DNA from: Halobacteriales archaeon YIM A00010
GTDB taxonomy: Archaea; Halobacteriota; Halobacteria; Halobacteriales; Haloarculaceae
NCBI GenBank assembly: GCA_025041175.1
Contig: JAKCFJ010000001.1
Span: 2,063,526 to 2,127,525 of the forward strand
Direction: 5' to 3'
Length of the DNA stretch: 64,000 bases
Part shown: piece by piece, positions 1-64,000 of the stretch
Layout: each line of letters starts with the position of its first letter
Numbering within the stretch: the first letter of the stretch is position 1
Notes under the pieces: model-generated
The model's database searches: none
What the model was told of the DNA's origin: nothing
What the model saw: only the letters and a program-made list of their open reading frames with translations
Position numbers and translations under genes: made by a program

Positions 1-148
1 TCACCGTGTTTCGAATGCGACGAGCCATCTCGTCGATCGATGGCGGTGTGGTTTCGAAGGAGATGTGCGTCTCTTCCACGATCGGGGTGTAAATGTCAGT
101 AATCACCTGCGCGTCTGCTTCCGTGGCCGAGCGGATCACCGATACCAT
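1..148 (-). CDS. GNAT-family N-acetyltransferase, N-terminal part (cut by window edge)
   Basis: Only the first 49 codons are inside the window. The frame opens with MVSVIRSATEADAQVI and continues through ITDIYTPIVEETHISFE, the usual start of phosphinothricin/methionine-sulfoximine-type GNAT acetyltransferases, which acetylate amino groups with acetyl-CoA. The acetyl-CoA binding motif would lie beyond position 1 and cannot be checked. The start is the ATG at 148, some 50 bp downstream of the cupin gene on the same strand. The subfamily is inferred only from the N-terminal pattern. Confidence 0.7.
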   Translation of the reverse strand, partial: MVSVIRSATEADAQVITDIYTPIVEETHISFETTPPSIDEMARRIRNTV

Positions 149-196
149 GCTACGCGACTGATAGCGCACACAGGATCTTTTCCATCACGAACGAAC

Positions 197-574
197 TCAT
201 TCCACGAGATCGATCTCGTCGTCGCCGTCGGGGACCGCACAGATGAATGCACCCTGTTCATCTCCTTCGTTCCGGTACCAGTGAACCACGCCCGCGGGAA
301 TGAACAGCGAGTCGCCCTCTGACACCGTGAACTCCTCCTCACCCAATCCGACCACGTACTCGCCGGCGAGCACGTACTGCTCGTGTTCGATCTCGTTGGT
401 GTGTTTCGGGACGGTTGCCCCGGGTTCGAGCGTGAACCGCCGGATGGCGAGATTCGGCGCGTCCTGTTCGGGACCGACGAGAACGCCCTTTGCCATGCCG
501 TCGGCGGCCCCGACATTGGTGTACTCAATCTCCTCACCACGGCGGACGAGCGGCTGTCGTGATTGCTCACTCAT
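197..574 (-). CDS. Single-domain cupin protein
   Basis: This 125-residue protein is essentially one cupin_2 beta-barrel (residues about 38-115). Motif 1 is seen as PKHTNEIEHEQYVLAGE and motif 2 as PAGVVHWYRN, which supply the His and Glu residues that normally hold a metal ion. The substrate cannot be told from the sequence; stand-alone cupins of this size include isomerases, dioxygenase-like proteins and sensors. It is cytosolic, acidic and has no signal peptide. It lies between a GNAT gene and a CinA-like gene on the same strand with short gaps, so co-transcription is possible. The family call is firm, the function open. Confidence 0.85.
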   Translation of the reverse strand: MSEQSRQPLVRRGEEIEYTNVGAADGMAKGVLVGPEQDAPNLAIRRFTLEPGATVPKHTNEIEHEQYVLAGEYVVGLGEEEFTVSEGDSLFIPAGVVHWYRNEGDEQGAFICAVPDGDDEIDLVE

Positions 575-612
575 GGTTGTCTATCGGGCACGTCCGGTCA
601 AATACTGTGGGT

Positions 613-1338
613 TCATCCCCGCTGGTGGATCGTCACGCGGTCGCGGAGCCACGCGACCGCCCTATCGAGTTCGTTCTCGTCCGTTCCAGTGAGCTTCAGT
701 CGGTTGTGGCCCGCCTCGTTGTCGGGATAACAGCCGACGCTCACGCCGAACCGATCGCTGGTTTCGGTGAGCGTATCGATGAGGTTCGATTCGGGGTCGG
801 TAGTGTACAGGGTACGCATCCGGATCGTGCCGGAAAACTCCGCCGCGACCGACTCGAACATCGCCTTCATCTCCTCGGGGATGCCCGGCAACACGTACGC
901 GTTCTCGACGACACACCCCGGTGAGAGTCCCGGTTCGTTCACGAGCGCCCGCGCCCCACTCGGAAGCGCGGCCTCGCCCTCGATGTCCACGTCGATGTCC
1001 AGTTCCGGCCGGTGGCGGGCGAATTCAGCCACCGTCTGCTCGATGTCCACCCGGGCGAGATCGTTCGGTTCGAGCGGCCGATCGAACGCGCGGGCGACGC
1101 CTTCCATCGTCACGTCGTCGGGCGTCCGTCCCAACCCACCGGTAACGATGACGGCGTCGAACGACTCGCTGAACCCCCGAACGTACTCCGTGATAACGTC
1201 CTTTTCGTCGGGCACGACGAGAACGCGTTTGACCCCAACCCCCCGAGCCGACAGCTCGCTGGCGAGCCACGCCGCGTTCGTGTTTGCCGTCTCACCCGAG
1301 AGAAGCTCATCGCCCACTGTGAGGAGCGCAACGTCCAT
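613..1338 (-). CDS. CinA-like molybdopterin-binding-fold protein
   Basis: The 241-residue protein has the MoCF-biosynthesis/CinA N-terminal fold. Near the start it shows VGDELLSGETANTNAAWLA, and near residue 66 VTGGLGRTPDDVT, the nucleotide-binding signatures of the family. A later PGIPEEM segment is also typical. Bacterial CinA has an extra C-terminal NMN deamidase domain; this one stops after the first domain, as archaeal members usually do. Proteins of this type hydrolyse nucleotide pyrophosphates such as ADP-ribose or are annotated as competence/damage-inducible protein A. The exact substrate here is unknown. It lies 39 bp upstream of the cupin gene. Confidence 0.85.
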   Translation of the reverse strand: MDVALLTVGDELLSGETANTNAAWLASELSARGVGVKRVLVVPDEKDVITEYVRGFSESFDAVIVTGGLGRTPDDVTMEGVARAFDRPLEPNDLARVDIEQTVAEFARHRPELDIDVDIEGEAALPSGARALVNEPGLSPGCVVENAYVLPGIPEEMKAMFESVAAEFSGTIRMRTLYTTDPESNLIDTLTETSDRFGVSVGCYPDNEAGHNRLKLTGTDENELDRAVAWLRDRVTIHQRG

Positions 1339-1402
1339 AACTGAACCTCGGGTCGCCGCCCGTTAGGTGTTTGTGCTCGATCGATCGACCTCACCCGAAC
1401 GG

Positions 1403-1885
1403 TCACGTGGTCGCGTAGTTCCGATTCACGTCGAGGAAAAACAGCAGATCGCTAACCGGACGGTCGGCACTCACCTTCGAGAGACCGTAGGGCCTGAACG
1501 TCTCCTCGTAGTCCAACACGGCGTTGACCTGTTCGGGTTCGAGAGCGAACGAGTCGTCGTAGTCAGTGACTGTAAAGACGCTGAGCGCTCCCTCGTCGTT
1601 CCAGTAGGCCTTATCGAAGTACGTGGTCTGTGTTTTCACACCGATACGACCGAATCCGACGTATCGCTCCGCGTCGGACCGATACACCAACAGCGGATCG
1701 CCCGACGCCATCGACTCCCAGTACTGCTTGTTCCGCGTGCGGTCACTATCGACCGCCTCGGTCCGAACACCGAGCACGCGAGCGAAAAACGGAAAATCGA
1801 GCGTTCGATCCTCCCACTCCGTCAGATCGATCTCCGATTCGAGCGTCTCCATGAACGGCGGTCCAACGGGGACGATCCACATCAT
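1403..1885 (-). CDS. Conserved hypothetical, possible EVE/PUA-like domain
   Basis: This 160-residue soluble protein has no motif I can name with confidence. Residues about 60-85 (DPLLVYRSDAERYVGFGRIG) have the pattern seen in EVE/PUA-like beta-barrels, where a substrate pocket is followed by a strand ending in GxGxI. Such domains bind modified bases in DNA or RNA, but this is only a suggestion. The start at 1885 is a double Met. Downstream of the stop is the CinA-like gene. Upstream begins an AT-richer stretch with a tRNA fragment and a mobile element, so this gene marks the edge of conserved chromosome. Confidence 0.55.
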   Translation of the reverse strand: MMWIVPVGPPFMETLESEIDLTEWEDRTLDFPFFARVLGVRTEAVDSDRTRNKQYWESMASGDPLLVYRSDAERYVGFGRIGVKTQTTYFDKAYWNDEGALSVFTVTDYDDSFALEPEQVNAVLDYEETFRPYGLSKVSADRPVSDLLFFLDVNRNYATT

Positions 1886-2081
1886 TTCCGATCGTATACC
1901 ACCTCCATAGATAAAATACTATCCCACAATGTTTGGAAGTATCTTGCGGCGTAGTAGAATATTCGATTATAGATTCAAAGAATAAAACAGAATAGGAAGA
2001 TATCCATTCGTGTTTGTATTATTCGTAGATGCGTTGAAACGCCTTGTTCGTACGAACCACGCATTAGTGAGACGATCCGGA

Positions 2082-2105
2082 TGCGAGAATCGAACCCGCT
2101 TCTCA
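2082..2105 (-). repeat. Duplicated 3' end of tRNA-His (attachment-site-like)
   Basis: These 24 bases are identical to positions 3138-3161, which form the T-arm region of the intact tRNA-His. Similarity drops off beyond them. A truncated copy of a tRNA 3' end downstream of the intact gene on the same strand is the usual trace of integration by a tyrosine recombinase. Here it brackets a 1.06-kb segment holding an HNH gene. No integrase gene is present, so the segment is either a remnant or was moved in trans. Confidence 0.7.
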
Positions 2106-2213
2106 TACTGTCGGTCATAGATCTGTCACCATGCGGTGGCCTGTTCAGTCCAGTCATCGCCACGAGAACCCATTCATGCCACTATGGATTGACGTAATTA
2201 TGACCGACAGTAT
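2105..2213. mobile_element. MITE-like element, divergent member of the ATACTGTCGG family
   Basis: The 109-bp segment is bounded by a perfect 14-bp inverted repeat: ATACTGTCGGTCAT at 2105-2118 and its complement at 2200-2213. The outer 10 bases match the ends of four other elements in this window (6304, 17573, 32527, 53421), while the interior differs, so it is a separate subfamily or a product of the same transposase. It is non-coding. One end abuts the duplicated tRNA-His fragment and the other overlaps the stop codon of the HNH gene. Confidence 0.65.
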
Positions 2214-3040
2214 CAGGCTTCGTGTCTGACCTCTGCCCCGATCAGGAACCGTAGTCTTGTGTTCGATATCTTCCCGAAGTCGGCCTTCCGGTGGCAATCG
2301 ATGCAGAGCGAGACAACGTTCTCGAGGTAATGTGCGTCCTCCTTCTGATACCGATCCGATTCAATAAACGCCCGAACCGGGGTGATGTGATGCACGTCCG
2401 GATTACGCCCGATCTCCTCTTCGGTCTTCGAACAAATGACGCACGAGTAGCCGTCTCGCTCCAATGCCCGTTGCCGGACGCCGTTCCACCCTTTCCCGTA
2501 CGGCTCGTTGCCTCCGCCCTTCCAGTTCGGATGCCCGTCACCAGTGAACGACTCGGAGAGACAGGATCTCCGACACTCCTCGCTACAGACGGTCACGTCT
2601 CCGGTGATCTCGCTCGGGTATCGCTCGATGGTTTCGTTGCACACCGCACACGCGAGCTCTCGCTTTCCGCCGTTCCACTGCGGATGCTTCTTCCCCTCCA
2701 CGACGGGAGTCGACCGCCATCTCTCGTTTTCGACACACGTGGGACAATACAGTCCTTCCTTCTCCGATGGATAATACTCGAACTCGTCCCCACAGAGTTC
2801 ACACTCAGCCGTTTCTTTTCCTCCCTGGTAGTTCGGATGGTTTTCCCCTTCGAACGAAACAGAGCAACGGCAGCATTCTTCCGAGCAGTATTTCTTTTCG
2901 TGCTCGCAATGAAACTCTCGACCGCAGTTGCTACACTCTCTGTTTGGCAACAGCGTACCATGGGCGGCACTATGGTGAACGCCGAGTCCACGTCTGCTAT
3001 CGAATCCATCGCCACAGACAGGACACGCGTGTTGTGTCAT
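2213..3040 (-). CDS. HNH endonuclease with repeated zinc-binding modules
   Basis: The 275-residue protein starts with a C2H2-like finger (CPVCGDGFDSRRGLGVHH). Next is a CSNCGREFHC/CSEEC zinc ribbon, then two further CxxC modules, each near a GxxHPxWxGG-type repeat. It ends in an HNH nuclease domain (about residues 190-265; CVICSK, DVHHITPVRAF, CIDCHRK). Such architectures are seen in free-standing homing-type nucleases and mobile-element proteins of haloarchaea. The ATG at 3040 is chosen because the longer frame would run into the tRNA-His gene. The gene fills the segment between the two tRNA-His 3' copies and ends inside the inverted repeat of a MITE-like element, so it probably arrived by transfer. 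Confidence 0.85.
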   Translation of the reverse strand: MTQHACPVCGDGFDSRRGLGVHHSAAHGTLLPNRECSNCGREFHCEHEKKYCSEECCRCSVSFEGENHPNYQGGKETAECELCGDEFEYYPSEKEGLYCPTCVENERWRSTPVVEGKKHPQWNGGKRELACAVCNETIERYPSEITGDVTVCSEECRRSCLSESFTGDGHPNWKGGGNEPYGKGWNGVRQRALERDGYSCVICSKTEEEIGRNPDVHHITPVRAFIESDRYQKEDAHYLENVVSLCIDCHRKADFGKISNTRLRFLIGAEVRHEA

Positions 3041-3130
3041 GGGCTGTCTGGCTACCCTTCCCGTAATAAATGTGCGGTCGGGAACAGGGATCGGAATAAC
3101 TACCCAATAAAATGTGTAAAAATTATGACA

Positions 3131-3203
3131 GTCCAGGTGCGAGAATCGAACCCGCTTCTCAGGCTCCACAAGCCTGAAGGATAGCCATTACCCCAACCCG
3201 GAC
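3131..3203 (-). tRNA. tRNA-His (GTG)
   Basis: A full cloverleaf can be folded on the minus strand. The anticodon is GTG within CTTGTGGAG. The acceptor stem includes the extra 5' G opposite a C discriminator, which identifies histidine tRNAs, and the T-loop is GGTTCGATTC. The CCA end is not encoded, as usual in archaea. Its 3' part is duplicated at 2082-2105. Confidence 0.95.
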
Positions 3204-3238
3204 ACGTCCTATTCTACTCCGTCGGGATTTGATATAGG

Positions 3239-6200
3239 TTACGACTTTTCGGTGGCATCGAGGACGGCCGCCACTTTTTCGATCGGGTGTGGCGGTTTTT
3301 CGTCGGTGTGGTCGGCCAGTTGGGTGCGACAGGAGGTACCCGGTGCGACGACCTCGCCGTCGGATTCATCGACCTGGTCGTAGAGGATCCGGCCGATCGC
3401 TTTGCTCATCGAGTAATGTTCGGTTTCGTAGCCGAAGCTGCCGGCCATCCCACAACAGCCGCTGTCGAGGGGATCGACGGCGTAGCCGATTCGTCGGAGC
3501 ACGCCGACCGCGTGGTGGTCTTTTTTCGTGGCTTTCTGGTGGCAGTGGCCGTGGTAGGTCAGGCGTTCGTCGGCATCCACACGGGGGAGCGATGAGTCCA
3601 GATCGTGGGAAGCGAGATACTCCATCACGCCGTAGCTGTTGTCAGCCACCCGTTGGGCGTCGGAACCGGCGAGTAGATCGAGGTTATCGTGCTGGAACAT
3701 CACCGCATCCGAGGGTTCGATGGCGACGACGTCCCAGCCGTCATCGACGAGCGGTGCGAGTGCGTCGACGTTCCGGCTGGCAACGGCGCGGGCACGATCG
3801 ATGAAGCCTTTCGAGAGTGGTGGGCGGCCGCTCCCATCCACGCCGGGGAGCCGGAGGTGTACACCAGCGGCTTCAAGCGCACGGACCGCGGCGCGTCCCG
3901 TTTCGTGATGGGTGTAATTGGTGTACGTATCCGGGAACAACACCGCTTTTCGGGTGGCTTCCGACTGGGACACGCGGGGACCACGCGCCTCGAACCATTC
4001 AGTGAAGCTCTCGCGGTGAAACGTCGGCAGCGCTCGCTCGCTGGCGATGCCGAGCGACTTCTCCGTGAGTGTTTTCGTGCCTGGCAGGTTGGTCACCCAG
4101 TTCGAGAGCGGGGCGAAGGTGCTTCCGAGCGAAGCGAGCGTTTCGACGTTCGCAAACAGCCGATCGCGCAGGCTGGGGCCGTGTCGTTCGTGGTGTTCGT
4201 GTTGGATTTCCGCTTTCAGTTTCGCCATGTCGACCTCGCTGGGACAGTCCCGCAGACAGCCCTTGCAGCCGATACACACGTCCATCACTTCGTGGAGGAA
4301 CTCGTCGGTGAACTGTTCGTTCGGATCGAGCTGCCCGCTCATCGCCGCTCGAAGCATATTCGCGCGCCCCCGGGTCGACTGAATCTCCTCCTGGGACGCC
4401 CGGTAGGTCGGACACATCACGCCGCCAGTAGTGGACTGATCGCCGCGACAGCCGCCACAGCCGTGACACAGCTCCGTCATTCCCTGCAACTCGTTGTCCG
4501 TGTGCCATTCGAGCGACGGCTCGAATCCGGCGTCGAACTCGTAGGCGGGATCGAACCGGAGATGCTCGGTCATGTCCGTGTCGCCACAGACGCTGCCGGG
4601 GTTGAGCAGCCAGTCGGGATCGAACGCCGTTTTCAGATCCCGAAACACCGACCAGAGGCGCTCACCGTACAGTTTTTTGTTCCATTGTGTGCGCGCGCGC
4701 CCATCGCCGTGCTCGCCGGAGACACTCCCTCCATATTCGACGACGAGATCGGTGATTTCGTCCGCGATAGAGACCATCCGGTCGACGCCGTCGATCGTCT
4801 TCGTGTTGATGAGCGGACGGACGTGGAGCACGCCCGGCCCAGCGTGGGCGTAGTAGCTGGCGAACGTCTCGTGATCGTCGAGGATCGACTGCATCTCCGA
4901 GACGAAATCGGGCAGCTTCTCGACCGGGACGGCGGTGTCTTCGATGAACGAGGCGTGTTTTTCGTCGGTGGTGCGCGAGAGGAGGATCGGCAAGCCCGAT
5001 TTGCGCAGCTTCCAGAACGTTGAGCGCCGGTCGGCGTCGTGGGCCTCCAACGCGCGGCGCGCGAGGCGGTCCGTGTTCTCGTCGGGTTTCCCAACGCGGT
5101 CGTCGACGAGATCGGCCACTTTCCGCCGGCCGTCGTCGTCGCTGTCGGCGTAAAACTCCACCAGTAACACCGAATCGGTCGGCTCGGGAAGCAGCCCGAC
5201 CACCTCGGCGAACTCTTCGGTGTTGCGCGCGAGATCCAACAGCACGTCGTCCATCACCTCCACCGCGGCGGGATCGTGTTCGAGCACTCGCCCGACATCC
5301 GACACCGCGTCGAGAACGGAGTCGTAGGTGAGCAGCGCGACCGACTTCGTCTCCGGAATCGGTTCGAGCGAGACGGTCGCCTCGGTCACGATGGCGAGCG
5401 TTCCTTCGCTTCCGGCCAGCAACCGCGCGAGGTTGATCGTCTCCCCACCCGTGTTCGTCTCGGTGTCCGTGTGTGCCTCCTCGACGAGCGCGTCGAGATT
5501 GTACCCCGAGACGTTCCGTTTCAGGTCGGGATAGCGCCGTTCGATCTCCGCAGAGTGGTCGTCAATGACACCGAGGACGGCGTCGTAGATCCGTCCGAGC
5601 AGCTCGCCCTCGGGATCGGCGTCCTCGCGCAGTTGCTCGATCGAAACCTCGCCCAGCCGCGTGACGGTGCCGTCTGCGAGAACGACCTCACACTCCTCGA
5701 TATAGGCCTCGGTCTTCCCGTACACCAACGAGTGTGATCCCGTCGAGTTGTTGCCGATGGCTCCGCCGAGGGCGCTCTTATCGCCCCACGCCGGATCGGG
5801 TGCGAACTTCAACCCGTGTGGTTCGAGCTGCTCGTTGACATCCCCGAGGATCGCGCCGGGCTGTGCGGTTGCGATTCGCGGATCGGGATCGACCGCGAGC
5901 ACGCTGTCCATATACCGCGTGAAATCGAGGACCACAGCCTCGTTGACCGCCTGGCCGGCCAGACTCGTTCCACCACCCCGCGGGAGCACCGGGATCGTCT
6001 GCTCGGAACAGTAGGTCATCACGGCGGCCACGTCGTCGGTCGAGCGCGGAAAGACGACGCCGATCGGTACCATCTCGTACGCGCTGGCGTCGGTCGCGTA
6101 CAGCTGTCGTGAATACGTATCGAACCGAACGTCGCCCGCAACGAGTCTATCGAGATCCTCGTGAAGCTCCGGACGCTCGATCTCGCTGCTCACGTACTCG

Positions 6201-6277
6201 TAGTTGCCCTCCCCGCTCGGATCAGCGCCGGAGCCGGCATCGACGATACGTTCATCCGGCTGCCGTTGACTGTTCAT
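3239..6277 (-). CDS. FAD-linked oxidase fused to Fe-S/CCG domains (D-lactate/glycolate dehydrogenase type)
   Basis: This 1012-residue fusion joins the parts that bacteria split over GlcD and GlcF/GlpC. Residues about 70-240 form the FAD-binding domain (PRGGGTSLAGQAVN, GNNSTGSHS). An FAD-oxidase C-terminal domain follows to about 590. Two iron-sulfur motifs lie near 605 (CHGCGGC) and 669 (CIGCKGCLRDC). Two CCG-type segments near 910 (GHCHQKATKK) and 942 (DSGCCGMAGSF) bind further cofactor. The enzyme should oxidise a 2-hydroxyacid, probably D-lactate or glycolate, and feed electrons to the membrane quinone pool. The ATG at 6277 is preferred over an upstream extension because a 101-bp MITE lies just upstream, and its end supplies a TATA-like box about 30 bp before this start. 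Confidence 0.9.
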   Translation of the reverse strand: MNSQRQPDERIVDAGSGADPSGEGNYEYVSSEIERPELHEDLDRLVAGDVRFDTYSRQLYATDASAYEMVPIGVVFPRSTDDVAAVMTYCSEQTIPVLPRGGGTSLAGQAVNEAVVLDFTRYMDSVLAVDPDPRIATAQPGAILGDVNEQLEPHGLKFAPDPAWGDKSALGGAIGNNSTGSHSLVYGKTEAYIEECEVVLADGTVTRLGEVSIEQLREDADPEGELLGRIYDAVLGVIDDHSAEIERRYPDLKRNVSGYNLDALVEEAHTDTETNTGGETINLARLLAGSEGTLAIVTEATVSLEPIPETKSVALLTYDSVLDAVSDVGRVLEHDPAAVEVMDDVLLDLARNTEEFAEVVGLLPEPTDSVLLVEFYADSDDDGRRKVADLVDDRVGKPDENTDRLARRALEAHDADRRSTFWKLRKSGLPILLSRTTDEKHASFIEDTAVPVEKLPDFVSEMQSILDDHETFASYYAHAGPGVLHVRPLINTKTIDGVDRMVSIADEITDLVVEYGGSVSGEHGDGRARTQWNKKLYGERLWSVFRDLKTAFDPDWLLNPGSVCGDTDMTEHLRFDPAYEFDAGFEPSLEWHTDNELQGMTELCHGCGGCRGDQSTTGGVMCPTYRASQEEIQSTRGRANMLRAAMSGQLDPNEQFTDEFLHEVMDVCIGCKGCLRDCPSEVDMAKLKAEIQHEHHERHGPSLRDRLFANVETLASLGSTFAPLSNWVTNLPGTKTLTEKSLGIASERALPTFHRESFTEWFEARGPRVSQSEATRKAVLFPDTYTNYTHHETGRAAVRALEAAGVHLRLPGVDGSGRPPLSKGFIDRARAVASRNVDALAPLVDDGWDVVAIEPSDAVMFQHDNLDLLAGSDAQRVADNSYGVMEYLASHDLDSSLPRVDADERLTYHGHCHQKATKKDHHAVGVLRRIGYAVDPLDSGCCGMAGSFGYETEHYSMSKAIGRILYDQVDESDGEVVAPGTSCRTQLADHTDEKPPHPIEKVAAVLDATEKS

Positions 6278-6303
6278 CACGCCGGGGTAGACAGTCCTGA
6301 CAG

Positions 6304-6404
6304 TTATACTGTCGGACAGAGGTGATTGAATATCAAATGCTGGTGAATCGCTAGACAGCAGATGGATATTCCGTCGCAATCCGTCCGTCGGTCCGACAGT
6401 ATAA
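6304..6404 (+). mobile_element. MITE family 1, copy in divergent promoter region
   Basis: The 101-bp non-coding element begins TTATACTGTCGGACAG and ends with the inverse GTCCGACAGTATAA. Inside are two further arms (GAATATCA and GGATATTC), so the whole unit can fold into a long hairpin. Related copies lie at 17573, 32527 and 53421. It sits between the dehydrogenase gene (minus) and grpE (plus). Read towards the dehydrogenase, the end CAGTATAA lies about 30 bases before the ATG, the right distance for the TATA box of a leaderless haloarchaeal transcript. Confidence 0.85.
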
Positions 6405-6526
6405 CACACCGCCCTCCGGAGCGCTGTGCGGTCGGGGCGTGGCGAGCGCCGCGGTGACTCATTCTTCCATCGGCTCGATGGCTTCAGTCCGGTTCCCTTA
6501 ATCGGTCGGCGGACGTTCATCCACCA

Positions 6527-7219
6527 ATGAGCGAAAACGATCCGGTGCAGGACGACACGACCACGGACGAACGACAATCCGAGAAGCCGGACGAAGCCAA
6601 CACACCCCAAAACGAAACGACCGACGAACCGACAGGCGAAACCGAATCGGAATCGAAATCAGAATCCGAGTCGGGAGACGCGACCGATGACGGTCCGCCC
6701 GCGGATCTCATCGAACGCGTCGAGGACAGCGACCCGTCGGAGCTGGCTCGTGAGATCGAATCGCTCCGCGAACGCATCGACGATCAGGAGCGCACGATCG
6801 AGGAGCTGGAATCGAATCTCAAGCGCAAGCAAGCGGATTTCAAGAACTACAAAAAGCGGACGCAAAAGCGCCGCGAACAGGAACGAAAGCGCGCAACAGA
6901 GGACCTCGTCGCCCGCCTCATCGACGTTCGGGACAACCTCATTCGGGGGCTCGAACAGGACGGCGACATCCGCGACGGGATCGAGTCCACGCTCAACCAG
7001 TTCGATCACGTGCTCGAGGGCGAAAACGTCGAAGAGATCGCTCCGGACCCGGGCGAGGACATCGATCCACAGCGCCACGAGGTGTTGATGCGCGTCGAAT
7101 CCGAGCAGCCAGCCGACACCATCGACGCCGTCCACCGACCCGGTTACGAGATGGCCGACAAGATCATCCGCGAGGCCCAAGTCACTGTCAGCGACAGTGA
7201 TTCGTCCGAAGAAAACTAG
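6527..7219 (+). CDS. grpE: GrpE, nucleotide exchange factor for DnaK
   Basis: The 230-residue protein has a long acidic, Ser/Glu-rich N-terminal tail (about 1-60), a coiled coil (about 65-120, with SNLKRKQADFKNYKKR) and the C-terminal GrpE beta domain with the signature DPQRHEVLM...GYEMADKIIREAQVTV. GrpE releases ADP from Hsp70/DnaK. The acidic tail is a halophilic addition. In many haloarchaea grpE is close to dnaK; no dnaK is seen here, and the next gene is a ferredoxin. The gene is monocistronic by spacing, with about 120 bp separating it from the MITE upstream. Confidence 0.95.
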   Translation: MSENDPVQDDTTTDERQSEKPDEANTPQNETTDEPTGETESESKSESESGDATDDGPPADLIERVEDSDPSELAREIESLRERIDDQERTIEELESNLKRKQADFKNYKKRTQKRREQERKRATEDLVARLIDVRDNLIRGLEQDGDIRDGIESTLNQFDHVLEGENVEEIAPDPGEDIDPQRHEVLMRVESEQPADTIDAVHRPGYEMADKIIREAQVTVSDSDSSEEN

Positions 7220-7428
7220 CTCGATCGTTCTCCTATCGGACAGCGTCCTCCGAACATCACGTGGCCTGTTCTCGTGGGATTTTGTTTCAACCTCGATCCT
7301 TCTCGATTTTTCGGGGATGTTTCCCCTGTCATGTAGGGCGTATGGTTGGGGTGGGTCGTCCGATGCAATCAGGGAGATCTCTGGACGGGATCGACAGTCC
7401 CAAGCAGTTTCCGTTCGAACGGCGCATA

Positions 7429-7764
7429 ATGACGGAGGAGCCGGTCGATCCCAGCGAGATCGGCGAACGCGACGCGCCGCCGGTCGAGGAAAAGCCGTAC
7501 AAGATCATCTTCGAGGCGAACAAATGCATCGCGGCGGGAAAGTGTGCGGAGGTCTCGGACAACTGGGAGATGGATCTGATGAGCGGCATCGCCGCGCCCC
7601 GGACGTACTTCTTCGAGGAGGAGGAGCTCGCTCACAACGTGCGGGCCGCAGAGGTGTGCCCGGCCAAGAAAGGCGACGGCGTGATCCACGTTGTCGACCG
7701 ACGGACCGACGAAGAAATCGCGCCGGATCCCGGCGGCGACGGCACGCTGAGCGTCGAGTGGTGA
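7429..7764 (+). CDS. Small ferredoxin-like iron-sulfur protein
   Basis: The 111-residue acidic protein has the motif NKCIAAGKCAEV near residue 30 and VCPAKKGDG near residue 77. These supply three cysteines in the spacing of single-cluster ferredoxins of the Fer4_13/15 type, so it probably binds a 3Fe-4S or 4Fe-4S cluster and carries electrons in the cytosol. The ATG at 7429 is chosen because the preceding in-frame codons have no conserved character. There is no obvious partner; grpE lies 209 bp upstream and tRNA-Leu follows. Similar acidic ferredoxins are common in haloarchaea, but the partner enzymes are unknown. Confidence 0.85.
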   Translation: MTEEPVDPSEIGERDAPPVEEKPYKIIFEANKCIAAGKCAEVSDNWEMDLMSGIAAPRTYFFEEEELAHNVRAAEVCPAKKGDGVIHVVDRRTDEEIAPDPGGDGTLSVEW

Positions 7765-7822
7765 CCTGTTCGTCGCTGTCGGACCGAAACCACTTTTCGT
7801 CCGACCGACGATGTTCGAATGC

Positions 7823-7907
7823 GCGGAGGTGGCCGAGTCTGGACAAAGGCGGCGGACTTAAGATCCGCTCTCGAAGGAGTCCGTGGGTTCGAATCCCTCC
7901 CTCCGCA
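7823..7907 (+). tRNA. tRNA-Leu (TAA)
   Basis: An 85-base class II tRNA with a long variable arm folds here. The acceptor strand GCGGAGG pairs with CCTCCGC, the D-arm begins TGGCCGAG, the anticodon is TAA in ACTTAAGAT, and the T-loop is GGTTCGAATCC. The discriminator is A and no CCA is encoded. The last 22 bases recur at 7994-8015. Confidence 0.95.
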
Positions 7908-7993
7908 GTGAGGAACAACGTGACGAACGAGGAGGTGCGGATTCGAATCAGACGAGTCGCAGCGCGAGCGTAAGCGAGCGACCGTCTCGGCGT

Positions 7994-8015
7994 GGTTCGA
8001 ATCCCTCCCTCCGCA
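7994..8015 (+). repeat. Second copy of the tRNA-Leu 3' end
   Basis: These 22 bases match positions 7886-7907 exactly, covering part of the T-arm and the 3' acceptor strand of tRNA-Leu. The 86 bp between the copies hold no gene. The pattern is that of an attachment site left after an integrated element was lost, or of a partial tandem duplication. No integrase is nearby. Confidence 0.75.
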
Positions 8016-8073
8016 TGACAGCAGGCGTTGCTGCTACTCCCGGTGGTGGCTCGAATCACCACGCGCTTACTCT

Positions 8074-8271
8074 ATGCCAGCACGACCAACGTTCGAACTG
8101 TATCAGGACACGATCGGCGAGTGGCGGTGGCGGCTCGTCGCTTCGAACGGGAAAATCATCGCCGATAGCGGCGGCGGATACGCCTCGAAGCAGGGCGCAA
8201 AGCGCGGCATCGAGAGCGTGAAAAACAGCGTCCCGACCGCTGAGATCGTCGTTCGTGACGAAAACGGGTAG
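8074..8271 (+). CDS. DUF1508/YegP-family small protein
   Basis: The 65-residue protein has the compact YegP-like fold pattern: FELYQDTIGEWRWRLVASNGKIIADSG, then a helix with SKQGAKRGIESVKN, then a closing strand. Single-copy haloarchaeal versions of this family are widespread and cytosolic; the biochemical role is unknown, although bacterial relatives are linked to stress. The start is the first ATG after the tRNA-Leu remnant. It is convergent with nothing and probably monocistronic. Confidence 0.85.
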   Translation: MPARPTFELYQDTIGEWRWRLVASNGKIIADSGGGYASKQGAKRGIESVKNSVPTAEIVVRDENG

Positions 8272-8545
8272 CATTTCGTGATCGCTGGATTCGGGCGACC
8301 ACATCCATCTTGGGCTGAATCGCCAGTAGATCGATGTCTGAGTCGCTCTCTCCGCCAAATCACTCGTTGACCGCCTCTAGCGATGATTCCGTGTCTCACG
8401 CCGTCTCGTGGGTGATTTCGGCGTCGCTGACGATATCTTGTGGTTTTTGGTTGTATCCGACGTTTTACCACGTGTATCCCATGGCTTGGAACTGGATGTT
8501 GGAGTGGTGGACGAGCGTCTGTGCAGGCGGCGACTGGAGGGAGCC

Positions 8546-9868
8546 ATGAAACCGCGAGTGATCGGCGCGCTCGCGGGGGCTGTCGGGCTGACCGTCCCGT
8601 GGCTCGTTCTCTGGCTGACGGGCGGCGAGCTACCCACGGGCGCAGTCGTTGCGGTGAGCGGTATCGCTGTTCTCGGAGGATCGTTTCTGCTCGCGTGGGG
8701 CGCTGAGACGGCCGAGAAGGACGTTCCACGCGCCTTTGCCATCGCGGTCCTCGCGGTGTTGGCCGTCGCGCCCGAGTACGCGGTCGACGCCCTCTACGCG
8801 TGGAACGCGGGCGCATTCCATGGAACAGCACGCGGGACGGAAGCCGCCCACCTCGCTGTCGCCAACATGACGGGGGCAAATCGAATTCTCATCGGGATCG
8901 GCTGGTCCGGCATCGCGCTGTTCACCGTCTACCGAGCGCGGGCGACGGGCGATCTCGCTGTCGAGCGCCGGTCCGGATTCCTCGCTGACGCGCTGTTGCT
9001 CGACAGGGACATCAATCTCGAACTCACGTTTCTGTTTCTGGCAACGCTGTGGGCGCTGGTGGTGCCGCTGAACGGCGGCATCGACGCCCTCGACATGGTG
9101 GTTCTCGTCGGGATGTATATCGCGTACATCGCTGTCATCCTCCGTGGCGACGTCGAGACAGCCGAGGAGCACGTCGGCGTTCCTGGCGCGCTCCAACAGT
9201 TTCCGAAACCGCACCGCGTCGCCATCGTGTTGTCGCTGTTCGCCTACTCCGGGCTGATCATCTTCACCGCGGTCGAGCCGTTCGCCCACGGACTCGAACA
9301 GATCGGCCAGTCGATCGGGATCCCCTCGTTTTTCATGATCCAGTGGATCGCACCGCTGGCGTCGGAGTCGCCGGAGCTCATCGTCGTGGCGTATCTGGTG
9401 AACAAGGCCCGAGCGACGGCCGGCTTTTCGGCGTTGATCTCCTCGAAGCTCAACCAGTGGACGCTCCTCATCGGCACCCTCGTCGTCGTGTATTCGATCG
9501 CGCTCGGTCAGTATGGGCCGCTCCCGTTCGATCAAAAGCAAGCGGGTGAGATCTGGCTGACTGCAGCCCAATCGTTCTTCGCGTTGAGCCTCCTCATCAA
9601 TCTCGAGCTCTCGGTCAGGGAGGCTCTCGCCCTGTTGGTGCTGTTCGTCTCACAGGTGATGATCGAGTTCCTCATGATTAGTGATATCGTTGCGCTGCCA
9701 CTGTCGAGCTACGAGCTTCTGCTCGTGTTCAGTGGCGTCTACGTTTTCCTCGGCACTGTTCTGCTGTTCGTCCGGCGGCGCTCTCTCCGACGGCTCGTCC
9801 GCCAGAGCGCGGGAACGGTTCGTGAGGCCGTTTCGACCGATCAGAGTCGGCCGACAGGAAACCAGTGA
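8546..9868 (+). CDS. Sodium/calcium exchanger family (CaCA) membrane protein
   Basis: The 440-residue protein has about 11-12 hydrophobic segments. It carries two inverted alpha-type repeats: AVAPEYAVDALYAWNAG around residue 73 and IAPLASESPELIVVAYL around 268, the acidic residues of which coordinate cation in the CaCA superfamily. It should exchange Na+ or H+ for Ca2+ across the cell membrane. The ATG at 8546 is preceded by GGAGGGA at good spacing, which decides the start against the longer frame. The 274 bp upstream hold no convincing gene. The linker between the halves is short, as in prokaryotic members. Confidence 0.9.
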   Translation: MKPRVIGALAGAVGLTVPWLVLWLTGGELPTGAVVAVSGIAVLGGSFLLAWGAETAEKDVPRAFAIAVLAVLAVAPEYAVDALYAWNAGAFHGTARGTEAAHLAVANMTGANRILIGIGWSGIALFTVYRARATGDLAVERRSGFLADALLLDRDINLELTFLFLATLWALVVPLNGGIDALDMVVLVGMYIAYIAVILRGDVETAEEHVGVPGALQQFPKPHRVAIVLSLFAYSGLIIFTAVEPFAHGLEQIGQSIGIPSFFMIQWIAPLASESPELIVVAYLVNKARATAGFSALISSKLNQWTLLIGTLVVVYSIALGQYGPLPFDQKQAGEIWLTAAQSFFALSLLINLELSVREALALLVLFVSQVMIEFLMISDIVALPLSSYELLLVFSGVYVFLGTVLLFVRRRSLRRLVRQSAGTVREAVSTDQSRPTGNQ

Positions 9869-9925
9869 GAGCGGCTCACAAGTGCGAGCACAACGTCTTT
9901 TCGTCCGGGCGGTGTACCACGGTTC

Positions 9926-10462
9926 ATGACGACGGATGCGGCGGTTCGTGCGTTCGAGCGCCACGGGACCTACACCGAAGCAGATGGTGAGACCGACGAG
10001 TACGTCGTGGAAACAACCGCGTTCGACAGCCACGTTGCGGTGGCTGCCGACGCGGATCCGCCTGTGTACACGCTCACGGTCCGAACGCCGACGCTTGCCA
10101 GTGCTGTCGAGGAGGAGGTAGGTCCCCATCTGCTCGATGGCTGGTTCGAGACCTTGCAACGACGGGTCGAGGACGCACCGGGGGCCGTTCGTGAGGACAT
10201 CGATCTTACGGCCGACGTTCAGTCGGCTGACGGACAGGCGATCGTCACGCTCCGGTTCCCGTTCGACCGGCCCGAGCGCGCCCCGGACGTGGTGAAAGCG
10301 ATGACCGAGTACGTCGAAGGAACCTACGTCGAGGGCGTCGTTCCGGGATTCACGTACCGCCCACCCGTCTCCGGGTTGCTCGCCAGCGCCACCCACTCCG
10401 AGGGGGCCGAGCAGAATGGAAACCGAGATGGAGACCGTGGTCGGGGACCGCTCCCGCTGTGA
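9926..10462 (+). CDS. Conserved haloarchaeal protein (DUF5813-like)
   Basis: The 178-residue acidic cytosolic protein belongs to a family I recognise only as restricted to haloarchaea (DUF5813, from memory). It has alternating strands and a helix (AIVTLRFPFDRPERAPDVVKAMTEYVEGTYVEGVVPGF) and no metal or nucleotide motif. The C-terminus is a low-complexity Gly/Asp/Arg tail. Its stop lies 9 bp from the stop of the convergent TrkA-like gene. No function is known. Confidence 0.75.
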   Translation: MTTDAAVRAFERHGTYTEADGETDEYVVETTAFDSHVAVAADADPPVYTLTVRTPTLASAVEEEVGPHLLDGWFETLQRRVEDAPGAVREDIDLTADVQSADGQAIVTLRFPFDRPERAPDVVKAMTEYVEGTYVEGVVPGFTYRPPVSGLLASATHSEGAEQNGNRDGDRGRGPLPL

Positions 10463-10471
10463 GCCACAGGG

Positions 10472-11161
10472 TCAGGCTACCGAAGCCGAATTGGACGGTG
10501 TGGCGTTCTCGCCCACGATGATGCGACGAACGTCACCCAGCACGTCGAAGTCAGCGATGACGATGAGCCGGTCGCCGAGTTCGAGCGATTCGTCTTCCGC
10601 AGGGAGAGCGATCGACTCGTCGGCTTTGCCGAAGCCGAGCAGCTGTGCGTTGGCGGGCAGTTCGAGTTCCGAGAGGGTGTACCCCCGCATCGGTGATTCC
10701 TCGGTCACTGTGAACTCGGTGAGCTGTATGTTTTTTGCGATGTCCGCGATCGCACGGATGTTTCCGCCCACGAGGGCGTTTTTGGCGGCGATCGCACCGA
10801 GCCGTTCGGGGTAGATGACCTCGTCGATCTCGGATCCGTACTTCCGACAGAGCATCTCATACTTGTCGCTATCGACGCGGAGGACGGTCCGACAATCGTT
10901 GGCTTTGGCGATCAAACACGTCATGATATCGACCGTCAGATCACCGGTGAGCGCGGTCACTCCGTCGGCATCGTTGAGATTCAAGCCGAGCAGATCCGCC
11001 TCGGTGCTGGCGTCACCCTGGACGACGTCGAACCCCTCCTTTCTGAGCTTGTCGACCAGCTCGGGCCGCTGCTCGAGGATCGTCGCGTCGTGGCCCTCCT
11101 CTTCGAGTACTCGCGCTGTCCGCTTCCCAACGCGTCCCCCGCCAACGATAACAAAGCGCAT
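10472..11161 (-). CDS. TrkA-type NAD-binding regulator (single RCK unit)
   Basis: The 229-residue protein begins with a Rossmann NAD site (MRFVIVGGGRVGKRTA), followed by the acidic end of strand 2 (ILEQRPE), a full TrkA-N domain to about 130 and a TrkA-C domain at 145-220 (GDRLIVIADFDVL). One-unit proteins of this kind gate or regulate K+ uptake systems of the Trk/Ktr type by sensing NAD(H). No channel gene adjoins. The ATG at 11161 begins exactly at the Rossmann strand; the upstream in-frame extension runs through a dispersed repeat and is rejected. Confidence 0.9.
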   Translation of the reverse strand: MRFVIVGGGRVGKRTARVLEEEGHDATILEQRPELVDKLRKEGFDVVQGDASTEADLLGLNLNDADGVTALTGDLTVDIMTCLIAKANDCRTVLRVDSDKYEMLCRKYGSEIDEVIYPERLGAIAAKNALVGGNIRAIADIAKNIQLTEFTVTEESPMRGYTLSELELPANAQLLGFGKADESIALPAEDESLELGDRLIVIADFDVLGDVRRIIVGENATPSNSASVA

Positions 11162-11204
11162 GACTGTTCTATACCCAGCAACACACATAACGTTGACTTC
11201 GCCA

Positions 11205-11340
11205 CCACCTTTTTTCCGCTCGGGTGGCCGAAGGCCACCCTCACGCAAAAAACGTGGGCGAAAAAAAGCCGCTCGCTCGCGCTCGCGGTGGGTGTACTCC
11301 CCGCGACCGCACCGCCATCGCCTCCGCTTCCGCGACCGCT
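11205..11340 (+). repeat. Dispersed non-coding repeat, copy A
   Basis: This segment begins CCACCTTTTTTCCGCTCGGG and contains a hairpin around GGTGGCCGAAGGCCACC, then A-rich tracts and a GC-rich tail. A related copy lies in inverted orientation at 12342-12530. The two copies face each other around the zinc-ribbon gene pair at 11354-12063. The T-tract and hairpin make termination of the flanking transcripts likely. Confidence 0.7.
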
Positions 11341-11353
11341 CCACCACCGCTCG

Positions 11354-11920
11354 CTACGGGTTCCCGTCAGTCGTCTGGATGGATGCGTCGACCTTGCCGA
11401 CGATGCGCGCCAGTTCGGGGTGACGCTGGCGCAACCCGTCGAGATCGCCGCGCTGTCGATACTGGCAGTAGGTCACCAACGTGTCGACCAGACAGGCTGG
11501 GGCACTCTCTGCGTCGGGTTTCTCGGTCATGGCGGCCGGTTCGCGCGAGTCGTCGGGCGTGAATACCGATTGGACCACGTCGCCATCACACTGTTCGTGA
11601 AAGCGCACGCACGCGCCGTTGTCGAACCAGCATTCGACGATCATCTCACCGGTGGCGCAGTAACGCGTGAACCGCGCGATCCCCGGCAACTCGTCGTAGC
11701 CGCCCGTTCGGGATGTGCCGAGACCGGCGGTCGCCAGTATCTGCTCGATCTGTGTAGCATGCACGCAGCCTGTCGACTGGCACGGCCTGCACCACAGCCC
11801 CTCACCAACATCGATGCTGTGGTACAGTTCGGCCGTCACGATCTCGTCCCGATCCGTGGCGGCCGAGAGGTTCACGACCTCCCCACGCTGATCCCGGAAC
11901 TGGAACAATGGCAGCGTCAT
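11354..11920 (-). CDS. Cys-rich hypothetical protein
   Basis: The 188-residue protein has several scattered Cys pairs (LWCRPCQSTGC near residue 44, then YC, EC, AC), suggesting metal binding or redox-active thiols, and a short TLPLFQFRDQRGEVV start that recalls peroxiredoxin/thioredoxin-fold proteins of the AhpC-like type. The GLWCRPCQ segment sits where a resolving CxxC would be, but the match is too weak to call a peroxiredoxin. The ATG at 11920 is chosen because it overlaps the stop of the small zinc-ribbon gene (ATGA), which suggests translational coupling. Confidence 0.6.
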   Translation of the reverse strand: MTLPLFQFRDQRGEVVNLSAATDRDEIVTAELYHSIDVGEGLWCRPCQSTGCVHATQIEQILATAGLGTSRTGGYDELPGIARFTRYCATGEMIVECWFDNGACVRFHEQCDGDVVQSVFTPDDSREPAAMTEKPDAESAPACLVDTLVTYCQYRQRGDLDGLRQRHPELARIVGKVDASIQTTDGNP

Positions 11921-12063
11921 CGCCACCACCGCCCCTGCGGGCAGCCGATACGGTGGTCGAGCCGCGTGCGAACCGGTCGGCCGCACACTGGGCAGCGCGT
12001 TCTCTGGTTGTCATTCTGATACGATGCGACACCGTTACATGCCTCTGATTCGTTCCCAGTCAT
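11917..12063 (-). CDS. 48-residue zinc-ribbon-like small protein
   Basis: A short frame starts at the ATG at 12063 and ends in TGA overlapping the next start by ATGA. It encodes MTGNESEACNGV... then CPVCGRPVRTRLDHRIGCP, a CxxC plus H/C set typical of the many tiny zinc-finger proteins of haloarchaea. The overlap with the downstream Cys-rich gene supports a two-gene operon. The low complexity of other frames here and the CxxC pattern favour a real gene, but its size leaves doubt. Confidence 0.55.
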   Translation of the reverse strand: MTGNESEACNGVASYQNDNQRTRCPVCGRPVRTRLDHRIGCPQGRWWR

Positions 12064-12341
12064 GGGTTCTAGCACTTGCGAGAACCCCAGCGTCGGGTGT
12101 CTTCACCACCCGGCGCGTTCCAATGAACGCGCACGCCAACCGGCGCACTGGCGTTCTCATCTATCGTTGGCTGCCCCATCACACATAAAGGTACTGATGA
12201 AATAGATAATGTCGTGTTGTACTAACAACTCGTTTGTCGATGGTCTCTCGCCGGATGGAGCCGAGCTGCCGGTGCCAGTGATTGCTGGTGTCGAGATAAT
12301 GTCGTTAATAGGGAAAGTATTTCGGGCTATCATTCCGAATT

Positions 12342-12530
12342 ATGCGGAGCGGAGGCGGTCGCGTGAGTACGCTCACCGCGAGCGCAGTTCCCGCGAGCGT
12401 AGCGAGGCGCGTAGCGCCTCGGACAACCGGCCGCAGGCCGGTGACAGCGAGCGGGAGCCAGCGAGCGGCTTTTTTTGCCCCATCTTTTTTGCGCGAGGGT
12501 AGCGCAGCTACCCGAGCGGAAAAAAGGTGG
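12342..12530 (-). repeat. Dispersed non-coding repeat, copy B (inverted)
   Basis: Read on the minus strand this segment begins CCACCTTTTTTCCGCTCGGG like copy A at 11205, keeps the central hairpin (GGTAGCTGCGCTACC instead of GGTGGCCGAAGGCCACC), the A-rich tracts and the CCGCTCGCT motif, and then extends further. The hairpin stem changed with compensation, so structure rather than sequence is conserved. It fills much of the 522 bp between 12063 and 12586, where I see no convincing gene. Confidence 0.65.
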
Positions 12531-12585
12531 CGGATGAGAAAGGTGGTGTGTCAGCGTTTTTGTATCCTGCTATCCAATACCACGT

Positions 12586-12876
12586 ATGAGCGAAACCACC
12601 GAGGGAGAAGATACGGAACGCGTGTGGCTCGTCGAGCGAACGTACTCCGACGACGAGCAGAACCTCATCATCCTCACCTACGCGACGCCCGACGGCAGCC
12701 TCGAATACCGCAAAGAACGCGCGCTGACGAGCTTCAGCGGCGCAGATCGAGAAACAACCGCCAGCCTGGTCGTCGATAACGAAAACCTCGCAGCAGTCGA
12801 GGACGACACCCAGTCCCGGTACGCCGCGGAAGCCACACGGATGCGCGATACACACGCACCGACTGAGTCCGTGTGA
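12586..12876 (+). CDS. Conserved hypothetical haloarchaeal protein
   Basis: The 96-residue acidic protein (RVWLVERTYSDDEQNLIILTY near the start) has a beta-rich N-terminal half and a helical C-terminal tail. I do not recognise a family with known function; short proteins of this pattern are conserved among haloarchaea. The ATG follows a pyrimidine/AT stretch by a few bases, so the transcript is probably leaderless. It converges on the E1-alpha gene, with 15 bp between stops. Confidence 0.65.
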   Translation: MSETTEGEDTERVWLVERTYSDDEQNLIILTYATPDGSLEYRKERALTSFSGADRETTASLVVDNENLAAVEDDTQSRYAAEATRMRDTHAPTESV

Positions 12877-12891
12877 ACTGTCTCTCCTCGC

Positions 12892-13899
12892 TCACATAGA
12901 CGACCGTTGTTGCTGTAGCCGTGGCGGAACGTCTTCGTACACGGGGTCGAATATATCCTCGGGAGACTCGGTTTCGGTTTCTTCGATCGTTTCGACGGTC
13001 TCGCTGATCGATTCGCGGACATCCTGTTCGACGCTATCGATAAAGCCGTCCTCGATAACCCCTTGCTCGCGGAGATAGCCCTCGAACCGGTCGATCGGGT
13101 CGGCGGTGCGCCACTCCGGGAGGTCAATGTCGTCGCGGTAGCGATCCGGATCGTCGCTAGTGGTGTGGGGACCCTGCCGGTACGTGAGGCTCTCGAGGAG
13201 AACCGGATCGCCGTTGCTGGCGCGATCGAGCGCGCTCTCGACCGTCTCCGCGACGGCCAGCGGATCGTTGCCGTCGACCCGCGTGCCGTCGATCCCGTAG
13301 GCGTCGGCTTTGGCCGCGATACTGGGGGCTGCCGTCTGGCGGTCCTGTGGCAGACTGATCGCCCAGTGGTTGTTCTCACAGAAGAACACGACGGGCGCGT
13401 CGAACACGCCGGCGAAGTTCAGCCCCTCGTGGAAATCCCCCTCGCTCGTCGCGCCATCGCCCAGATAACACAGCACCCGCGGGGCACTGGTCGGGCCGTC
13501 GTAGTCGATGGCCATCCCGATACCGACGGCGTGCAGCGTCTGGGTGGCGATCGGAACCGCTTGGGGAAAGACAGGACGCTCGTGGTCCGAATGGTACTCG
13601 GGGTGCCCCCGACGGAATCGGAGAATGTCGCTCGGCGGCACCCCTCGGGCGAGCTGCATCGCGTTCGAGCGATACGTCGGCACCAGCCAATCCGTCTCAC
13701 GCAGCGCGTATGCCCCACCGACCTGTGAGGCCTCTTGTCCCCGGAAGGGCGGGTAGCCGCTCATCCAGCCCCGGCGCTGGAGCGACACCGCCCGCTCGTC
13801 GAACGTCCGCGCGCGAACCATCTCCCGCAGTATTCCTCGTGCCTCCTCGGCGTCAAACGACGTGGCTGACAGGTCGTCGTCCGCGATCACCCGGTGCAT
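12892..13899 (-). CDS. Thiamine-diphosphate-dependent E1 alpha subunit (2-oxoacid dehydrogenase)
   Basis: The 335-residue protein has the TPP motif GDGATSEGDFHEGLNFAGVF near residue 140 followed by FFCENNHWAIS, and RGQEASQVGG near 46, all standard for pyruvate/branched-chain dehydrogenase E1 alpha. It decarboxylates a 2-oxoacid together with E1 beta, E2 and E3. None of those genes adjoin, so the partner must be elsewhere or this paralogue has another role. The ATG at 13899 is used because the upstream codons overlap the divergent gene's region and have no conserved character. The substrate cannot be told from sequence. Confidence 0.9.
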   Translation of the reverse strand: MHRVIADDDLSATSFDAEEARGILREMVRARTFDERAVSLQRRGWMSGYPPFRGQEASQVGGAYALRETDWLVPTYRSNAMQLARGVPPSDILRFRRGHPEYHSDHERPVFPQAVPIATQTLHAVGIGMAIDYDGPTSAPRVLCYLGDGATSEGDFHEGLNFAGVFDAPVVFFCENNHWAISLPQDRQTAAPSIAAKADAYGIDGTRVDGNDPLAVAETVESALDRASNGDPVLLESLTYRQGPHTTSDDPDRYRDDIDLPEWRTADPIDRFEGYLREQGVIEDGFIDSVEQDVRESISETVETIEETETESPEDIFDPVYEDVPPRLQQQRSSM

Positions 13900-14001
13900 G
13901 CAGACGAGTCGACGCTGAGGCTGAAAGACATTGCGGACCAAGCGGGGAACCCGCCGACAGGGCTTCGACACGACAAAGAGGTCGGAACTCGAAGCAATCG
14001 T

Positions 14002-14319
14002 ATGGTTTCGGTCGCCGGCCTCGTCCAACTGTTCATCATGATCCTCGTCAACGCCACCGTCGCGGCGCTCATGACCCGCTTTTTCCGCGTCCGGCTCAAC
14101 ACGAAATGGGGACCGGTGGTGTTCGCCGCGGTGCTCATCCCGCCCGTGCTCGTCGTTCTCACACAGGCGATGGGCGCTCTCGGGCTCGGATTCGATCTGG
14201 GCAGTTCCAGTTTCGTCGTCGGCCTGCTCATCCTGGCCCCGTTCGCGCTCGGTCTCACGTTCGATTACTTCTGGATGCCCGCACCCGATGAGGTGACCCT
14301 ACCAGACAAATACCAGTGA
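14002..14319 (+). CDS. Small membrane protein with three transmembrane segments
   Basis: The 105-residue protein has hydrophobic segments near residues 4-25, 38-58 and 70-92 and a short cytosolic tail ending in LPDKYQ. No catalytic motif is present. The start is the ATG at 14002, just before the first membrane helix. It is divergent from the E1-alpha gene and convergent with the P450 gene (13 bp between stops). Similar short membrane proteins are conserved in haloarchaea without known function. Confidence 0.7.
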   Translation: MVSVAGLVQLFIMILVNATVAALMTRFFRVRLNTKWGPVVFAAVLIPPVLVVLTQAMGALGLGFDLGSSSFVVGLLILAPFALGLTFDYFWMPAPDEVTLPDKYQ

Positions 14320-14332
14320 GCGTACTGATTCT

Positions 14333-15664
14333 TTAGCGATGCGTGACCGTCATCCAGATCGGGTGCTTGGGACGAGTGGCGACCTCGTACTCCACCGCAA
14401 ACGTCGTTTCTGGGCGCACATCTAAGTGGTAGTCTTGGTAGAGGGAGGCGAGCACGAACGTCGCCTCCATCAACGCAAACCGTTCCCCGACGCAACGTCT
14501 GGGTCCGGCACCAAAAGGGAAATAGGCCAGTCGGGGGAGCGACGATCGGAAGTCGTCGGTCCACCGTTCGGGTTGGAACGCATCCGGGTCGTCATACCAC
14601 CGTGGGTCGCGGTGGACGACCCACGGCGGCATCGATATCGTCGCACCCTGCGGGATGTCATATTTCCGGAGCTCGACAGTGTCGATCGGTTCGCGGTGGA
14701 CGTCGCTCACGGGTGGATACAGTCGCATGGCTTCCCGTATTACTCGGCCAGTGTACGTAAGATCGCGCATCTTTGCTACCGACGGGGCGTCTCCTCCGAG
14801 TTTGTCCTCGAGTTCCTCGACAAGGCGCGCCTCCACATCGGGGTGCGTGGCGAGGAGGTGGCAGGTAAACGTCAGCGCCTGTGCTGTCGTCTCGTGTCCC
14901 GCCACCAGGAAGGTCATCACCTCGTCGCGGAGCTGTTGGGGATTCATCGGCTCACCGTCTGTGTACTCGGGATCGAGGAGTCTCGACACGACGTCGTCAC
15001 CGTCCGGATCAGCACGGCGCTCAGCGATGATCCCGTCCACGACGGATTCCAGCGATGAGAGGGCTCGATTGAACCGGTGATTCCCTGGTGTCGGTATCCC
15101 TTCGGGAAGAAGGTGATACCAGAGACTGTCAAGCCGGCCGAAGATGATGTCGAGGTCGTGGCCGATTTGCTCGATCTCCGACTCGATGTTGACCCCGAGG
15201 AGTGCCCGGGCGACGATGTCGAGCGTCAGAGCCCGCATCTCCTCGTTCACCTCAATCCGATCACCTGGGCCCCAGGCTGACAGCCGTCGTTCGATGGCGT
15301 CGACCATCAGGTCTCCGTAGACAGCGATCTGATCGGGGTGGAACGCCGGCTGGATGCGCCGTCGTTGCTCGCGCCAACTATCGCCGTCGCTGGTGAACAG
15401 CCCTTCGCCGACAATCGGGCCGAGCACGTCCTTCGTCAGGTGGCTCTTGGTGAACGCCTGGTTATTCTCGACGAGTACCCACTCGATGTCGTCAGGATGG
15501 TTGAGCTGATAGATCGATTCGTCGAGAAACTCATAATAGACGATGTCGCCGTACTCACGCCGGTTCTCGAGAAAGAACGTGAGAGGGTTTCGTGACTCGA
15601 GCGCGCTTCCGATGACCGGCCAACCGGACGGCCCAGGAGGGGCAACTTTTGAAGTGGTTCCCAT
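14333..15664 (-). CDS. Cytochrome P450
   Basis: The 443-residue protein has all P450 hallmarks: I-helix AGHETTAQ near residue 254, the ExxR motif EAMRLYPP near 311, the PERW segment near 363, and the heme-binding loop FGAGPRRCVGE near 383 with the ligand Cys. It is a soluble single-domain monooxygenase that needs an external ferredoxin and reductase. The substrate is unknown; fatty acid or terpenoid hydroxylation is usual for CYP102/CYP4-like archaeal forms. A Bat-like regulator starts 98 bp away on the opposite strand. A decayed relative lies at 32628-32799. Confidence 0.95.
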   Translation of the reverse strand: MGTTSKVAPPGPSGWPVIGSALESRNPLTFFLENRREYGDIVYYEFLDESIYQLNHPDDIEWVLVENNQAFTKSHLTKDVLGPIVGEGLFTSDGDSWREQRRRIQPAFHPDQIAVYGDLMVDAIERRLSAWGPGDRIEVNEEMRALTLDIVARALLGVNIESEIEQIGHDLDIIFGRLDSLWYHLLPEGIPTPGNHRFNRALSSLESVVDGIIAERRADPDGDDVVSRLLDPEYTDGEPMNPQQLRDEVMTFLVAGHETTAQALTFTCHLLATHPDVEARLVEELEDKLGGDAPSVAKMRDLTYTGRVIREAMRLYPPVSDVHREPIDTVELRKYDIPQGATISMPPWVVHRDPRWYDDPDAFQPERWTDDFRSSLPRLAYFPFGAGPRRCVGERFALMEATFVLASLYQDYHLDVRPETTFAVEYEVATRPKHPIWMTVTHR

Positions 15665-15761
15665 CGGTTAACGCTAATCGCCCGGGCGCGATGAGCGCGC
15701 TGCCGGCGATCAATGGACGCTTATGGTCAGCGATTTAGGGGTAGCGACCCATCGCGGGCAC

Positions 15762-16424
15762 ATGCGCTACGTCACGGTCGTGGCCTACCCCGACGAGGAG
15801 GGGATCAACCGGCTCGACCGGCGGGTCAACGAGCTCGGCTTGGAGTACCGGGCCACTCACCGCATGGAACTCCTCGACGACGATTCTGTCGCGATGTTCG
15901 CCGAGGGCCGCGGCGACATCGCGGGGCTCCGTCGAGTCCTGTCGGAGTCGCCCGAGGTCTTCGAGTTCTCGATCTCCGGCGACGATGCCGGATTCTTCTC
16001 CTACACGCGGTATGCGGCGGACGACCTGACCCGGATGCTCATGGAAGACCGGCGGGAGTCGTCATACCTGATGGACATGCCGGTCGAACACACCGCCGAC
16101 GGCGGCCTCCGAGTGACCTACATCGGAACGGAGGCGGCCTTTGCCGGCATACTCTCCGAACAGCCCGAGGCCGTCAGGATCGAGGTCGAGCGGATCGGCC
16201 CGTACACACCCGGCCCCCGCCACGTCGTCTCCCGGCTGACCGAGCGCCAGCGCGAGGTGCTCCGGGCAGCGGTCGACCTCGGCTACTACCAGGAGCCCCG
16301 CGAGGCGACCCACGACGAGATTGCGGCGGCGACCGGGCTCTCAGAGACGACTGTCGGCGAGCACCTCCGGAAGATCGAGGCAACCGTGTTTTCGTCGCTC
16401 CATGTCGGCGCCACCGATTGCTGA
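15762..16424 (+). CDS. Bat-like HTH transcriptional regulator
   Basis: The 220-residue protein has an N-terminal sensor-like region and a C-terminal HTH_10 domain (about residues 155-210; LTERQREVLRAAVDLGYYQEPREAT, then SETTVGEHLRKIE). This layout is that of bacterio-opsin activator-type regulators, which are very numerous in haloarchaea. The start at 15762 (MRYVTVVAYPDEEG) matches the usual start of the family better than an upstream ATG at 15723. Divergence from the P450 gene suggests control of it, which is inference. Confidence 0.85.
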   Translation: MRYVTVVAYPDEEGINRLDRRVNELGLEYRATHRMELLDDDSVAMFAEGRGDIAGLRRVLSESPEVFEFSISGDDAGFFSYTRYAADDLTRMLMEDRRESSYLMDMPVEHTADGGLRVTYIGTEAAFAGILSEQPEAVRIEVERIGPYTPGPRHVVSRLTERQREVLRAAVDLGYYQEPREATHDEIAAATGLSETTVGEHLRKIEATVFSSLHVGATDC

Positions 16425-16553
16425 AGCGACCGGCCGTTCTTTCGACTATATTATATCTTATCATCACATCTAGGAATAAAGTCACATGTACTATGTCATA
16501 TACGCGTTTTATATCTCATGAGCCGCTATCAGTGACAACGATCGAGGTGAAGC

Positions 16554-16868
16554 ATGAGCCACACCGATCGCAAGCACGTACAAACCGAGTTGACCGAGGA
16601 TGAATACGAGTCATTCCAGGAAATCGCTGCCGAGCGCGGGATGACTGTTAAGGAAGCAGGACATGAAGCACTCGTTCGATGGGTCGAACGGCAACGATGT
16701 CCAGATCCCACGGACAGGGCGTTTACCGTCCTGGATGAACTCGATACGGTACCGCTCCCGTCGACAGCAGCGACGGACGCTCGGCAGGAGTCAGACATCG
16801 TAGAGGAGTGGCGTGGGAGCGATGTTTCGTTCATGCTTGCAGAAAATCCCTCGGACCACCAAGCGTGA
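16554..16868 (+). CDS. Antitoxin-like protein with ribbon-helix-helix-type N-terminus
   Basis: The 104-residue protein begins with a segment typical of RHH/VapB-like antitoxins (TDRKHVQTELTEDEYESFQE, then GMTVKEAGHEALVRWVERQ), which binds its own operator, and has an acidic C-terminal tail that would embrace a toxin. In haloarchaea this family usually precedes a PIN-domain gene. Here only a 30-codon frame follows, so the toxin seems lost. The region is AT-richer than its neighbours. Confidence 0.65.
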   Translation: MSHTDRKHVQTELTEDEYESFQEIAAERGMTVKEAGHEALVRWVERQRCPDPTDRAFTVLDELDTVPLPSTAATDARQESDIVEEWRGSDVSFMLAENPSDHQA

Positions 16869-16871
16869 TCG

Positions 16872-16964
16872 ATGGAAGAACCAATACAAACGTCGATCGG
16901 GGCGATCACCGCTGAGCATTTCAGACCAGACTTCGACGTGACGACGCTCCCATATCGGGACTGA
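16872..16964 (+). pseudogene. Possible remnant of a PIN-type toxin C-terminus
   Basis: A 30-codon frame starts 3 bp after the antitoxin-like gene and ends at 16964. Its middle, SIGAITAEHFRPDFDVTTLPY, resembles the last strand of PIN-domain toxins (ITxxxDF...V...Y), while the catalytic core with its first Asp residues is absent. I read it as an internally deleted vapC-like gene. The assignment rests on a short pattern and the genomic position. Confidence 0.35.
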
Positions 16965-16972
16965 GAACACCA

Positions 16973-17548
16973 TCACACCAGCCGTTCGATCGCTCGTTCG
17001 ACGCTGTCGACGACCTCGTCGGGCGATCGGTCGGCGTCGATGCGGACGAAGCGTTCGGGTTCGTCGTCGATGAGCCGTTCGTAGTTCGCCCGAACGGCTT
17101 CGAGGTGGTCGGCCTGCTCGAACTTGTCGTTCGCGCCGGCGCGTTCGGCTCCGTTCTCCGGTGAGATATCGAGGTAGATCGTCGCATTGGGCGGGCGCGT
17201 GAACGGCTGGTGGATTTCCTGAACGTACTCCAGCGGTCGGGGGACGACGCCCGCCAAGCTCGCTCCTTGGTAGGCGTACCGGGAGTCGGCGTAGCGATCG
17301 GAAATGACGAGTTCGCCCCGGTCGAGCGCCGGGCGGACCACCCGCTCTAGGTGGTCGGCGTGGTCGGCCGTGTACAAAAACAGCTCAGCGAGCGGGTCGG
17401 CGTCGACGTCGGCGAGCGACTGGCGGACGCACTCCCCATACCACGAATCAGTCGGCTCCTTGGTGAACACGGCGTCGACGCTGTCCCGAAGCGCGTCCCA
17501 CACCGTGGTCTTGCCGGCCCCGTCGATCCCTTCGAGCGTGATGAGCAT
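16973..17548 (-). CDS. tmk: Thymidylate kinase
   Basis: The 191-residue enzyme has the P-loop GIDGAGKTT at residue 7, the base-binding DRY motif within [14 protein letters not shown] near 81, and the LID region near 140. It phosphorylates dTMP to dTDP in DNA precursor synthesis. The start ATG at 17548 lies 25 bases from the edge of a MITE whose terminal TATTACT faces the gene at the right distance for a TATA box. Length is normal for the family (about 200). Confidence 0.95.
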
Positions 17549-17572
17549 ACACGGGGTTTGGGAGCCGGATAG

Positions 17573-17677
17573 TAATACTGTCGGACAGAGTCACGTACGG
17601 ATTGAGACGGAATATCCAGCTGCTGTCTGTCGGTTCACCAGTATCTGATATTCAATCACCTCTGTCCGACAGTATAA
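17573..17677 (-). mobile_element. MITE family 1, copy between tmk and an epimerase-like gene
   Basis: The 105-bp element has ends AATACTGTCGGACAGAG and CTCTGTCCGACAGTATAA-like inverse (terminal repeat about 17 bp), and an internal palindrome around CAGCTGCTG. It is in the opposite orientation to the copy at 6304 and nearly the same length. It occupies the whole divergent promoter region, with 24 bp to the tmk start and 58 bp to the next start. No target-site duplication beyond TA/T bases can be recognised by eye. Confidence 0.88.
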
Positions 17678-17735
17678 GCTGTCGGGATCCGTTCTGGGCA
17701 GTAGGTTTACGGCTTTCTCGGATGAACAGAACCAC

Positions 17736-18653
17736 ATGAACGTACTCGCCGTCGGCGGGAGCGGGTTCATCGGCACCGCGCTGTGTGAGGAACTGCGAGA
17801 CCGTGGCCACGACGTGACGGCGCTTTCGCGCTCTCCGAGCGACTCGGCGGTTCCGGAGGGCGTCGAAACGGCGGTAGGCGACGTCACGGCGTACGATTCG
17901 ATCGCTTCCGCGTTCGAGGGGATGGACTGTGTGGTGAACCTGGTGGCGCTGTCGCCGTTGTTCAAACCGAGCGGCGGCGACGAACAACACTTCGAAGTTC
18001 ACCTGGGTGGCACCGAGAACGTCGTGGAGGCTGCGGGCGAGCACGGTGTCGGACGGATCGTTCAGATGAGCGCGCTCGGGGCCGATCCCCACGGGGAGAC
18101 CGCGTACATCAAATCGAAAGGACAGGCCGAGATCGGTGTCCGGAACGCCGATACGGAACACGTCGTTATCCGTCCCTCGATCGTGTTCGGGGAGGGTGGG
18201 GAGTTCGTCTCGTTCACAGAAACGCTCACGACGCCCGTGGTGACCGGACTGCCAGGCGGCGGAACGACGCGGTTTCAGCCCATCTGGGTCGGTGATCTCG
18301 CCGGGATGCTCGCGGACGCGGTCGAAGACGACGCATACTCCGACGCCACCTACGAACTCGCCGGTCCGGAGGTGCTGTCGCTCGCTGACGTGACGAAGCT
18401 CGTCGCCCGGTCGAACGGCCGCTCGGTTTCGATCGTTCCGATCCCGATGGCGCTCGTCACGGCCGGTCTCTCGCTCGTCGATCCGATCCCGGGCGCGCCG
18501 ATGGGCTCCGATCAGGCCAGATCGTTGAAGATGGACAACACCACCGACGAAAACGACATCGAGGCGTTCGGGGTCGCGCCCAGAGAGCTGCGAACGCTCG
18601 AGTCGTATCTCGGTCTCTCGACTCCGGGAGAGTCAAATAGCCCCACCGGATAG
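17736..18653 (+). CDS. NDUFA9-like NAD(P)-dependent epimerase/dehydratase
   Basis: The 305-residue protein starts with the atypical SDR dinucleotide site VGGSGFIGTALCEEL, has the aspartate-ended strand (VGDVTAYDSI), and an YIKSK motif around residue 127 in place of YxxxK. This matches the complex I NDUFA9 subfamily, in which the fold binds NADPH without a known reaction. It may act as an assembly or redox-sensing factor. It is followed after 8 bp by a helicase gene on the same strand, so the two may be co-transcribed. Confidence 0.85.
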   Translation: MNVLAVGGSGFIGTALCEELRDRGHDVTALSRSPSDSAVPEGVETAVGDVTAYDSIASAFEGMDCVVNLVALSPLFKPSGGDEQHFEVHLGGTENVVEAAGEHGVGRIVQMSALGADPHGETAYIKSKGQAEIGVRNADTEHVVIRPSIVFGEGGEFVSFTETLTTPVVTGLPGGGTTRFQPIWVGDLAGMLADAVEDDAYSDATYELAGPEVLSLADVTKLVARSNGRSVSIVPIPMALVTAGLSLVDPIPGAPMGSDQARSLKMDNTTDENDIEAFGVAPRELRTLESYLGLSTPGESNSPTG

Positions 18654-18661
18654 GACCATTC

Positions 18662-20695
18662 GTGTCACAGCAGGTTTCGGCAGTCGATACCCTGTTTCTT
18701 CACGAGCGGTCCGAGGACTTCACTGTCGTCGTCAACCGCAACGGTGAGCGGCTCTTTCAGGCGATCCTCGAGCTGAAAGGGACCGACGCCGGTCCTCGTC
18801 CCGCCCGATTCCGCGTCCAACAGGGGTCGGACGAGGATCTCCGGCAACCGGAGGAATTCGTCGACATCGCCCGGCGGGCCTCGCGCATCCGCATCTCCGA
18901 ACAGACCTCGCGCGATGGACGGAACCGACTCCACTCGATGCTCTCGGGCTACCAGCTGGATGGGAAGGTCGTCCGGACGTGTCGGCGGTGTGCGAACGCG
19001 GGCCGGTACTCGCCGCTGACGAGCGACACAGCAATCGAAGCCGACAACGAACACGTCTGTCTAGACTGTGCGAAACGCGAACTCGAAACCGAACTCAACT
19101 ACCGGAACCTCCAGTCGGGGGCCCGCGAGCGCCTCGAAGAGCTGCTGGTCGAAATCGGCGATCTCGACCGCATCGTGAACCTCCTACAAGGGCAGTTGGA
19201 TCCCGACCTCACCAAGTTCGACGAGATCAGCGCTACGGTGGACGCGGTCGATCCCGTTCCGACCGACGCGCTCGATCTCCACCCCGATCTCTCGGAACTG
19301 CTCACCGAGCAGTTCGATCAGCTCCTGCCGGTCCAGAGCCTCGCGGTGGGAAACGGTGTTCTCTCGGGACGCGATCAGCTCGTCGTCAGCGCTACGGCGA
19401 CGGGAAAGACGCTAGTCGGTGAACTCGCCGGAATCGACAGGATCCTTTCTGGAGGGGGGAAGATGCTCTTTCTCGTGCCGCTGGTCGCGTTGGCCAACCA
19501 GAAACACGAGCAGTTCACGGACACGTACGGCCACCTCGTGGACGTGACGATCCGGGTCGGCGCGAGCCGGATCCGGGACACCGGCGCATCGTTTCACTCG
19601 GATGCGGACGTGATCGTCGGCACCTACGAGGGGATCGACCACGCGCTCCGCACCGGGAAGGATCTCGGTGACATCGGCACCGTCGTCATCGATGAGGTCC
19701 ACACGCTCGGGGAGACCGACCGCGGACACCGACTCGACGGACTCATCTCACGGCTGAAACACCGGTGTGAGCAGGCCGCGACGGACACCCAGTGGGTGTA
19801 TCTCTCCGCGACCGTCGGCAACCCGAGACAGCTCGCTGGCTCGTTGGAGGCGACGCTCATCGAGTTCGAGGAGCGGCCGGTGCCGATCGAGCGCCACGTC
19901 ACCTTCGCCGACGCCCACGAGAAATCACGGATCGAAAACAAGCTCGTGAAACGGGCGTTCGACACGAAATCCTCGAAGGGGTATCGGGGCCAAACCATCG
20001 TCTTCACCAACTCGCGGCGTCGGTGTCACTCGATCAGCCGATCGTTGGAGTATTCCAGCGCGCCGTATCACGCCGGGCTGGATTACAAACGCCGCAAGAC
20101 GGTCGAACGGAAGTTCGCGGATCAGGAGCTTTCCGCCGTGGTCACGACCGCCGCGCTCGCCGCCGGTGTCGACTTTCCGGCCTCCCAGGTCCTCTTCGAC
20201 TCGCTCGCTATGGGCATCGAGTGGCTGTCGGTCCAGGAGTTCAGCCAGATGCTCGGGCGCGCTGGCCGGCCCGACTTCCACGACGAGGGCACCGTCTATC
20301 TCCTCGTCGAACCGGACGGTGTGTACCACAACTCCATGGAGATGACCGAAGACGAGGTGGCGTTCAAACTCCTCAAAGGCGAAATGGAATCGGTCGTCAC
20401 CACCTACGACGAGTCCGCAGCAATCGAGGAGACGCTCGCCAACATCGTCGTCAGTGGCCAGAACGCGAAACGGCTCAACGACCGCATGATCGGCGACGTG
20501 CCCACGAAACACGCGCTCGGCAAGCTCATCGAATACGACTTCATCGACGGAGCGACTCCGACGGGACTCGGACAGGCAGTCTGTCGGCATTTCCTCGATC
20601 CCAAACAGGCGTTCGTCATGCTCGAGGGCATCCGATCGAGCGACGATCCAGACGACATCGTCGCCGACATCGAACTGCTCGATACAGAAGGGTGA
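18662..20695 (+). CDS. DEAD/DEAH-box helicase of haloarchaeal type
   Basis: The 677-residue protein has an N-terminal extension with a zinc ribbon (CRRCANAG near 106, CLDC near 133), a Walker A variant SATATGKT near 244, the DEVH box near 343, SAT near 382, and motif VI QMLGRAGRPDF near 530, so it is a superfamily 2 helicase related to Hel308/Ski2-type enzymes. The N-terminal extension is a domain seen only in haloarchaea (DUF5814, from memory). The start codon is GTG at 18662. It probably remodels nucleic acid in repair, but the substrate is unknown. Confidence 0.9.
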   Translation: MSQQVSAVDTLFLHERSEDFTVVVNRNGERLFQAILELKGTDAGPRPARFRVQQGSDEDLRQPEEFVDIARRASRIRISEQTSRDGRNRLHSMLSGYQLDGKVVRTCRRCANAGRYSPLTSDTAIEADNEHVCLDCAKRELETELNYRNLQSGARERLEELLVEIGDLDRIVNLLQGQLDPDLTKFDEISATVDAVDPVPTDALDLHPDLSELLTEQFDQLLPVQSLAVGNGVLSGRDQLVVSATATGKTLVGELAGIDRILSGGGKMLFLVPLVALANQKHEQFTDTYGHLVDVTIRVGASRIRDTGASFHSDADVIVGTYEGIDHALRTGKDLGDIGTVVIDEVHTLGETDRGHRLDGLISRLKHRCEQAATDTQWVYLSATVGNPRQLAGSLEATLIEFEERPVPIERHVTFADAHEKSRIENKLVKRAFDTKSSKGYRGQTIVFTNSRRRCHSISRSLEYSSAPYHAGLDYKRRKTVERKFADQELSAVVTTAALAAGVDFPASQVLFDSLAMGIEWLSVQEFSQMLGRAGRPDFHDEGTVYLLVEPDGVYHNSMEMTEDEVAFKLLKGEMESVVTTYDESAAIEETLANIVVSGQNAKRLNDRMIGDVPTKHALGKLIEYDFIDGATPTGLGQAVCRHFLDPKQAFVMLEGIRSSDDPDDIVADIELLDTEG

Positions 20696-20744
20696 ACGGT
20701 CGGATCTACCCAAAACCTGAATATGTGACCATCGTAGAGGTAGT

Positions 20745-21071
20745 ATGAGCACCCAAGCGACTCAGCGACGGGAACGGGCGTTCAGAAAATTCGCCCAGGC
20801 TGCTCAGGAGGCCCTCGGTGGTCAGGTCCACGAAATTATCCTTTATGGAAGCACAGCACGAGGTGAAGCGACTGAACACTCGGATGTAGACATCCTTGTT
20901 GTCCTTGAGACGACAGAAGAAACGAAGCTACTCTATGATCTGGCGTTCGACATCGGTCTCGAACACGGTGTGGTGATCAGCTTCCATCTGAAAACAAAAG
21001 ATAATTTTGAGGCTCGAAAGGAGTTTCCGTTCTTGCAAAACGTGCGCAGGGAGGGCCGAGCGTATGGATGA
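20745..21071 (+). CDS. MntA-type minimal nucleotidyltransferase (antitoxin)
   Basis: The 108-residue protein has the nucleotidyltransferase motif LYGSTARGEATEHSDVDILV at residues 34-53, with GS and DxD residues. Such proteins act as antitoxins that AMPylate a HEPN toxin (HepT/MntA systems). The stop overlaps the start of the downstream HEPN remnant by 8 bp, the usual arrangement. The toxin has been truncated to 21 residues, so this is now an orphan. Base composition is lower in GC than the helicase gene upstream. Confidence 0.85.
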   Translation: MSTQATQRRERAFRKFAQAAQEALGGQVHEIILYGSTARGEATEHSDVDILVVLETTEETKLLYDLAFDIGLEHGVVISFHLKTKDNFEARKEFPFLQNVRREGRAYG

Positions 21072-21129
21072 GTACGCACAGGAAGAGTTCGAACAGGCCG
21101 ACGACACACCGTGCGTCATGCCGCCTTAG
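21064..21129 (+). pseudogene. Truncated HEPN toxin start (HepT-like)
   Basis: The frame overlaps the end of the nucleotidyltransferase gene and reads MDEYAQEEFEQADDTP before stopping. The first 12 residues match the typical start of haloarchaeal HEPN toxins, after which the expected helix with RX4-6H is missing. The remainder up to 21300 is AT-rich and has no gene. I take it as a deletion remnant. Confidence 0.65.
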
Positions 21130-21300
21130 TGATGATTCACAAATTGCAGAACATTTATGATCCAATCCTCTGTAATAGTAGACAAGAGCTGTCTGATGAC
21201 CTCTCCTGAACACTTCTAAACCGGTTGTTGATTGGTTGCGTAGCAGAGGCGAGCCCGGTGGTGAAGAACAAACAGATAAGCAGTAGCAGTAGCTGTATCC

Positions 21301-21870
21301 ATGCCAGGACCGACATTCATCGAATGCGACCGCATTGATTTACAGACAGTCGAAGAAGAAGATATCGAATTCCTTCAACAAGGCGTCAATCATCCGGAGG
21401 TACGTCACCACATCGAAGCTTTCCGAACGCCAATCAACGGTGAACGGTACCGTGAACTGTTCGAGTCGATCGATAGCGACGAGGATGGTGTGACCCTCCT
21501 TGTAGTTCCTCGTGACGGTGAGTATGCCGGCGAGCCGATCGGTTCCGTTCAGCTATACCCCGTTAACAACGCCCGAGGATTTGCCAATCTCGGCGTTTGG
21601 TTCCTGCCCCAAACGTGGGGAAACGGCTACGCGACAGAAGCCAGCGCACACCTCATCGACTATGGCTTTCAACAGATGGGGTTGCACCGAATCTCGGCAG
21701 TTTCAAACAGTCCAAATGAGGCATCGATTTCACTGTGTGAGCGTCTCGGATTCGTCCATGAAGGCACGAGCCGAGAACTGGGATTCGTTGATGGTGAATA
21801 TATCGACCTAGAACGGTATGGCTTGCTCGCTGAGGAGTGGGAGAGCCCGCAAACGGTTCTCGATCGATAG
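21301..21870 (+). CDS. RimJ/RimL-type GNAT acetyltransferase
   Basis: The 189-residue protein has the GNAT core with the acetyl-CoA loop around GNGYATEASAHLIDYGFQQMGLHRI (residues 104 on, PQTWGNGYA) and the NEASISLCERLGFVHEG segment near 140, typical of the RimJ/RimL branch that acetylates N-termini or small amines. It is likely an intact transferred gene: its composition is nearer 52% GC, and it sits between toxin-system debris and a duplicated gene tail. The substrate is unknown. Confidence 0.9.
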   Translation: MPGPTFIECDRIDLQTVEEEDIEFLQQGVNHPEVRHHIEAFRTPINGERYRELFESIDSDEDGVTLLVVPRDGEYAGEPIGSVQLYPVNNARGFANLGVWFLPQTWGNGYATEASAHLIDYGFQQMGLHRISAVSNSPNEASISLCERLGFVHEGTSRELGFVDGEYIDLERYGLLAEEWESPQTVLDR

Positions 21871-21889
21871 GATTCATTCAGGAACCCGC

Positions 21890-22008
21890 TCACGCCAACG
21901 GCGTCCGCTCGACGACGGTGCCGTTCACCGTCGGGTACTGTTCGACGACTTCGTCGCGTCCAACGTCGATATCCCGGATCTTTTCGAGGAGTGACCAGCC
22001 TTTCGGAG
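21890..22008 (-). pseudogene. 3' tail of a radical SAM gene (duplicate of 27057-)
   Basis: The last 69 bases, 21890-21958, match positions 27057-27125 with three differences, including the stop. The translated end EVVEQYPTVNGTVVERTPLA is identical to the intact radical SAM protein. Upstream the frame continues through GWSLLEKIRDIDVGRD, a diverged match to its WWLLEELIEEGDAG. A stop then cuts it. The rest of the gene is missing; further upstream another decayed frame begins that I cannot identify. Confidence 0.75.
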
Positions 22009-22226
22009 TCTACAGCAACTGTTCCATCGTTGTGAGAAACTCTTCAGTTCGATCGAACAGCTCCTCTGTAACCTCTCGAACGGACTCATCCCCGTAGTCC
22101 GCTCGTTCACGGCGTGTTTGTGCGCGTTCGAAAATCCCGTACGCGAGACGCTGCCCGCCGAAGCAGATGGTTGAACCGTCCAAACCCAACGAGCTCCCGA
22201 TTTCGCGTTCCCGGCCCCACGCCGGA

Positions 22227-23108
22227 TCAGTTCGCTTTTGCCTCCTCGACCCACCCGGGTTCTTCGATCTCTGTCTCGTCGGTGGCGTTGAGCCGGTACA
22301 TGCCGGTTCTGGTGTGTGTCTCTCCCTCGCTAGTCGTGTACGTTATTTCGTACTCGGTCGACCGGATCAGACCGTCCGAATCGACCAGCGTCGTCATGTT
22401 GAAATCGTCGACCGTCGATTCGGAGACCATCGGCGGTATCACGTCGATTTTTGACCCGTTTTGTAGCTCCGTCGACTGGTACCGAAACATCGTTTGGCCC
22501 TCGTGGACCACCCGCTCAGAATCGGTGTACTGTACGGAATCGAGCGCGTAGTAGACTGGTCCACTCCTAGCAAGTCTCTTGTTTGTCATGAATTTCATAT
22601 ACGTGTCGAACGAATACCGGTTCGTGCTGTTGTACGTGGGTGTTCCGGTCCGGTTCGACAGATAGAGCGCGTCGTTCGCCTGGTATTCCTCCTCGTGGAG
22701 GATCCGTGTTCCCGAATCAGTGACGGTGGTATTCCAGTGTAGCTGTTTGCTGGATTGGTCGATCCGACCGACGCTTGTGAGCGTTTGACCGGGTTCGAGG
22801 AAGGTCCATTCTTTCGTGCGGGTGAAGCTGTCGTAGGAGTACAGCGCCGAGTAATGCCGTTCGTACGCTTCGAAAAAGTTCTCGACACCGGACTCGTTCC
22901 ACCCCGGCGGGTGATCGATCTCCTTCGGTGTCGAGAGCTGCGTGGTTGTGGTCGGGTCATTCGGCGCTTGGGTCCCTGCCGTGGTCGTCTCGGTTTCTGC
23001 CGTGGTCGTCTCGGTGTCCGTGTCGTCGCCGAACGGTGCCATACCCGAACACCCCGACAGCCCAATCATGACGATCACCAGGAGGATGAACAGTGGGCGG
23101 CGATTCAT
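22227..23108 (-). CDS. Secreted lipoprotein, haloarchaeal family
   Basis: The 293-residue protein has a signal peptide of about 18 residues with the lipobox LSGC, followed by a Thr-rich linker (about 25-60) and a soluble beta-rich domain to the end. It should be anchored outside the cell by a lipid on the Cys. I recognise it only as a haloarchaeal lipoprotein family (DUF7537-like, from memory) with no known function; the fold recalls LolA/LppX-like carriers. The start is unambiguous. The gene is monocistronic. Confidence 0.8.
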   Translation of the reverse strand: MNRRPLFILLVIVMIGLSGCSGMAPFGDDTDTETTTAETETTTAGTQAPNDPTTTTQLSTPKEIDHPPGWNESGVENFFEAYERHYSALYSYDSFTRTKEWTFLEPGQTLTSVGRIDQSSKQLHWNTTVTDSGTRILHEEEYQANDALYLSNRTGTPTYNSTNRYSFDTYMKFMTNKRLARSGPVYYALDSVQYTDSERVVHEGQTMFRYQSTELQNGSKIDVIPPMVSESTVDDFNMTTLVDSDGLIRSTEYEITYTTSEGETHTRTGMYRLNATDETEIEEPGWVEEAKAN

Positions 23109-23321
23109 ACAGTCAAAACAAAAATAACAGACAAGTATCTTTTGTTTCGCTTGTGGAACGGCCGTCTGTTGTGCAGAATCGAGATACCCAGGAACAGCAC
23201 ACTTAGAGGCCTCACAACAATCGAATGCACGAACAGAGCGGCCACGAGTACTGACCGCAAAGAGGGGGTGATCACTGTCTGTCGCCGTTCGTGCACGATT
23301 TCGGTCTCGTTACCGACCGCC

Positions 23322-23957
23322 CTACCCGCCAAACCCGAACAGTATGTATCTAAATATCCATAAAAGGAGCAGTCCAATCCCGAGGAACAACCCGCCGAAA
23401 ATGCTGTAGCCGATCCGTTTCACCCGCAGCGCCACTGACAGCGTGGTGCCGCCGAGGAGCGTGAACGGGAGTGCTAGCCCACCGAAAAGTCCTGCCATGA
23501 AGAGTCGACCATCCAAGCTGCCCTGCCACAGCCCTGGGACGCTCAAGAACACGGGAATCAACCCGAGGATGAGAAACATCAGGCCAAGAGAGACGCGGTA
23601 CCAGACGGTCAGCTCGGCAAAAGTCGGGTCGGTAGGGTCGTACAGCACCGTTGTTTCGTCCCCCGGGCGGGCGGGCATCGGCCGTGCGGCCGTGTAGGTG
23701 GTCGTCTCCACGTCGCGACCCTCGTGCGTGGTGAACTGTACGACAGGATACGAGAGCTGCCCATTCGTGTGCACCGTCATACCACTGATATGAACTTTCC
23801 GTCTGGTACGCAGCTCCGTGACGACGCCGGAGACGCGCTCGGCGCGCCGCCAGAACGACAGAATCGTCCAGAGCCAGTACCCACCGAGCCCACAGAAGAG
23901 GAGCCCAACTATCGCTATTGGCAACTGTGGCCACAGAATCGTCGCAGTGCTGCCCAT
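23322..23957 (-). CDS. DUF3592-type membrane protein
   Basis: The 211-residue protein has one N-terminal membrane helix (about 10-32), an extracytoplasmic beta-rich domain with VVQFTTHEGRDVE and GDETTVLYDPTDP, which are the marks of DUF3592, and three C-terminal helices. The domain function is unknown. The 213 bp between it and the lipoprotein gene hold nothing I can identify. It is read in the same direction as the lipoprotein gene. Confidence 0.75.
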   Translation of the reverse strand: MGSTATILWPQLPIAIVGLLFCGLGGYWLWTILSFWRRAERVSGVVTELRTRRKVHISGMTVHTNGQLSYPVVQFTTHEGRDVETTTYTAARPMPARPGDETTVLYDPTDPTFAELTVWYRVSLGLMFLILGLIPVFLSVPGLWQGSLDGRLFMAGLFGGLALPFTLLGGTTLSVALRVKRIGYSIFGGLFLGIGLLLLWIFRYILFGFGG

Positions 23958-24265
23958 TGCGTCTGTATTCCAGTAAGCACCTACGTGATACTTCCGATAG
24001 AGAGATTGTTGTTGAATGATTGCTTACGACAGCAAAGACATCCACGTCGGACTCCTGCCCCGTGTTTCTCCGCGTGCGGTACTCCCGAAACAGTAGGAGG
24101 CAACTATATCAAGAACAATTGTCTGGATTACGGTGCAACGGGACATCTGCTCGGAGCAGACCAGTGCTTCGCTGACGGTCTCGTGCGTACTCAGTCATGC
24201 CTTATGGGGCGGCAGCGAACGCAAGAGCCGACGTTGTAATGGCACTCCCGTGTACGGTGGCGGAT
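23958..24265. other. Gene-free interval with a possible insertion-sequence end
   Basis: No convincing gene is visible. Around 24094-24133 the sequence resembles 39912-39952 (shared GGAGGCAACTA, then ATCAA and TGGAT at equal spacing), which may be the end of a lost insertion element. The DUF3592 promoter lies at the left end. Confidence 0.4.
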
Positions 24266-26311
24266 TCAGTTCGGATTCGGGTCCCCTATGCTACGCTTCT
24301 CAGACGAGGGCGTACCAGTAAGCTCTTTGAGTCGATCCACTAGTGATCCCTTCGTGGCATCGTTCGTAAGTGCGATCGCAAGAACCTCACTGAGATCGGA
24401 GACCGGAACGATATCAATCATCTCGTTATATTCATCTTCGATCATCACATCCTGCTCGTTCATAGCCGGAATGATGACTGTGTCGCATCCGGTCTTAGCA
24501 GCTGTCTCAATTTTGTGAGTGACGCCACCAACCGGAAGAACAGTTCCTTGAACCGATAACGAGCCGGTCATTGCAACCGACTGGTCGACCGGGACCTCCT
24601 CCATCGCTGAAATCACTGCCGTTGCAACCGTGATCGAGGCTGACGGGCCGTCTACCTCTATTCCCTGGTTAATGAACTGAATGTGGAGATCCTTGTCTGT
24701 GATATCTTCTTTAGAATATTTTTTAATAATTGCTGAAACATTCTGAACGGCTTCTTCTGCCATGTCTTGAAGCTGTCCCGTTGCGATGACTCGGCCAGGT
24801 CCCATTGAATCCGTGATTTCAGCCATCACGGGCATCACGATGCCAGAGTCCCTGTTCATTACAGCAAGGCCATTGACGCGGCCAACGTCCCCGCCATCAA
24901 CGGTTCCGAGTTCGTACTCCTCTCGACGCTCGACGATACTGTCCGCGAGCTGTTGTTCGATGGATCGCGAGCGACCTTTCGCCTCGAGGACGTGCTCGCG
25001 CCGCGTGAACTCCGTCTCCTCGGCGCGGGCGATGTCGCCGGCGACCCGGACGAGCCCACCGAGCGTCCGGAGTTCGAGCGTTAGATGCCCTTTCCGGCCG
25101 GCCCGGCGGCGGGCCTCGAGGATCATCTCCTCGGCGGCGTCGCGGGTGAAATGGGGCAGCCGGCCGTCTTTTTTGACCTCCTGGGCGATGAAGCGGGCGT
25201 ACTTGCGCCGCATTTCGGGCGTGTCCTCGATGGTGTCGTCCATGTACACCTCGTACCCATACCCTTTGATCCGGTTTCTGAGCGCGGGGTGCATGTTCTC
25301 CATCGCATCGAGGTTCCCGGCCGCGACCATGATGAAGTCCGTCGGGACGGGTTCGGTCTGGACCATCGCGCCCGAGGACCGATCGGATTGGCCCGTGATC
25401 GAGAACTCGCCCTCCTGAATCGCGGTCATCAGCTTCTGCTGGGACCGGATGTCGAGGGTGTTGATCTCGTCGACGAACAACACGCCCTTGTTGGATTTGT
25501 GGATCGCACCCGGTTCGACCCGGTCGTGGCTCGGCGTCTCCATCCCCCCCGACTGGAACGGGTCGTGACGCACGTCACCGAGCAGCGCACCCGCGTGGGC
25601 GCCCGTCGCGTCCTCGAAGGGGGCGGTCTGTTTGTCGGCGTTGTTCACGAGCAGATTCGGGATCATCGCGTCGCTCCCACGACTGCTGTACCGGAACAGA
25701 AAGTAGATGACACCCGCAGCCAGAATCCCCAGCAGGAACTGCCCCCGGATGAGCGCATAGCCAAAGACGACCAGAATGAGGATCCACATGAGGAACGACC
25801 GCATCTGATTGTGCTTTCTGGCCTCCTCTTTGTGGGCGTCGATGATCTGGTCGCCCTTCCCTGCTGGCACCGTCCGGATCTTCGGCTCGTTCCCGTCGTC
25901 GGGGTTGTGATACACCAGGATGTCCTGGAGCTCCTCCCGTGGGAGGAGCTGACTCATCGCCTTCGCGAGCATCGACTTGCCCGTCCCGGGCGACCCGATC
26001 ATCATCACGTGGCGGCGCTGCTTGGCCGCCTTCAAGACGATATCACGGGCCCGATCCTGCCCGATCACCTGATCGACGAGCCGCTCAGGCACCTCGATGT
26101 CGGCGGTCGTGTCGACCTGTAGCCCGCCGAGGAGTTCACCCGTCGCGTCGTCGTCGATCTGGTCGTCATCGATCTGCTCCTTACCAAGTTGCTCATTGTC
26201 GAAGAAGTCGCTCGTCTCACAACGTTCCCGTGCACCGGTCAGCGTCCCCCGAACGAATCGGTTTTCACCATCGGCTGACTCATATCGGAACTCACTATCA
26301 GCACCAGGCAT
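24266..26311 (-). CDS. lonB: Membrane-anchored LonB-type ATP-dependent protease
   Basis: The 681-residue protein has an AAA+ domain with Walker A GSPGTGKS near residue 107, two membrane helices inserted near 172-210 (FLMWILILVVFGYAL), Walker B GVLFVDEIN near 270, and a C-terminal Lon protease domain with Ser in DGPSASI near 557 and Lys in GGVTHKIE near 600, the Ser-Lys dyad. It degrades unfolded and regulatory proteins at the membrane; in Haloferax LonB is essential. The first ~50 codons and the last third are clearly AT-richer than the middle, so the gene looks compositionally mosaic. ATG 26311 is preferred over an ATG at 26338. Confidence 0.93.
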   Translation of the reverse strand: MPGADSEFRYESADGENRFVRGTLTGARERCETSDFFDNEQLGKEQIDDDQIDDDATGELLGGLQVDTTADIEVPERLVDQVIGQDRARDIVLKAAKQRRHVMMIGSPGTGKSMLAKAMSQLLPREELQDILVYHNPDDGNEPKIRTVPAGKGDQIIDAHKEEARKHNQMRSFLMWILILVVFGYALIRGQFLLGILAAGVIYFLFRYSSRGSDAMIPNLLVNNADKQTAPFEDATGAHAGALLGDVRHDPFQSGGMETPSHDRVEPGAIHKSNKGVLFVDEINTLDIRSQQKLMTAIQEGEFSITGQSDRSSGAMVQTEPVPTDFIMVAAGNLDAMENMHPALRNRIKGYGYEVYMDDTIEDTPEMRRKYARFIAQEVKKDGRLPHFTRDAAEEMILEARRRAGRKGHLTLELRTLGGLVRVAGDIARAEETEFTRREHVLEAKGRSRSIEQQLADSIVERREEYELGTVDGGDVGRVNGLAVMNRDSGIVMPVMAEITDSMGPGRVIATGQLQDMAEEAVQNVSAIIKKYSKEDITDKDLHIQFINQGIEVDGPSASITVATAVISAMEEVPVDQSVAMTGSLSVQGTVLPVGGVTHKIETAAKTGCDTVIIPAMNEQDVMIEDEYNEMIDIVPVSDLSEVLAIALTNDATKGSLVDRLKELTGTPSSEKRSIGDPNPN

Positions 26312-26419
26312 GGTTACCCTGTCACTGGAGCAAAACATAGTATTTCCGTGAAATCCAGTTCTGTTCTATATTCTACATAAATCCAAAAAGTATGTCACAT
26401 GGGTCAACGGAGTACCGGT

Positions 26420-26800
26420 ATGAGCAGCGACAATCGAACGGCGGTGGCTGCGGATGCGTTGACCGCTCTTGCGAATGAACATCGTATTGAGATTCTCCGA
26501 GTGCTTGCTGACGCTGACGAACCACTTGCGTTCTCCGATCTCCGGAAATCTGTCGGGATGTACGATACTGGTCGGTTCAACTATCACCTCACGGAACTCT
26601 GCGGGCGGTTCGTCCGCACTACCGACAGCGGGTATGAACTGGGTCACGCCGGCGAACGAGTGGTACTCGCAGCCGCTGGTCTCGATTCAGACGGTGCAAA
26701 AGCACTTGCCGAGCAGGCAACCACAGATGGCAATAAGTGTCCCGTCTGCGGTGAGGAGGACTGTGGACGGATGATTCACGTCCATCTTTCTGGAATCTGA
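26420..26800 (+). CDS. ArsR-like winged-helix regulator with C-terminal zinc motif
   Basis: The 126-residue protein has an HTH domain (about 10-90; ALTALANEHRIEILRVLADAD, then a recognition helix in DTGRFNYHLTEL) and ends in CPVCGEEDCGRMIHVH, a likely metal-binding tail. Such small regulators are frequent in haloarchaea. The gene is divergent from lonB, and the shared 108 bp contain the promoters of both, so it may control lonB or itself. The start is the ATG at 26420. Confidence 0.8.
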   Translation: MSSDNRTAVAADALTALANEHRIEILRVLADADEPLAFSDLRKSVGMYDTGRFNYHLTELCGRFVRTTDSGYELGHAGERVVLAAAGLDSDGAKALAEQATTDGNKCPVCGEEDCGRMIHVHLSGI

Positions 26801-26908
26801 ATTAGTCCGCATCCGCTCGTGTCGCTTGATCTGCCATGATTCCGTAGTACTCTGGCATCGGACACTGCCTGTTTGGCCGACTCCGTCTCCTCAGCCGCCG
26901 GATCAGAC
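26776..26908 (-). pseudogene. HEPN toxin remnant (N-terminal part)
   Basis: On the minus strand, directly after the nucleotidyltransferase remnant, a frame reads SDPAAEETESAKQAVSDARVL and then RNHG, the first helix of haloarchaeal HEPN proteins. It lacks a start codon where ATG is expected and runs out without the catalytic RX4-6H helix. With the fragment at 26904 it forms the debris of a second MntA/HepT pair. Confidence 0.55.
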
Positions 26909-27056
26909 GTACGTTTGTCCCTCTTCGAAGACGTTCCTGATGAAGGGATGGTCCTTTCGGGCGTTAAACCGGTCGACAGTTTGGGTTTGCACGGAGATGA
27001 ACACGCCGTGGTCGAATCCCACTTCGTTCGCCAGATCACCGTGGCAACTCCCCTCC
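26904..27056 (-). pseudogene. MntA-type nucleotidyltransferase remnant (C-terminal half)
   Basis: The minus-strand frame reads DLANEVGFDHGVFISVQTQT and then FNARKDHPFIRNVFEEG before its stop at 26904. It aligns without gaps to the last 48 residues of the intact protein at 20745 (DLAFDIGLEHGVVISFHLKT, NFEARKEFPFLQNVRREG). The catalytic N-terminal half is missing, cut exactly at the 3' end of the radical SAM gene. Confidence 0.75.
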
Positions 27057-28049
27057 TCACGCCAACGGCGTCCGCTCGACGACGGTGCCGTTCACCGTCG
27101 GATACTGCTCGACGACTTCGCCGCGGCCGGCGTCGCCCTCCTCGATCAGTTCTTCGAGCAGCCACCACGCGAGTTCGACGTGCTCGGATTTCACGGTGTA
27201 GAACTCTTCGGGCACGCCGAGCACTTGCAGCTCCGATTCGGACAGCCACGTTTTGCCGTAGACGAGCGTGCCGTCGTCGGTCACCTCGTCGAACGGCCGG
27301 CGGACGTTGCGCGCCATCCGTTTCAGCCGGTTGCGGTGTTGGGCGGCGTCTTTGAACACGCTGGTGCAGAAGTACACCCGCTCGTGGTCGCCCATCACGT
27401 CTAGCACGTCGTGGCTCCCCTCGACGGCGCTCATGTGGCCCTCTCGGAGTTCGAAGCCCTGCTCTTTCATCCGCTGGGCGTTGCCGTCGCTCATTTCGAA
27501 CTCGTTGATGTTACAGAACTCGGCCGCCCCTTCATCGAGAAGCTCCAGAAACTCCGGTTCGGCCCGGATTCCGGGGATCTCGAACGCCGGTGTGAGTCCC
27601 TCCTCGCGGGCGGTGTAGAGGATCTCCTCCCACTCGGTGCCGTGGAGATCGCCCCACAGTTCGAGGGGCGGATGGAACCGGATTTCGTCCAGACCGGCGT
27701 CGGCGAGCCGGCGCATGTTCTCCCGACCGCCGGTGATCCCGGTGTACAGGTGGGTGTGGTGGTCCGCGCCGAACTCGTCTTTCAACAGCGATAGATACCG
27801 GCAGGTCCGGTCCATGGCCTCCTGTGGCTCGCCGCCGGTGATCGAGGTACCCAGTGCGTCCATACGCTTTGCCTCGCGGATCACGTCCTCGTCGGACTCG
27901 ACGAGGCGCTCGTTTGCGTACACGTCCGTGACGTTCTTGCGGTTCTCCCCGAGCGGACAGTAAAAACAGTCGCGCTGATCACAGTAGCCGTAGACGAACA
28001 ACACCATCTTGCCCCCCTCGGCGCACTGTTCACAGCCCTTCGAAATCAT
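27057..28049 (-). CDS. Radical SAM protein
   Basis: The 330-residue protein binds an iron-sulfur cluster and S-adenosylmethionine at its N-terminus. The cysteines are in YCDQRDCFYC (Cys 23, 28, 31), spaced CX4CX2C instead of the canonical CX3CX2C, and preceded by another pair, CEQC (6 and 9). SITGGEP near 68 is the usual GGE motif. It is likely a cytosolic enzyme related to pyruvate-formate-lyase-activating or twitch-type radical SAM proteins; the reaction is unknown. Immediately downstream lies a broken MNT gene, and its last 69 bases recur at 21890. Confidence 0.85.
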   Translation of the reverse strand: MISKGCEQCAEGGKMVLFVYGYCDQRDCFYCPLGENRKNVTDVYANERLVESDEDVIREAKRMDALGTSITGGEPQEAMDRTCRYLSLLKDEFGADHHTHLYTGITGGRENMRRLADAGLDEIRFHPPLELWGDLHGTEWEEILYTAREEGLTPAFEIPGIRAEPEFLELLDEGAAEFCNINEFEMSDGNAQRMKEQGFELREGHMSAVEGSHDVLDVMGDHERVYFCTSVFKDAAQHRNRLKRMARNVRRPFDEVTDDGTLVYGKTWLSESELQVLGVPEEFYTVKSEHVELAWWLLEELIEEGDAGRGEVVEQYPTVNGTVVERTPLA

Positions 28050-28122
28050 TCGTTACGTCCGGTACTCCATCGAGCGGGAAAAGTCGTGTGTTCTCTCGTC
28101 CGGTTCGGTGGTTTAGAAACGC

Positions 28123-28140
28123 CTACGCCGTTCGGCGTAG
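28123..28140 (-). terminator. Perfect hairpin between two minus-strand genes
   Basis: CTACGCCG, a 2-base loop and CGGCGTAG form an 8-bp perfect stem 4 bp past the stop of the gene ending at 28144. It probably terminates that gene pair. Downstream on the minus strand is a short AT-rich run. Confidence 0.5.
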
Positions 28141-28143
28141 ATA

Positions 28144-28578
28144 TCAATCGTTCCAGAGATTGGTGATCCGCTGTTCGATGCTGTCGAGGACGAGTGGGAG
28201 GACGTCCCGATAATCGGCAGGCCAGGAGGCGTCATCACCGGGAGTCGGAGCCGTTGGTGGCGGATGAAAGTGATCGCGCGTGTTGTGGGGGTTGGGATGG
28301 CAATCCCAGCGACGCTCCCAGTCGCTGTCCGTGTGTACTTCCCGGTAGTGGATCTTGAAATCGTCGTTGGTGTACCACCGAATCAAGAGCCGTGCTTCCT
28401 CCACTGTTTCGGGATAATACGTCGCGGCCATCGTGACGCGGAGGGCGAGATGGCCATTGACATCAGTGATAGCAGTTCGTTCTATCTGCTGTGTGCTCGC
28501 AAGCCTGGTCTGCAGGAACTCCAAGATCGGACGATCGGTGGGAGAAGGACTACTTCCATCGCCAGTCGGTGGCACCAT
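28144..28578 (-). CDS. TumE-like (DUF6516-type) candidate toxin
   Basis: The 144-residue protein has a beta-rich core with IRWYTNDDFKIHYREVHTDS and then WERRWDCHPNPHNTRDHFHP, a pattern of Trp, Asp and clustered His that matches the DUF6516/TumE family of putative toxins, as I recall it. It begins 2 bp after the stop of an HTH gene on the same strand. Toxin-antitoxin function is inferred from that pairing and from the family; the target is unknown. The gene is followed by a strong hairpin. Confidence 0.6.
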   Translation of the reverse strand: MVPPTGDGSSPSPTDRPILEFLQTRLASTQQIERTAITDVNGHLALRVTMAATYYPETVEEARLLIRWYTNDDFKIHYREVHTDSDWERRWDCHPNPHNTRDHFHPPPTAPTPGDDASWPADYRDVLPLVLDSIEQRITNLWND

Positions 28579-28580
28579 TG

Positions 28581-29117
28581 CTATCCGGAGATCTGTTCGT
28601 GGTCGGTGGCACCGGTTCGTTGTTGGCGCGCTTGTTCGTACCGGCGGCGCTCTTGGCGGGCAGTTTCCCAGTCACCGAGATCACTGTACACCTCATCGAT
28701 CGTCACGTTGTCCGCCTCAGCCAAGGCATCGACTGCTGCGGGAGTCGGAGCGTCGTATCTGCGTTCATACGTCGAGATCGTCTCCGTCAACTCTCGTACC
28801 CGCTGCTGGAGTTCCTCAAGCGAATGCTCGGAAGCGAGCTGGTTGACATGCCGCCACTCGAAGTACGCATCGTTGCGCTCGTAGGTGCTTGGGTGGCCGT
28901 CGTGGTGGGTTACGACACCGAGTTCTGCAAACCAGTTCAGGTATTTGCGGGCAGTTTTCGGATCACACTCCACGCGCTCTGCGATCGTTCCTACTGTGGA
29001 CGGCTCGCGGGTCTGAAGGACCACACCATAAACCTGCTGTTCAACGTCCTCACCACTGAACACCGCTTCGAATGGAGGAGGTCCGGTCTCTGTGTCTGAA
29101 TTAGTCATAGTTGACAT
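28581..29117 (-). CDS. HTH transcriptional regulator, candidate antitoxin of the downstream gene
   Basis: The 178-residue protein has a winged-helix domain (about 25-75; YGVVLQTREPSTVGTIAERVECDPKTARKYL) and a long coiled coil (about 95-175) rich in Glu and Arg that could dimerise or bind a partner. It is the first gene of a two-gene unit, with the TumE-like gene starting 2 bp after it. The family is common in haloarchaea (DUF7342-like, from memory). An ATG at 29108 is an equally possible start. Confidence 0.75.
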   Translation of the reverse strand: MSTMTNSDTETGPPPFEAVFSGEDVEQQVYGVVLQTREPSTVGTIAERVECDPKTARKYLNWFAELGVVTHHDGHPSTYERNDAYFEWRHVNQLASEHSLEELQQRVRELTETISTYERRYDAPTPAAVDALAEADNVTIDEVYSDLGDWETARQERRRYEQARQQRTGATDHEQISG

Positions 29118-29217
29118 TAGAGACAGAAGAATATAATCCTTTCTTTGGGAATTATTTCCAGTTAGAGCGTGGAGACGAACAGGAGAATAACTTCCTCATC
29201 CCTGACCGAGCCGTTGG

Positions 29218-29814
29218 TTACCGTTCGTACGTCGCTGTGAGCGTGGTCACTCCCCTGCGTTCGTTCTCCATGGCCGATTCGAGATCGCCCCGCGTTGCCC
29301 CCGGTTCGAGGTCGAGCACCGCGTTCAGCGAGTACAAGGTGAACTCGTAGGTGTGGGTCTCACCCTCATTCGGGGGACAAGGACCGGCGTATCCGACCTC
29401 GTCCGCGCTGTTGGTGCCCTGCGCGATCGGTCCGCTCGGATCGTCCTCGGGAAATCCGGGATCGGTCCCGCGTTCGGACGGAGAGACCGTGGGGCGCTGT
29501 GGAATCCCCTCTGGAAGCGTTCTCGTATTCGGCGGGATGTTCCAGACGAGCCAGTGGTCGTACGGTTCCGGACCGGGCGCGTCGAGGTCGTCCACGATGA
29601 GGGCAAGCGATTCCGTTTCACGAGAAACGTCGGAGATCTCGATCTCGGGAGAGCTACCGCCCCCATCGCAGGTGTGCTGCGCGGGGATCGTTCCCTCCAA
29701 GAACGAGGGGGCAAACAGACTCGCAGCGGTGGTTTCCTCGTTCGTCTCGGCCGAACAGCCGGCAAGCACCGTCATCGTTGCAACCGTGCCGAGCACCTGA
29801 CGCCTCGTTCGCAT
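29218..29814 (-). CDS. Secreted YbhB/YbcL (PEBP)-family lipoprotein
   Basis: The 198-residue protein starts with a Tat-type signal MRTRRQVLGTVATMTVLAGC, whose lipobox gives a lipid-anchored extracellular protein. The body is a PEBP domain: DGGGSSPEIEISDV, then DLDAPGPEPYDHWLVWNIPP and GYAGPCPP, the ligand-pocket motifs. Prokaryotic members have no proven reaction; animal relatives bind phosphatidylethanolamine or inhibit kinases. The ATG at 29814 is chosen since it starts the twin-Arg signal. Confidence 0.88.
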   Translation of the reverse strand: MRTRRQVLGTVATMTVLAGCSAETNEETTAASLFAPSFLEGTIPAQHTCDGGGSSPEIEISDVSRETESLALIVDDLDAPGPEPYDHWLVWNIPPNTRTLPEGIPQRPTVSPSERGTDPGFPEDDPSGPIAQGTNSADEVGYAGPCPPNEGETHTYEFTLYSLNAVLDLEPGATRGDLESAMENERRGVTTLTATYER

Positions 29815-29952
29815 GGCTCGGTATGCGTTCGGTAGACGCATATACCCCCCGTTGTCGGGGCTCGGCTTCGTTCGGGGACGGGGTGCGTTCTACTCGTCGG
29901 GAAAGCAAGCGCCCGTTAAATTAGTTAGTCCAGGCCTTCGTAGCGTTAGGTG

Positions 29953-31044
29953 ATGTTGGTGGTCCTGTGTGTCGACCTTGACAACGATCTCGGACGCAAG
30001 ACCGGGCGACAGACGCCGGTCATCGGACGCGAGTCCGTCGAGGGTGCAGCCGTCGCGCTCGCCACTGCCGACCCGGAGGACTCGGACGTCAACGTGTTGT
30101 TCGAGGGCGTCCATCTCCACGACGATATCGACGACGAGACCGTCGAGGTGGCGGCCGTCACCGGCACGAACGGGAGTGATGTGGCCGCCAATCGGGCCGT
30201 CGGAGAGGAGATCGATACTGTCCTCGCCTCCCTCTCGACCGGTGAGGATGTCCACGCGATCGTGGTCACTGACGGCGCACAAGACGAGAGCGTCATCCCG
30301 GTCATCCGCTCGCGCGTTCCCATTGACAGCGTTCGTCGCGTCGTCGTCCGACAGGCCCAGGACCTCGAATCGATGTACTACACCATCAAGCAGGTTCTCG
30401 CCGATCCGGAGACGCGCGGTACCATCCTGGTTCCGCTCGGCGTGCTGTTGCTCGTCTATCCGCTCATGGAGATCGCTCGGTTCTTCCAACTCCCCAGCGC
30501 GACGTTCGGCGCGGTGAGCGGGTTGCTCGGTGGCTACCTCCTCGTTCGGGGGATGGGTCTCGACCGCACGCTCGACGCCGCTGTCGAACGCGTCCGAACG
30601 GGGCTGTACACCGGCCGGGTGACGCTCGTGACCTACGTCGTCGCGGCCGCCCTGATCGTGATCGGCGGCGTCAGCGGCGTCGAAACGCTGGCGGAACGGC
30701 CGGGAACCGAGGTTCTCGAGACGGGAGCTGCGCTCGTGTACGGCTCGGTCCACTGGCTCGCCGCTGCCGGCATCACGGCGAGCCTCGGCCACGTTACCGA
30801 CGAGTATCTTCGGGAACGATTCCGGTGGCGTCACCTCAACGCACCGTTTTACGTGCTCGCTATCGCGGCCGTCCTCTACAGCGTGAGCGCGTTCGTGCTC
30901 GAAAACGTCTCCCTCTCGACGCTTGCGATCGTTCTCACTGCGAGCACGCTGCTCGGCGTGTTCAGCACGCTCGCCTTTGCCATCGCCGAATCGCGCTTTG
31001 CCTCCGATCCGAAAGCGACCGACCGGCGAGACACCTCCCCGTGA
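29953..31044 (+). CDS. DUF373-family membrane protein
   Basis: The 363-residue protein has a soluble N-terminal domain (about 1-150) with LCVDLDNDLGRKTG and VVTDGAQDESVIPVI, followed by six to seven membrane helices. This is the archaeal DUF373 family, conserved but without known function; the N-terminal domain resembles nucleotide-binding sugar or divalent-metal sensing folds. A GTG one codon earlier is an alternative start. It converges on a small membrane protein gene, with 3 bp between stops. Confidence 0.88.
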   Translation: MLVVLCVDLDNDLGRKTGRQTPVIGRESVEGAAVALATADPEDSDVNVLFEGVHLHDDIDDETVEVAAVTGTNGSDVAANRAVGEEIDTVLASLSTGEDVHAIVVTDGAQDESVIPVIRSRVPIDSVRRVVVRQAQDLESMYYTIKQVLADPETRGTILVPLGVLLLVYPLMEIARFFQLPSATFGAVSGLLGGYLLVRGMGLDRTLDAAVERVRTGLYTGRVTLVTYVVAAALIVIGGVSGVETLAERPGTEVLETGAALVYGSVHWLAAAGITASLGHVTDEYLRERFRWRHLNAPFYVLAIAAVLYSVSAFVLENVSLSTLAIVLTASTLLGVFSTLAFAIAESRFASDPKATDRRDTSP

Positions 31045-31047
31045 CGC

Positions 31048-31422
31048 TCACTCGCCACCCCTCCCGGACGATCGGGCGGTCCCCATCTCGCAACCGATGC
31101 CCCAGAGCGCGATCCCGGAGCTGAAAAAGAGCCACCAGAGCGCGATCCTGAGATCCGGGGCAATTCCGAGATCTCCGTGCATCCCGAACAGCGGCACGCC
31201 CGCTACCACCACGGCGAACGCCGGTTGTGGCCAGCCCGAGCGTTCGCGCATCGTCTCGCGGTGGCGGTACAACAGCCATCCGGCAGCGCCCGATACAGCC
31301 CCTAACACGACGGCCAGCTGGAGGTTCCAGAAGCCATCGGTGTACAACAACGCTGTGGGAACGCACGCACCGACCAGCCCGGCCAACGCCGCTTGTGGTG
31401 TTCTCACAAGTAATAGTTGCAT
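31048..31422 (-). CDS. Small membrane protein
   Basis: The 124-residue protein has four hydrophobic segments (near 10-30, 33-52, 66-84 and 88-108) and short polar loops, ending in a GSSGRGGE-like tail. No motif is recognised. It is convergent with the DUF373 gene. The upstream 365 bp hold no other gene. Confidence 0.65.
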   Translation of the reverse strand: MQLLLVRTPQAALAGLVGACVPTALLYTDGFWNLQLAVVLGAVSGAAGWLLYRHRETMRERSGWPQPAFAVVVAGVPLFGMHGDLGIAPDLRIALWWLFFSSGIALWGIGCEMGTARSSGRGGE

Positions 31423-31787
31423 TCACATCTTAAAATTCATTCATCCAAATGATCGGAGTCAGATAGTCGTATTTCCTGTGTGTTTGGATGGTTATTGATC
31501 AAAATTATTATACCTTACAGCATGTATTTCACCACTCCACCCCTGTGTCGAGATGCCGCAGAGAGGGCGAATACTCGCATATCCATCTCTCTGCTGGTGA
31601 ATCACGTACCGGTTCGTTTTCGTGTTTTGGGATCGTTTTCGTTGTCCGGCGTTTGTAGCGGGGATGTCTCGTAGTTACTATATCTAGAAAACACTAAAGA
31701 TAGAGCAGTTACTACCCCGGTGTAGATGGCATCGGAAGTACAAATAGTTAGACCGAACGGCTCTTGCGTACGAGTGGTGATCGGGTC
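31423..31787. other. Gene-free AT-rich interval
   Basis: The sequence is AT-rich with several TTATTAT-like runs that may hold promoters for the flanking divergent genes. No conserved frame, repeat or RNA could be identified. Confidence 0.5.
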
Positions 31788-32378
31788 GTGAACGTGAGCG
31801 CTGACGACCCGCGCTGTCCGGAGTGCGGTGAGCCTATCGGAATGACATCGGCCTACTGCATACATTGTTCGGCCGACCTGACCGAGGACCGCGAGCGGAC
31901 AGACACCAACGCAGACTGGGACCCCACGAGCAGGCCGTCGTCACCGCAAGCACCGAGTCCAACCGATGATACCGCCGATGGGTCGCTACTAGATCCGGAT
32001 GGACTACTGGATACGCTGTTGACCGTCGTAGTCGGTCTCATCGGCGGGGTCGTCATCGGCCTGTTCGTGTGGTTCGCTGTGACATCGGTAGTATCGTTCG
32101 GCTTGGGAACCGCGGTCGGTGTTCTCGTGTGGCTCGGCGCAACGGCGAAGCTCTTCCGGTGTCGAACCGTCCAAGAGGCGGTCTCGAAGGCCGCCTACGG
32201 CATCGCAATTGCTATGATGCTGGTCCCACTGATCGTGTTCAGTTCGACGTGGGACCCCGGCACTCGAGGCCAGGATTTCGTCATATTGGCGGTCATCTGT
32301 GCGGTCCCCGCCGCCATCGCTGGCGGCGTCGGATTCATCGCTGCGCGATTCGTCCCCGAGTCCGGTTCAGACGGGTAA
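31788..32378 (+). CDS. Zinc-ribbon membrane protein
   Basis: The 196-residue protein starts with a double CxxC zinc ribbon (CPECGEPIGMTSAYCIHC, residues 9-26), then an acidic Pro-rich linker and four membrane helices. This layout, a cytosolic ribbon tethered to a small membrane domain, is common in haloarchaea and of unknown function. GTG at 31788 is chosen as start because the zinc ribbon follows at once; a TTG upstream is weaker. Downstream lies debris around a MITE. Confidence 0.75.
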   Translation: MNVSADDPRCPECGEPIGMTSAYCIHCSADLTEDRERTDTNADWDPTSRPSSPQAPSPTDDTADGSLLDPDGLLDTLLTVVVGLIGGVVIGLFVWFAVTSVVSFGLGTAVGVLVWLGATAKLFRCRTVQEAVSKAAYGIAIAMMLVPLIVFSSTWDPGTRGQDFVILAVICAVPAAIAGGVGFIAARFVPESGSDG

Positions 32379-32408
32379 AACCGTATTGTGGCACGCGTTC
32401 CACGAGTG

Positions 32409-32529
32409 AATTGGTGACGTGCGAGACCACCGCGACCACGAGACGATCCCGATCTGGAAGCTCGCCGTGATCCAGGCTCACGCGGGACTCATCTGTCTGG
32501 ACTACCAGCAAACTCACCCCGACGAGTGA
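32409..32529 (+). pseudogene. C-terminal gene remnant ending in a MITE
   Basis: An open frame with no usable ATG reads DHRDHETIPIWKLAVIQAHAG and then LICLDYQQTHPDE, with protein-like composition, and its TGA stop coincides with the first bases of the MITE at 32527. The upstream part is missing. I do not recognise the family. Confidence 0.4.
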
Positions 32530-32627
32530 TACTGTCGGCCCTGCGGACGGATTGCGACGAACTATCCAGCTGCTGTCCGGCGGGTCACCAGCAGCCGATG
32601 TTCGACCACCTCTGTCTGGCAGTATAA
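32527..32627 (-). mobile_element. MITE family 1, degenerate copy
   Basis: The 101-bp element starts TGATACTGTCGGCC and ends TCTGTCTGGCAGTATAA, with the internal palindromic core ATCCAGCTGCTGTC still visible. More substitutions than in the other copies indicate an older insertion. It separates two gene remnants and is in the same orientation as the copy at 17573. Confidence 0.8.
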
Positions 32628-32799
32628 TCACCGAACAGGGTCGGGTCCACCGCTCGGGGTGAAACGCGGGCGGGTCCGGATACCACCGGGGATCTCGATG
32701 GACGACCCATTGCGGAGCACGATGGACGCGCCTGCAGGGACCTGATACCCCCGCATCACGACATCCTCCACTGGTTCGCGGTGGATGCGGTTCACAGAT
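32628..32799 (-). pseudogene. Cytochrome P450 remnant, frameshifted
   Basis: On the minus strand, frame one reads NRIHREPVEDVVMRGYQVPAG and frame two continues with PQWVVHRDPRWYPDPPAFHP and ERW. Together they align to the intact P450 around its PPWVVHRDPRWYDDPDAFQP segment, with a one-base shift between them. The rest is missing: the N-terminal side is cut by the BKACE gene, and the C-terminal side with the heme loop is replaced by the MITE. Confidence 0.85.
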
Positions 32800-33634
32800 C
32801 GAGGATATCCCGTGCTTGGTCGGGGGTGGCGACTTCGCGACCGAGTTCGTTGGCGACGCGGACGACCCGTTCGACGAGTTGGGCGTTACTCTCCGCGAGC
32901 TCGCCCCGCTGGTAGTAGACGTTGTCCTCGAGACCAACACGAACGTGCCCACCAAAGAGGATACCCATCGTCGCGAAGGGCAGCTGGTGCGGACCAAACC
33001 CGAGAGTATTGAAATGCGCGCCATCGGGGAGATTATCGATGGCGTTCAGCAGATTGCGTGGACGAGGGCGAGTCAGCGTCCCGTCACCGAAGATGAGCGT
33101 TGCGTACACGGGTTCCGCGAGTTCCTGCCGTTCGAGCAGGCTGTGAACTTCGTTCAGATGTCCATCGTTAAACACCTCTAACTCCGGTTTGATACCCCGC
33201 TCGACCATCTCCTCGTACAGCGCGTCGACCATCGCCCGCGTGTTCTCACTGGTCAGATGGTCGTACCGGTTCAGCGGCCCCATATCGAGGCTGGCCATCT
33301 CCGGCGACGGATCCGTCCGCAGCGGGAGATGCCGTTTCCCGGCCGGCGCACCGGTACCGCCCGTTGAATGTTGGATGATGACATTGTCGGCATACCGCTG
33401 CACCGCGTCGTCGATCTCCGCGAAGCGCTCGGTCGCGAATGATCGTTCGCCGTTGGGGCGGCGCGCGTGGAGGTGCACCACCGAGGCACCAGCCTCCTCT
33501 GCGGCCGCTGCCGCTCGGCCGATCTCCTCGGGCGTCTCCGGCAGGTTCGGGTTCGCCTCCGTCCCGTGAACGCCCCCGGTCAGCGCGGCGGTGACGATGA
33601 CCGGTTCACCCGCGAGAAACTCCTCGTAGCTCAT
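32792..33634 (-). CDS. BKACE-family beta-keto acid cleavage enzyme (DUF849)
   Basis: The 280-residue TIM-barrel enzyme has the family motifs TAALTGGVHG near residue 15, HLHARRPNG near 55 (two His ligands), and the C-terminal GGHVRVGLEDN. Members cleave beta-keto acids with acetyl-CoA, using Zn2+; the type reaction is 3-keto-5-aminohexanoate cleavage in lysine fermentation. The substrate here is unknown. It overlaps the start of the small Cys-containing gene upstream by ATGA, so the two are an operon. Its 3' end runs into the P450 remnant. Confidence 0.9.
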   Translation of the reverse strand: MSYEEFLAGEPVIVTAALTGGVHGTEANPNLPETPEEIGRAAAAAEEAGASVVHLHARRPNGERSFATERFAEIDDAVQRYADNVIIQHSTGGTGAPAGKRHLPLRTDPSPEMASLDMGPLNRYDHLTSENTRAMVDALYEEMVERGIKPELEVFNDGHLNEVHSLLERQELAEPVYATLIFGDGTLTRPRPRNLLNAIDNLPDGAHFNTLGFGPHQLPFATMGILFGGHVRVGLEDNVYYQRGELAESNAQLVERVVRVANELGREVATPDQARDILDL

Positions 33635-33822
33635 CGGTCGGTCCCGTCTTCGTGTTCGAGATAGATTTCACAGTGTTCGGCGTGGTCGAGTTCGTACCGG
33701 TCGTTACAGATGTCGGCCCGCATCGGTTGGACGAACCGTCCAGCAGCCGTGCAGTACGCTCGTTGCTCGTCGAACTGCTGATCGTCTGAGGACTGTTGAT
33801 ACTCCAAATACGGACAGCTCAT
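33631..33822 (-). CDS. Small Cys-containing protein in the BKACE operon
   Basis: The 63-residue protein has four Cys (CPYLEY, AYCTAAG, DICNDRY, HCEIYLE) spread evenly, which suggests bound metal or an iron-sulfur cluster. Its stop overlaps the BKACE start by 4 bp, so translation should be coupled. The family is conserved in haloarchaea, but I know no function. It has no signal peptide. Confidence 0.7.
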   Translation of the reverse strand: MSCPYLEYQQSSDDQQFDEQRAYCTAAGRFVQPMRADICNDRYELDHAEHCEIYLEHEDGTDR

Positions 33823-33894
33823 ACGAAAGCGTACGCACGAGAGACAGTAATGATTTGCTGGCGTCGGGGATACGTGGTATCGCAGCTGCTACTA

Positions 33895-33990
33895 CGTAAA
33901 TGACCCTACCCTACTCGCTCGCGCTAGAGACGCTCACTCCTTGAGGGCGGGGCTTTGATGTGGACTCCCAGCAACCACTATGCAGCACTG
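33895..33990 (-). ncRNA. IS1341 right end and candidate omega-RNA scaffold
   Basis: Just past the tnpB stop the minus strand reads GCCCCGCCCTCAAGGAGTGA, then GCGAGCGAGTAGGGTAGGG, the conserved right end of haloarchaeal IS1341-type elements. In TnpB systems this end is transcribed as the guide scaffold, with guide sequence beyond about 33895. The exact ends cannot be fixed by eye. Confidence 0.5.
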
Positions 33991-35231
33991 TACTGCCCAG
34001 TGGAGCCGTTCAGCGTCCCACCATGTATACGCACATCTACGGGTGCGTCTCCACTCGACGACGTGTGCGACGAGCGGAGGCTGTGGTGTACGTTTCTGGC
34101 ATACCGGAGACCTACGTTCTTTGCTGCGTTGTAGTCGGCATCGACCGCATAGCCACAGTTCTGGCACTCGAAGTGCTGACCGTCACGGTTGCCCTCATGG
34201 GTAAAGCCACAATCCAGTCGGGAGCATCGTTGACTGGTGTGGTTCGGCTCAATCTGTTCGACTGCCACATCCTGCTCGGGGGCTTTGTAGCCGACGTACT
34301 CCTGGAGGCGGCGGAACGCCCAGATGTGGTACCAGTCCGCCCACGGAAGACGGTCACGAATGTTATCGAGGACTTCGAAGACAATGATGTCACACCCGGT
34401 CTCGACAGCCTCAGCGACGATCCCGTTGGCGACAGTGTGGAGGTACTGTTTCCGCCAGGCTCGCTCGCGCTTTCCGAGACGAAGCAGGCAGTTGTGGGCG
34501 GCCTGCGTTTCCTTCTGCTGCATGGCCGCTCGACGGTTCTCGAACTCTTCGATCCAGTGGTCGTACTCACCACCGTGCCAGAATCGTCCAGTGGAGGCAA
34601 CAGCGAGATTGTTGACACCGAGGTCAATACCGAGGACTGTTTGGTGCCCGGTATTGGGCGAACCATCTGTGTCGTGGTCCCTGTCGTACTTCCGAGTGCC
34701 GACATGGAAGTAAAACTCCTCCGTTACCCGGTCGTACTGTAGCGAACTGGTGCGAAATTCGTAGTCGTCGTTGGCGACATACTCCGAATAGGGCGTCTCA
34801 CGGCTGTCATCAGCCGGACAGACGTACTCACACTCGACACGTCCGTCGGGTGTCGCAAGGGAGACCATCTCGTCGTGGATGGTCGCTGCACGTTTGTCGT
34901 AGACAACACTCCACGAATCGAACTCCGGCTGAGAGACACGCTGTCGTTTCTTCCAGCGTTCAACACACCCTTTCACTGCCTCAACTGCACGCCGAATACC
35001 TTTCTCGACAAGGTTTGCATGGAGATAATCAGTCTCCTCTCGAAGTTCGTCGTACAGAGCTTTTTCTGCTGTGGCCTTCGAGGTAATACAGTCGTCGTAG
35101 TCGTATTTGTCCCAACAGTAGTCACAGGCTCTGTTCGCGCAGTAGAGAAATTGCTTAACAGTCTCGTGGAGGTCGTCGCGGCGCTCGTCCGGAACGTCGA
35201 GCTTAACGGGTGCTGTACGACGGATCTCCAT
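33978..35231 (-). CDS. tnpB: TnpB RNA-guided nuclease (IS1341-type, solo)
   Basis: The 417-residue protein has an N-terminal OrfB helix-turn-helix region, then a RuvC-like nuclease with Asp in LGIDLGVNN near residue 200, Glu in VFEVLDNIR near 283 and Asp in VDADYNAAKN near 367, and between the last two a zinc finger (CSRLDC, CQNCG). All catalytic residues are present, so it may be active. No tnpA is adjacent, as is common for IS1341 elements. The ATG at 35231 fits the usual start. The opposite strand carries a long spurious frame. Confidence 0.95.
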   Translation of the reverse strand: MEIRRTAPVKLDVPDERRDDLHETVKQFLYCANRACDYCWDKYDYDDCITSKATAEKALYDELREETDYLHANLVEKGIRRAVEAVKGCVERWKKRQRVSQPEFDSWSVVYDKRAATIHDEMVSLATPDGRVECEYVCPADDSRETPYSEYVANDDYEFRTSSLQYDRVTEEFYFHVGTRKYDRDHDTDGSPNTGHQTVLGIDLGVNNLAVASTGRFWHGGEYDHWIEEFENRRAAMQQKETQAAHNCLLRLGKRERAWRKQYLHTVANGIVAEAVETGCDIIVFEVLDNIRDRLPWADWYHIWAFRRLQEYVGYKAPEQDVAVEQIEPNHTSQRCSRLDCGFTHEGNRDGQHFECQNCGYAVDADYNAAKNVGLRYARNVHHSLRSSHTSSSGDAPVDVRIHGGTLNGSTGQYSAA

Positions 35232-35572
35232 TATGTCACATGTGTAATTGATGGTAGGTAAATGTCACGGTTCCGGTCGGATGTAGTAGACTACCGGAAT
35301 TAATATATTCGGTTCCAGTCACCACATGGCTGACATGCTCCTCCCCTCCCTACTCGGCCCTCCGTTCCGACGGCTGTCGGAATTCCGGGCCTCCTTGAAG
35401 AAGGGGCATCCGCGCTCGCAATTAGGTGACATCGGTGCCCAAAGAATCCATACGCTGTCCGAATCATAGTATCTCTCACTATGGCGTTGACGATTTCTGA
35501 TTTCCACGGGAGGACTACTATCACGAACGCTCTGCAGTGCACTGCTGGCACGCTCTGGCGGGAGGTCCGCTA
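35232..35572. other. Gene-free interval with element-end-like sequence
   Basis: No convincing gene is present. On the minus strand at about 35334-35425 a stretch with CCCTTCTTCAAGGAGGCCC and a run ending GGGAGGGGAGGAGCATGTC resembles the structured right end of IS1341/IS605 elements, but in an upstream position relative to tnpB. It may be a remnant of a second element. The promoter and GGAGGT ribosome site of the alcohol dehydrogenase lie at the right end. Confidence 0.4.
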
Positions 35573-36775
35573 ATGAGCGATCAGCAGCGACTCCGCTTCG
35601 AGTACAGTCCGAGCGTGCTCAGGTACGGTAGCGGCTGTGTCGACGATCTCTCAGCAGAACTCGCTACCCAGGGGTACGACCGTGCACTCGTCGTGTGTGG
35701 ATCCACGGTCGGATCCACGCCCGCAGTCATCGATCCAGTTACGGACGGTCTGGGAGAGAAACTGGCTGGCGTGTTCGCCGAGACGACACCGGAAAAGCAA
35801 CTCGAAACCGCCTACGATGGCCTCGAAGCTATGGAGACCCACGACGCTGATGTGCTCGTCAGCCTCGGTGGCGGGAGCAGTCTCGATGTCGCGAAAATCA
35901 TCAGCGTCCTCGCTGCTGACGACCGTGCCCCCCGAGATGTCGGTCACGAACTCGCCGAGACCGGGTCGATTTCCATCCCGTCAGATCCGGTACCGCCGAT
36001 CGTCGCCGTCCCGACGACGCTAGCGGGTGCAGATTTGTCTATCGTGGCGGGTGTGACTGCCGCACCGACGTCCGGACTCGTCGCCGAACCGGCCAGCGGC
36101 GGCATATCCGATCCGCGACTGATGCCCCAATCCGTCTTCTACGATCCGGAACTGTTCGCTACGACGCCCAAACGGATTCTCGCGGCGTCCGCGATGAACG
36201 GATTCGACAAGGGACTCGAGACAGTGTACGCTCGGAACGCGACGCCGATAACGGACGCAACGGCCACTCGGGGGCTCCGACTGCTCGAAGAGGGCCTCCG
36301 CCAACTCGGTGACCAGGCCGTAACCGAAGAGGTCCTCGAACCGGTCGTGGAAGGGATTCTCTTGGTCCAGTACGGGATTTCACGGCGCGGGGAAACGACG
36401 CTCTCGATCATCCACGCGTTCGGACACGGGCTGACTCGCACGTACGAGGTCCAGCAGGGAGCCGCACACGGTATCGTCGCCCCGCACGTACTCGAATACC
36501 TCTTCGAGAACGTCGATGGCCGGCGCGAGTTACTCGCAGAGGCGTTCGGTGTCGGTGACCGTCCTGACACAGCAGCTGCGATTGTCGAGTCTATAGAGCA
36601 GGTTCGAGACGCACTCGGCCTTCCCGCACAGCTCAGGGATGTCGACGGTCCCGACCCGGCTGAATTTCCTGCAGTGGCAGAAACGATCCGTACCGACTCC
36701 TTCATAGCGAACGTCCCACGTGGGCTGGATCCGACGACGGAGGAGATCGAGGCCGTGTTGGAGGACGCGTACTGA
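35573..36775 (+). CDS. Iron-containing alcohol dehydrogenase family protein
   Basis: The 400-residue protein has the nucleotide-binding GGGSSLDVAKI near residue 99, and two of the usual metal ligands in HAFGHGL near 280 and QQGAAHGIVAPH near 293. The first metal segment reads AMNGFDKGLET instead of the common AMDxxxHxxE, so the metal site is altered and the activity may differ. It reduces aldehydes or oxidises alcohols with NAD(P)H; maleylacetate reductases are related. A GGAGGT site precedes the ATG at 35573. The next gene is convergent. Confidence 0.85.
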   Translation: MSDQQRLRFEYSPSVLRYGSGCVDDLSAELATQGYDRALVVCGSTVGSTPAVIDPVTDGLGEKLAGVFAETTPEKQLETAYDGLEAMETHDADVLVSLGGGSSLDVAKIISVLAADDRAPRDVGHELAETGSISIPSDPVPPIVAVPTTLAGADLSIVAGVTAAPTSGLVAEPASGGISDPRLMPQSVFYDPELFATTPKRILAASAMNGFDKGLETVYARNATPITDATATRGLRLLEEGLRQLGDQAVTEEVLEPVVEGILLVQYGISRRGETTLSIIHAFGHGLTRTYEVQQGAAHGIVAPHVLEYLFENVDGRRELLAEAFGVGDRPDTAAAIVESIEQVRDALGLPAQLRDVDGPDPAEFPAVAETIRTDSFIANVPRGLDPTTEEIEAVLEDAY

Positions 36776-36895
36776 TGTGCGCCACGAGTACAGACGAAAC
36801 GTAGCCATCCGTCTGGCGCGGTGAATCCGAGGAAACGACTGGACGACTGGCAAAAGCCCCGGAACCAGACAACCCGGTACGAAAAAGCGATCGTC

Positions 36896-37534
36896 CTAGT
36901 CGACGAGTTCCGCAACCATCGTGGAGACGTGGTCGACTTCGTCTTGGTTGATGCCGTGACCCATCCCCTCGTAGAAGCGCTCGGTCACGTCGCCGTTGAG
37001 CTGCTCGAAGATGGTCGCCGATTCGTGAACCCGTTGTTCGGGAATGTGCGGATCGACGTCGCTGCAGCCGAGGAACACCGGCGTTGCTTCGAGGTCGCCG
37101 TCGAAATCGTCCGGATCGACGGTTTTACCGATGAGCCCACCGCTCAATACGGCGAGGCCACCGTAGCGCGTGGGGTTGCGCGCGACGAACTCGCTGGCGA
37201 GACACGCGCCTTGGGAGAACCCGAGCACCATGACGCGATCTGTCGAGAGTCCCGCCTCGTTGGCTTTCTCCACGGCATCCCCGATGGCCTGTAATCCAGA
37301 GGTCCGCCCGGGTTCGTTCGACTCGACGGGAGCGGTGAACGCGTTCGGATACCACGTGTTTCGAGCGGCCTGTGGCGCGAGATACGCGACACCGGGCTGG
37401 TGGAACTCGTCGGCCATCTGAACGATACTCTGTGCGGTCGCACCGCGTCCGTGAACGAGGACGAGCGCGGCCTCAGCGACATCGAGGGGTGCCCCGGCCG
37501 TCACGAGGGGTTGATCTTGGTGTGGTCCAGTCAT
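36896..37534 (-). CDS. MhqD-like phospholipase/carboxylesterase
   Basis: The 212-residue alpha/beta hydrolase has the oxyanion motif VLVHGRGATA near 25, the nucleophile elbow GFSQGA with Ser 107, an Asp in GCSDVDPHIP near 160 and His in GMGHGI near 192. In Bacillus, MhqD of this family is induced by quinones together with MhqO and MhqP. Here it follows the MhqO-like gene with 1 bp between them, and MhqP-like and HxlR genes adjoin. It acts in the cytosol; the true substrate is unknown in any organism. Confidence 0.88.
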   Translation of the reverse strand: MTGPHQDQPLVTAGAPLDVAEAALVLVHGRGATAQSIVQMADEFHQPGVAYLAPQAARNTWYPNAFTAPVESNEPGRTSGLQAIGDAVEKANEAGLSTDRVMVLGFSQGACLASEFVARNPTRYGGLAVLSGGLIGKTVDPDDFDGDLEATPVFLGCSDVDPHIPEQRVHESATIFEQLNGDVTERFYEGMGHGINQDEVDHVSTMVAELVD

Positions 37535-37535
37535 C

Positions 37536-38483
37536 TTAGCTCGCCCCTGCTATAGTGGCCGTTTCGATTTCAGGAAGTCGTTCTTCGAGCATCGTCCTAT
37601 CACTCTCTAACCACGGCGGCAACGTTAACTCCGTCCCCAGATCCGAGGCGGACTCATCGCGAGTGAATCCCGGTCCCTCGGTTGCGAGCTCGAACAGAAT
37701 GCCGCCCGGCTCTCGGAAGTAAATCGACTTGAAGTACTGCCGATCCTTTTGGGGCGTCACGCGGAGCCCGATGTCCGAAAGTGGCTCGCGCCACTCCTGT
37801 TGGGTCTGGGTATCGGGCGTCCGGAACGCGACGTGGTGAACGGTTCCGACGCCCTGCTGGCCTCGCGGCGCATCCGGCCGATCGAGAACGTCGATCACCG
37901 AGGCGCGAGGACCGGCTGTCTTGTATCGCGTCCGGTCGCCATCCTGTGCGGTTGATTCGTATCCTACCGTCTCGAGCACGGTGCTCGTCTGCTCGGGGGT
38001 GAGGGAATCCAGCGTCACACTGTGGAACCCACGGATGGCGTTGTCTGCGGGTACTGGTCCATGGGTCCACGGCTCGATGTCACTCGTTCCAGTTACGAGT
38101 TCCAACGGCTGGCCGTCGTGATCGTAGAACGGGACGACTGTCTCGTCGAACCGGGTGTGTGGCGTATCGATGTCGACATCCTTCGATTCGAGCCGGTCGA
38201 CCCAGTAGTCGACTGACCCTTCAGGAATGATGAACGCGGTTGCGCTCGTCTGCCCGCGACCGACGCGGCCCTGTCGAGCGCCCTCGAACGGGAAGAACGT
38301 CAACACAGTACCAGGATTGCCAACCTCGTCACCGTAGTAGAGGTGGTACGTGTATTTGTCGTCGAAGTTGACGGTTCGCTTGACGAGGCGCAGCCCGAGG
38401 ACTTCCGTGTAGAAGTCCACGTTCCGCTGTGGATCACTCGCGATGGACGTTACGTGGTGGAGTCCGTCTGTTTCGGTAGTCAT
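37536..38483 (-). CDS. MhqO-like ring-cleaving dioxygenase (VOC family)
   Basis: The 315-residue protein contains two vicinal-oxygen-chelate domains (about 5-140 and 150-285). Metal ligands are visible as GLHHVTSIA near residue 9, TVHHVAF near 219 and GILFELAT near 271. This matches the family to which Bacillus MhqA, MhqE and MhqO belong, which are thought to open quinone or catechol rings. The ATG at 38483 is chosen because it begins the first VOC strand. The gene is in an operon with the DoxX-like gene upstream and the hydrolase downstream. Confidence 0.92.
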   Translation of the reverse strand: MTTETDGLHHVTSIASDPQRNVDFYTEVLGLRLVKRTVNFDDKYTYHLYYGDEVGNPGTVLTFFPFEGARQGRVGRGQTSATAFIIPEGSVDYWVDRLESKDVDIDTPHTRFDETVVPFYDHDGQPLELVTGTSDIEPWTHGPVPADNAIRGFHSVTLDSLTPEQTSTVLETVGYESTAQDGDRTRYKTAGPRASVIDVLDRPDAPRGQQGVGTVHHVAFRTPDTQTQQEWREPLSDIGLRVTPQKDRQYFKSIYFREPGGILFELATEGPGFTRDESASDLGTELTLPPWLESDRTMLEERLPEIETATIAGAS

Positions 38484-38544
38484 GTGTTGTTGTGGTGTTT
38501 TTGTTCGAAAATCTATTCTCGAAGGTCGAGCGTTTCTCGGCCGA

Positions 38545-38967
38545 TTAGAGCCCGAGACCGACGCCCAGCGCGTACGCCCAGGATTCACTGCTGAGGACGA
38601 GGAAGACCAGCGACGCGCCGAGGAGCTCGACGTTCTTGATGAAGTTCGTCATCTCGGCCTGCTGCTGGTCTTCGGGCACGGCCCAAAAGTTGTGCATCAT
38701 CGGCGTCGTAACGAGGAGGAAAACCGCGATCGCCCCGGCGGCAATCGCAGGGAACGCTCCGAGTACGATGCCAAGCCCGCCGAAGATGAGCACGCCGCCG
38801 GACAGCAGGACGCTCGCCCGGGCTGCGGGGACGCCCTTCGATTGGGCGTACCCGCTCATCGCGTCGGCATTCTGGAAGTGGTTGAGTCCCTGGAACGCGA
38901 GCAGGCCGCCGAAGAGCACCCGCGCGACGAGGAAGACGACCGCACCGAGTCCTGCATCGATCGCCAT
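38545..38967 (-). CDS. MhqP-like DoxX-family membrane protein
   Basis: The 140-residue protein has four membrane helices and the DoxX features RVLFGGLLAFQGLNHF near 16 and GGVLIFGGLGIVLG near 57. DoxX proteins are membrane components of thiol or quinone redox systems; MhqP in Bacillus belongs to this family. It is the first gene of the three-gene operon and starts 230 bp from the divergent HxlR gene. The 61-bp gap to the MhqO-like gene is short enough for co-transcription. Confidence 0.9.
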   Translation of the reverse strand: MAIDAGLGAVVFLVARVLFGGLLAFQGLNHFQNADAMSGYAQSKGVPAARASVLLSGGVLIFGGLGIVLGAFPAIAAGAIAVFLLVTTPMMHNFWAVPEDQQQAEMTNFIKNVELLGASLVFLVLSSESWAYALGVGLGL

Positions 38968-39031
38968 TATCGACTCACCTCCTGCGTCTGGGACTGATCG
39001 GTGTGCAGTGCAAGCAGTGGTGTGATCGTAG

Positions 39032-39159
39032 CTGGTATCACGACGTTAGTTAGTTCGTTCTGGAACTTACTTATATCTAATCTGATACCAGTGATACCAG
39101 GGGATGTCGGTGTTAGCCGGTGACAGCGGTGTTACTTTAGGTTTCATAACGATACCTGG
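39032..39159. promoter_or_regulatory. Repeated TGATACCAG motif in the divergent promoter
   Basis: TGATACCAG occurs twice in tandem at 39083-39100, once inverted at 39032-39040 (CTGGTATCA), and once as CGATACCTGG at 39150-39159. A TTATAT box for the DoxX-like operon lies at about 39071-39076. Four copies in one promoter are unlikely by chance and probably form the operators of the HxlR regulator. Confidence 0.6.
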
Positions 39160-39197
39160 TTCGGAAGAGAACCTATTAAGGGATCCAGCGCATATGG

Positions 39198-39554
39198 ATG
39201 ACCAAGCGCAGACTAATGGCTCAAGCAAACAGACTGTCCGAAGCTGATGACCGGTACGACGAGGAGGCGTGTTCGGTTATCGATTCACTGAACCAGATCG
39301 GCTCACAGTGGCGACTCATCGTTCTCCACGACCTCCAGGACGGTGAAAAACGTTTCAACGAACTCAAACGCTCGACTGGAGCAAGTTCACGAACCCTCTC
39401 TCGGGTCCTCGACGATCTACAGGAGACCAAGTTCATTGACCGGCGACTCGAAGAAGACGCCCCCGTCGCCACATACTACTCGCTCACCGAGAAAGGACGG
39501 TCACTCTGTCCAGTCTTCGAAGAAATCGAAGCCTGGTCTGAGGAATGGCTGTGA
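39198..39554 (+). CDS. HxlR-family regulator with YodB-like sensing cysteine
   Basis: The 118-residue protein is one HxlR winged helix (IGSQWRLIVLHDLQDGEKRF, then SRTLSRVLDDLQE and YYSLTEKG). Its only N-terminal cysteine, in DEEACSVIDSL (Cys 25), lines up with Cys 6 of Bacillus YodB, which quinones and diamide modify to release DNA. A second Cys lies near the end (LCPVFEEIE). It is divergent from the Mhq-like operon and probably its repressor. A later ATG at 39216 is an alternative start. Its stop lies in a strong terminator. Confidence 0.9.
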   Translation: MTKRRLMAQANRLSEADDRYDEEACSVIDSLNQIGSQWRLIVLHDLQDGEKRFNELKRSTGASSRTLSRVLDDLQETKFIDRRLEEDAPVATYYSLTEKGRSLCPVFEEIEAWSEEWL

Positions 39555-39587
39555 ACTGCCTCGGCGCTTGATTCCGAGGCAGTTCAC
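39551..39587 (+). terminator. Terminator hairpin at the HxlR stop codon
   Basis: A perfect 14-bp stem, GTGAACTGCCTCGG with its complement, and a 9-base loop overlap the TGA of the HxlR gene. It is the strongest hairpin seen in the window. It is followed by AATAT but no T-tract, and could also stabilise the mRNA end. Confidence 0.65.
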
Positions 39588-40081
39588 AATATCTGCCGAC
39601 TCACTGATTTTCTGCTGAAGGCAACTGTCGACGGAGAGATGGACTAGGCCCCGGTACTGACTGCTGGTGAATGCGTCGAAGTAGTGTCGTCAGCGCTGAT
39701 TCCAGCGGATGAGGTGCCTGAAAGACAACTCGGTTCGCCCCTAGGCGATGCTTTCGCGAGCCGCCTCAATCAGCGGATTTTCTGACGAACGATAGCCATT
39801 CAGTGGTATAACACGCCGTTTCAAACCTAGTTTGAGACAAATGAATCTCGATCACTGACAATCGAGGACAGAATTATGCTATCTTCCGAAACTGTGCGCA
39901 ACGAATCCTGAGTGGAGGCAACTAGATCAAATATAATCGCTTGGATCAGCGTGAATCCATCATACTCTCAATGTATTATATCAATAATAAAATTTATGTC
40001 AAATGTATTCTTGTTCTGAATGACCACTGATGTGCGGTCTCGGACGCCATCTCGGATTTCACCAGGAAGCGTTTAGTATAC
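39588..40081. other. Gene-free interval
   Basis: No intact gene is visible. Several frames have stops at protein-like positions, so decayed coding DNA is possible. At 39912-39952 the sequence resembles 24094-24133 (GGAGGCAACTA...). The last 150 bp are very AT-rich and hold the promoter of the TetR gene. Confidence 0.45.
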
Positions 40082-40101
40082 GTAGGTAAGTATTCATTCA
40101 C
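40082..40101 (+). promoter_or_regulatory. Candidate TetR operator next to the tetR start
   Basis: GTAGGTAAGTATTCATTCAC directly precedes the ATG of the TetR gene. A similar motif, GTAAGTAAGTGTTTATTTAT, lies upstream of the LLM and MDR genes at 41863. The similarity suggests autoregulation and shared control. Confidence 0.4.
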
Positions 40102-40746
40102 ATGGTCTCCGGTACGCACGGCAAAGATGATGAGTTACCAGATACACTTCAATACCCCCTCTCGGCCGTCGCACAGGCCTTGGCCAAACACGGCTACGCT
40201 GATCTCACGACGAAGAAGATCGCTGCCGAATCGACCCGAACTGAGGCCGCCCTCTACCGTCATTATGACTCGAAGGATGCCCTTATCGAAGCATACCTTG
40301 AGGCAGCCATCGATTGGTTTTCCTGGAAAATTGAATCTGCCGATATCACTGATCCCATCGAGCGACTGCTCAGAACATGTGAAGTACTTACGGGTGACTC
40401 CATTGATTGGGAATACTATCCAGGGTTCTACGTTGCAATGCAGGAGTTGAGAGCCTACGCCCCTCGTAAGGAGGCCTTCGCCGAACCGTTACAGAAATAT
40501 CATCGGTTCATGGTTACGTCTCTCACTGAGATTATAAACGATGGAATCGAGCGAGGTGCTTTTCACAGGGTTGATCCTGAATCGACTGCTGTTGTCGTCT
40601 ATACATTCTGTGACGCTGTTCCCCGGTATGCAATTGTTCTCGGATTGATTGATGAAGCTGAGATGATCCGTAACCAACTGTACGCATATATCCAATCAGG
40701 AATAGTGAGCGAAGATACCGTGGATCGTCCCGATGAACCATCATGA
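40102..40746 (+). CDS. TetR/AcrR-family regulator
   Basis: The 214-residue protein has an N-terminal HTH (about 16-62; AVAQALAKHGYADLTTKKIA, then RTEAALYRHYDSKDAL) and a helical ligand domain with a TetR_C-like end. It probably represses its own gene and the neighbouring oxidoreductases in the absence of an aromatic or lipophilic ligand. That role is inferred from position and from shared promoter motifs. GC content is about 48%, below the chromosome core. Confidence 0.9.
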   Translation: MVSGTHGKDDELPDTLQYPLSAVAQALAKHGYADLTTKKIAAESTRTEAALYRHYDSKDALIEAYLEAAIDWFSWKIESADITDPIERLLRTCEVLTGDSIDWEYYPGFYVAMQELRAYAPRKEAFAEPLQKYHRFMVTSLTEIINDGIERGAFHRVDPESTAVVVYTFCDAVPRYAIVLGLIDEAEMIRNQLYAYIQSGIVSEDTVDRPDEPS

Positions 40747-40871
40747 AGCTCTGCCAATTGATTCACCCTGTCGTTCATATATCCAAATCTCTAAAGAAGA
40801 ACTCGGTAGAAGAACGAAGTAGAGATAGGTAGCTTTCTCGTGCTCAGAGTGTGTAGAACATACACTTCAAT

Positions 40872-41807
40872 TTACCGAAAAGCTGGTAATACATCATCAC
40901 AGAACCGACGAATTTGGGTGATCTCTTGCTCAGACGTCGAAACCGGACTTTTGATAGTGAAAAATGTCGCCCCTGAATCAATGTACGACTCTATCGCTTC
41001 GATGATCTCGTTTGGTGAGCCGACAATCACGCCGGGCGTAGGACGATCAATCTCGTTTGGTGAGCCGATGAAGATTTCCTGGGTCGCGGCAATCTGCAGC
41101 GATGCCGTTCGGTTATAATCCGTCCATGCTTGCTGGAGTCGATCGCGTCCATCACGTAGTGCCTCAGGATTGGTAAACGGTGAGCTTATCCACCCGTCAC
41201 CGTACTCAGCGATTCGACGGAACGTGGCACCGGAGTTTCCTCCGATCCAAACACGTGGTCCATCATTGCGGTCTGGAATCGGATAGAAACCAGAAGTATT
41301 GAATTGATGATATTGGCCATCGAACGATAGTTCCCCCTGTTCCATGACTTCATGAAATAATTCTAGAAACTCGTCAGTACGAGGGCCGCGCTCTTCGAAC
41401 GGAATGTCGAGTACCTCAAGTTCGGATTTCATCCCTCCCGGGGCAACCCCAAACTCCATCCGCCCGTCGGATATTGCCTCGAGGGTGAGTACTTGCTTTG
41501 TCAGATGGACCGGATGTCGAGCAGGGGCAATGCAGATATTTGTTCCGAGATGAATATCAGTCGTTTGCCCCGCTAAATACGAGAGAGTTTGAAATACCTC
41601 ATATAATTCAGTAGTTATTTCGGCCCACGTCGGGTTGTAGTCGTCCCTATCGAACCCAGCTTCTGGAACGATGATATGCTCACCTAACCAGAGTGCATCA
41701 AAGGATCCGTCGATCTCTGAAGCGATACGTCTCCACGCCGATGGGGTTGCGCGAGTATTGCCAAACGCGAGCGAGTATCCGAGTTCGATGGTGTCATCGA
41801 TGGACAT
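40872..41807 (-). CDS. LLM-class F420-dependent oxidoreductase
   Basis: The 311-residue TIM-barrel protein has family marks: ALWLGEHIIVP near 39, GTNICIAPARHPVHLTKQV near 88, ISDGRMEFGVAPGG near 111 and VWIGGNSGATFRRIAEYGDGW near 185. It resembles the TIGR03619 subfamily of deazaflavin (F420)-dependent oxidoreductases. The substrate is unknown. The gene diverges from an MDR reductase gene with 178 bp between starts, in which a TetR-like motif lies, so the two are probably co-regulated. Confidence 0.88.
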   Translation of the reverse strand: MSIDDTIELGYSLAFGNTRATPSAWRRIASEIDGSFDALWLGEHIIVPEAGFDRDDYNPTWAEITTELYEVFQTLSYLAGQTTDIHLGTNICIAPARHPVHLTKQVLTLEAISDGRMEFGVAPGGMKSELEVLDIPFEERGPRTDEFLELFHEVMEQGELSFDGQYHQFNTSGFYPIPDRNDGPRVWIGGNSGATFRRIAEYGDGWISSPFTNPEALRDGRDRLQQAWTDYNRTASLQIAATQEIFIGSPNEIDRPTPGVIVGSPNEIIEAIESYIDSGATFFTIKSPVSTSEQEITQIRRFCDDVLPAFR

Positions 41808-41855
41808 CGGTAGTACCGGATTGACGATGCGGAAGTATAACAGTTCCCCAAATAC

Positions 41856-41882
41856 TTATATAGTAAGTAAGTGTTTATTTAT
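41856..41882. promoter_or_regulatory. Candidate TetR operator in a divergent promoter
   Basis: TACTTATATAGTAAGTAAGT contains an inverted ACTTA/TAAGT pair and is followed by GTTTATTTAT. It resembles the motif in front of the TetR gene at 40082. It lies between the LLM gene (minus) and the MDR gene (plus). Confidence 0.4.
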
Positions 41883-41985
41883 CAGAAGAGCGTACCAACA
41901 TGCACGATAAAAATATGACCGGTCGATGCCATCGAACATCGTCTCCTCGGAGAGATCCCATGATCCTCATCAGAGAGCTGATTCC

Positions 41986-42918
41986 ATGAAGGCCGTCCGT
42001 ATGCACGAGTTCGGCGACCCACAAGTCCTCACGTATGAGGATGCTCCACGGCCCGAGCCAATGGACGAAGAACTGTTAGTACGCGTCCATGCTGCTGGAG
42101 TGAATCCACTGGATAGGAAGATTCGGCAGGGAGGTCCTCTACCGATGATTCCGGATGAGCCGTTTCCACTCATTCTTGGAACAGACGTCTCTGGGGTTGT
42201 CGAAACCGTTGGGGAGGCTATCACAGACTTTGCCCCCGGCGATGCCGTCTTTGGGTGGAGCGGATTCCCTTCATCGGGATCTTATGCCGAGTACACAGCG
42301 ACGGCTGCCGCACAACTCGCTCCGAAGCCAACGTCTCTGACTCACATTGAAGCTGCTGGAGTCCCAGGAGTAGCGAGGACTGCGTGGCAGGCGCTCTTCG
42401 AGGCAGCAGAACTCACAGACGGCCAGCGTGTGTTGATTCATGGCGCCGCAGGCGGCGTCGGGCATATGGCCGTCCAACTAGCGAAGTGGACAGATGCATA
42501 CGTTATCGGCACAGCATCCGGGTATAACGAGGGATTTCTCCGGTATCTCGGCGTCGATGAGTTCGTAAATTACCGAACACAACGCTTTGAATCGGTGGGA
42601 ACGGATATCGATGTCGTGCTGGATACGGTCGGCGGTGAAACCCAAGACCGGTCCTTCGAAGTCTTGAAAGAAAACGGGATACTTGTATCCACGATACATG
42701 AGCCGTCAGAAGAACGAACAGCCGACGCTGGTGTCAGAGGACAGATGGTGCCCCCCCGAGATCCATCGCTCCTTAGCGACATCGCCGAGCTGATTGACGC
42801 TGGAGACGTGCGACCGACCATCAGCACTCAGCGACCACTCGTGGAGGCATCTGAAGCCCACCGTGAAAATGAGGGATCTCATGCCCGTGGGAAGGCCGTT
42901 CTCCGTGTGCTGAGTTAA
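41986..42918 (+). CDS. MDR-type NADP-dependent quinone oxidoreductase-like protein
   Basis: The 310-residue protein is a zinc-free medium-chain dehydrogenase. The GroES-like part has AAGVNPLDRKIRQG, and the cofactor site is HGAAGGVGHMAVQLAK near residue 150. It lacks the catalytic zinc Cys, as in quinone oxidoreductases. These enzymes reduce quinones or enones with NADPH, which fits the nearby Mhq-like operon. ATG 41986 starts the usual MKAV. The C-terminus, SHARGKAVLRV, is the normal family end. Confidence 0.9.
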   Translation: MKAVRMHEFGDPQVLTYEDAPRPEPMDEELLVRVHAAGVNPLDRKIRQGGPLPMIPDEPFPLILGTDVSGVVETVGEAITDFAPGDAVFGWSGFPSSGSYAEYTATAAAQLAPKPTSLTHIEAAGVPGVARTAWQALFEAAELTDGQRVLIHGAAGGVGHMAVQLAKWTDAYVIGTASGYNEGFLRYLGVDEFVNYRTQRFESVGTDIDVVLDTVGGETQDRSFEVLKENGILVSTIHEPSEERTADAGVRGQMVPPRDPSLLSDIAELIDAGDVRPTISTQRPLVEASEAHRENEGSHARGKAVLRVLS

Positions 42919-43168
42919 TCAATATCCTCACGTACAAGGAATCGATTGACCCGCACATTGACCAACCGAATGGGGAATTACCGATATTATTGAATATACC
43001 GAAGTATTCATGTAGTTTGTGAATGTTTACTAACTCAGGACCCAATCAACCTGGTCGCGAAAATAGATTTGCCGGGCAAAACGGGCTCCGGGTGAGTGAG
43101 GTCGTACTGACATATCCCCTAGAATCGAGATCGATGCAAATCAGAAAATAAACAAATAAGGTAAAAAT

Positions 43169-43630
43169 ATGACATCCAAGGATACGCACCAGCACGGATC
43201 AGAAACTGAACAAGTAATCGAAACAGTTGCGTCCTGGTCGGAAATCACGATCAAAGAGGGACGATTCAATGCAACGGCCTTTCAGATAGGAAACAGAGAA
43301 ATCGGTCACGTTCACCTAGGGGGAACGGTTGACATCAGTTATCCGCCATCTCTCCGCGACCAATTGATTGCGGACGGTCGGACTGAGGAACACCACTTTG
43401 CATCGAATTCACCGACCGGGACGACTTTTTACATCAAATCTGAGGACGACATCGATAACGCCGTCTGGCTGTTCCGGCTGTCGTATCTGCACTGTGTATG
43501 GAGTCTTCAAAAGCGCGAAGAAACGAACTCGAACCTGGCCAACATCGCTGTTGAAGAGGAACTGGATAAGCTCGACCCAAGCGACGCGCTCCGCAGTGTT
43601 TTCGAAACCACAGCAGTATCCTCACCATGA
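43169..43630 (+). CDS. DUF5519 (luciferase-domain-like) protein
   Basis: The 153-residue protein has the pattern of DUF5519: SWSEITIKEGRFNATAFQIG near 23, REIGHVHLGG near 43, and the closing DDIDNAVWLFRLSY near 95. Members are small soluble proteins sometimes labelled luciferase domain, without proven reaction. The gene lies between the oxidoreductase cluster and an IS transposase. GC content is under 50%, so it probably belongs to the accessory region. Confidence 0.75.
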   Translation: MTSKDTHQHGSETEQVIETVASWSEITIKEGRFNATAFQIGNREIGHVHLGGTVDISYPPSLRDQLIADGRTEEHHFASNSPTGTTFYIKSEDDIDNAVWLFRLSYLHCVWSLQKREETNSNLANIAVEEELDKLDPSDALRSVFETTAVSSP

Positions 43631-43711
43631 CGACGCGCACGCACATTGATTGGTGAAATACTGCGACCAGCGCATGGCAGCACTAGATGTTGTCAGCCAG
43701 ACCATCAATAA

Positions 43712-45655
43712 ATGGAGTCTCAGTCAACAACAGGAGATTCGGAATCAGTCTTCGACCTTCGATGGGAGTCGTCGTACGACTTCAACAATTATTCTGCTGA
43801 CGACAGGCATGACGACCGCTTCCGATTTTCGCTCCACTATGTTGGGTCAGCAAGTGACGATCCGACCGTCGCAGCGGTGATCGGGAGTCTCTCCGTTGAT
43901 CCGGCTCTTCCCGACGCACGCGCCACGTGGCACCGCAACTATACGCCGCTCGCTCCGTGGATCAGAGCGCACATCCTCAAGCAGGCGATGGGCTGGAACG
44001 GCGAGACACACCTCGCCGACTACTTCGAGGAGCATCCGGAGTTGACGGTGGAATACGGGTTCAACAACGATGATCTGGTAGCGGAGCCGAAGCGAATGCG
44101 TCCGACACCGCCGACACAATCCCGACTCTGGGAGATGTGGCACGAGGAGTTCAGCGATGACCTCCAAGCTATCTGTTGTGAGGTAGCGTCCGAGCTTGTC
44201 ACCCTATTGCGTGAAGAGGGCATCCCCACCCCTGATGATGTTTTTCAGCCCAGCGACAAGCAAGACATCTCGGAGCAATCAGTAACACGCCTCATCGCCG
44301 ATACGACCAAGGACGTCTGGCAGCACGCCAAGCCGTTTGTCACCGAGGAGTTCTTCTTGAAACGCGGCGACAACGCTCAGATTCACGAAAACGCGTTCTG
44401 GGAGCAACACGCGTTCATGGGCGTCCGCAAGAACATGTTCGCAGAAAGCGGGGCAGACAGTTTCTACGTCGATTCGACCCGTGAGAGAACGCCATCTGGG
44501 TCGACGCACCGCTGGCAAATTCGCAAGCTCACGGTCAACGAAATGCGCCGACAGCATCGTCGCACCACGAAGCGGCTCATCGAACGGGCACGACGCGACG
44601 GTGAACTCGTTGGCAAGCTATGGGCCGCGATCGATGTGACGAAGGGTGTACCGTTTACCGGCGAGATGGACACCGACACGAAGGGCAACGTTGTCGAGCC
44701 GTACATTCTCGGCCATCGGGACGGCAACTACTACTATCAGTGGGCAAGCATCCAGATCGTCGGCCACGATATCCCGCTCGTACTGGACGCACTGCCGAAA
44801 GAACGCGGGATGACGAAAGACGAGATCGTGGATGAATTACTGGGTCATGCGACTGAGATGGTCGACGACATCAGCCTCGTGCTGATGGACCGAGAGTTCG
44901 ATAGCGATCCGGTCAAAGATATCTGCGAGGAGTATGGGGTATATTCCCTGAATCCAAAGCGGAAATTCGCCGCCCAGAACGACACTATCGCCGAGATGAA
45001 ACAGAACGGTGAAATGATCCGTATCGTCGAACAGTCACCCGAGGACCAATCGAACCGAACGCATCTCTTCCTGCCCTCAACAACGGAGATGCCGGACGAA
45101 GAGACAGCAGCCGAGACGGAGAGGGACCCCGATCGCAACGAGCGGCCGAACTACCGACAGGAGATGTGCGAGGAGTTGGGAATCGATGAGGCGGAGCTTG
45201 GCGAGGAAATCTCTCCGCTGGCCCGCTTACTCAGCGACCTCCGTGGCGAAGATGAGGATCTGGAGACAACAGACGCCGACGGTGACGGCACGGGGTTCGT
45301 GGTGTTCCAGACCAACCATCCGTTCGTCTCAGCGTGTGATGAGAGCGGCGAGCCATACGACGACCGCGAACGCATACACATGGTTGCACGCCTGATTCGG
45401 TGGTACCGCCATCGATGGGGCATCGAGAACGGCTACAAGAAAATCAAGACGTTCATGGTCCGGACGACCTCGACCTGTCCGCGCTACCGCTTTTTCAACT
45501 TCATGTTCGCGTGTATCCTGTACAATACGTGGAGGCTGGTCGACCTGCTCGTCAAACTCGCGCTGACGGAGCACCCTGATTACTCGCCCCGCGTTGATGC
45601 CAACCAATTCGTGACGATAGCAAAGCAGTACTACGGTCTCGATCCACCAGACTAA
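43712..45655 (+). CDS. IS4-like DDE transposase (complete, 647 residues)
   Basis: The protein has a DDE nuclease core with Asp in AAIDVTKGVPF near residue 305, Asp in VLMDREFDS near 390, and the YREK-type signature RWYRHRWGIENGYKKIK near 563-580 that gives the catalytic Glu. A helical DNA-binding region precedes it. An acidic insertion (about 455-540) lies between the last two motifs. It is full-length and may be active. I could not identify terminal inverted repeats in the flanking sequence by eye; the 273 bp downstream have no gene. A fragment of a relative lies at 50041. Confidence 0.9.
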   Translation: MESQSTTGDSESVFDLRWESSYDFNNYSADDRHDDRFRFSLHYVGSASDDPTVAAVIGSLSVDPALPDARATWHRNYTPLAPWIRAHILKQAMGWNGETHLADYFEEHPELTVEYGFNNDDLVAEPKRMRPTPPTQSRLWEMWHEEFSDDLQAICCEVASELVTLLREEGIPTPDDVFQPSDKQDISEQSVTRLIADTTKDVWQHAKPFVTEEFFLKRGDNAQIHENAFWEQHAFMGVRKNMFAESGADSFYVDSTRERTPSGSTHRWQIRKLTVNEMRRQHRRTTKRLIERARRDGELVGKLWAAIDVTKGVPFTGEMDTDTKGNVVEPYILGHRDGNYYYQWASIQIVGHDIPLVLDALPKERGMTKDEIVDELLGHATEMVDDISLVLMDREFDSDPVKDICEEYGVYSLNPKRKFAAQNDTIAEMKQNGEMIRIVEQSPEDQSNRTHLFLPSTTEMPDEETAAETERDPDRNERPNYRQEMCEELGIDEAELGEEISPLARLLSDLRGEDEDLETTDADGDGTGFVVFQTNHPFVSACDESGEPYDDRERIHMVARLIRWYRHRWGIENGYKKIKTFMVRTTSTCPRYRFFNFMFACILYNTWRLVDLLVKLALTEHPDYSPRVDANQFVTIAKQYYGLDPPD

Positions 45656-45934
45656 CGCTGAAGTCTCTTCGGGAGCACGCCCTGTGAGCGACGGCTCTCT
45701 CTGCGATGGATTATTCCACCTCACTTGCCACTGTCTTCAATACATTCAGAACAGTGGGTATGTAGAATCACCCTGAAATCGCCCTGACGAACTCACAATC
45801 AGGCCGAAAACAGCTAGTTCCAAGCGATTATTCGACCATCTCGTTGTCTCTTGATCCTGACGGTTATCTATATCGATATATGATTCATTCACCTAACGCG
45901 GGGAGTTTTTAGGCGATGGAGCGATAGCGTGGAC

Positions 45935-46840
45935 ATGGTACGGAACGTCGCCGGAGAGATACGGGAGTTGGAGTCTGCGGATTTTTATCTGCTCTCGGGC
46001 GTCGAGCACGGGATGCGGTTCAGCGAGTGGGTCGACCGGGAGACGCTCACGGAGTACGCCCGCCTCGACAGCGAGGAGGTCGATCACCGCTTGGATCGCT
46101 GTGAGCGCCGTGGATTCATCGAGCGCAAGACGATACAGTACCAGGGCTTTCGTCTCACGTTCGAAGGGTACGATGCGCTCGCGCTCCACACGTTGGTCGA
46201 GCGGGGCACCCTCGAAGGGTTTGGTGCGCCCCTCGGCGTCGGCAAGGAAAGCGACGTGTACGAGGTCGAGTCCTACAAACCGCTCGCGTTGAAGTTCCAC
46301 CGGGAGGGGTACACGAACTTCCGGGAGGTCCAGCGCGAGCGCGAATACACCGCCGACCGCAACCACCTGTCGTGGCTGTACACGGCCCGGAAAGCCGCCG
46401 AGCGCGAGTACGACGCGCTCGAAACGGTGTATCCGACGGTAAGCGTTCCGAGACCGATCGAACACAACCGCCACGCCATTGTGATGGAGAAATTAGAGGG
46501 CGTGGAGCTTTCGCAGGCCGCACTGCCGGACGAGCAGGCGGTCGGGGTGCTCGATCTCATTCTCTCGGAGTTGGCGGATGCCCACGCAGAGGGGTACGTT
46601 CACGCCGACATGAGCGAGTACAACGTAGCTGTGAGCGAACAGGGGGTGATGCTGTTCGACTGGCCACAAGCGGTTGCGACCGACCACGAGAACGCAGACG
46701 AGTTTCTCGAACGGGACGTGGAGAACCTCCTGGGGTATTTCCGGCGCAAACACCCCGGACGGATCGGGGAGCCGGACGTTCCGTCCGTTGCCGCGAGCCT
46801 TCGGGACCAGACGTTCGAATCGGTGGCCGACCACAAGTGA
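45935..46840 (+). CDS. rio2: RIO2-type atypical protein kinase
   Basis: The 301-residue protein has the RIO2 winged helix at the N-terminus (FSEWVDRETLTEYARLDSEE) and the kinase fold with GVGKESDVYEVES near residue 101, Lys in ALKFHREG, the catalytic HADMSEYNV near 225 and the metal motif FDWPQAV near 244. It acts in small-subunit ribosome maturation. The ATG at 45935 (MVRNVAGEI) is the family start; a GTG six bases earlier is possible. It converges on glmM. Confidence 0.95.
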   Translation: MVRNVAGEIRELESADFYLLSGVEHGMRFSEWVDRETLTEYARLDSEEVDHRLDRCERRGFIERKTIQYQGFRLTFEGYDALALHTLVERGTLEGFGAPLGVGKESDVYEVESYKPLALKFHREGYTNFREVQREREYTADRNHLSWLYTARKAAEREYDALETVYPTVSVPRPIEHNRHAIVMEKLEGVELSQAALPDEQAVGVLDLILSELADAHAEGYVHADMSEYNVAVSEQGVMLFDWPQAVATDHENADEFLERDVENLLGYFRRKHPGRIGEPDVPSVAASLRDQTFESVADHK

Positions 46841-46846
46841 ACCGTC

Positions 46847-48211
46847 TCACACGGTTTCGAGGAGCGCGCCGCGAATCCACGCGACGAGCTCCTCGGCCCG
46901 TTCGTGGTCCTCTGCTTCGGCGTAGATCCTGATGAGCGGCTCGGTGCCGCTGGGTCGGACCAGCACCCACGAGCTGTCGTAATCGAGGCGGTATCCGTCG
47001 GTCGTATCGAGAGGGATGTCGGCGTTTCTGGCGGTTTCTTCGACCGCGCCGAGCAGCCGCTCGCGTTCGACCTCCGTGTCGTAGCTGATGTTGCGCCGGA
47101 CGTTGTCGTAGCCTGCGTGCTCGGCAACGATTTCGCTCGCTGTCCGGTCCGTCAGCAGCTCACAGAACCGAGCAGCGGTGTAGGCACCATCGCGTGAGAG
47201 CCGGTACTCGGGGAACAACACCCCACCGTTGCCCTCGCCAGCGATGGGTACCGACTCGCCCTCCGCGGTCAGCTGCTGGATGCGCGTGACGATGTTCGTG
47301 CTCCCGATGGGGGTTCGTTCGAGCGTCGCGCCCTGTTCCTCGACCACGTCGACGAGCCGTTGTGAGACGTTTACCGCCGAAACCGTCGTGTCCCCCGGCT
47401 CCAGCTCCGCGGCCGCCAGCGCGGCAAACGCCGCGTCGCCCTCGATGTGGGTGCCCTGCTCGTCCACGAAGATCGCGCGGTCGGCGTCGCCGTCGTGGGC
47501 GATCCCGAAATCGGCGTCCGTGGTTCGTACGAGCCGTCTGAGACCGGCGAGATTCGACTCGATCGGCTCGGGATTCCGTCCCGGAAAGTGGCCGTCCGGC
47601 TGGGCGTTCACCGTCACGACCGAGCAGCCAAGCTCCCGGAAGAGCCGTGGACTCGTGAGCGCGCCCGCCCCGTGGCCGGGATCGAGCGCGATCGTCAACC
47701 CCGCGTCGGCGATGCGCTCCCGGTCGACCGACTCGAGCACTGCCTCAACGTAGTTCCGAGACGCGTCCGCCGTGGGGTGGCGATCACCGGTTCGGTTCCA
47801 ACGAACGGTGTCGAACCGCTCGGTGAGAAGTCGGTCCTCGACCTGTTCGAGCGTTTCGCGCACCAGCTCGATCCCGTCGGCACCGATGAGCTTCACCCCG
47901 TTGTACTCCGGCGGGTTGTGGCTCGCCGTCACCATCACGGCGGGAACCCCTTCGCGCTCGGCGTAGGCCTGGACCGCCGGCGTCGGAAGCACCCCGAGTT
48001 CATCGACCGCACAGCCGACGCTCGCCAGCCCGCTGGCTGCGCTGTCGACCAACATCTCACCAGTCGCCCGCGTATCGCGCCCGAGCGCGACGCGGTCGTT
48101 CCCCATTGCCGTGAACACCGACCCGGCAGCCATCGCCACGCGGCTGACAAACGCCGGTGTCAGGTCCTCGTTGACCACCCCCCGAACGCCGCTCGAACCG
48201 AACACCTTCAT
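46847..48211 (-). CDS. glmM: Phosphoglucosamine/phosphohexose mutase
   Basis: The 454-residue enzyme has the phosphoserine loop TASHNPPEYNG near residue 95, the metal loop DGDADRAIF near 239, the sugar-binding GEGNGG near 322, and the phosphate-binding RPSGTEPLIRIYAEA near 416. It interconverts 1- and 6-phosphates of glucosamine or hexoses for cell-surface glycan synthesis. GlmM and related phosphomannomutases are hard to tell apart by eye. The start is the ATG at 48211. The downstream neighbour rio2 is convergent. Confidence 0.92.
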   Translation of the reverse strand: MKVFGSSGVRGVVNEDLTPAFVSRVAMAAGSVFTAMGNDRVALGRDTRATGEMLVDSAASGLASVGCAVDELGVLPTPAVQAYAEREGVPAVMVTASHNPPEYNGVKLIGADGIELVRETLEQVEDRLLTERFDTVRWNRTGDRHPTADASRNYVEAVLESVDRERIADAGLTIALDPGHGAGALTSPRLFRELGCSVVTVNAQPDGHFPGRNPEPIESNLAGLRRLVRTTDADFGIAHDGDADRAIFVDEQGTHIEGDAAFAALAAAELEPGDTTVSAVNVSQRLVDVVEEQGATLERTPIGSTNIVTRIQQLTAEGESVPIAGEGNGGVLFPEYRLSRDGAYTAARFCELLTDRTASEIVAEHAGYDNVRRNISYDTEVERERLLGAVEETARNADIPLDTTDGYRLDYDSSWVLVRPSGTEPLIRIYAEAEDHERAEELVAWIRGALLETV

Positions 48212-48293
48212 CAACTACCCCTTCTCGGGCAGCACCAAAAACAGTCGTGAACCGGTTGTACACCGTATGCTACTATATGGATTGTTCGAGGTT

Positions 48294-48324
48294 GTAGACC
48301 CGCAACTTCGGAGTATGGATTTCT
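48294..48324. repeat. 31-bp direct repeat, left copy
   Basis: This stretch, containing AGACCCGCAACTTCGGAG, recurs at 49882-49912 in the same orientation with one mismatch. The two copies bracket a 1.56-kb AT-rich segment carrying small genes. Between here and 48626 I see only repeats: this one and the degenerate MITE at 48419. Confidence 0.75.
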
Positions 48325-48418
48325 GTAAATGGTTTTTACTCATATCTGTCGGAGTGTGATTTGCAAATTCTTTCCACGAGACAGCGTCTATTGGTATGCT
48401 AGTCGATTTCAGATGCTA

Positions 48419-48530
48419 CTGAGGTCGGCTAGATACGATTTCTAACGCACAGTCTCACTCGAAAGCTAGCTCGTTAGTCCACAGTTCGCAGGTGGCTGTG
48501 CATGACGAAGTTTATATATCCATTTTCAAA
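48419..48530. repeat. Degenerate copy of MITE family 2
   Basis: The left end, CTGAGGTCGGCTAGAT, and the inner pair AACGCACAG / CTGTGCATGA match family 2 elements at 49935, 53554 and 56706, but the outer right end is lost. I regard it as a decayed copy. Confidence 0.45.
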
Positions 48531-48625
48531 TAGAAATATTATAACAAATATCTCTAAGATTGTATTTGGTACTATTAATTGTAACTAGATGATGGGAGGG
48601 CAATAGATATGAGCAATCACTATCC

Positions 48626-48934
48626 ATGACTGGTGATCAACTTGCTCAAATCCGACGGCGATTCGATGAAGAACTCGTTGAGAACGTCGGAGACAGCGAA
48701 CCCGAACCAATTCCGACCGACCGGCAAGACGAGATGGAAACCGAACGGAACATGATCGACCTCCGCTCGGTGACGATCTCGGCGCTGACGATCCCGACCA
48801 AGACACGTAACTCTCTACCGTTGATTCGTATGGACTACTATCCCCAAGGCAGCTTGATCCGGCTGTTCCAAATATCAGCGAAATTGAGGGAAAGTGGGGA
48901 CTCCCGTGGCTACACCGCAGGTAAGACTGATTAG
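48626..48934 (+). CDS. Hypothetical protein in bracketed accessory segment
   Basis: The 102-codon frame has an acidic N-terminal half (QIRRRFDEELVENVGDSE) that looks like halophilic coding sequence, while the C-terminal part after about residue 55 is less convincing. I do not recognise it. It is followed convergently by a small membrane protein gene. It could be a remnant of a longer gene, since the start lies in AT-rich debris. Confidence 0.4.
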   Translation: MTGDQLAQIRRRFDEELVENVGDSEPEPIPTDRQDEMETERNMIDLRSVTISALTIPTKTRNSLPLIRMDYYPQGSLIRLFQISAKLRESGDSRGYTAGKTD

Positions 48935-48947
48935 AGTACACGTGAAC

Positions 48948-49250
48948 TCAGTTCATGTCAGCCAAATAGAATGAATAAATGAGTGCGATCAGAGAGCCGA
49001 GCAGGGCGAGTCCCACTATGTTTGTAAGAACCTCTCCAGCACACTGCTCAAAGAGAGCGTGCTGCCATATTCCAGTCAGTATTATTGATAGTGCGATGAA
49101 AAGATATACCCATTTTTTTGAATCCATGAATTCAGATTCCCAATGATATACAATTGCTATGAGAAGACACAGACCAATGACTATCGAAGCTGTAGACCCT
49201 ATGTCTATTTGTGTAATAATAGTCACCACGTTACACTGGCTTTCTTCCAT
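48948..49250 (-). CDS. Small three-helix membrane protein
   Basis: The 100-residue protein has membrane segments near residues 17-36, 46-62 and 74-94 and short loops, with a few Lys and Trp at the interfaces. No family is recognised. It is the third of three small genes on the minus strand. The ATG at 49250 precedes the first helix; the upstream in-frame codons overlap the middle gene and are not conserved-looking. The layout recalls peptide-immunity units, which is speculative. Confidence 0.55.
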   Translation of the reverse strand: MEESQCNVVTIITQIDIGSTASIVIGLCLLIAIVYHWESEFMDSKKWVYLFIALSIILTGIWQHALFEQCAGEVLTNIVGLALLGSLIALIYSFYLADMN

Positions 49251-49282
49251 AAGTGCTTTCCGAAGCAATATCTGTATCACTG

Positions 49283-49426
49283 CTACAGACCTAAGTCTCC
49301 TAAATTCATATCCAATGCTTCGACTGTGGGTGTTATCGCATCTACAATACTTGTAGTAGCATCCCTGTCTGCTTCCGGTACGTTCTCGTATGCAGCTTGG
49401 ACTTCTTCTATCGGGATGTCCTCCAT
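49283..49426 (-). CDS. 47-residue acidic peptide gene
   Basis: The frame encodes MEDIPIEEVQAAYENVPEAD and a second half with IVDAITPTVEALDMNLGDLG. It is acidic and probably helical. It lies 9 bp downstream of the stop of the first gene and 33 bp upstream of the membrane protein gene, so an operon is likely. It has no recognised family and is short enough to be doubtful. Confidence 0.45.
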   Translation of the reverse strand: MEDIPIEEVQAAYENVPEADRDATTSIVDAITPTVEALDMNLGDLGL

Positions 49427-49434
49427 AGTTGTAT

Positions 49435-49929
49435 CTAAAGTCGTACAAACCGAACGACTAGTACCGAGTTTAGGCCCTGGATAACCTCCGAGGGATGGAT
49501 AGTGGCGGATACCTCTCTTGTTCCCGAGGCAACAGATACATACGGTGTTCCACCCATTGTCAGGATAGGAACGTCTACTTCTATCCCTGTGTCGATGTAA
49601 AGATGAACGCCGGATACACACGTTCTGTTTGAGAGGTCCTCCACCACATCGTTAACTGTACACCCAGCCACTGGGATCCCTGTTACTGCCCCTACGACCA
49701 CTAATCCCGTTTGCCCGAGGGCTCCGACCGCTATATAACCAGCGTGGGTTGCTAGTGAGCCTGAAGCGGCAACACCAGCGATTATTGTGTTCACATCATT
49801 TACTGTGGTTTCGTCACCAGCAATGACTTGATCGAAAATCCCATCGCAAATATTCTCAACGGTATACTCTCCGACAAAGGAGTAGACCCGCAACTTCGGA
49901 GCATGGATTTCTACAAACCACCATTTCAC
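49435..49929 (-). CDS. Gly-rich hydrophobic hypothetical protein, N-terminus formed by repeat
   Basis: The 164-residue frame has a Gly/Ala/Val-rich hydrophobic stretch (about 50-85; GALGQTGLVVVGAVTGIPVA) and three Cys. Its first 16 codons lie in the right copy of the 31-bp repeat and flanking debris, so the original N-terminus appears replaced. I do not recognise a family. The composition would suit a secreted or membrane-active protein. It is the first gene of a small operon. Confidence 0.45.
   Translation of the reverse strand: MKWWFVEIHAPKLRVYSFVGEYTVENICDGIFDQVIAGDETTVNDVNTIIAGVAASGSLATHAGYIAVGALGQTGLVVVGAVTGIPVAGCTVNDVVEDLSNRTCVSGVHLYIDTGIEVDVPILTMGGTPYVSVASGTREVSATIHPSEVIQGLNSVLVVRFVRL
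49882..49912. repeat. 31-bp direct repeat, right copy
   Basis: It matches 48294-48324 with one mismatch and the same orientation. It lies within the first codons of the hydrophobic hypothetical gene and is followed at 49935 by a MITE, just as the left copy is followed by a degenerate MITE at 48419. Confidence 0.75.
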
Positions 49930-49934
49930 TGCTT

Positions 49935-50042
49935 CTGATGCCGGCTAGGTGGATTATCATACACAAATATCTACGAAATTTAAACTAGTGAGGTTGGTTT
50001 CACCGTCTGTCGTGCATGAGAGATTCATCTACCTGGCTTCAG
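49935..50042. mobile_element. MITE family 2, copy 1
   Basis: The 108-bp element starts CTGATGCCGGCTAGGTGGAT and ends with the inverse CATCTACCTGGCTTCAG-like sequence; further in, TCATACAC pairs with GTGCATGA. The imperfect inverted repeats span about 33 bp at each end. It abuts the transposase fragment at 50041, interrupting it. Confidence 0.75.
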
Positions 50043-50181
50043 CAGAAGGCGTTCTCGTGGATCTGCCAGTTTGGTCCACGGTCGAGCGCAAACGCATCAC
50101 AGACGAACGGCTTGGCCTGCTGCCAGATTTCGTCGGTTTTCTCGGCGATGGGCTGGTGTTCGGGCTGGTTGTTGGCCTGTG
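50041..50181 (-). pseudogene. Transposase fragment related to 43712
   Basis: The minus-strand frame reads EKTDEIWQQAKPFVCDAFAL and then GPNWQIHENAF. It aligns to ADTTKDVWQHAKPFVTEEFF and NAQIHENAF of the complete transposase (about residues 196-230). Only about 46 codons remain, cut on one side by the MITE at 49935. It differs enough to come from a different element of the same family. Confidence 0.75.
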
Positions 50182-50240
50182 ATTGAAATTAATGTAGAAC
50201 GGTGTATTCCGTTCGTCATATGGGGACGATTTCGCTATGA

Positions 50241-50531
50241 GTGCCTGATCCGTTATTGGACAAGTTAGACGCTGAAGCCGATGAAAATGGTGTCTCATGT
50301 TCGGAATACATACGGAATACACTCGCTTCACGGGGTGATACTGAGGAGCTGCGCCGGGAGAACGACCGGTTCCGGAACGAAAAGCGTGCGTTGGTTCAAC
50401 AGCGTGAGGAGCATACTGCGCTCATTGAGTACGTGGAGGATGAGCGGCGAATACAGGAGCGTCGCGAACAGCGCCAGCAGCGGAACATCCTCTGGCGCGC
50501 GTGGTGGCTCGCGGGGACGCCGGCTGAGTGA
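50241..50531 (+). CDS. CopG/RHH-like protein with C-terminal coiled coil
   Basis: The 96-codon frame begins with a ribbon-helix-helix remnant (DPLLDKLDAEADENGVSCSEYI, split here only for length) and continues as a charged coiled coil (about 35-80) ending near Trp residues. A GTG is the only start in frame, and the first strand of the RHH fold seems trimmed, so the gene may have lost its first codons. Proteins of this design are common in haloarchaeal plasmids. It lies in mobile-element debris. Confidence 0.55.
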   Translation: MPDPLLDKLDAEADENGVSCSEYIRNTLASRGDTEELRRENDRFRNEKRALVQQREEHTALIEYVEDERRIQERREQRQQRNILWRAWWLAGTPAE

Positions 50532-50710
50532 GTGGGCTGATTAGACCGACGTGGTGTCAGTGTCTCATCCGTATCCTGCCCGATCCCACCCAATAGTAAA
50601 CATTCCACCAAGCCATACGATATCTATGGCTGATAGCGGTCCAAAATCAGGCAATCTGCTTTCGCCGCATTACCCATCAAAAAAATGAATATCCCAAGAA
50701 GTGGTCAGAC

Positions 50711-50950
50711 ATGTCTTCGATAACTCACCAAATAAGACAGTATCTCATTGCTGGAGGGGTCTTGATCTCTGTTGGAGGGCCGATAATCGGAAGCGTGCTG
50801 ATGATGGTTGGTTTACCAACATTATCTGCAATAGGTTTGACAATATTCATCATTATTACGCTGACAGTGGTATGGGTACGGCGAGCGGGAGAGTACGACG
50901 ATGGTGGATCGGTCTGGAACGCAATTCCATCGTCACAATATGCCGGTTGA
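50711..50950 (+). CDS. Small membrane protein
   Basis: The 79-residue protein has two membrane helices (about 12-33 and 37-57) followed by a short polar tail. No family is recognised. It lies alone in AT-rich DNA, with an AT-rich promoter before it. The 254 bp after it hold nothing I can support. Confidence 0.5.
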   Translation: MSSITHQIRQYLIAGGVLISVGGPIIGSVLMMVGLPTLSAIGLTIFIIITLTVVWVRRAGEYDDGGSVWNAIPSSQYAG

Positions 50951-51204
50951 TTCGCCGAAGCGGGTGGACTTACCCGTGGCGAACAAGAAGATTCCCTCGG
51001 GAAATCTCGCGATAACGAGTGACCTACAAAACAGATACCTGATAAATACACCACTGACTGAATTTCACGAAGATACACAAATACGAAACGGGGGCAACCA
51101 TCACCACAAGTACTGATTTTGACAACAGAGTCAGAAGACGCCCACCGACGTGGGCAGGCCGTCTACGGAATTAATAAAGTATGTGGGGGAGATAAAATAA
51201 TTAA

Positions 51205-51645
51205 TTACTCTTCTACGAGTAGACTCACACGAACCACCGTATCTTTGTGCCTAATATAATATCCATCGGCCGCCGGTGAGTCGTTATATCTCGGTAATTT
51301 CTTCAATGCTTGGGAGGTGTTTGTGTATTGCTTTCCCTCAAGATTCAAACCTACTTTTCGAGGAGTACCATCTTTCTCAACCGCTTGGCTGACTCCCTTC
51401 TGTATCGGGGCCACATCAGCAATTCGTTCATCATTTGAAGGGACGACTGTTGCGCTTGAAGGGGGAGACTCTACTACTCTCGCCTGGATGGGTCCACTCT
51501 TGTTGGACATGGAGTTGTTCGATTGGGGATCTTCTAAACTCGGAGTTTTGTTATCTTTATTGACGGAATTGGTAGCGAAACAACCGGCTGTGAAGACCGA
51601 TAGAACTAACAACAGGATCAAGATCGATCTATTTGTTTTGCTCAT
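51205..51645 (-). CDS. Putative lipoprotein
   Basis: The 146-residue protein begins with a signal peptide (RSILILLLVLSVFTAGC) whose lipobox TAGC suggests lipid anchoring outside the cell, followed by an Asn/Ser/Pro-rich linker and a small domain ending DTVVRVSLLVEE. It has no recognised family. The ATG at 51645 is chosen because it directly precedes the signal. Composition is AT-rich for a halophile. Confidence 0.65.
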   Translation of the reverse strand: MSKTNRSILILLLVLSVFTAGCFATNSVNKDNKTPSLEDPQSNNSMSNKSGPIQARVVESPPSSATVVPSNDERIADVAPIQKGVSQAVEKDGTPRKVGLNLEGKQYTNTSQALKKLPRYNDSPAADGYYIRHKDTVVRVSLLVEE

Positions 51646-52140
51646 ATTCAGACGACACTGTGTGTACATGAAATCTACATTCGCACAAAAAACTAATTGA
51701 CCGCTACTATCAAACTGCTACGTCAAGCCAACGCTCAAATTTCTATATCGTAGTAATCTACGTTAGTGATATAACTGCTATGTGTCCCTGTTGTCCGGCC
51801 TTGGGCAGTCAAATAATCCGTATTTGAAGCCATATCGTTGATACGATCGCGGCCGTATCGAGTTCGACGCGCATGAGGATCAGAGCGATCTGGACCTACT
51901 CGGCGTACCCGTTGCCGTTCAGCGCAGAGGGTACATCTGGATCATCAACGTACTGTTTAGCAAGATGTTTACACTATCGCACAAGTGATCGTTTCGACCT
52001 CATACCGAAAGTGGGTGTCCAATTCTCAATAAGTCTCACGGAAACCCGGTGCTGAGAGCAGCATTAGCTAGCGCTGCAACAAGGCATGTTATTATTTATC
52101 AAGATGAGCGTACTTAACATAGTGGCCGATAGTAAAGGTA
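51646..52140. other. Gene-free interval with a coding remnant
   Basis: No intact gene is present. At about 51846-51990 a plus-strand frame without a start reads YDRGRIEFDAHEDQSDLDLL and then GYIWIINVLFSK, which looks like the end of a lost gene of unknown type. The right end carries the promoter of the amidohydrolase gene. Confidence 0.45.
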
Positions 52141-53442
52141 ATGAAACGTATGAAAGCTTTCGACTGCGGCACGCTCATCGATGGAATAGCTGATGAACCG
52201 ATACGAGACGCAGTTGTTCTCGTCAAGGACGGAATTATTGAAGAGATTGGCCCTCAAGAGTCGGTCTCCGTTCCGGATAACGTAGAGCGAATCGATCACT
52301 CCGGTGAAATCGTTATCCCTGGCTTGATCGACGCGCACGTGCATCTCACCGGCAAGCAGTCGATGAACCCGTTTGAGGCACTGACGACTGGAAGGGTTGA
52401 AAGCGCTGCTCGTGCAACTGCCGACTGCCGAAAACTCCTCGACGCGGGCTTCACCACTGTCCGTGATGTCGGCAGTGGAACGGCTCTTGGACTCAAAGCA
52501 GCAATCAATACAGGTGATATCCCCGGTCCACGCATCTTCTCCAGCGGGCCGCCCATCAACCAGACCGGTGGCCACATAGACGCCCATTTCCTTCCTATCG
52601 AATGGCTTGATATCGATCAGAGTCCGCATACTCGTTCGAACTGGTTCAGCGATCGAATTCTTGCGGATGGTCCCGCGGAATGTCGGAAGGCGGCACGTCG
52701 AAACATCAGAGAAGGCGTCGACCTCTTGAAGATCGCGACGACTGGTGGAGTACTATCGGAAAAAGATCATCCTCAACAACAACAGTATACGGACGATGAG
52801 ATCGCAGCAATCACGGAAGAGGCTCATCGTGTCGGTATCGATGTCGCCTCCCATGCCCAAGGGAGTGAGGGGGTTAAATCCGCCCTGCGCAACGGGGTCG
52901 ACACAATCGAACACGGTTTCTATTTGGATGACAAGGCGATCGAGATGATGTTGGAGACCGACGCTACGTTCGTGCCGACACTCTCGGTGATGCACCAGAT
53001 TGTTACTGAGGGACCAGACCATGGCATGCCGGAGTACGGGCTCCGAAAGGCTCGCGAAGCCTGGGAAGCGCACATGGAGTCCACTCAATCGGCGTATGAG
53101 GCCGGCGTGCCAATCGCACTCGCGACGGACTTCCTCGGTAACGAATTCACTCCTTACGGAAAGGAAAATCTACTCGAGGCTGAACTGTTCGTTGAGGAAA
53201 TCGGTATGACCGAAATGGACGTTGTCAAGGCCGCAACGAGCGTCGCAGCCCGCACGATTCCTGACGACCGTGTAGGTGGGATCAAACCCGGTAATCACGC
53301 TGATTTCGTAGCAGTCGACATCGATCCTCTGTCCGACATCAGTGCACTTCGCGAAACGAACACTGTCTACAAGGGAGGACTCCCAGGGGAGGCATCCGCA
53401 CCGTCGTATCGAGAGGAACAATATACTGTCGGACAGAGATGA
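52141..53442 (+). CDS. Amidohydrolase-family protein (prolidase/imidazolonepropionase-like)
   Basis: The 433-residue enzyme has the binuclear metal site: DAHVHL near residue 64, the carbamylated Lys in DLLKIATTGG near 195, ASHAQG near 238, TIEHG near 258 and ATD near 327. It hydrolyses C-N bonds, perhaps in a dipeptide or a ring amide. The last six residues and the stop codon come from a MITE inserted at the 3' end, so the original C-terminus has been replaced. A second Met three codons in is an alternative start. Confidence 0.88.
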   Translation: MKRMKAFDCGTLIDGIADEPIRDAVVLVKDGIIEEIGPQESVSVPDNVERIDHSGEIVIPGLIDAHVHLTGKQSMNPFEALTTGRVESAARATADCRKLLDAGFTTVRDVGSGTALGLKAAINTGDIPGPRIFSSGPPINQTGGHIDAHFLPIEWLDIDQSPHTRSNWFSDRILADGPAECRKAARRNIREGVDLLKIATTGGVLSEKDHPQQQQYTDDEIAAITEEAHRVGIDVASHAQGSEGVKSALRNGVDTIEHGFYLDDKAIEMMLETDATFVPTLSVMHQIVTEGPDHGMPEYGLRKAREAWEAHMESTQSAYEAGVPIALATDFLGNEFTPYGKENLLEAELFVEEIGMTEMDVVKAATSVAARTIPDDRVGGIKPGNHADFVAVDIDPLSDISALRETNTVYKGGLPGEASAPSYREEQYTVGQR

Positions 53443-53524
53443 TTGAATATCAGCTGCTGGTGACCGCTAGACAGCAGCTGGATATTCCGTCTTATTTTGT
53501 ACGTGGCTCTGTCCGACAGTATAA
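53421..53524 (+). mobile_element. MITE family 1, copy at the 3' end of the amidohydrolase gene
   Basis: The 104-bp element has ends ATATACTGTCGGACAGAG and CTCTGTCCGACAGTATAA. The inner palindrome is nearly perfect: GAATATCAGCTGCTG against CAGCAGCTGGATATTC with one bulged base. It supplies the stop codon of the upstream gene. It is in the same orientation as the copy at 6304. Confidence 0.88.
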
Positions 53525-53553
53525 TACAATCTGGTTCCTCTCTTCCTTATCAA

Positions 53554-53661
53554 CAGAAGTCGGCTAGGTGGATTCGTCATGCACAGACACGTGTGAGATT
53601 CAGACCGTCGATATAGATTTCGATCCCAGCCGTGCATGAGAAGTCCCTTGCCTGACTTCAG
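53554..53661. mobile_element. MITE family 2, copy 2
   Basis: The 108-bp element begins CAGAAGTCGGCTAGGTGGAT and ends TTGCCTGACTTCAG; the inner pair is TCATGCACAG and CCGTGCATGA. It lies 29 bp from a family 1 MITE and 1 bp past the stop of the Bat-like regulator, so both gene ends here have been touched by MITEs. Confidence 0.78.
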
Positions 53662-53662
53662 T

Positions 53663-54370
53663 CTATGAGAGGTCGAGGAGCTTCTCCTCAGTGTTGTGTA
53701 AATGTTCGTGAACCGTTGAAGTCGTGATGTCCAGTTCGGTGGCGAGTTCGCCCGCGGATGTCTCCTTTGGCTGTCGGTAATACCCTCGCTTGCGCGCCAA
53801 CTGGAAGACTTCTCGCTGTCGGTGGGTCAGCTGATCGATCGGGAGCGAATCGCCCGGTACCGTCCGGTCTGCACGAGAAATCGACTGGATAGCGATCTCT
53901 GCCCCTTCTTGGTCTCGAATTTCGTCGATCTGTGCTCGAATCATCGATCGATCGTCGGTCGAGAACACCGTCCACCGTTCACTCTCACCGTGTATGTCGC
54001 CGAGTTCAGCGTAAACGAATCCTCGAGAGGTGAACGCTTCGCTGATTTGGGTCGTCCCATCGTGTTCTACGAGCAACTCGCGCCTCGCATTCCCTGGGGC
54101 AGGGAAATCTCGCTGTCGATACCGTTGCGTCATCTCTGAAACCGAATGTACCGACGGATGCGCTCGAACCAGATCAAGTGCTTCCTCGATCGTCGCCTGC
54201 GTATCAGCATACGTGGTAAAGTGCGTTGTCGCCTGGCCATCATCGCGCGTGTAGACGCCATAGCCGAGGAATCCGACATCGATTTGTCTGGTCACCTCCA
54301 GCACCCAGCAGCCTGGATGCCACACGTCGAACGTGAGACGGAGGGCATCGTCCGAACCGATTGCGTCCAT
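53663..54370 (-). CDS. Bat-like HTH transcriptional regulator
   Basis: The 235-residue protein has a sensor-like N-terminal domain and a C-terminal HTH_10 domain (about 175-230; QLTHRQREVFQLARKRGYYR, then TSTVHEHLHNTEEKL). Relatives activate bacterio-opsin or respond to redox and light. A CWVLEV segment near 21 is typical of the N-terminus. It diverges from a DMT exporter gene, which it may control; that is inference. A family 2 MITE lies directly after its stop. Confidence 0.88.
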   Translation of the reverse strand: MDAIGSDDALRLTFDVWHPGCWVLEVTRQIDVGFLGYGVYTRDDGQATTHFTTYADTQATIEEALDLVRAHPSVHSVSEMTQRYRQRDFPAPGNARRELLVEHDGTTQISEAFTSRGFVYAELGDIHGESERWTVFSTDDRSMIRAQIDEIRDQEGAEIAIQSISRADRTVPGDSLPIDQLTHRQREVFQLARKRGYYRQPKETSAGELATELDITTSTVHEHLHNTEEKLLDLS

Positions 54371-54533
54371 ACATTCCCTCAGTAGCGAACGGGTAAAAGC
54401 GGAACCGCGTTGCTATCAGTTAGCATAACTCCGCTGGCCCCTCACATTGTGCCGTCCTATTGATGTTCGTCGAGGGAGGACTCCTGCTATAGCAGGTCAT
54501 GTTTCTACCACTCTCCCGATCCCCCGATAGCGT

Positions 54534-55508
54534 ATGGTACGATACCGAAACCTGGCGCTCTTCGTTCTGTTAGGAGTTATTTGGGGCGGAACATATCCAG
54601 CTATCAGGATCGGACTTGATGAACTGCCACCGGTTCTGTTCGCTGCGTTTCGGTACGAGATCGGGGCGCTCGTCATGCTCGCGTACGTGGTGCACCGTAA
54701 GGACTACTGGCGACCGCGAACCCGTGCTGACTGGCTTACTGTCGGTATCGGAGCGGTCTTCATCATCGCTATTTACAATGCACTATTATTCATAGGAGAG
54801 ACAACGGTTCCAAGTGCGATAGCTGGGATCGTCGTCGCTACAATGCCAATTCTCACAGCGGTATTCTCACGTACACTCCTCCCGAGCGGACGCATTACGC
54901 TGGTCGATAGCGGTGGCATTGTACTCGGGTTCGCGGGGTTTTTGCTCATCTCACGCCCGGATCCGTCGAACCTCCTTACCAACGACCTTCTCGGACAGTT
55001 CCTGCTCTTGGTTGCCGCGGCAAGCTTCGCCTTCGGAAGCGTCCTCACGGAGAGATTCACCGCCGAACAACCGGTCGAGACGATGGAAGCGTGGGCAATG
55101 ATCGTCGGCGCGATTCTGCTGCATGGTACTGCAATGGTTCGGTCCCCGACGAGCTTCATTGCCGTCGAGTGGACGCTCTCGTCGGTCGTGCTAATTGGGT
55201 ATTTGGGAGTGGTGGCGAGTGCGGTCGCCTATTTCATTTATTTTGATCTTCTCGACCGAATCGGCGCATTCGAGATGAGCTTCATAACGTACGTATCAGC
55301 TGCGTTTGGGGCGTTTTTCGGCTGGTTGCTCCTCGACGAGCGGATTAGTCTCTTTACCGTCGGAGGATATCTGGCGATCGTGGGAGGATTCTTACTCCTC
55401 AAAAAAGAGGAGATTCATCAAGAATTCGACATCAACTCGCCCCCAAATCAGTCGATGGAGACTGAAATAATACATGAACAACACGAGGAGCACGAAACCA
55501 ACCACTAA
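54534..55508 (+). CDS. EamA/DMT-family exporter
   Basis: The 324-residue protein has ten membrane helices in two EamA repeats; the first has LGVIWGGTYPAIRIGL near residue 13, the second LIGYLGVVASAVAYFIYFDL near 220. Members export metabolites or drugs by exchange with protons. The C-terminal tail is polar and His/Glu-rich (INSPPNQS, then HEQHEEHETNH), possibly binding metal. The divergent Bat-like gene suggests regulated expression. Confidence 0.9.
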   Translation: MVRYRNLALFVLLGVIWGGTYPAIRIGLDELPPVLFAAFRYEIGALVMLAYVVHRKDYWRPRTRADWLTVGIGAVFIIAIYNALLFIGETTVPSAIAGIVVATMPILTAVFSRTLLPSGRITLVDSGGIVLGFAGFLLISRPDPSNLLTNDLLGQFLLLVAAASFAFGSVLTERFTAEQPVETMEAWAMIVGAILLHGTAMVRSPTSFIAVEWTLSSVVLIGYLGVVASAVAYFIYFDLLDRIGAFEMSFITYVSAAFGAFFGWLLLDERISLFTVGGYLAIVGGFLLLKKEEIHQEFDINSPPNQSMETEIIHEQHEEHETNH

Positions 55509-55692
55509 GAACGGATCTCTAGTGAAGACAATCGGCGGATACGAGATAAGCGTCCTCGGTCTCGTTTGGAGCGGGTTCTGGACATCCTTGGCGGTGCGTT
55601 CATCGTTGGCTGATGCTTGAACTGCCTGCAAAATCGATATTATTTATTTGAATAGAAGATGTTATTTACACCCTTGGACCATTATCTCTACT

Positions 55693-56667
55693 ATGGCACC
55701 CGGTATCCTCATTCCGGAGGATCACGACGACGTCGCAACGTTCACTGAACGTGCAGAATCACTCGGATACGATGCTGTCTGGGCGACCGAACTGTGGGGT
55801 CGAGACGCGTTCATCGCGCTCACGGTCGCCGCAGAACGGACCGAGACGATCGATCTCGGGACGGCCATTGTCAACGTCTACGGTCGCTCACCCGCCACTC
55901 TGGCACAGTCTGCGGCGACCCTCGCGGACGTGGCAGACGGACGCGTCCGGTTCGGGGTCGGGACGAGTACGGCCAAGGTGGTCGAGGACCTCCACGGGAG
56001 GGACTTCGACAATCCGCCGCGGCGACTCCACGAGACCATCGAACTCGTCAAGGCGTTTCTCAACAGCGACGAGCGGGTAACCTACGGGGGAGATCTCTTC
56101 GACGTCGCGGACTTTCCAGCGCTAGACCGCGATATTCCCATCTACGCTGCAGCGCTCGGTGCAGCAAACCGGCGCGCGACCGGGCGGGTCGCCGATGGCT
56201 GGTTGCCTCACAATATCCCCTTCGATCAATTAGCGGAGGCCTACACGACCGTCGCGGACACCGCTCGGCAGGCGGGTCGAGATCCGGACGACATCACAGT
56301 TTCGCCGTACGTCCCCTGTGCGGTGAGCGACGATTCCGACGAGGCGTACACGACGATCCGGAACCACCTCGCGTACTACTTGGGAAGTAGTGACGGGTAC
56401 AAAAACGCTGCCGCACTGTCGTTCCCCGACCAAGCTACCCGAGTCGCCGATGCCTGGCGCGACGGTGACCGTGACGCGGCCCGTGAGGCAGTCACAGACG
56501 AGATGATCGACCTGTTAGCAATTGTCGGCACACCAGGGGTGGCCCGTGAGCAGTTCGAGACACTGGTCGCGCGTGACGTCGTCGACGACGTGATCGTCAG
56601 CATTCCGGTTGGTGCGAGCGACGACCTTCGCGAACGGACCGTCGGCGAACTAGCACCCGACGAATAG
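55693..56667 (+). CDS. LLM-class F420-dependent oxidoreductase
   Basis: The 324-residue protein has the luciferase-like barrel: YDAVWATELWGRDAF near 26, GTAIVNVYGRSPATLAQSA near 54, and DGRVRFGVGTST near 81, then ANRRATGRVADGW near 158. The pattern is that of coenzyme-F420-dependent reductases related to methylenetetrahydromethanopterin reductase. The substrate is unknown. The start ATG at 55693 opens the barrel; the longer frame is not conserved in type. A family 2 MITE follows 38 bp after the stop. Confidence 0.88.
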   Translation: MAPGILIPEDHDDVATFTERAESLGYDAVWATELWGRDAFIALTVAAERTETIDLGTAIVNVYGRSPATLAQSAATLADVADGRVRFGVGTSTAKVVEDLHGRDFDNPPRRLHETIELVKAFLNSDERVTYGGDLFDVADFPALDRDIPIYAAALGAANRRATGRVADGWLPHNIPFDQLAEAYTTVADTARQAGRDPDDITVSPYVPCAVSDDSDEAYTTIRNHLAYYLGSSDGYKNAAALSFPDQATRVADAWRDGDRDAAREAVTDEMIDLLAIVGTPGVAREQFETLVARDVVDDVIVSIPVGASDDLRERTVGELAPDE

Positions 56668-56705
56668 CGACCGTTGGTGGTGAAACTGCGCTATAAGGTA
56701 AGAGT

Positions 56706-56812
56706 CTGATGTCGAGCAGTTACATCGTTCATGCACAGTACGTGCTGAATCATACCAATGACCCAAATTTCACGGACGCCTGTGCATGAGCAATCTATCT
56801 GCCTGACTTCAG
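56706..56812. mobile_element. MITE family 2, copy 3
   Basis: The 107-bp element begins CTGATGTCGAGCAGTTACAT and ends ATCTGCCTGACTTCAG. The two 33-bp ends can be paired with about eight mismatches; the inner part TTCATGCACAG/CTGTGCATGAG is nearly perfect. It lies between an LLM oxidoreductase gene and a decayed regulator. Confidence 0.8.
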
Positions 56813-57015
56813 TTCTAGCCTCGGCTGAGGTGTTCGCGAGGCCCGCAACTGCTTCGAAACAGCCCCAATCTCGTTGTACTCGTTCGACAGATAACCGTTG
56901 GCCAGGTTCTCCGAGCCACGGAGTACGATCGTTTCGAGGCGCTTGCATACGACGCTGTGCTGACAGTGCGCGTCTTGTTCTGCCGTGAACTCGCTGGCCA
57001 CTCCTGGAACGGTCT
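56813..57015 (-). other. Possible short coding remnant
   Basis: A minus-strand frame reads EFTAEQDAHCQHSVVCKRLE and then SENLANGYLSNEYNEIGAVS, with the composition of a real protein, directly downstream of the broken regulator. It ends at the MITE. I do not recognise it; it may be the 3' fragment of a lost gene. Confidence 0.35.
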
Positions 57016-57644
57016 CTACTCGGTCGATTCTGCAAAGAACTCCTTGATGATTGCCGCTTCGGCGTTATGGACCACGACGCTCGCGGTCGATTTGCTGACA
57101 TCGATCTCCTTGGCGAGATCAGTGAGCGAACACTCGCGGGGGGTATCGTAGTATCCACGATCGATGACTTCGGTCATGAACCGGCGTTGGCGGTCAGTCA
57201 GAAGATCGGTTGGATCGGTCGACTGTGTGACTGACACGATTTCGTACGTGAGACCAGTAGCGTATAGCTCGTCTTTGAGCTGGGAGAGCCGTTCGTGTGA
57301 GGTGGTGATATCGGAAATTACCCACCCGTTACGAATAGTGAGGGAAAACGCGGCAGGTTCTCCGAAGCGAGGAGAGCGCGATACGGTGGAGGAATGAACG
57401 GAAGCGAATACTGAACGAGCAGGGTCTGTTCATCGGCGTGCAACAGTTCATAGGAGGTCAGCCAAGACGCCTCTGCCAGATCTCGAACGAGCGCCTCGGT
57501 GTCCGACGTTTGGGCTTCGAGAATCGCTACGAGGCTGTCCTCTGTCGGATGGCTCGCCAGGATTCGGAATTCGTCGTCCGGATGCTGGGCCGAAAGGGCG
57601 GCTGGTCCGCCAGGAATCTTGGCCTTCAGTTTCGCTCTGGGCAT
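57016..57644 (-). pseudogene. Bat-like HTH regulator with one frameshift
   Basis: The first part, from MPRAKLKAKIPGG at 57644, reads as the N-terminal domain of a Bat-like regulator up to ALLASENLPRF. In the next frame the sequence continues as AFSLTIRNGWVISDITTSHE and the C-terminal HTH_10 domain (LTDRQRRFMTEVIDRGYY, then SKSTASVVVHNAE). The two parts join with a single missing base near 57360. The length, 629 bp, is one short of 210 codons. It may be a true pseudogene or a sequencing error. Confidence 0.85.
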
Positions 57645-57811
57645 GTATCCATATTCGGTGGTCGAGGATATCCATGTATCCGCGAACATCTTCGGACAAC
57701 AGCACGATAAGCCCGCACACAACAACAATAGTTTAAATTATATTATGTTCAAGCACAAGGGCGAATATGTTAGCGTGAACACCCACGATGCTCCCGCGCC
57801 AACCCCGTGTG

Positions 57812-58123
57812 ATGGCACCCACACAACGAAACGGCGGATCACAGCCCACTCGGGTTCCGGATTCGGACCGGACGACAGCCCGACGGCGATTCATCCAGCT
57901 TCTGGGAAGCGCGAGTCTGTTCGCCATTGCTGGCTGTAGCAACGCCACCAGCAAGACGTCGAAAGAGCAGGTCAGCTATCAAGACCATCCCGAGGAGAAC
58001 CAGCAGTGCTCGAACTGCCAGTTTTACACGCCGCCGGAAAACGGCGGGGATGCGGGCACGTGTACACGTGTACAGGGAGACATCGCGCCCGAGGCGTGGT
58101 GTAACGTCTACGCCGAAGGATGA
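57812..58123 (+). CDS. High-potential iron-sulfur protein (HiPIP), exported
   Basis: The 103-residue protein has a Tat-type signal (TARRRFIQLLGSASLFAIAGC) and, at its end, the HiPIP cluster motif with four Cys: QCSNCQFYTPP, GTCTRV and AWCNVY. It carries one 4Fe-4S cluster at high potential and should donate electrons outside the membrane, probably lipid-anchored through the Cys of AGC. ATG 57812 is preferred over one at 57788. Its stop overlaps the start of a small membrane protein by 4 bp. Confidence 0.88.
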   Translation: MAPTQRNGGSQPTRVPDSDRTTARRRFIQLLGSASLFAIAGCSNATSKTSKEQVSYQDHPEENQQCSNCQFYTPPENGGDAGTCTRVQGDIAPEAWCNVYAEG

Positions 58124-58302
58124 GCCGGTCGCTTTCACTCCGGTTAGGAATCGGTATCGTATTGCTCGCGGTGGGAACGACGATTTTGCTCGCCCTGAGT
58201 CTGCCAGGAGGATCCATTCCGGGAGTGGTCGGCAGCCTCGCGGTGGTGTTGGTAGCACTGGGAACACTCGGCGTTGGTACATCCGGGAACCGGTCCGTGT
58301 GA
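58120..58302 (+). CDS. 60-residue two-helix membrane protein after HiPIP
   Basis: The protein has two membrane helices (about 8-28 and 34-54) with a Gly/Ser turn (PGGSIPG). Its ATG overlaps the HiPIP stop (ATGA), so it is translationally coupled and could help anchor or dock the iron-sulfur protein. No family is recognised. Confidence 0.6.
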   Translation: MSRSLSLRLGIGIVLLAVGTTILLALSLPGGSIPGVVGSLAVVLVALGTLGVGTSGNRSV

Positions 58303-58606
58303 CCGAGCAGCCCACCCGATAGAACCGATCGCTCACACCCAATCGGACAGGTAGCACACGGGTCAAGCAGTGGACGCTGGCTGTTGCGCATGTGGTCACA
58401 GTCGGTCGCTTCGAATCGTTGGGTCCATGGTTTCGGGGGACGGCCTCTGTCGATCGCAATACTAGTGCTCCGTCAACCGTGGATTGAGGCGTTCGCAGTC
58501 CTTCGTTCAGATCTCGATGACGAACACTTCTTGTATCGGCTGCTGCAGACAACATGCCCGTCTACCAGTGGGCAATACTTATTCACACAACAACGCACTC
58601 AATAAT
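58303..58606. other. Gene-free interval
   Basis: I find no supported gene or repeat. The right end is AT-rich with an AATACTTATT run about 30 bp before the next start, a likely promoter. A few protein-like codons at the left may be decayed. Confidence 0.5.
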
Positions 58607-58855
58607 ATGGTGGAAACGCTCACAGCCCTCTCCCAACGGAATGAAGCGTTCTGGATTGGTTTGGCCCTAATCCTTCTCGGGGTGATTACTCCTGCAACCC
58701 TCTTTCTCAGGGCGATCGAACTCTCGGGGGTTCTGATTTGGATTGGTGGGATAATCCTCCTGATCAGAGTCCTCGTCGCTGCCTTCAGAATCCTCAAAAC
58801 AACGGCAGAGGCGGGGACAATTGGCTATCGTGAGGGGAAACGTAACGACAGCTAG
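58607..58855 (+). CDS. Small membrane protein
   Basis: The 82-residue protein has two membrane helices (about 12-34 and 38-58) and a charged C-terminal tail. No family is recognised. The ATG at 58607 follows an AT-rich promoter-like stretch, and the upstream in-frame codons are Cys/Arg-rich and unlikely to be translated. Confidence 0.6.
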   Translation: MVETLTALSQRNEAFWIGLALILLGVITPATLFLRAIELSGVLIWIGGIILLIRVLVAAFRILKTTAEAGTIGYREGKRNDS

Positions 58856-59001
58856 AACCGCTTTATCTCGCACGCCAGTTCCGTCAGGTAGTGAGTTGTT
58901 CCCACGGCGTTCGGAGTACGGAACTCATCAATCGATGGTTGACGTTCCACTAGAACATGTTCGGCTCAACAATCACTACGATTGCCACCGTTACATTCAT
59001 T

Positions 59002-59451
59002 ATGGAATCATCCACCACCGAAACGTCGAAACATCCGCAACACGGGGACGACCGACAGAATGAGTCCCGAGCGGAGACGATCCAGATGAAGCGGTCGATG
59101 CGCGCGTTGCTGGGCGTGGAAGGGGTGTCGTTTCTCCTGGCATCCATGATCCACGCAGGGATCATCATCACCGGGTACGAGCATCCAGAGGCGATGATCG
59201 CCGAAAGCGTGATCGGTGTTGTTCTGCTCGTCGGTTTGGCGGTGACCTGGGTCCGTCCGCGCTCGATGGCTGCCATCGCCGCCGTTGTGCAGGCGTTCGC
59301 GCTCGTGGGAACGCTCGTCGGAATCTGGACGATGATCGTCGGGGTCGGTCCCCGTACTGTTCCGGACATCGTTTACCACGTGGCCATCGTGGCGGTGCTA
59401 CTCGTTGGCCTTGGACTGGCGTGGCGGATTCGAAGAACGGAACCGAAGTGA
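59002..59451 (+). CDS. Four-helix membrane protein
   Basis: The 149-residue protein has a polar N-terminal tail (about 1-30) and four membrane helices (near 33-55, 62-80, 88-110 and 122-142). No catalytic motif is visible. An ATG at 58957 in the same frame, and another at 59089 just before the first helix, are alternative starts. It is convergent with the prolyl-tRNA synthetase gene with 80 bp between stops. Confidence 0.6.
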   Translation: MESSTTETSKHPQHGDDRQNESRAETIQMKRSMRALLGVEGVSFLLASMIHAGIIITGYEHPEAMIAESVIGVVLLVGLAVTWVRPRSMAAIAAVVQAFALVGTLVGIWTMIVGVGPRTVPDIVYHVAIVAVLLVGLGLAWRIRRTEPK

Positions 59452-59531
59452 GTCGTGCACAAAGGTGAGCACGTTCGAGCGAACAGCGACGACGCCTGCG
59501 CCTTTTTCGTGCACCGTGCGGTCCACTACCA

Positions 59532-60815
59532 TCACACGAACCCGGATCGGCACTCCCGACGGCACTGTTCCGAAACGGCCGCCGGTTCGAGCGATCGGGT
59601 CCGTCCGTCCCGTGTTTCGACGTCCACCTCGCCAGTTCGTTCGAAGTGGTTGCCGATAGCGACTTTCCGAGGGATGCCGAGGAGATCGCTCTCGGCGAAC
59701 CGTTCGCCGATGGTTCGGTCGGGATCGTCGAACAGCAGCGTTTCCGCCTCGCCACACTCCTCGTACAGGCGGTCCGCAACCGTCTTCGTTCGACCGCTGT
59801 AATCGAGGGGAACGATCGAAACGGCGTACGGTGCAACGCTCACGTCGCCAACGGACCACCGACAGCCCTCGTCGTCGGCGTGCTGTTCGATGAGCGTGTG
59901 GATGAGCCGTTCGACGCCGATGCCGTAGCTCCCCATCACCACGGAGCGCGATCCGTCCGGCGTATCGACCGAAAGATCCATCGCTTCCGAATAGCGCGCT
60001 CCCAGTTCGAACGCGTGGCCGATCTCGATGCCCTCGCCGGTTCTGAGCGTTCCACCGCAGTCGGGACACACGCTGCCGTCGAGATACTGGTCGAACTGAG
60101 CCGATTCGTCGGTGATCCCAAATCGGCAGCTATTGGACGTACACGCAGTGAGACCGACGGTTCCCGATTCGGCGAGCGCGACGAACTCCTCGGAGCTACT
60201 GCCGCCCATGACGCTGTTGTCGGCGGGAACGACGGCGAACTCGATGCCGAGGGCGTCGAAGATGCGGACGTACGCCGACCGGACGCGCTCGTACCACTCC
60301 TCGAGAGAGGCACGCGTCGCGTGCAGGCTGTAGGCGTCTTTCATCGTGAACTCCTTCGTCCTGAGCAGTCCCTTCCGGGCGTGGTCGTCGCGGTGTTTCT
60401 TCCCGATCTGATACAACAGCAGGGGCAGATCGTCGTAGGATCGAACGACGCCATCGACCAGTCCGACCACGCTCTCCTCGTGGCTGGGAGCCAGACACAT
60501 CTGTTGGCCCTCGCGGTTCTCGAAAGTGAACATCTCGCCTTCGAAGTTGGCCCAGCGACCGCTCCGTTCCCACGCGGGCTTGTACTGGAGCTGGGGGAGA
60601 TCGATCATCTGCCCACCGATGGCCGCCATCTCCCGTTCGATGTGGCGACAGAGCTTCCGCCGAACCCGCTCACCGGTGGGAGTGAAGCCGTACAGACCGC
60701 TCCCGAACCGCCGAACGAGACCTGCCCGCAGCGTGAGCTGAGTGGCGTTCTCGTGGTCGCTGGACCCACGGCTCGTGAACAACACCGCGTCGCTACGACG
60801 CACCACGATCACCAC
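59532..60815 (-). CDS. Bacterial-type prolyl-tRNA synthetase without editing insertion
   Basis: The 427-residue class II synthetase has motif 1 (near 60, QLQYKPAWERSGRW), motif 2 LLRTKEFTMKDAYSLH near 155, motif 3 SYGIGVERLIHTLIEQ near 300 and an anticodon-binding-like domain at 330-400. It follows the bacterial ProRS pattern, but the roughly 180-residue INS editing domain is replaced by a short zinc-ribbon-like insert (CTSNSC near 223, CPDCGG near 252). Archaea normally use a different ProRS type. It may charge tRNA-Pro, or a carrier or another acceptor. The start at 60815 is approximate. Confidence 0.85.
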   Translation of the reverse strand: MVIVVRRSDAVLFTSRGSSDHENATQLTLRAGLVRRFGSGLYGFTPTGERVRRKLCRHIEREMAAIGGQMIDLPQLQYKPAWERSGRWANFEGEMFTFENREGQQMCLAPSHEESVVGLVDGVVRSYDDLPLLLYQIGKKHRDDHARKGLLRTKEFTMKDAYSLHATRASLEEWYERVRSAYVRIFDALGIEFAVVPADNSVMGGSSSEEFVALAESGTVGLTACTSNSCRFGITDESAQFDQYLDGSVCPDCGGTLRTGEGIEIGHAFELGARYSEAMDLSVDTPDGSRSVVMGSYGIGVERLIHTLIEQHADDEGCRWSVGDVSVAPYAVSIVPLDYSGRTKTVADRLYEECGEAETLLFDDPDRTIGERFAESDLLGIPRKVAIGNHFERTGEVDVETRDGRTRSLEPAAVSEQCRRECRSGFV

Positions 60816-61026
60816 CGATAGACGAGGCGCTACTCAGTGACAGTGCTCCGTTCGACCGATCGAAAACGGCAATACGACTATCGCGGAACCCAGCCGTGGG
60901 CCACGCCGGACCCACGGTTGCAAATAACGCGTGCAGTTCGAGACATACGGGTTGTGAGACGCGTATCGCAGTCAAATAGGTTGTGGATTCTCACGGAAAT
61001 CGCACAGCCACAGCAACGACTTCTGC

Positions 61027-61941
61027 TCAGTGGGTGTGAGCGAGCGAGGCGTCCCGCTCGGTATCGGGAGAACGCGCCTCGACTGTCGCGTGGTCGACGC
61101 CGTAGGCAGCGAGTTTCTCGTGGGCGCGCCGGATCACGGCGTCGCTCGCCTCGGCGTCTGTGGTCGTGATATGAACTGTGGCAACGGTGATCTGGCTACA
61201 GATCTGCCACGCGTGAAAGTCCTCGACGCGCTCGATCCCGTCGATCGCCTCGATTTCTTGCCGGACGGCACCGCTGTCGATGGGCGTTCTGAGAAAGAAG
61301 ATCGATCCGCTCGCGCGCACCACCGACACGGCCGACCACGTGATGACCACGGCGATCAGCCCAGCGGTGATCGGGTCGACCACGCGGACACCGGTCAGCT
61401 CCACGACCGCTGTCGATACGACGACCGCGATCGAACCGCCGGCGTCCCCGAGCAGGTGGTAGAACGCGCCGCGCTCGTTGAGGCTCATCTCGTCCCCGCC
61501 CAGCACGGACACGGAAGCGACGTTCACCACCAATCCACCGAGAGCAATGACCAGCGTCGGGCCGGTGGAGATGGCCACCGGATCCAGAAACCGCTGGAAC
61601 GACTCCCAGAGGATGAACCCGACCATCGGGAACAACAACACGCCGTTGAGAAAGGCAGACAGCGGTTCGAGCCGGTGCAAACCGTACGACCAGCGGTCGT
61701 TCTCGCCGTAGCGATCGGCCACATACGACGCGAGAAAGGCCATCACGTACGCGAGCGCGTCGAACAGCATGTGGAACGCGTCGCTGAGCAGCGCCACCGA
61801 CCCGAACAACAGCCCACCCGCCAGCTCCGCCAGAAACCCAACCACGTTGATCGCGGCCACGACCGCCAGCGTTCGACTACTGGATCTCTCTGTGGCGTGG
61901 TCGTGGTCGTCCGGAGCAGTGCCCAGTCCGTGTTCGCTCAT
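61027..61941 (-). CDS. Cation diffusion facilitator (CDF) metal exporter
   Basis: The 304-residue protein has six membrane helices, with the metal-site motifs LLSDAFHMLFDALAY near residue 52 (HxxxD) and YHLLGDAGGS near 161 (HxxxD), and a cytosolic C-terminal domain (about 215-285). It begins and ends with His-rich tails (DDHDHATE, AHTH). It should export Zn2+ or a similar ion in exchange for protons. The two small genes upstream are divergent and may not be related. Confidence 0.93.
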   Translation of the reverse strand: MSEHGLGTAPDDHDHATERSSSRTLAVVAAINVVGFLAELAGGLLFGSVALLSDAFHMLFDALAYVMAFLASYVADRYGENDRWSYGLHRLEPLSAFLNGVLLFPMVGFILWESFQRFLDPVAISTGPTLVIALGGLVVNVASVSVLGGDEMSLNERGAFYHLLGDAGGSIAVVVSTAVVELTGVRVVDPITAGLIAVVITWSAVSVVRASGSIFFLRTPIDSGAVRQEIEAIDGIERVEDFHAWQICSQITVATVHITTTDAEASDAVIRRAHEKLAAYGVDHATVEARSPDTERDASLAHTH

Positions 61942-62027
61942 TCTCCCAGTCTTGGAGTGCCGACGGTATCAAAACAAGGAGCGAACGATCCGGAGAGTTT
62001 TTTACAATATATTAGCTATAATCAAAT

Positions 62028-62294
62028 ATGAATCTCGCATACGCGTATTGGTTTTCTCTCACGGCGTTCGGTCTGGTCGTCCTCTTGGAATACGGCCACG
62101 CAGCCCAGACCGAGGGCGTAACGATCCCGACGGGACTCGGATTGCTCAGTGGCACCCTCATCGTCGGCCCATCGCTACTGCAAGCAGCCCATCCAGAGAA
62201 GGAAATCGGCGGGCTGGACACCGGACGATGGACGTACGTCGTGATCGTCGGGGCAGTCGGCTACATCACGGGAGCCGTGATCGGTTTGATATAG
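62028..62294 (+). CDS. Small three-helix membrane protein
   Basis: The 88-residue protein has membrane segments near 3-21, 33-52 and 67-87. It has no recognised motif. It diverges from the CDF gene with 86 bp between starts, so a link to metal handling is possible but not shown. An AT-rich promoter (TTTACAATATATTAG) lies upstream. Confidence 0.6.
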   Translation: MNLAYAYWFSLTAFGLVVLLEYGHAAQTEGVTIPTGLGLLSGTLIVGPSLLQAAHPEKEIGGLDTGRWTYVVIVGAVGYITGAVIGLI

Positions 62295-62350
62295 GAAAAT
62301 TGACGTTATACACACCAAATCTTACCACTACAAACAAAATTGTATGAAAT

Positions 62351-62743
62351 ATGAACACACCCGACCCCGGCGAGAGCGACACCACAGAGAAGAGCACGAA
62401 AGAACTCCGCTACGAGCATCCGAGCGGCTGGCTCTACCTGATGCGTAACAGTTCGGAGGGCCTTCACCTCATCATCGACACCTTACTGTCGGCCGCCGAC
62501 CGGGAGTTCACCCAGAGCGAACTGGCCGACTCGGCCGGTGTCAGCCGCCACACGGTCCGCGCTCATCTCGATACGCTCCTCGAACACGGCATCGTCCGGG
62601 CCGTCGCCGGCGGGAAGCGCTACCGGTTCAACCTCGACAGCCCCGTGACCCAGGAGATCTGTGAACTGAACAGCGCGATCAACGCCGTAGGCGCGGGCGA
62701 GATCCAGATCGACAGCGACACCGGACGACTCCTCGAAGACTAG
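62351..62743 (+). CDS. Winged-helix transcriptional regulator
   Basis: The 130-residue protein has one HTH domain at about 35-100 (FTQSELADSAGVSRHTVRAH as the recognition part) and a short C-terminal tail. It belongs to the broad ArsR/MarR-like group of small haloarchaeal regulators. It is followed convergently by the TrkA-type gene, with 16 bp between stops. Its target is unknown; the neighbours suggest ion homeostasis. Confidence 0.8.
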   Translation: MNTPDPGESDTTEKSTKELRYEHPSGWLYLMRNSSEGLHLIIDTLLSAADREFTQSELADSAGVSRHTVRAHLDTLLEHGIVRAVAGGKRYRFNLDSPVTQEICELNSAINAVGAGEIQIDSDTGRLLED

Positions 62744-62759
62744 CACGATCGAAGACGTT

Positions 62760-64000
62760 TCACTCTACGGACAGCAGCTCCGTAAACCGGTTGGTGTCCT
62801 CGTCCGTTCCGGCGATGATCAGCGTATCGCCGGCGAGGATCCGGAGATCGGGCTGGATATCGGTGATCACGTCGCCGTTGCGCTCGACGCCGAGGACGGT
62901 ACAGCCCGTTCGCGTGCGGACCTGTGCGCCGCCGATGGTGTGGCCGGCCAGCCGTGGCGCGCTGGTCCGGATCACCTGCACCTGCGTGTCGAGCGAGACG
63001 ACATCCTCGTTTTCGAGGATCGTGGAGGCGAGCATTCGGCCGCTGACCGTCGCCAGCGAGAGAACGTACTCGGCACCGGCCCGGTACAGCTTCGCCATGG
63101 TTTCCGATCCTTCGGCCCGCGCGACGATCTCGATCGTCGGGTTCAGATCCCGGGCGACGAGCGTGACGAACTGGGTGGTCGTGTCGTCGGGGAGAGCGAG
63201 AATGACAGTGTTGGCCGATTCGATGCCGGCTTCGCGCAACACCGCCGGCTCGGTCGCCTCTCCGACGATGTCCACGTCCGGATCATCGACCCGATCGATG
63301 ATCGTACAAGGCACGCCGGCATCCGAAAGGCTGTCGACCACGCTCGTTCCGACCTCGCCGTAGCCGACGACGACCGTCTCTCCCCGGTCGAAGCGCCGCA
63401 CATCCGAGACGGTGCGTTCTTTGAGCGCTTCGATCTGGGACTCCCGCCCGGCGATCAAGAGGATCGTCCCCCGTTTCAACTCCGTGTCGGGCGATGGGGG
63501 TGTTTCGAAATCGCCGTGGAACCACGCGCCGATCACGTTGACGCCCACCTGCTCGCGGACGCTGCTTTCAGCGAGCGTCCGGCCGATCAGCTCACTCCCG
63601 CGGTGGATCGGCAGCTCCGCGGTCTCGAAGTCCGCACCTAGATCGACCGCATCCCCGAGATCGGTCGTGACGGCAGCCGTGACCTTCGTCGCCAACCCCT
63701 CGCCCAGCAGCTGGCGGGGGGAAAGCACCTCGTCGGCACCAGCGAGGCGGTGGTACGTCGCTCGGTCCGGTTCGTCCACGACGCTGACCACCCGGACGGC
63801 TTCGGCTGCCTCCTTCGCCGTCAACACGATGCTCACGTCTCGCTCGTCGGAGGTGTCAGTGACGACCGCTGTGGCCGATCCGATCCGTGCGCGTTCGAAC
63901 CCCGACACCGATTCGGGGTCCTCGTGGATCACGGTGTGTCCGGTCTCGTACAGCTCCGCCGCCCGGTCCCGACCCGGCTCGACGATCACGTGGTCGACCC
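62760..64000 (-). CDS. TrkA-domain protein with two RCK units (cut by window edge)
   Basis: About 413 codons are inside the window. The first part is the second half of a TrkA-N domain, followed by a TrkA-C domain (about 130-185; RGSELIGRTLAESSV). A second Rossmann unit follows (VVVGYGEVGTSVVDSL near 205) with its own TrkA-C (about 330-410). The start lies beyond position 64000, where a K+ channel pore or a first Rossmann strand would be expected. It regulates or forms a K+ transport system. No start codon is assigned. Confidence 0.85.
   Translation of the reverse strand, partial: VDHVIVEPGRDRAAELYETGHTVIHEDPESVSGFERARIGSATAVVTDTSDERDVSIVLTAKEAAEAVRVVSVVDEPDRATYHRLAGADEVLSPRQLLGEGLATKVTAAVTTDLGDAVDLGADFETAELPIHRGSELIGRTLAESSVREQVGVNVIGAWFHGDFETPPSPDTELKRGTILLIAGRESQIEALKERTVSDVRRFDRGETVVVGYGEVGTSVVDSLSDAGVPCTIIDRVDDPDVDIVGEATEPAVLREAGIESANTVILALPDDTTTQFVTLVARDLNPTIEIVARAEGSETMAKLYRAGAEYVLSLATVSGRMLASTILENEDVVSLDTQVQVIRTSAPRLAGHTIGGAQVRTRTGCTVLGVERNGDVITDIQPDLRILAGDTLIIAGTDEDTNRFTELLSVE

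Follow-up and report, generated by a model that had tools for sequence, protein, structure and literature searches.

Does the gene cluster found in a 64,000-nucleotide stretch of DNA from the Halobacteriales archaeon YIM A00010 (hereafter the window) encode a haloarchaeal response to quinones and other electrophiles? A preliminary description had read the cluster as an archaeal counterpart of the Bacillus Mhq/YodB quinone-stress system. We computed its gene content and linkage, a conserved upstream element, the distribution of that element and its co-loss with the regulator, and the conservation of key residues. The earlier interpretation as a whole was partly supported, and the best explanation overall, to which we give a probability of about 0.6, is that an HxlR thiol-switch regulator controls electrophile detoxification genes through the conserved element.

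The gene cluster and its protein families

All four reading frames were found where the preliminary description had placed them, and its layout of minus-strand DoxX, VOC and hydrolase genes divergent from an HxlR gene agreed with the Pfam matches and ORF positions (Table 1). The VOC and hydrolase genes are separated by 1 bp and the doxX and VOC genes by 61 bp, so that the three likely form a single operon. The stem-loop and T run at its end is a weak terminator candidate from a consensus scan only; a scan for sigma-70 promoters has no bearing on archaeal DNA.

Table 1. Features of the cluster and of its neighbours (window coordinates).
Feature	Position	Strand	Evidence or remark
BKACE (beta-keto acid cleavage enzyme)	32792-33634	-	Pfam 1.7e-86
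Fe-ADH-family protein	35573-36775	+	Pfam; convergent with operon
Candidate terminator at operon end	36891-36906	-	Stem-loop and T run
doxX-VOC-hydrolase operon (likely)	38967-36896	-	Divergent from HxlR gene
Hydrolase	36896-37534	-	Pfam Abhydrolase_2 5.9e-20
MhqO-like VOC, two-domain glyoxalase/dioxygenase, candidate ring-cleaving	37536-38483	-	PDB 3oaj match
DoxX membrane protein, MhqP/CatD-like by family, first operon gene	38545-38967	-	PF07681 (DoxX) 2.2e-11
Full element copy at doxX promoter	39035-39115		Model R1, score 26 bits; E 2.5e-5 over the 6-Mb genome
TATA-like TTATAT of doxX	39071-39076		Within full element copy
Half element copy at hxlR promoter	39141-39182	+	R1 E 4.8e-4 in the 6-Mb genome
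HxlR/DUF24 regulator, 118 aa, Cys25 and Cys104	39198-39554	+	PF01638 6.1e-22
MDR quinone-reductase-like gene	41926-42918	+	PIG3 model 193 bits, below cutoff of 297

Comparison of the VOC protein with solved structures showed that its best relative was MhqO (3oaj; 296 bits, 4.6e-87, over the full length), ahead of a B. cereus glyoxalase-family protein (191 bits) and PcpA (4huz; 185 bits), which bears out its description as MhqO-like. The metal-site motifs LHH, VHH and LFE are kept; their HH, HH and FE residues align with 3oaj and 4huz over the full length and are conserved in 54 VOC homologs, and the putative metal ligands are His10, His217 and the Glu of ILFELAT. The protein has the two domains and the 2-His-1-Glu site of the MhqO/PcpA ring-cleaving dioxygenases.

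The best solved relative of the hydrolase was a Dyadobacter carboxylesterase (4h0c, 3.5e-50). The protein is Abhydrolase_2/dienelactone-hydrolase-like, with Ser107 of GFSQG, the Asp and the His conserved in 45 homologs, and its counterparts in Halococcus and Haladaptatus are annotated as "dienelactone hydrolase family". The earlier label of MhqD-like held in general kind only, as the protein scored 24.5 bits against the NCBIfam MhqD equivalog model, for which the cutoff is 325. The DoxX domain of the first operon protein was above threshold, and the proposed likeness to MhqP stood at the family level.

The HxlR domain of the regulator scored 77.7 bits against a Pfam gathering score of 20.8, and the best solved relative was YodB (5hs7), followed by HypR and HxlR. 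Cys25 was invariant in the orthologs in which this position was aligned (98/98), and Cys104 was present in 76 of 101 orthologs. The preliminary description had aligned Cys25 with the sensing cysteine of YodB; in the alignments with the structural relatives it lines up with Cys14 of HypR and the N-terminal cysteine of HxlR, but the local alignment to YodB starts downstream of it. The quinone sensors YodB, QsrR and CatR have an N-terminal reactive cysteine (Cys5/6/7), and such a cysteine is general in HxlR proteins, including HypR and B. subtilis HxlR, so that Cys25 says nothing on which electrophile is sensed. In YodB, Cys101 and Cys108 form an intersubunit disulfide; counterparts of these two were absent from the regulator, which ends at the matching helix and whose only other cysteine, Cys104, is located elsewhere. 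Because Cys25 is generic and no C-terminal pair is present, quinones, thiol oxidants and aldehydes are all candidate signals; the enzyme content favours quinones.

It is unlikely, in our estimation, that the cluster serves a HypR- or HxlR-like response to thiol oxidants or aldehydes (hypochlorite, disulfide stress, formaldehyde), in which the VOC protein and the hydrolase would act on other electrophiles. Haloarchaea do encounter hypochlorite and methylglyoxal, and the match of Cys25 to the HypR and HxlR cysteines would suit such a response. So would an observation in H. volcanii, where hypochlorite tolerance rose after a transposon had inserted upstream of a glyoxalase-like gene (PMC6267482). 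The VOC protein, however, clearly belongs with the ring-cleaving MhqO/PcpA enzymes and not with glyoxalase I.

Distribution in Halobacteria and the conserved promoter element

Of the 341 Halobacteria genomes, 324 had an ortholog of the regulator (E<=1e-25), in most cases as a single copy. Among 56 HxlR loci from many genera, picked by the regulator alone, a DoxX, MhqO-like VOC or hydrolase gene was located upstream and divergent within 3 kb in 40 and no such divergent neighbour was found in 16, while these genes were upstream in the same direction in none and downstream in five. The divergent arrangement is far above chance. DoxX was divergent from HxlR in 24 of the sampled loci, and the divergent sets comprised DoxX alone, VOC-hydrolase, DoxX-VOC or all three; synteny across haloarchaea held for the divergent linkage, but the exact three-gene operon is one arrangement among several. 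Plasmids of Haladaptatus halobius, Haladaptatus pallidirubidus and Halococcus dombrowskii carry the four-gene block with protein identities of 83-93%, whereas the best VOC proteins of same-genus genomes were only ~55% identical to that of the window; horizontal acquisition of the window copy is therefore probable. Across 120 sampled Halobacteriota genomes, MhqO-like VOC proteins were, among the matches listed, confined to Halobacteria.

K-mer enrichment on 67 hxlR upstream regions yielded a pair of blocks, GTTACCTGGT and ACCAGGTAAC, strongly enriched around a BRE/TATA-like core within a conserved element of ~83 bp, a predicted promoter/operator. The half-sites occurred in 52 and 43 of the 67 regions, compared with 7-9% of random 350-bp stretches, and the spaced pair in 26 of 67 compared with 0.8%. 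The exact paired pattern had no site in this genome and was present in only 4 of 292 genomes; because it was too rare, we built a profile, R1, trained on 33 loci with the window and its close relatives left out. R1 recovered a full copy at the doxX promoter and a half copy at the hxlR promoter, the latter holding GATACCTGGT at 39151, with one mismatch to GTTACCTGGT. A GGTATC/GATACC repeat in the window was rejected as the operator, being not conserved across loci, and the 83-bp element as a whole showed no significant dyad symmetry (r 0.36 versus a permuted maximum of 0.30 +/- 0.05).

The 6-Mb genome contained four R1 matches with E<1e-3. Besides the two in the window, one (C3:613920-613996) immediately precedes an MhqO-like paralog with 54% identity, and one (C3:761244) adjoins a VOC gene together with an HxlR fragment that carries a frameshift; a fifth match (E 0.57) preceded a third HxlR copy. 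The strongest element copy of the genome was that at C3:761244-761323, beside a 204-aa VOC gene. The frameshift-broken HxlR copy near C3:761700 has fragments 83% and 89% identical, and an MhqO-like VOC gene in pieces, apparently a pseudogene, was seen at C3:770655-771180.

An R1 match was found in 270 of 292 haloarchaeal genomes (67 of 76 genera), with two or more in 159, while none was found in the 11 genomes of this set that have no HxlR ortholog. The Fisher p of this co-absence, 2.6e-14, ignores phylogeny and genome size, and the co-loss is partly trivial, since the main copy of the element is in the hxlR promoter itself. The informative part is the loss of unlinked sites alone; its chance in the 11 genomes was ~1e-4 by a simple rate that ignores phylogeny and genome size.

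Model R1 takes in BRE/TATA-like sequence, so that the conservation of the element is not all operator. Even so, it is highly improbable that the element is nothing more than the strong core promoter (TFB/TBP) of hxlR and related genes, with HxlR acting elsewhere or on an unrelated signal, because GTTACCTGGT and ACCAGGTAAC are enriched outside the TATA sequence, and because the element has few copies per genome, belongs to one functional gene class and is gone where the regulator is absent. The conserved element appears to tie the HxlR regulator to these genes, presumably through binding by HxlR.

Predicted regulon and mode of action

We classified 40 better-scoring unlinked sites in 22 other genomes, using Pfam on one representative per class and similarity for the others. 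All 40 adjoined redox/electrophile-type or HxlR-paralog genes: DoxX (11), VOC (7, two of them MhqO-like), the same hydrolase (2), an HxlR paralog alone or with an SDR or NAD-binding gene (8), LUD (5), NmrA (4), nitroreductase (2) and a pyridine-nucleotide/flavin oxidoreductase (Pyr_redox; 1). Plasmid pHME505 of Haloferax mediterranei carries an HxlR/VOC/VOC/hydrolase/DoxX cluster with two sites, one between HxlR and the VOC-VOC-hydrolase operon and the other before doxX. The divergent HxlR gene there is E6P09_RS15545, and the plasmid has an HxlR paralog, RS16370. A further site, in Haloferax lucentense, lies before pirin-dioxygenase-hydrolase genes. These predicted target families parallel the YodB, QsrR, CatR and MhqR regulons, in keeping with the proposed Bacillus-like quinone-stress system.

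HxlR paralogs divergent from an SDR gene (five loci) have a similar element with its own spacing, which suggests a second related regulator system. LUD-domain proteins, to which no role is assigned, carry operator-like half-sites in several genera.

The MDR gene does lie 2.4 kb from the cluster, as had been described, and was dropped from the system because it carries no operator and its linkage to the cluster is not conserved. A 647-aa, transposase-like ORF (43712-45655) is found past it in a lower-GC stretch.

Fe-ADH was found beside the block in two Haladaptatus loci and near VOC/HxlR in four more, and BKACE recurred close to VOC or HxlR at about nine further loci. A TnpB-type RNA-guided nuclease gene (33978-35231) is located between BKACE and Fe-ADH, and its insertion may have split a larger cluster. 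Fe-ADH matched maleylacetate reductases more weakly than other Fe-ADHs and was rejected as such a reductase, as the His172/Lys238 pattern is missing from an alignment to the reference made by eye. All its homologs read NGFDKxxE and IIHAFGH; because NGFDKxxE, at the usual Asp/His ligands, is constant in the haloarchaeal homologs, Fe-ADH may represent a distinct subfamily.

These neighbours raise the alternative, which the preliminary description had not considered, of a catabolic unit, in which the VOC protein would cleave hydroquinones, Fe-ADH and BKACE would feed the product into central metabolism via a maleylacetate/3-oxoadipate-like route, and HxlR would sense a nutrient. The relation of the VOC protein to the PcpA-like hydroquinone dioxygenases, the resemblance of BKACE to the NCBIfam 3-oxoadipate:acetyl-CoA acetyltransferase (207 bits, cutoff 350) and the recurrence of both neighbours speak for this reading. 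We nevertheless doubt it, because no R1 site was found upstream of Fe-ADH or BKACE in this genome, because the sites elsewhere adjoin nitroreductase, NmrA and flavoprotein genes rather than ring-hydroxylating or transport genes, and because Fe-ADH has no maleylacetate-reductase His/Lys pattern. Fe-ADH is probably outside the regulon.

Under the preferred reading of an electrophile-responsive HxlR system, HxlR would regulate transcription locally and in part globally, most likely as a repressor, binding the element at its own promoter and at detoxification-gene promoters. The element in the window would control the doxX-VOC-hydrolase operon and hxlR itself and, elsewhere in the genome, at least one more MhqO-like dioxygenase. 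From the TATA-like sequence, doxX transcription is expected to start near 39045, which the operator half at 39035-39057 would cover, and repression is favoured for this reason. Quinones, catechol-derived quinones or thiol oxidants would modify Cys25, the modified repressor would leave the DNA and the operon would be expressed. The dioxygenase would then cleave (hydro)quinones or the adducts these form with thiols, the hydrolase would process the ring-cleavage product and DoxX would act as a membrane redox partner. Binding, repression, signal, cysteine switch and substrates are here predictions from sequence.

More tentatively, at somewhat below even odds, the system may be a nearly class-wide, ancestral haloarchaeal electrophile/quinone regulon, with one HxlR repressor, its own thiol switch (Cys25, possibly together with Cys104 from the other subunit), paired operators flanking the TATA of divergent promoters, and detoxification genes probably of bacterial origin but under archaeal promoters.

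To our knowledge, few thiol-based regulators have been described in archaea. The claim that no haloarchaeal quinone or electrophile response of this kind had been described agrees with our search, which found no account of an HxlR quinone response in haloarchaea in the literature covered, mostly papers outside subscription. If the signal is confirmed experimentally, archaea would have their first described electrophile response of this kind, and bacterial detoxification logic (a DUF24 regulator with ring-cleaving dioxygenases) would work with archaeal promoters. The near-universal element and the coherent target set make the question testable in Haloferax mediterranei, where pHME505 carries the whole cluster.

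Comparison with known systems

The archaeal regulators OxsR, MsvR and SurR, which sense redox by cysteine, are likewise winged-helix proteins, but they belong to the TrmB or ArsR families and have other targets; PMC9426492 names no HxlR-type archaeal thiol-based regulator. RrpA and RrpB share the DUF24 superfamily with the regulator, which is far under their curated NCBIfam cut-offs (RrpB, NF047364, 62 bits against 175; RrpA, NF047367, 42 bits against 185).

MhqP is a DoxX protein, MhqR is a repressor of the MarR type that presumably binds its ligand without a thiol switch, and catDE encodes a dioxygenase together with CatD, of the DoxX family. The catDE genes are a bacterial parallel (PMC6212828); YodB, CatR and QsrR control dioxygenases, nitroreductases and quinone reductases, and MhqR controls MhqE and MhqD (PMC6798810). 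Like the MhqR regulon (mhqNOP, mhqED, mhqRED), the cluster combines an MhqO-like dioxygenase with a phospholipase/carboxylesterase-type hydrolase, in the MhqED pattern, and a DoxX protein; it differs in that the regulator is of the HxlR/DUF24 and not the MarR type, and in that the hydrolase falls short of the MhqD model.

With the YodB, QsrR and CatR systems of Bacillus and Staphylococcus it shares an HxlR-domain regulator with an N-terminal cysteine and predicted targets that include ring-cleaving VOC dioxygenases, a nitroreductase and flavin/quinone-type reductases. As in YodB/QsrR-type regulons, operator-like sites (the R1 matches), which HxlR would bind, are located at these targets. Unlike those systems, the haloarchaeal one has an archaeal promoter with an operator of GTTACC(T)GGT type, a regulator that is divergent from its target and has no YodB-like C-terminal cysteine pair, and sites that extend to LUD, NmrA and SDR genes.
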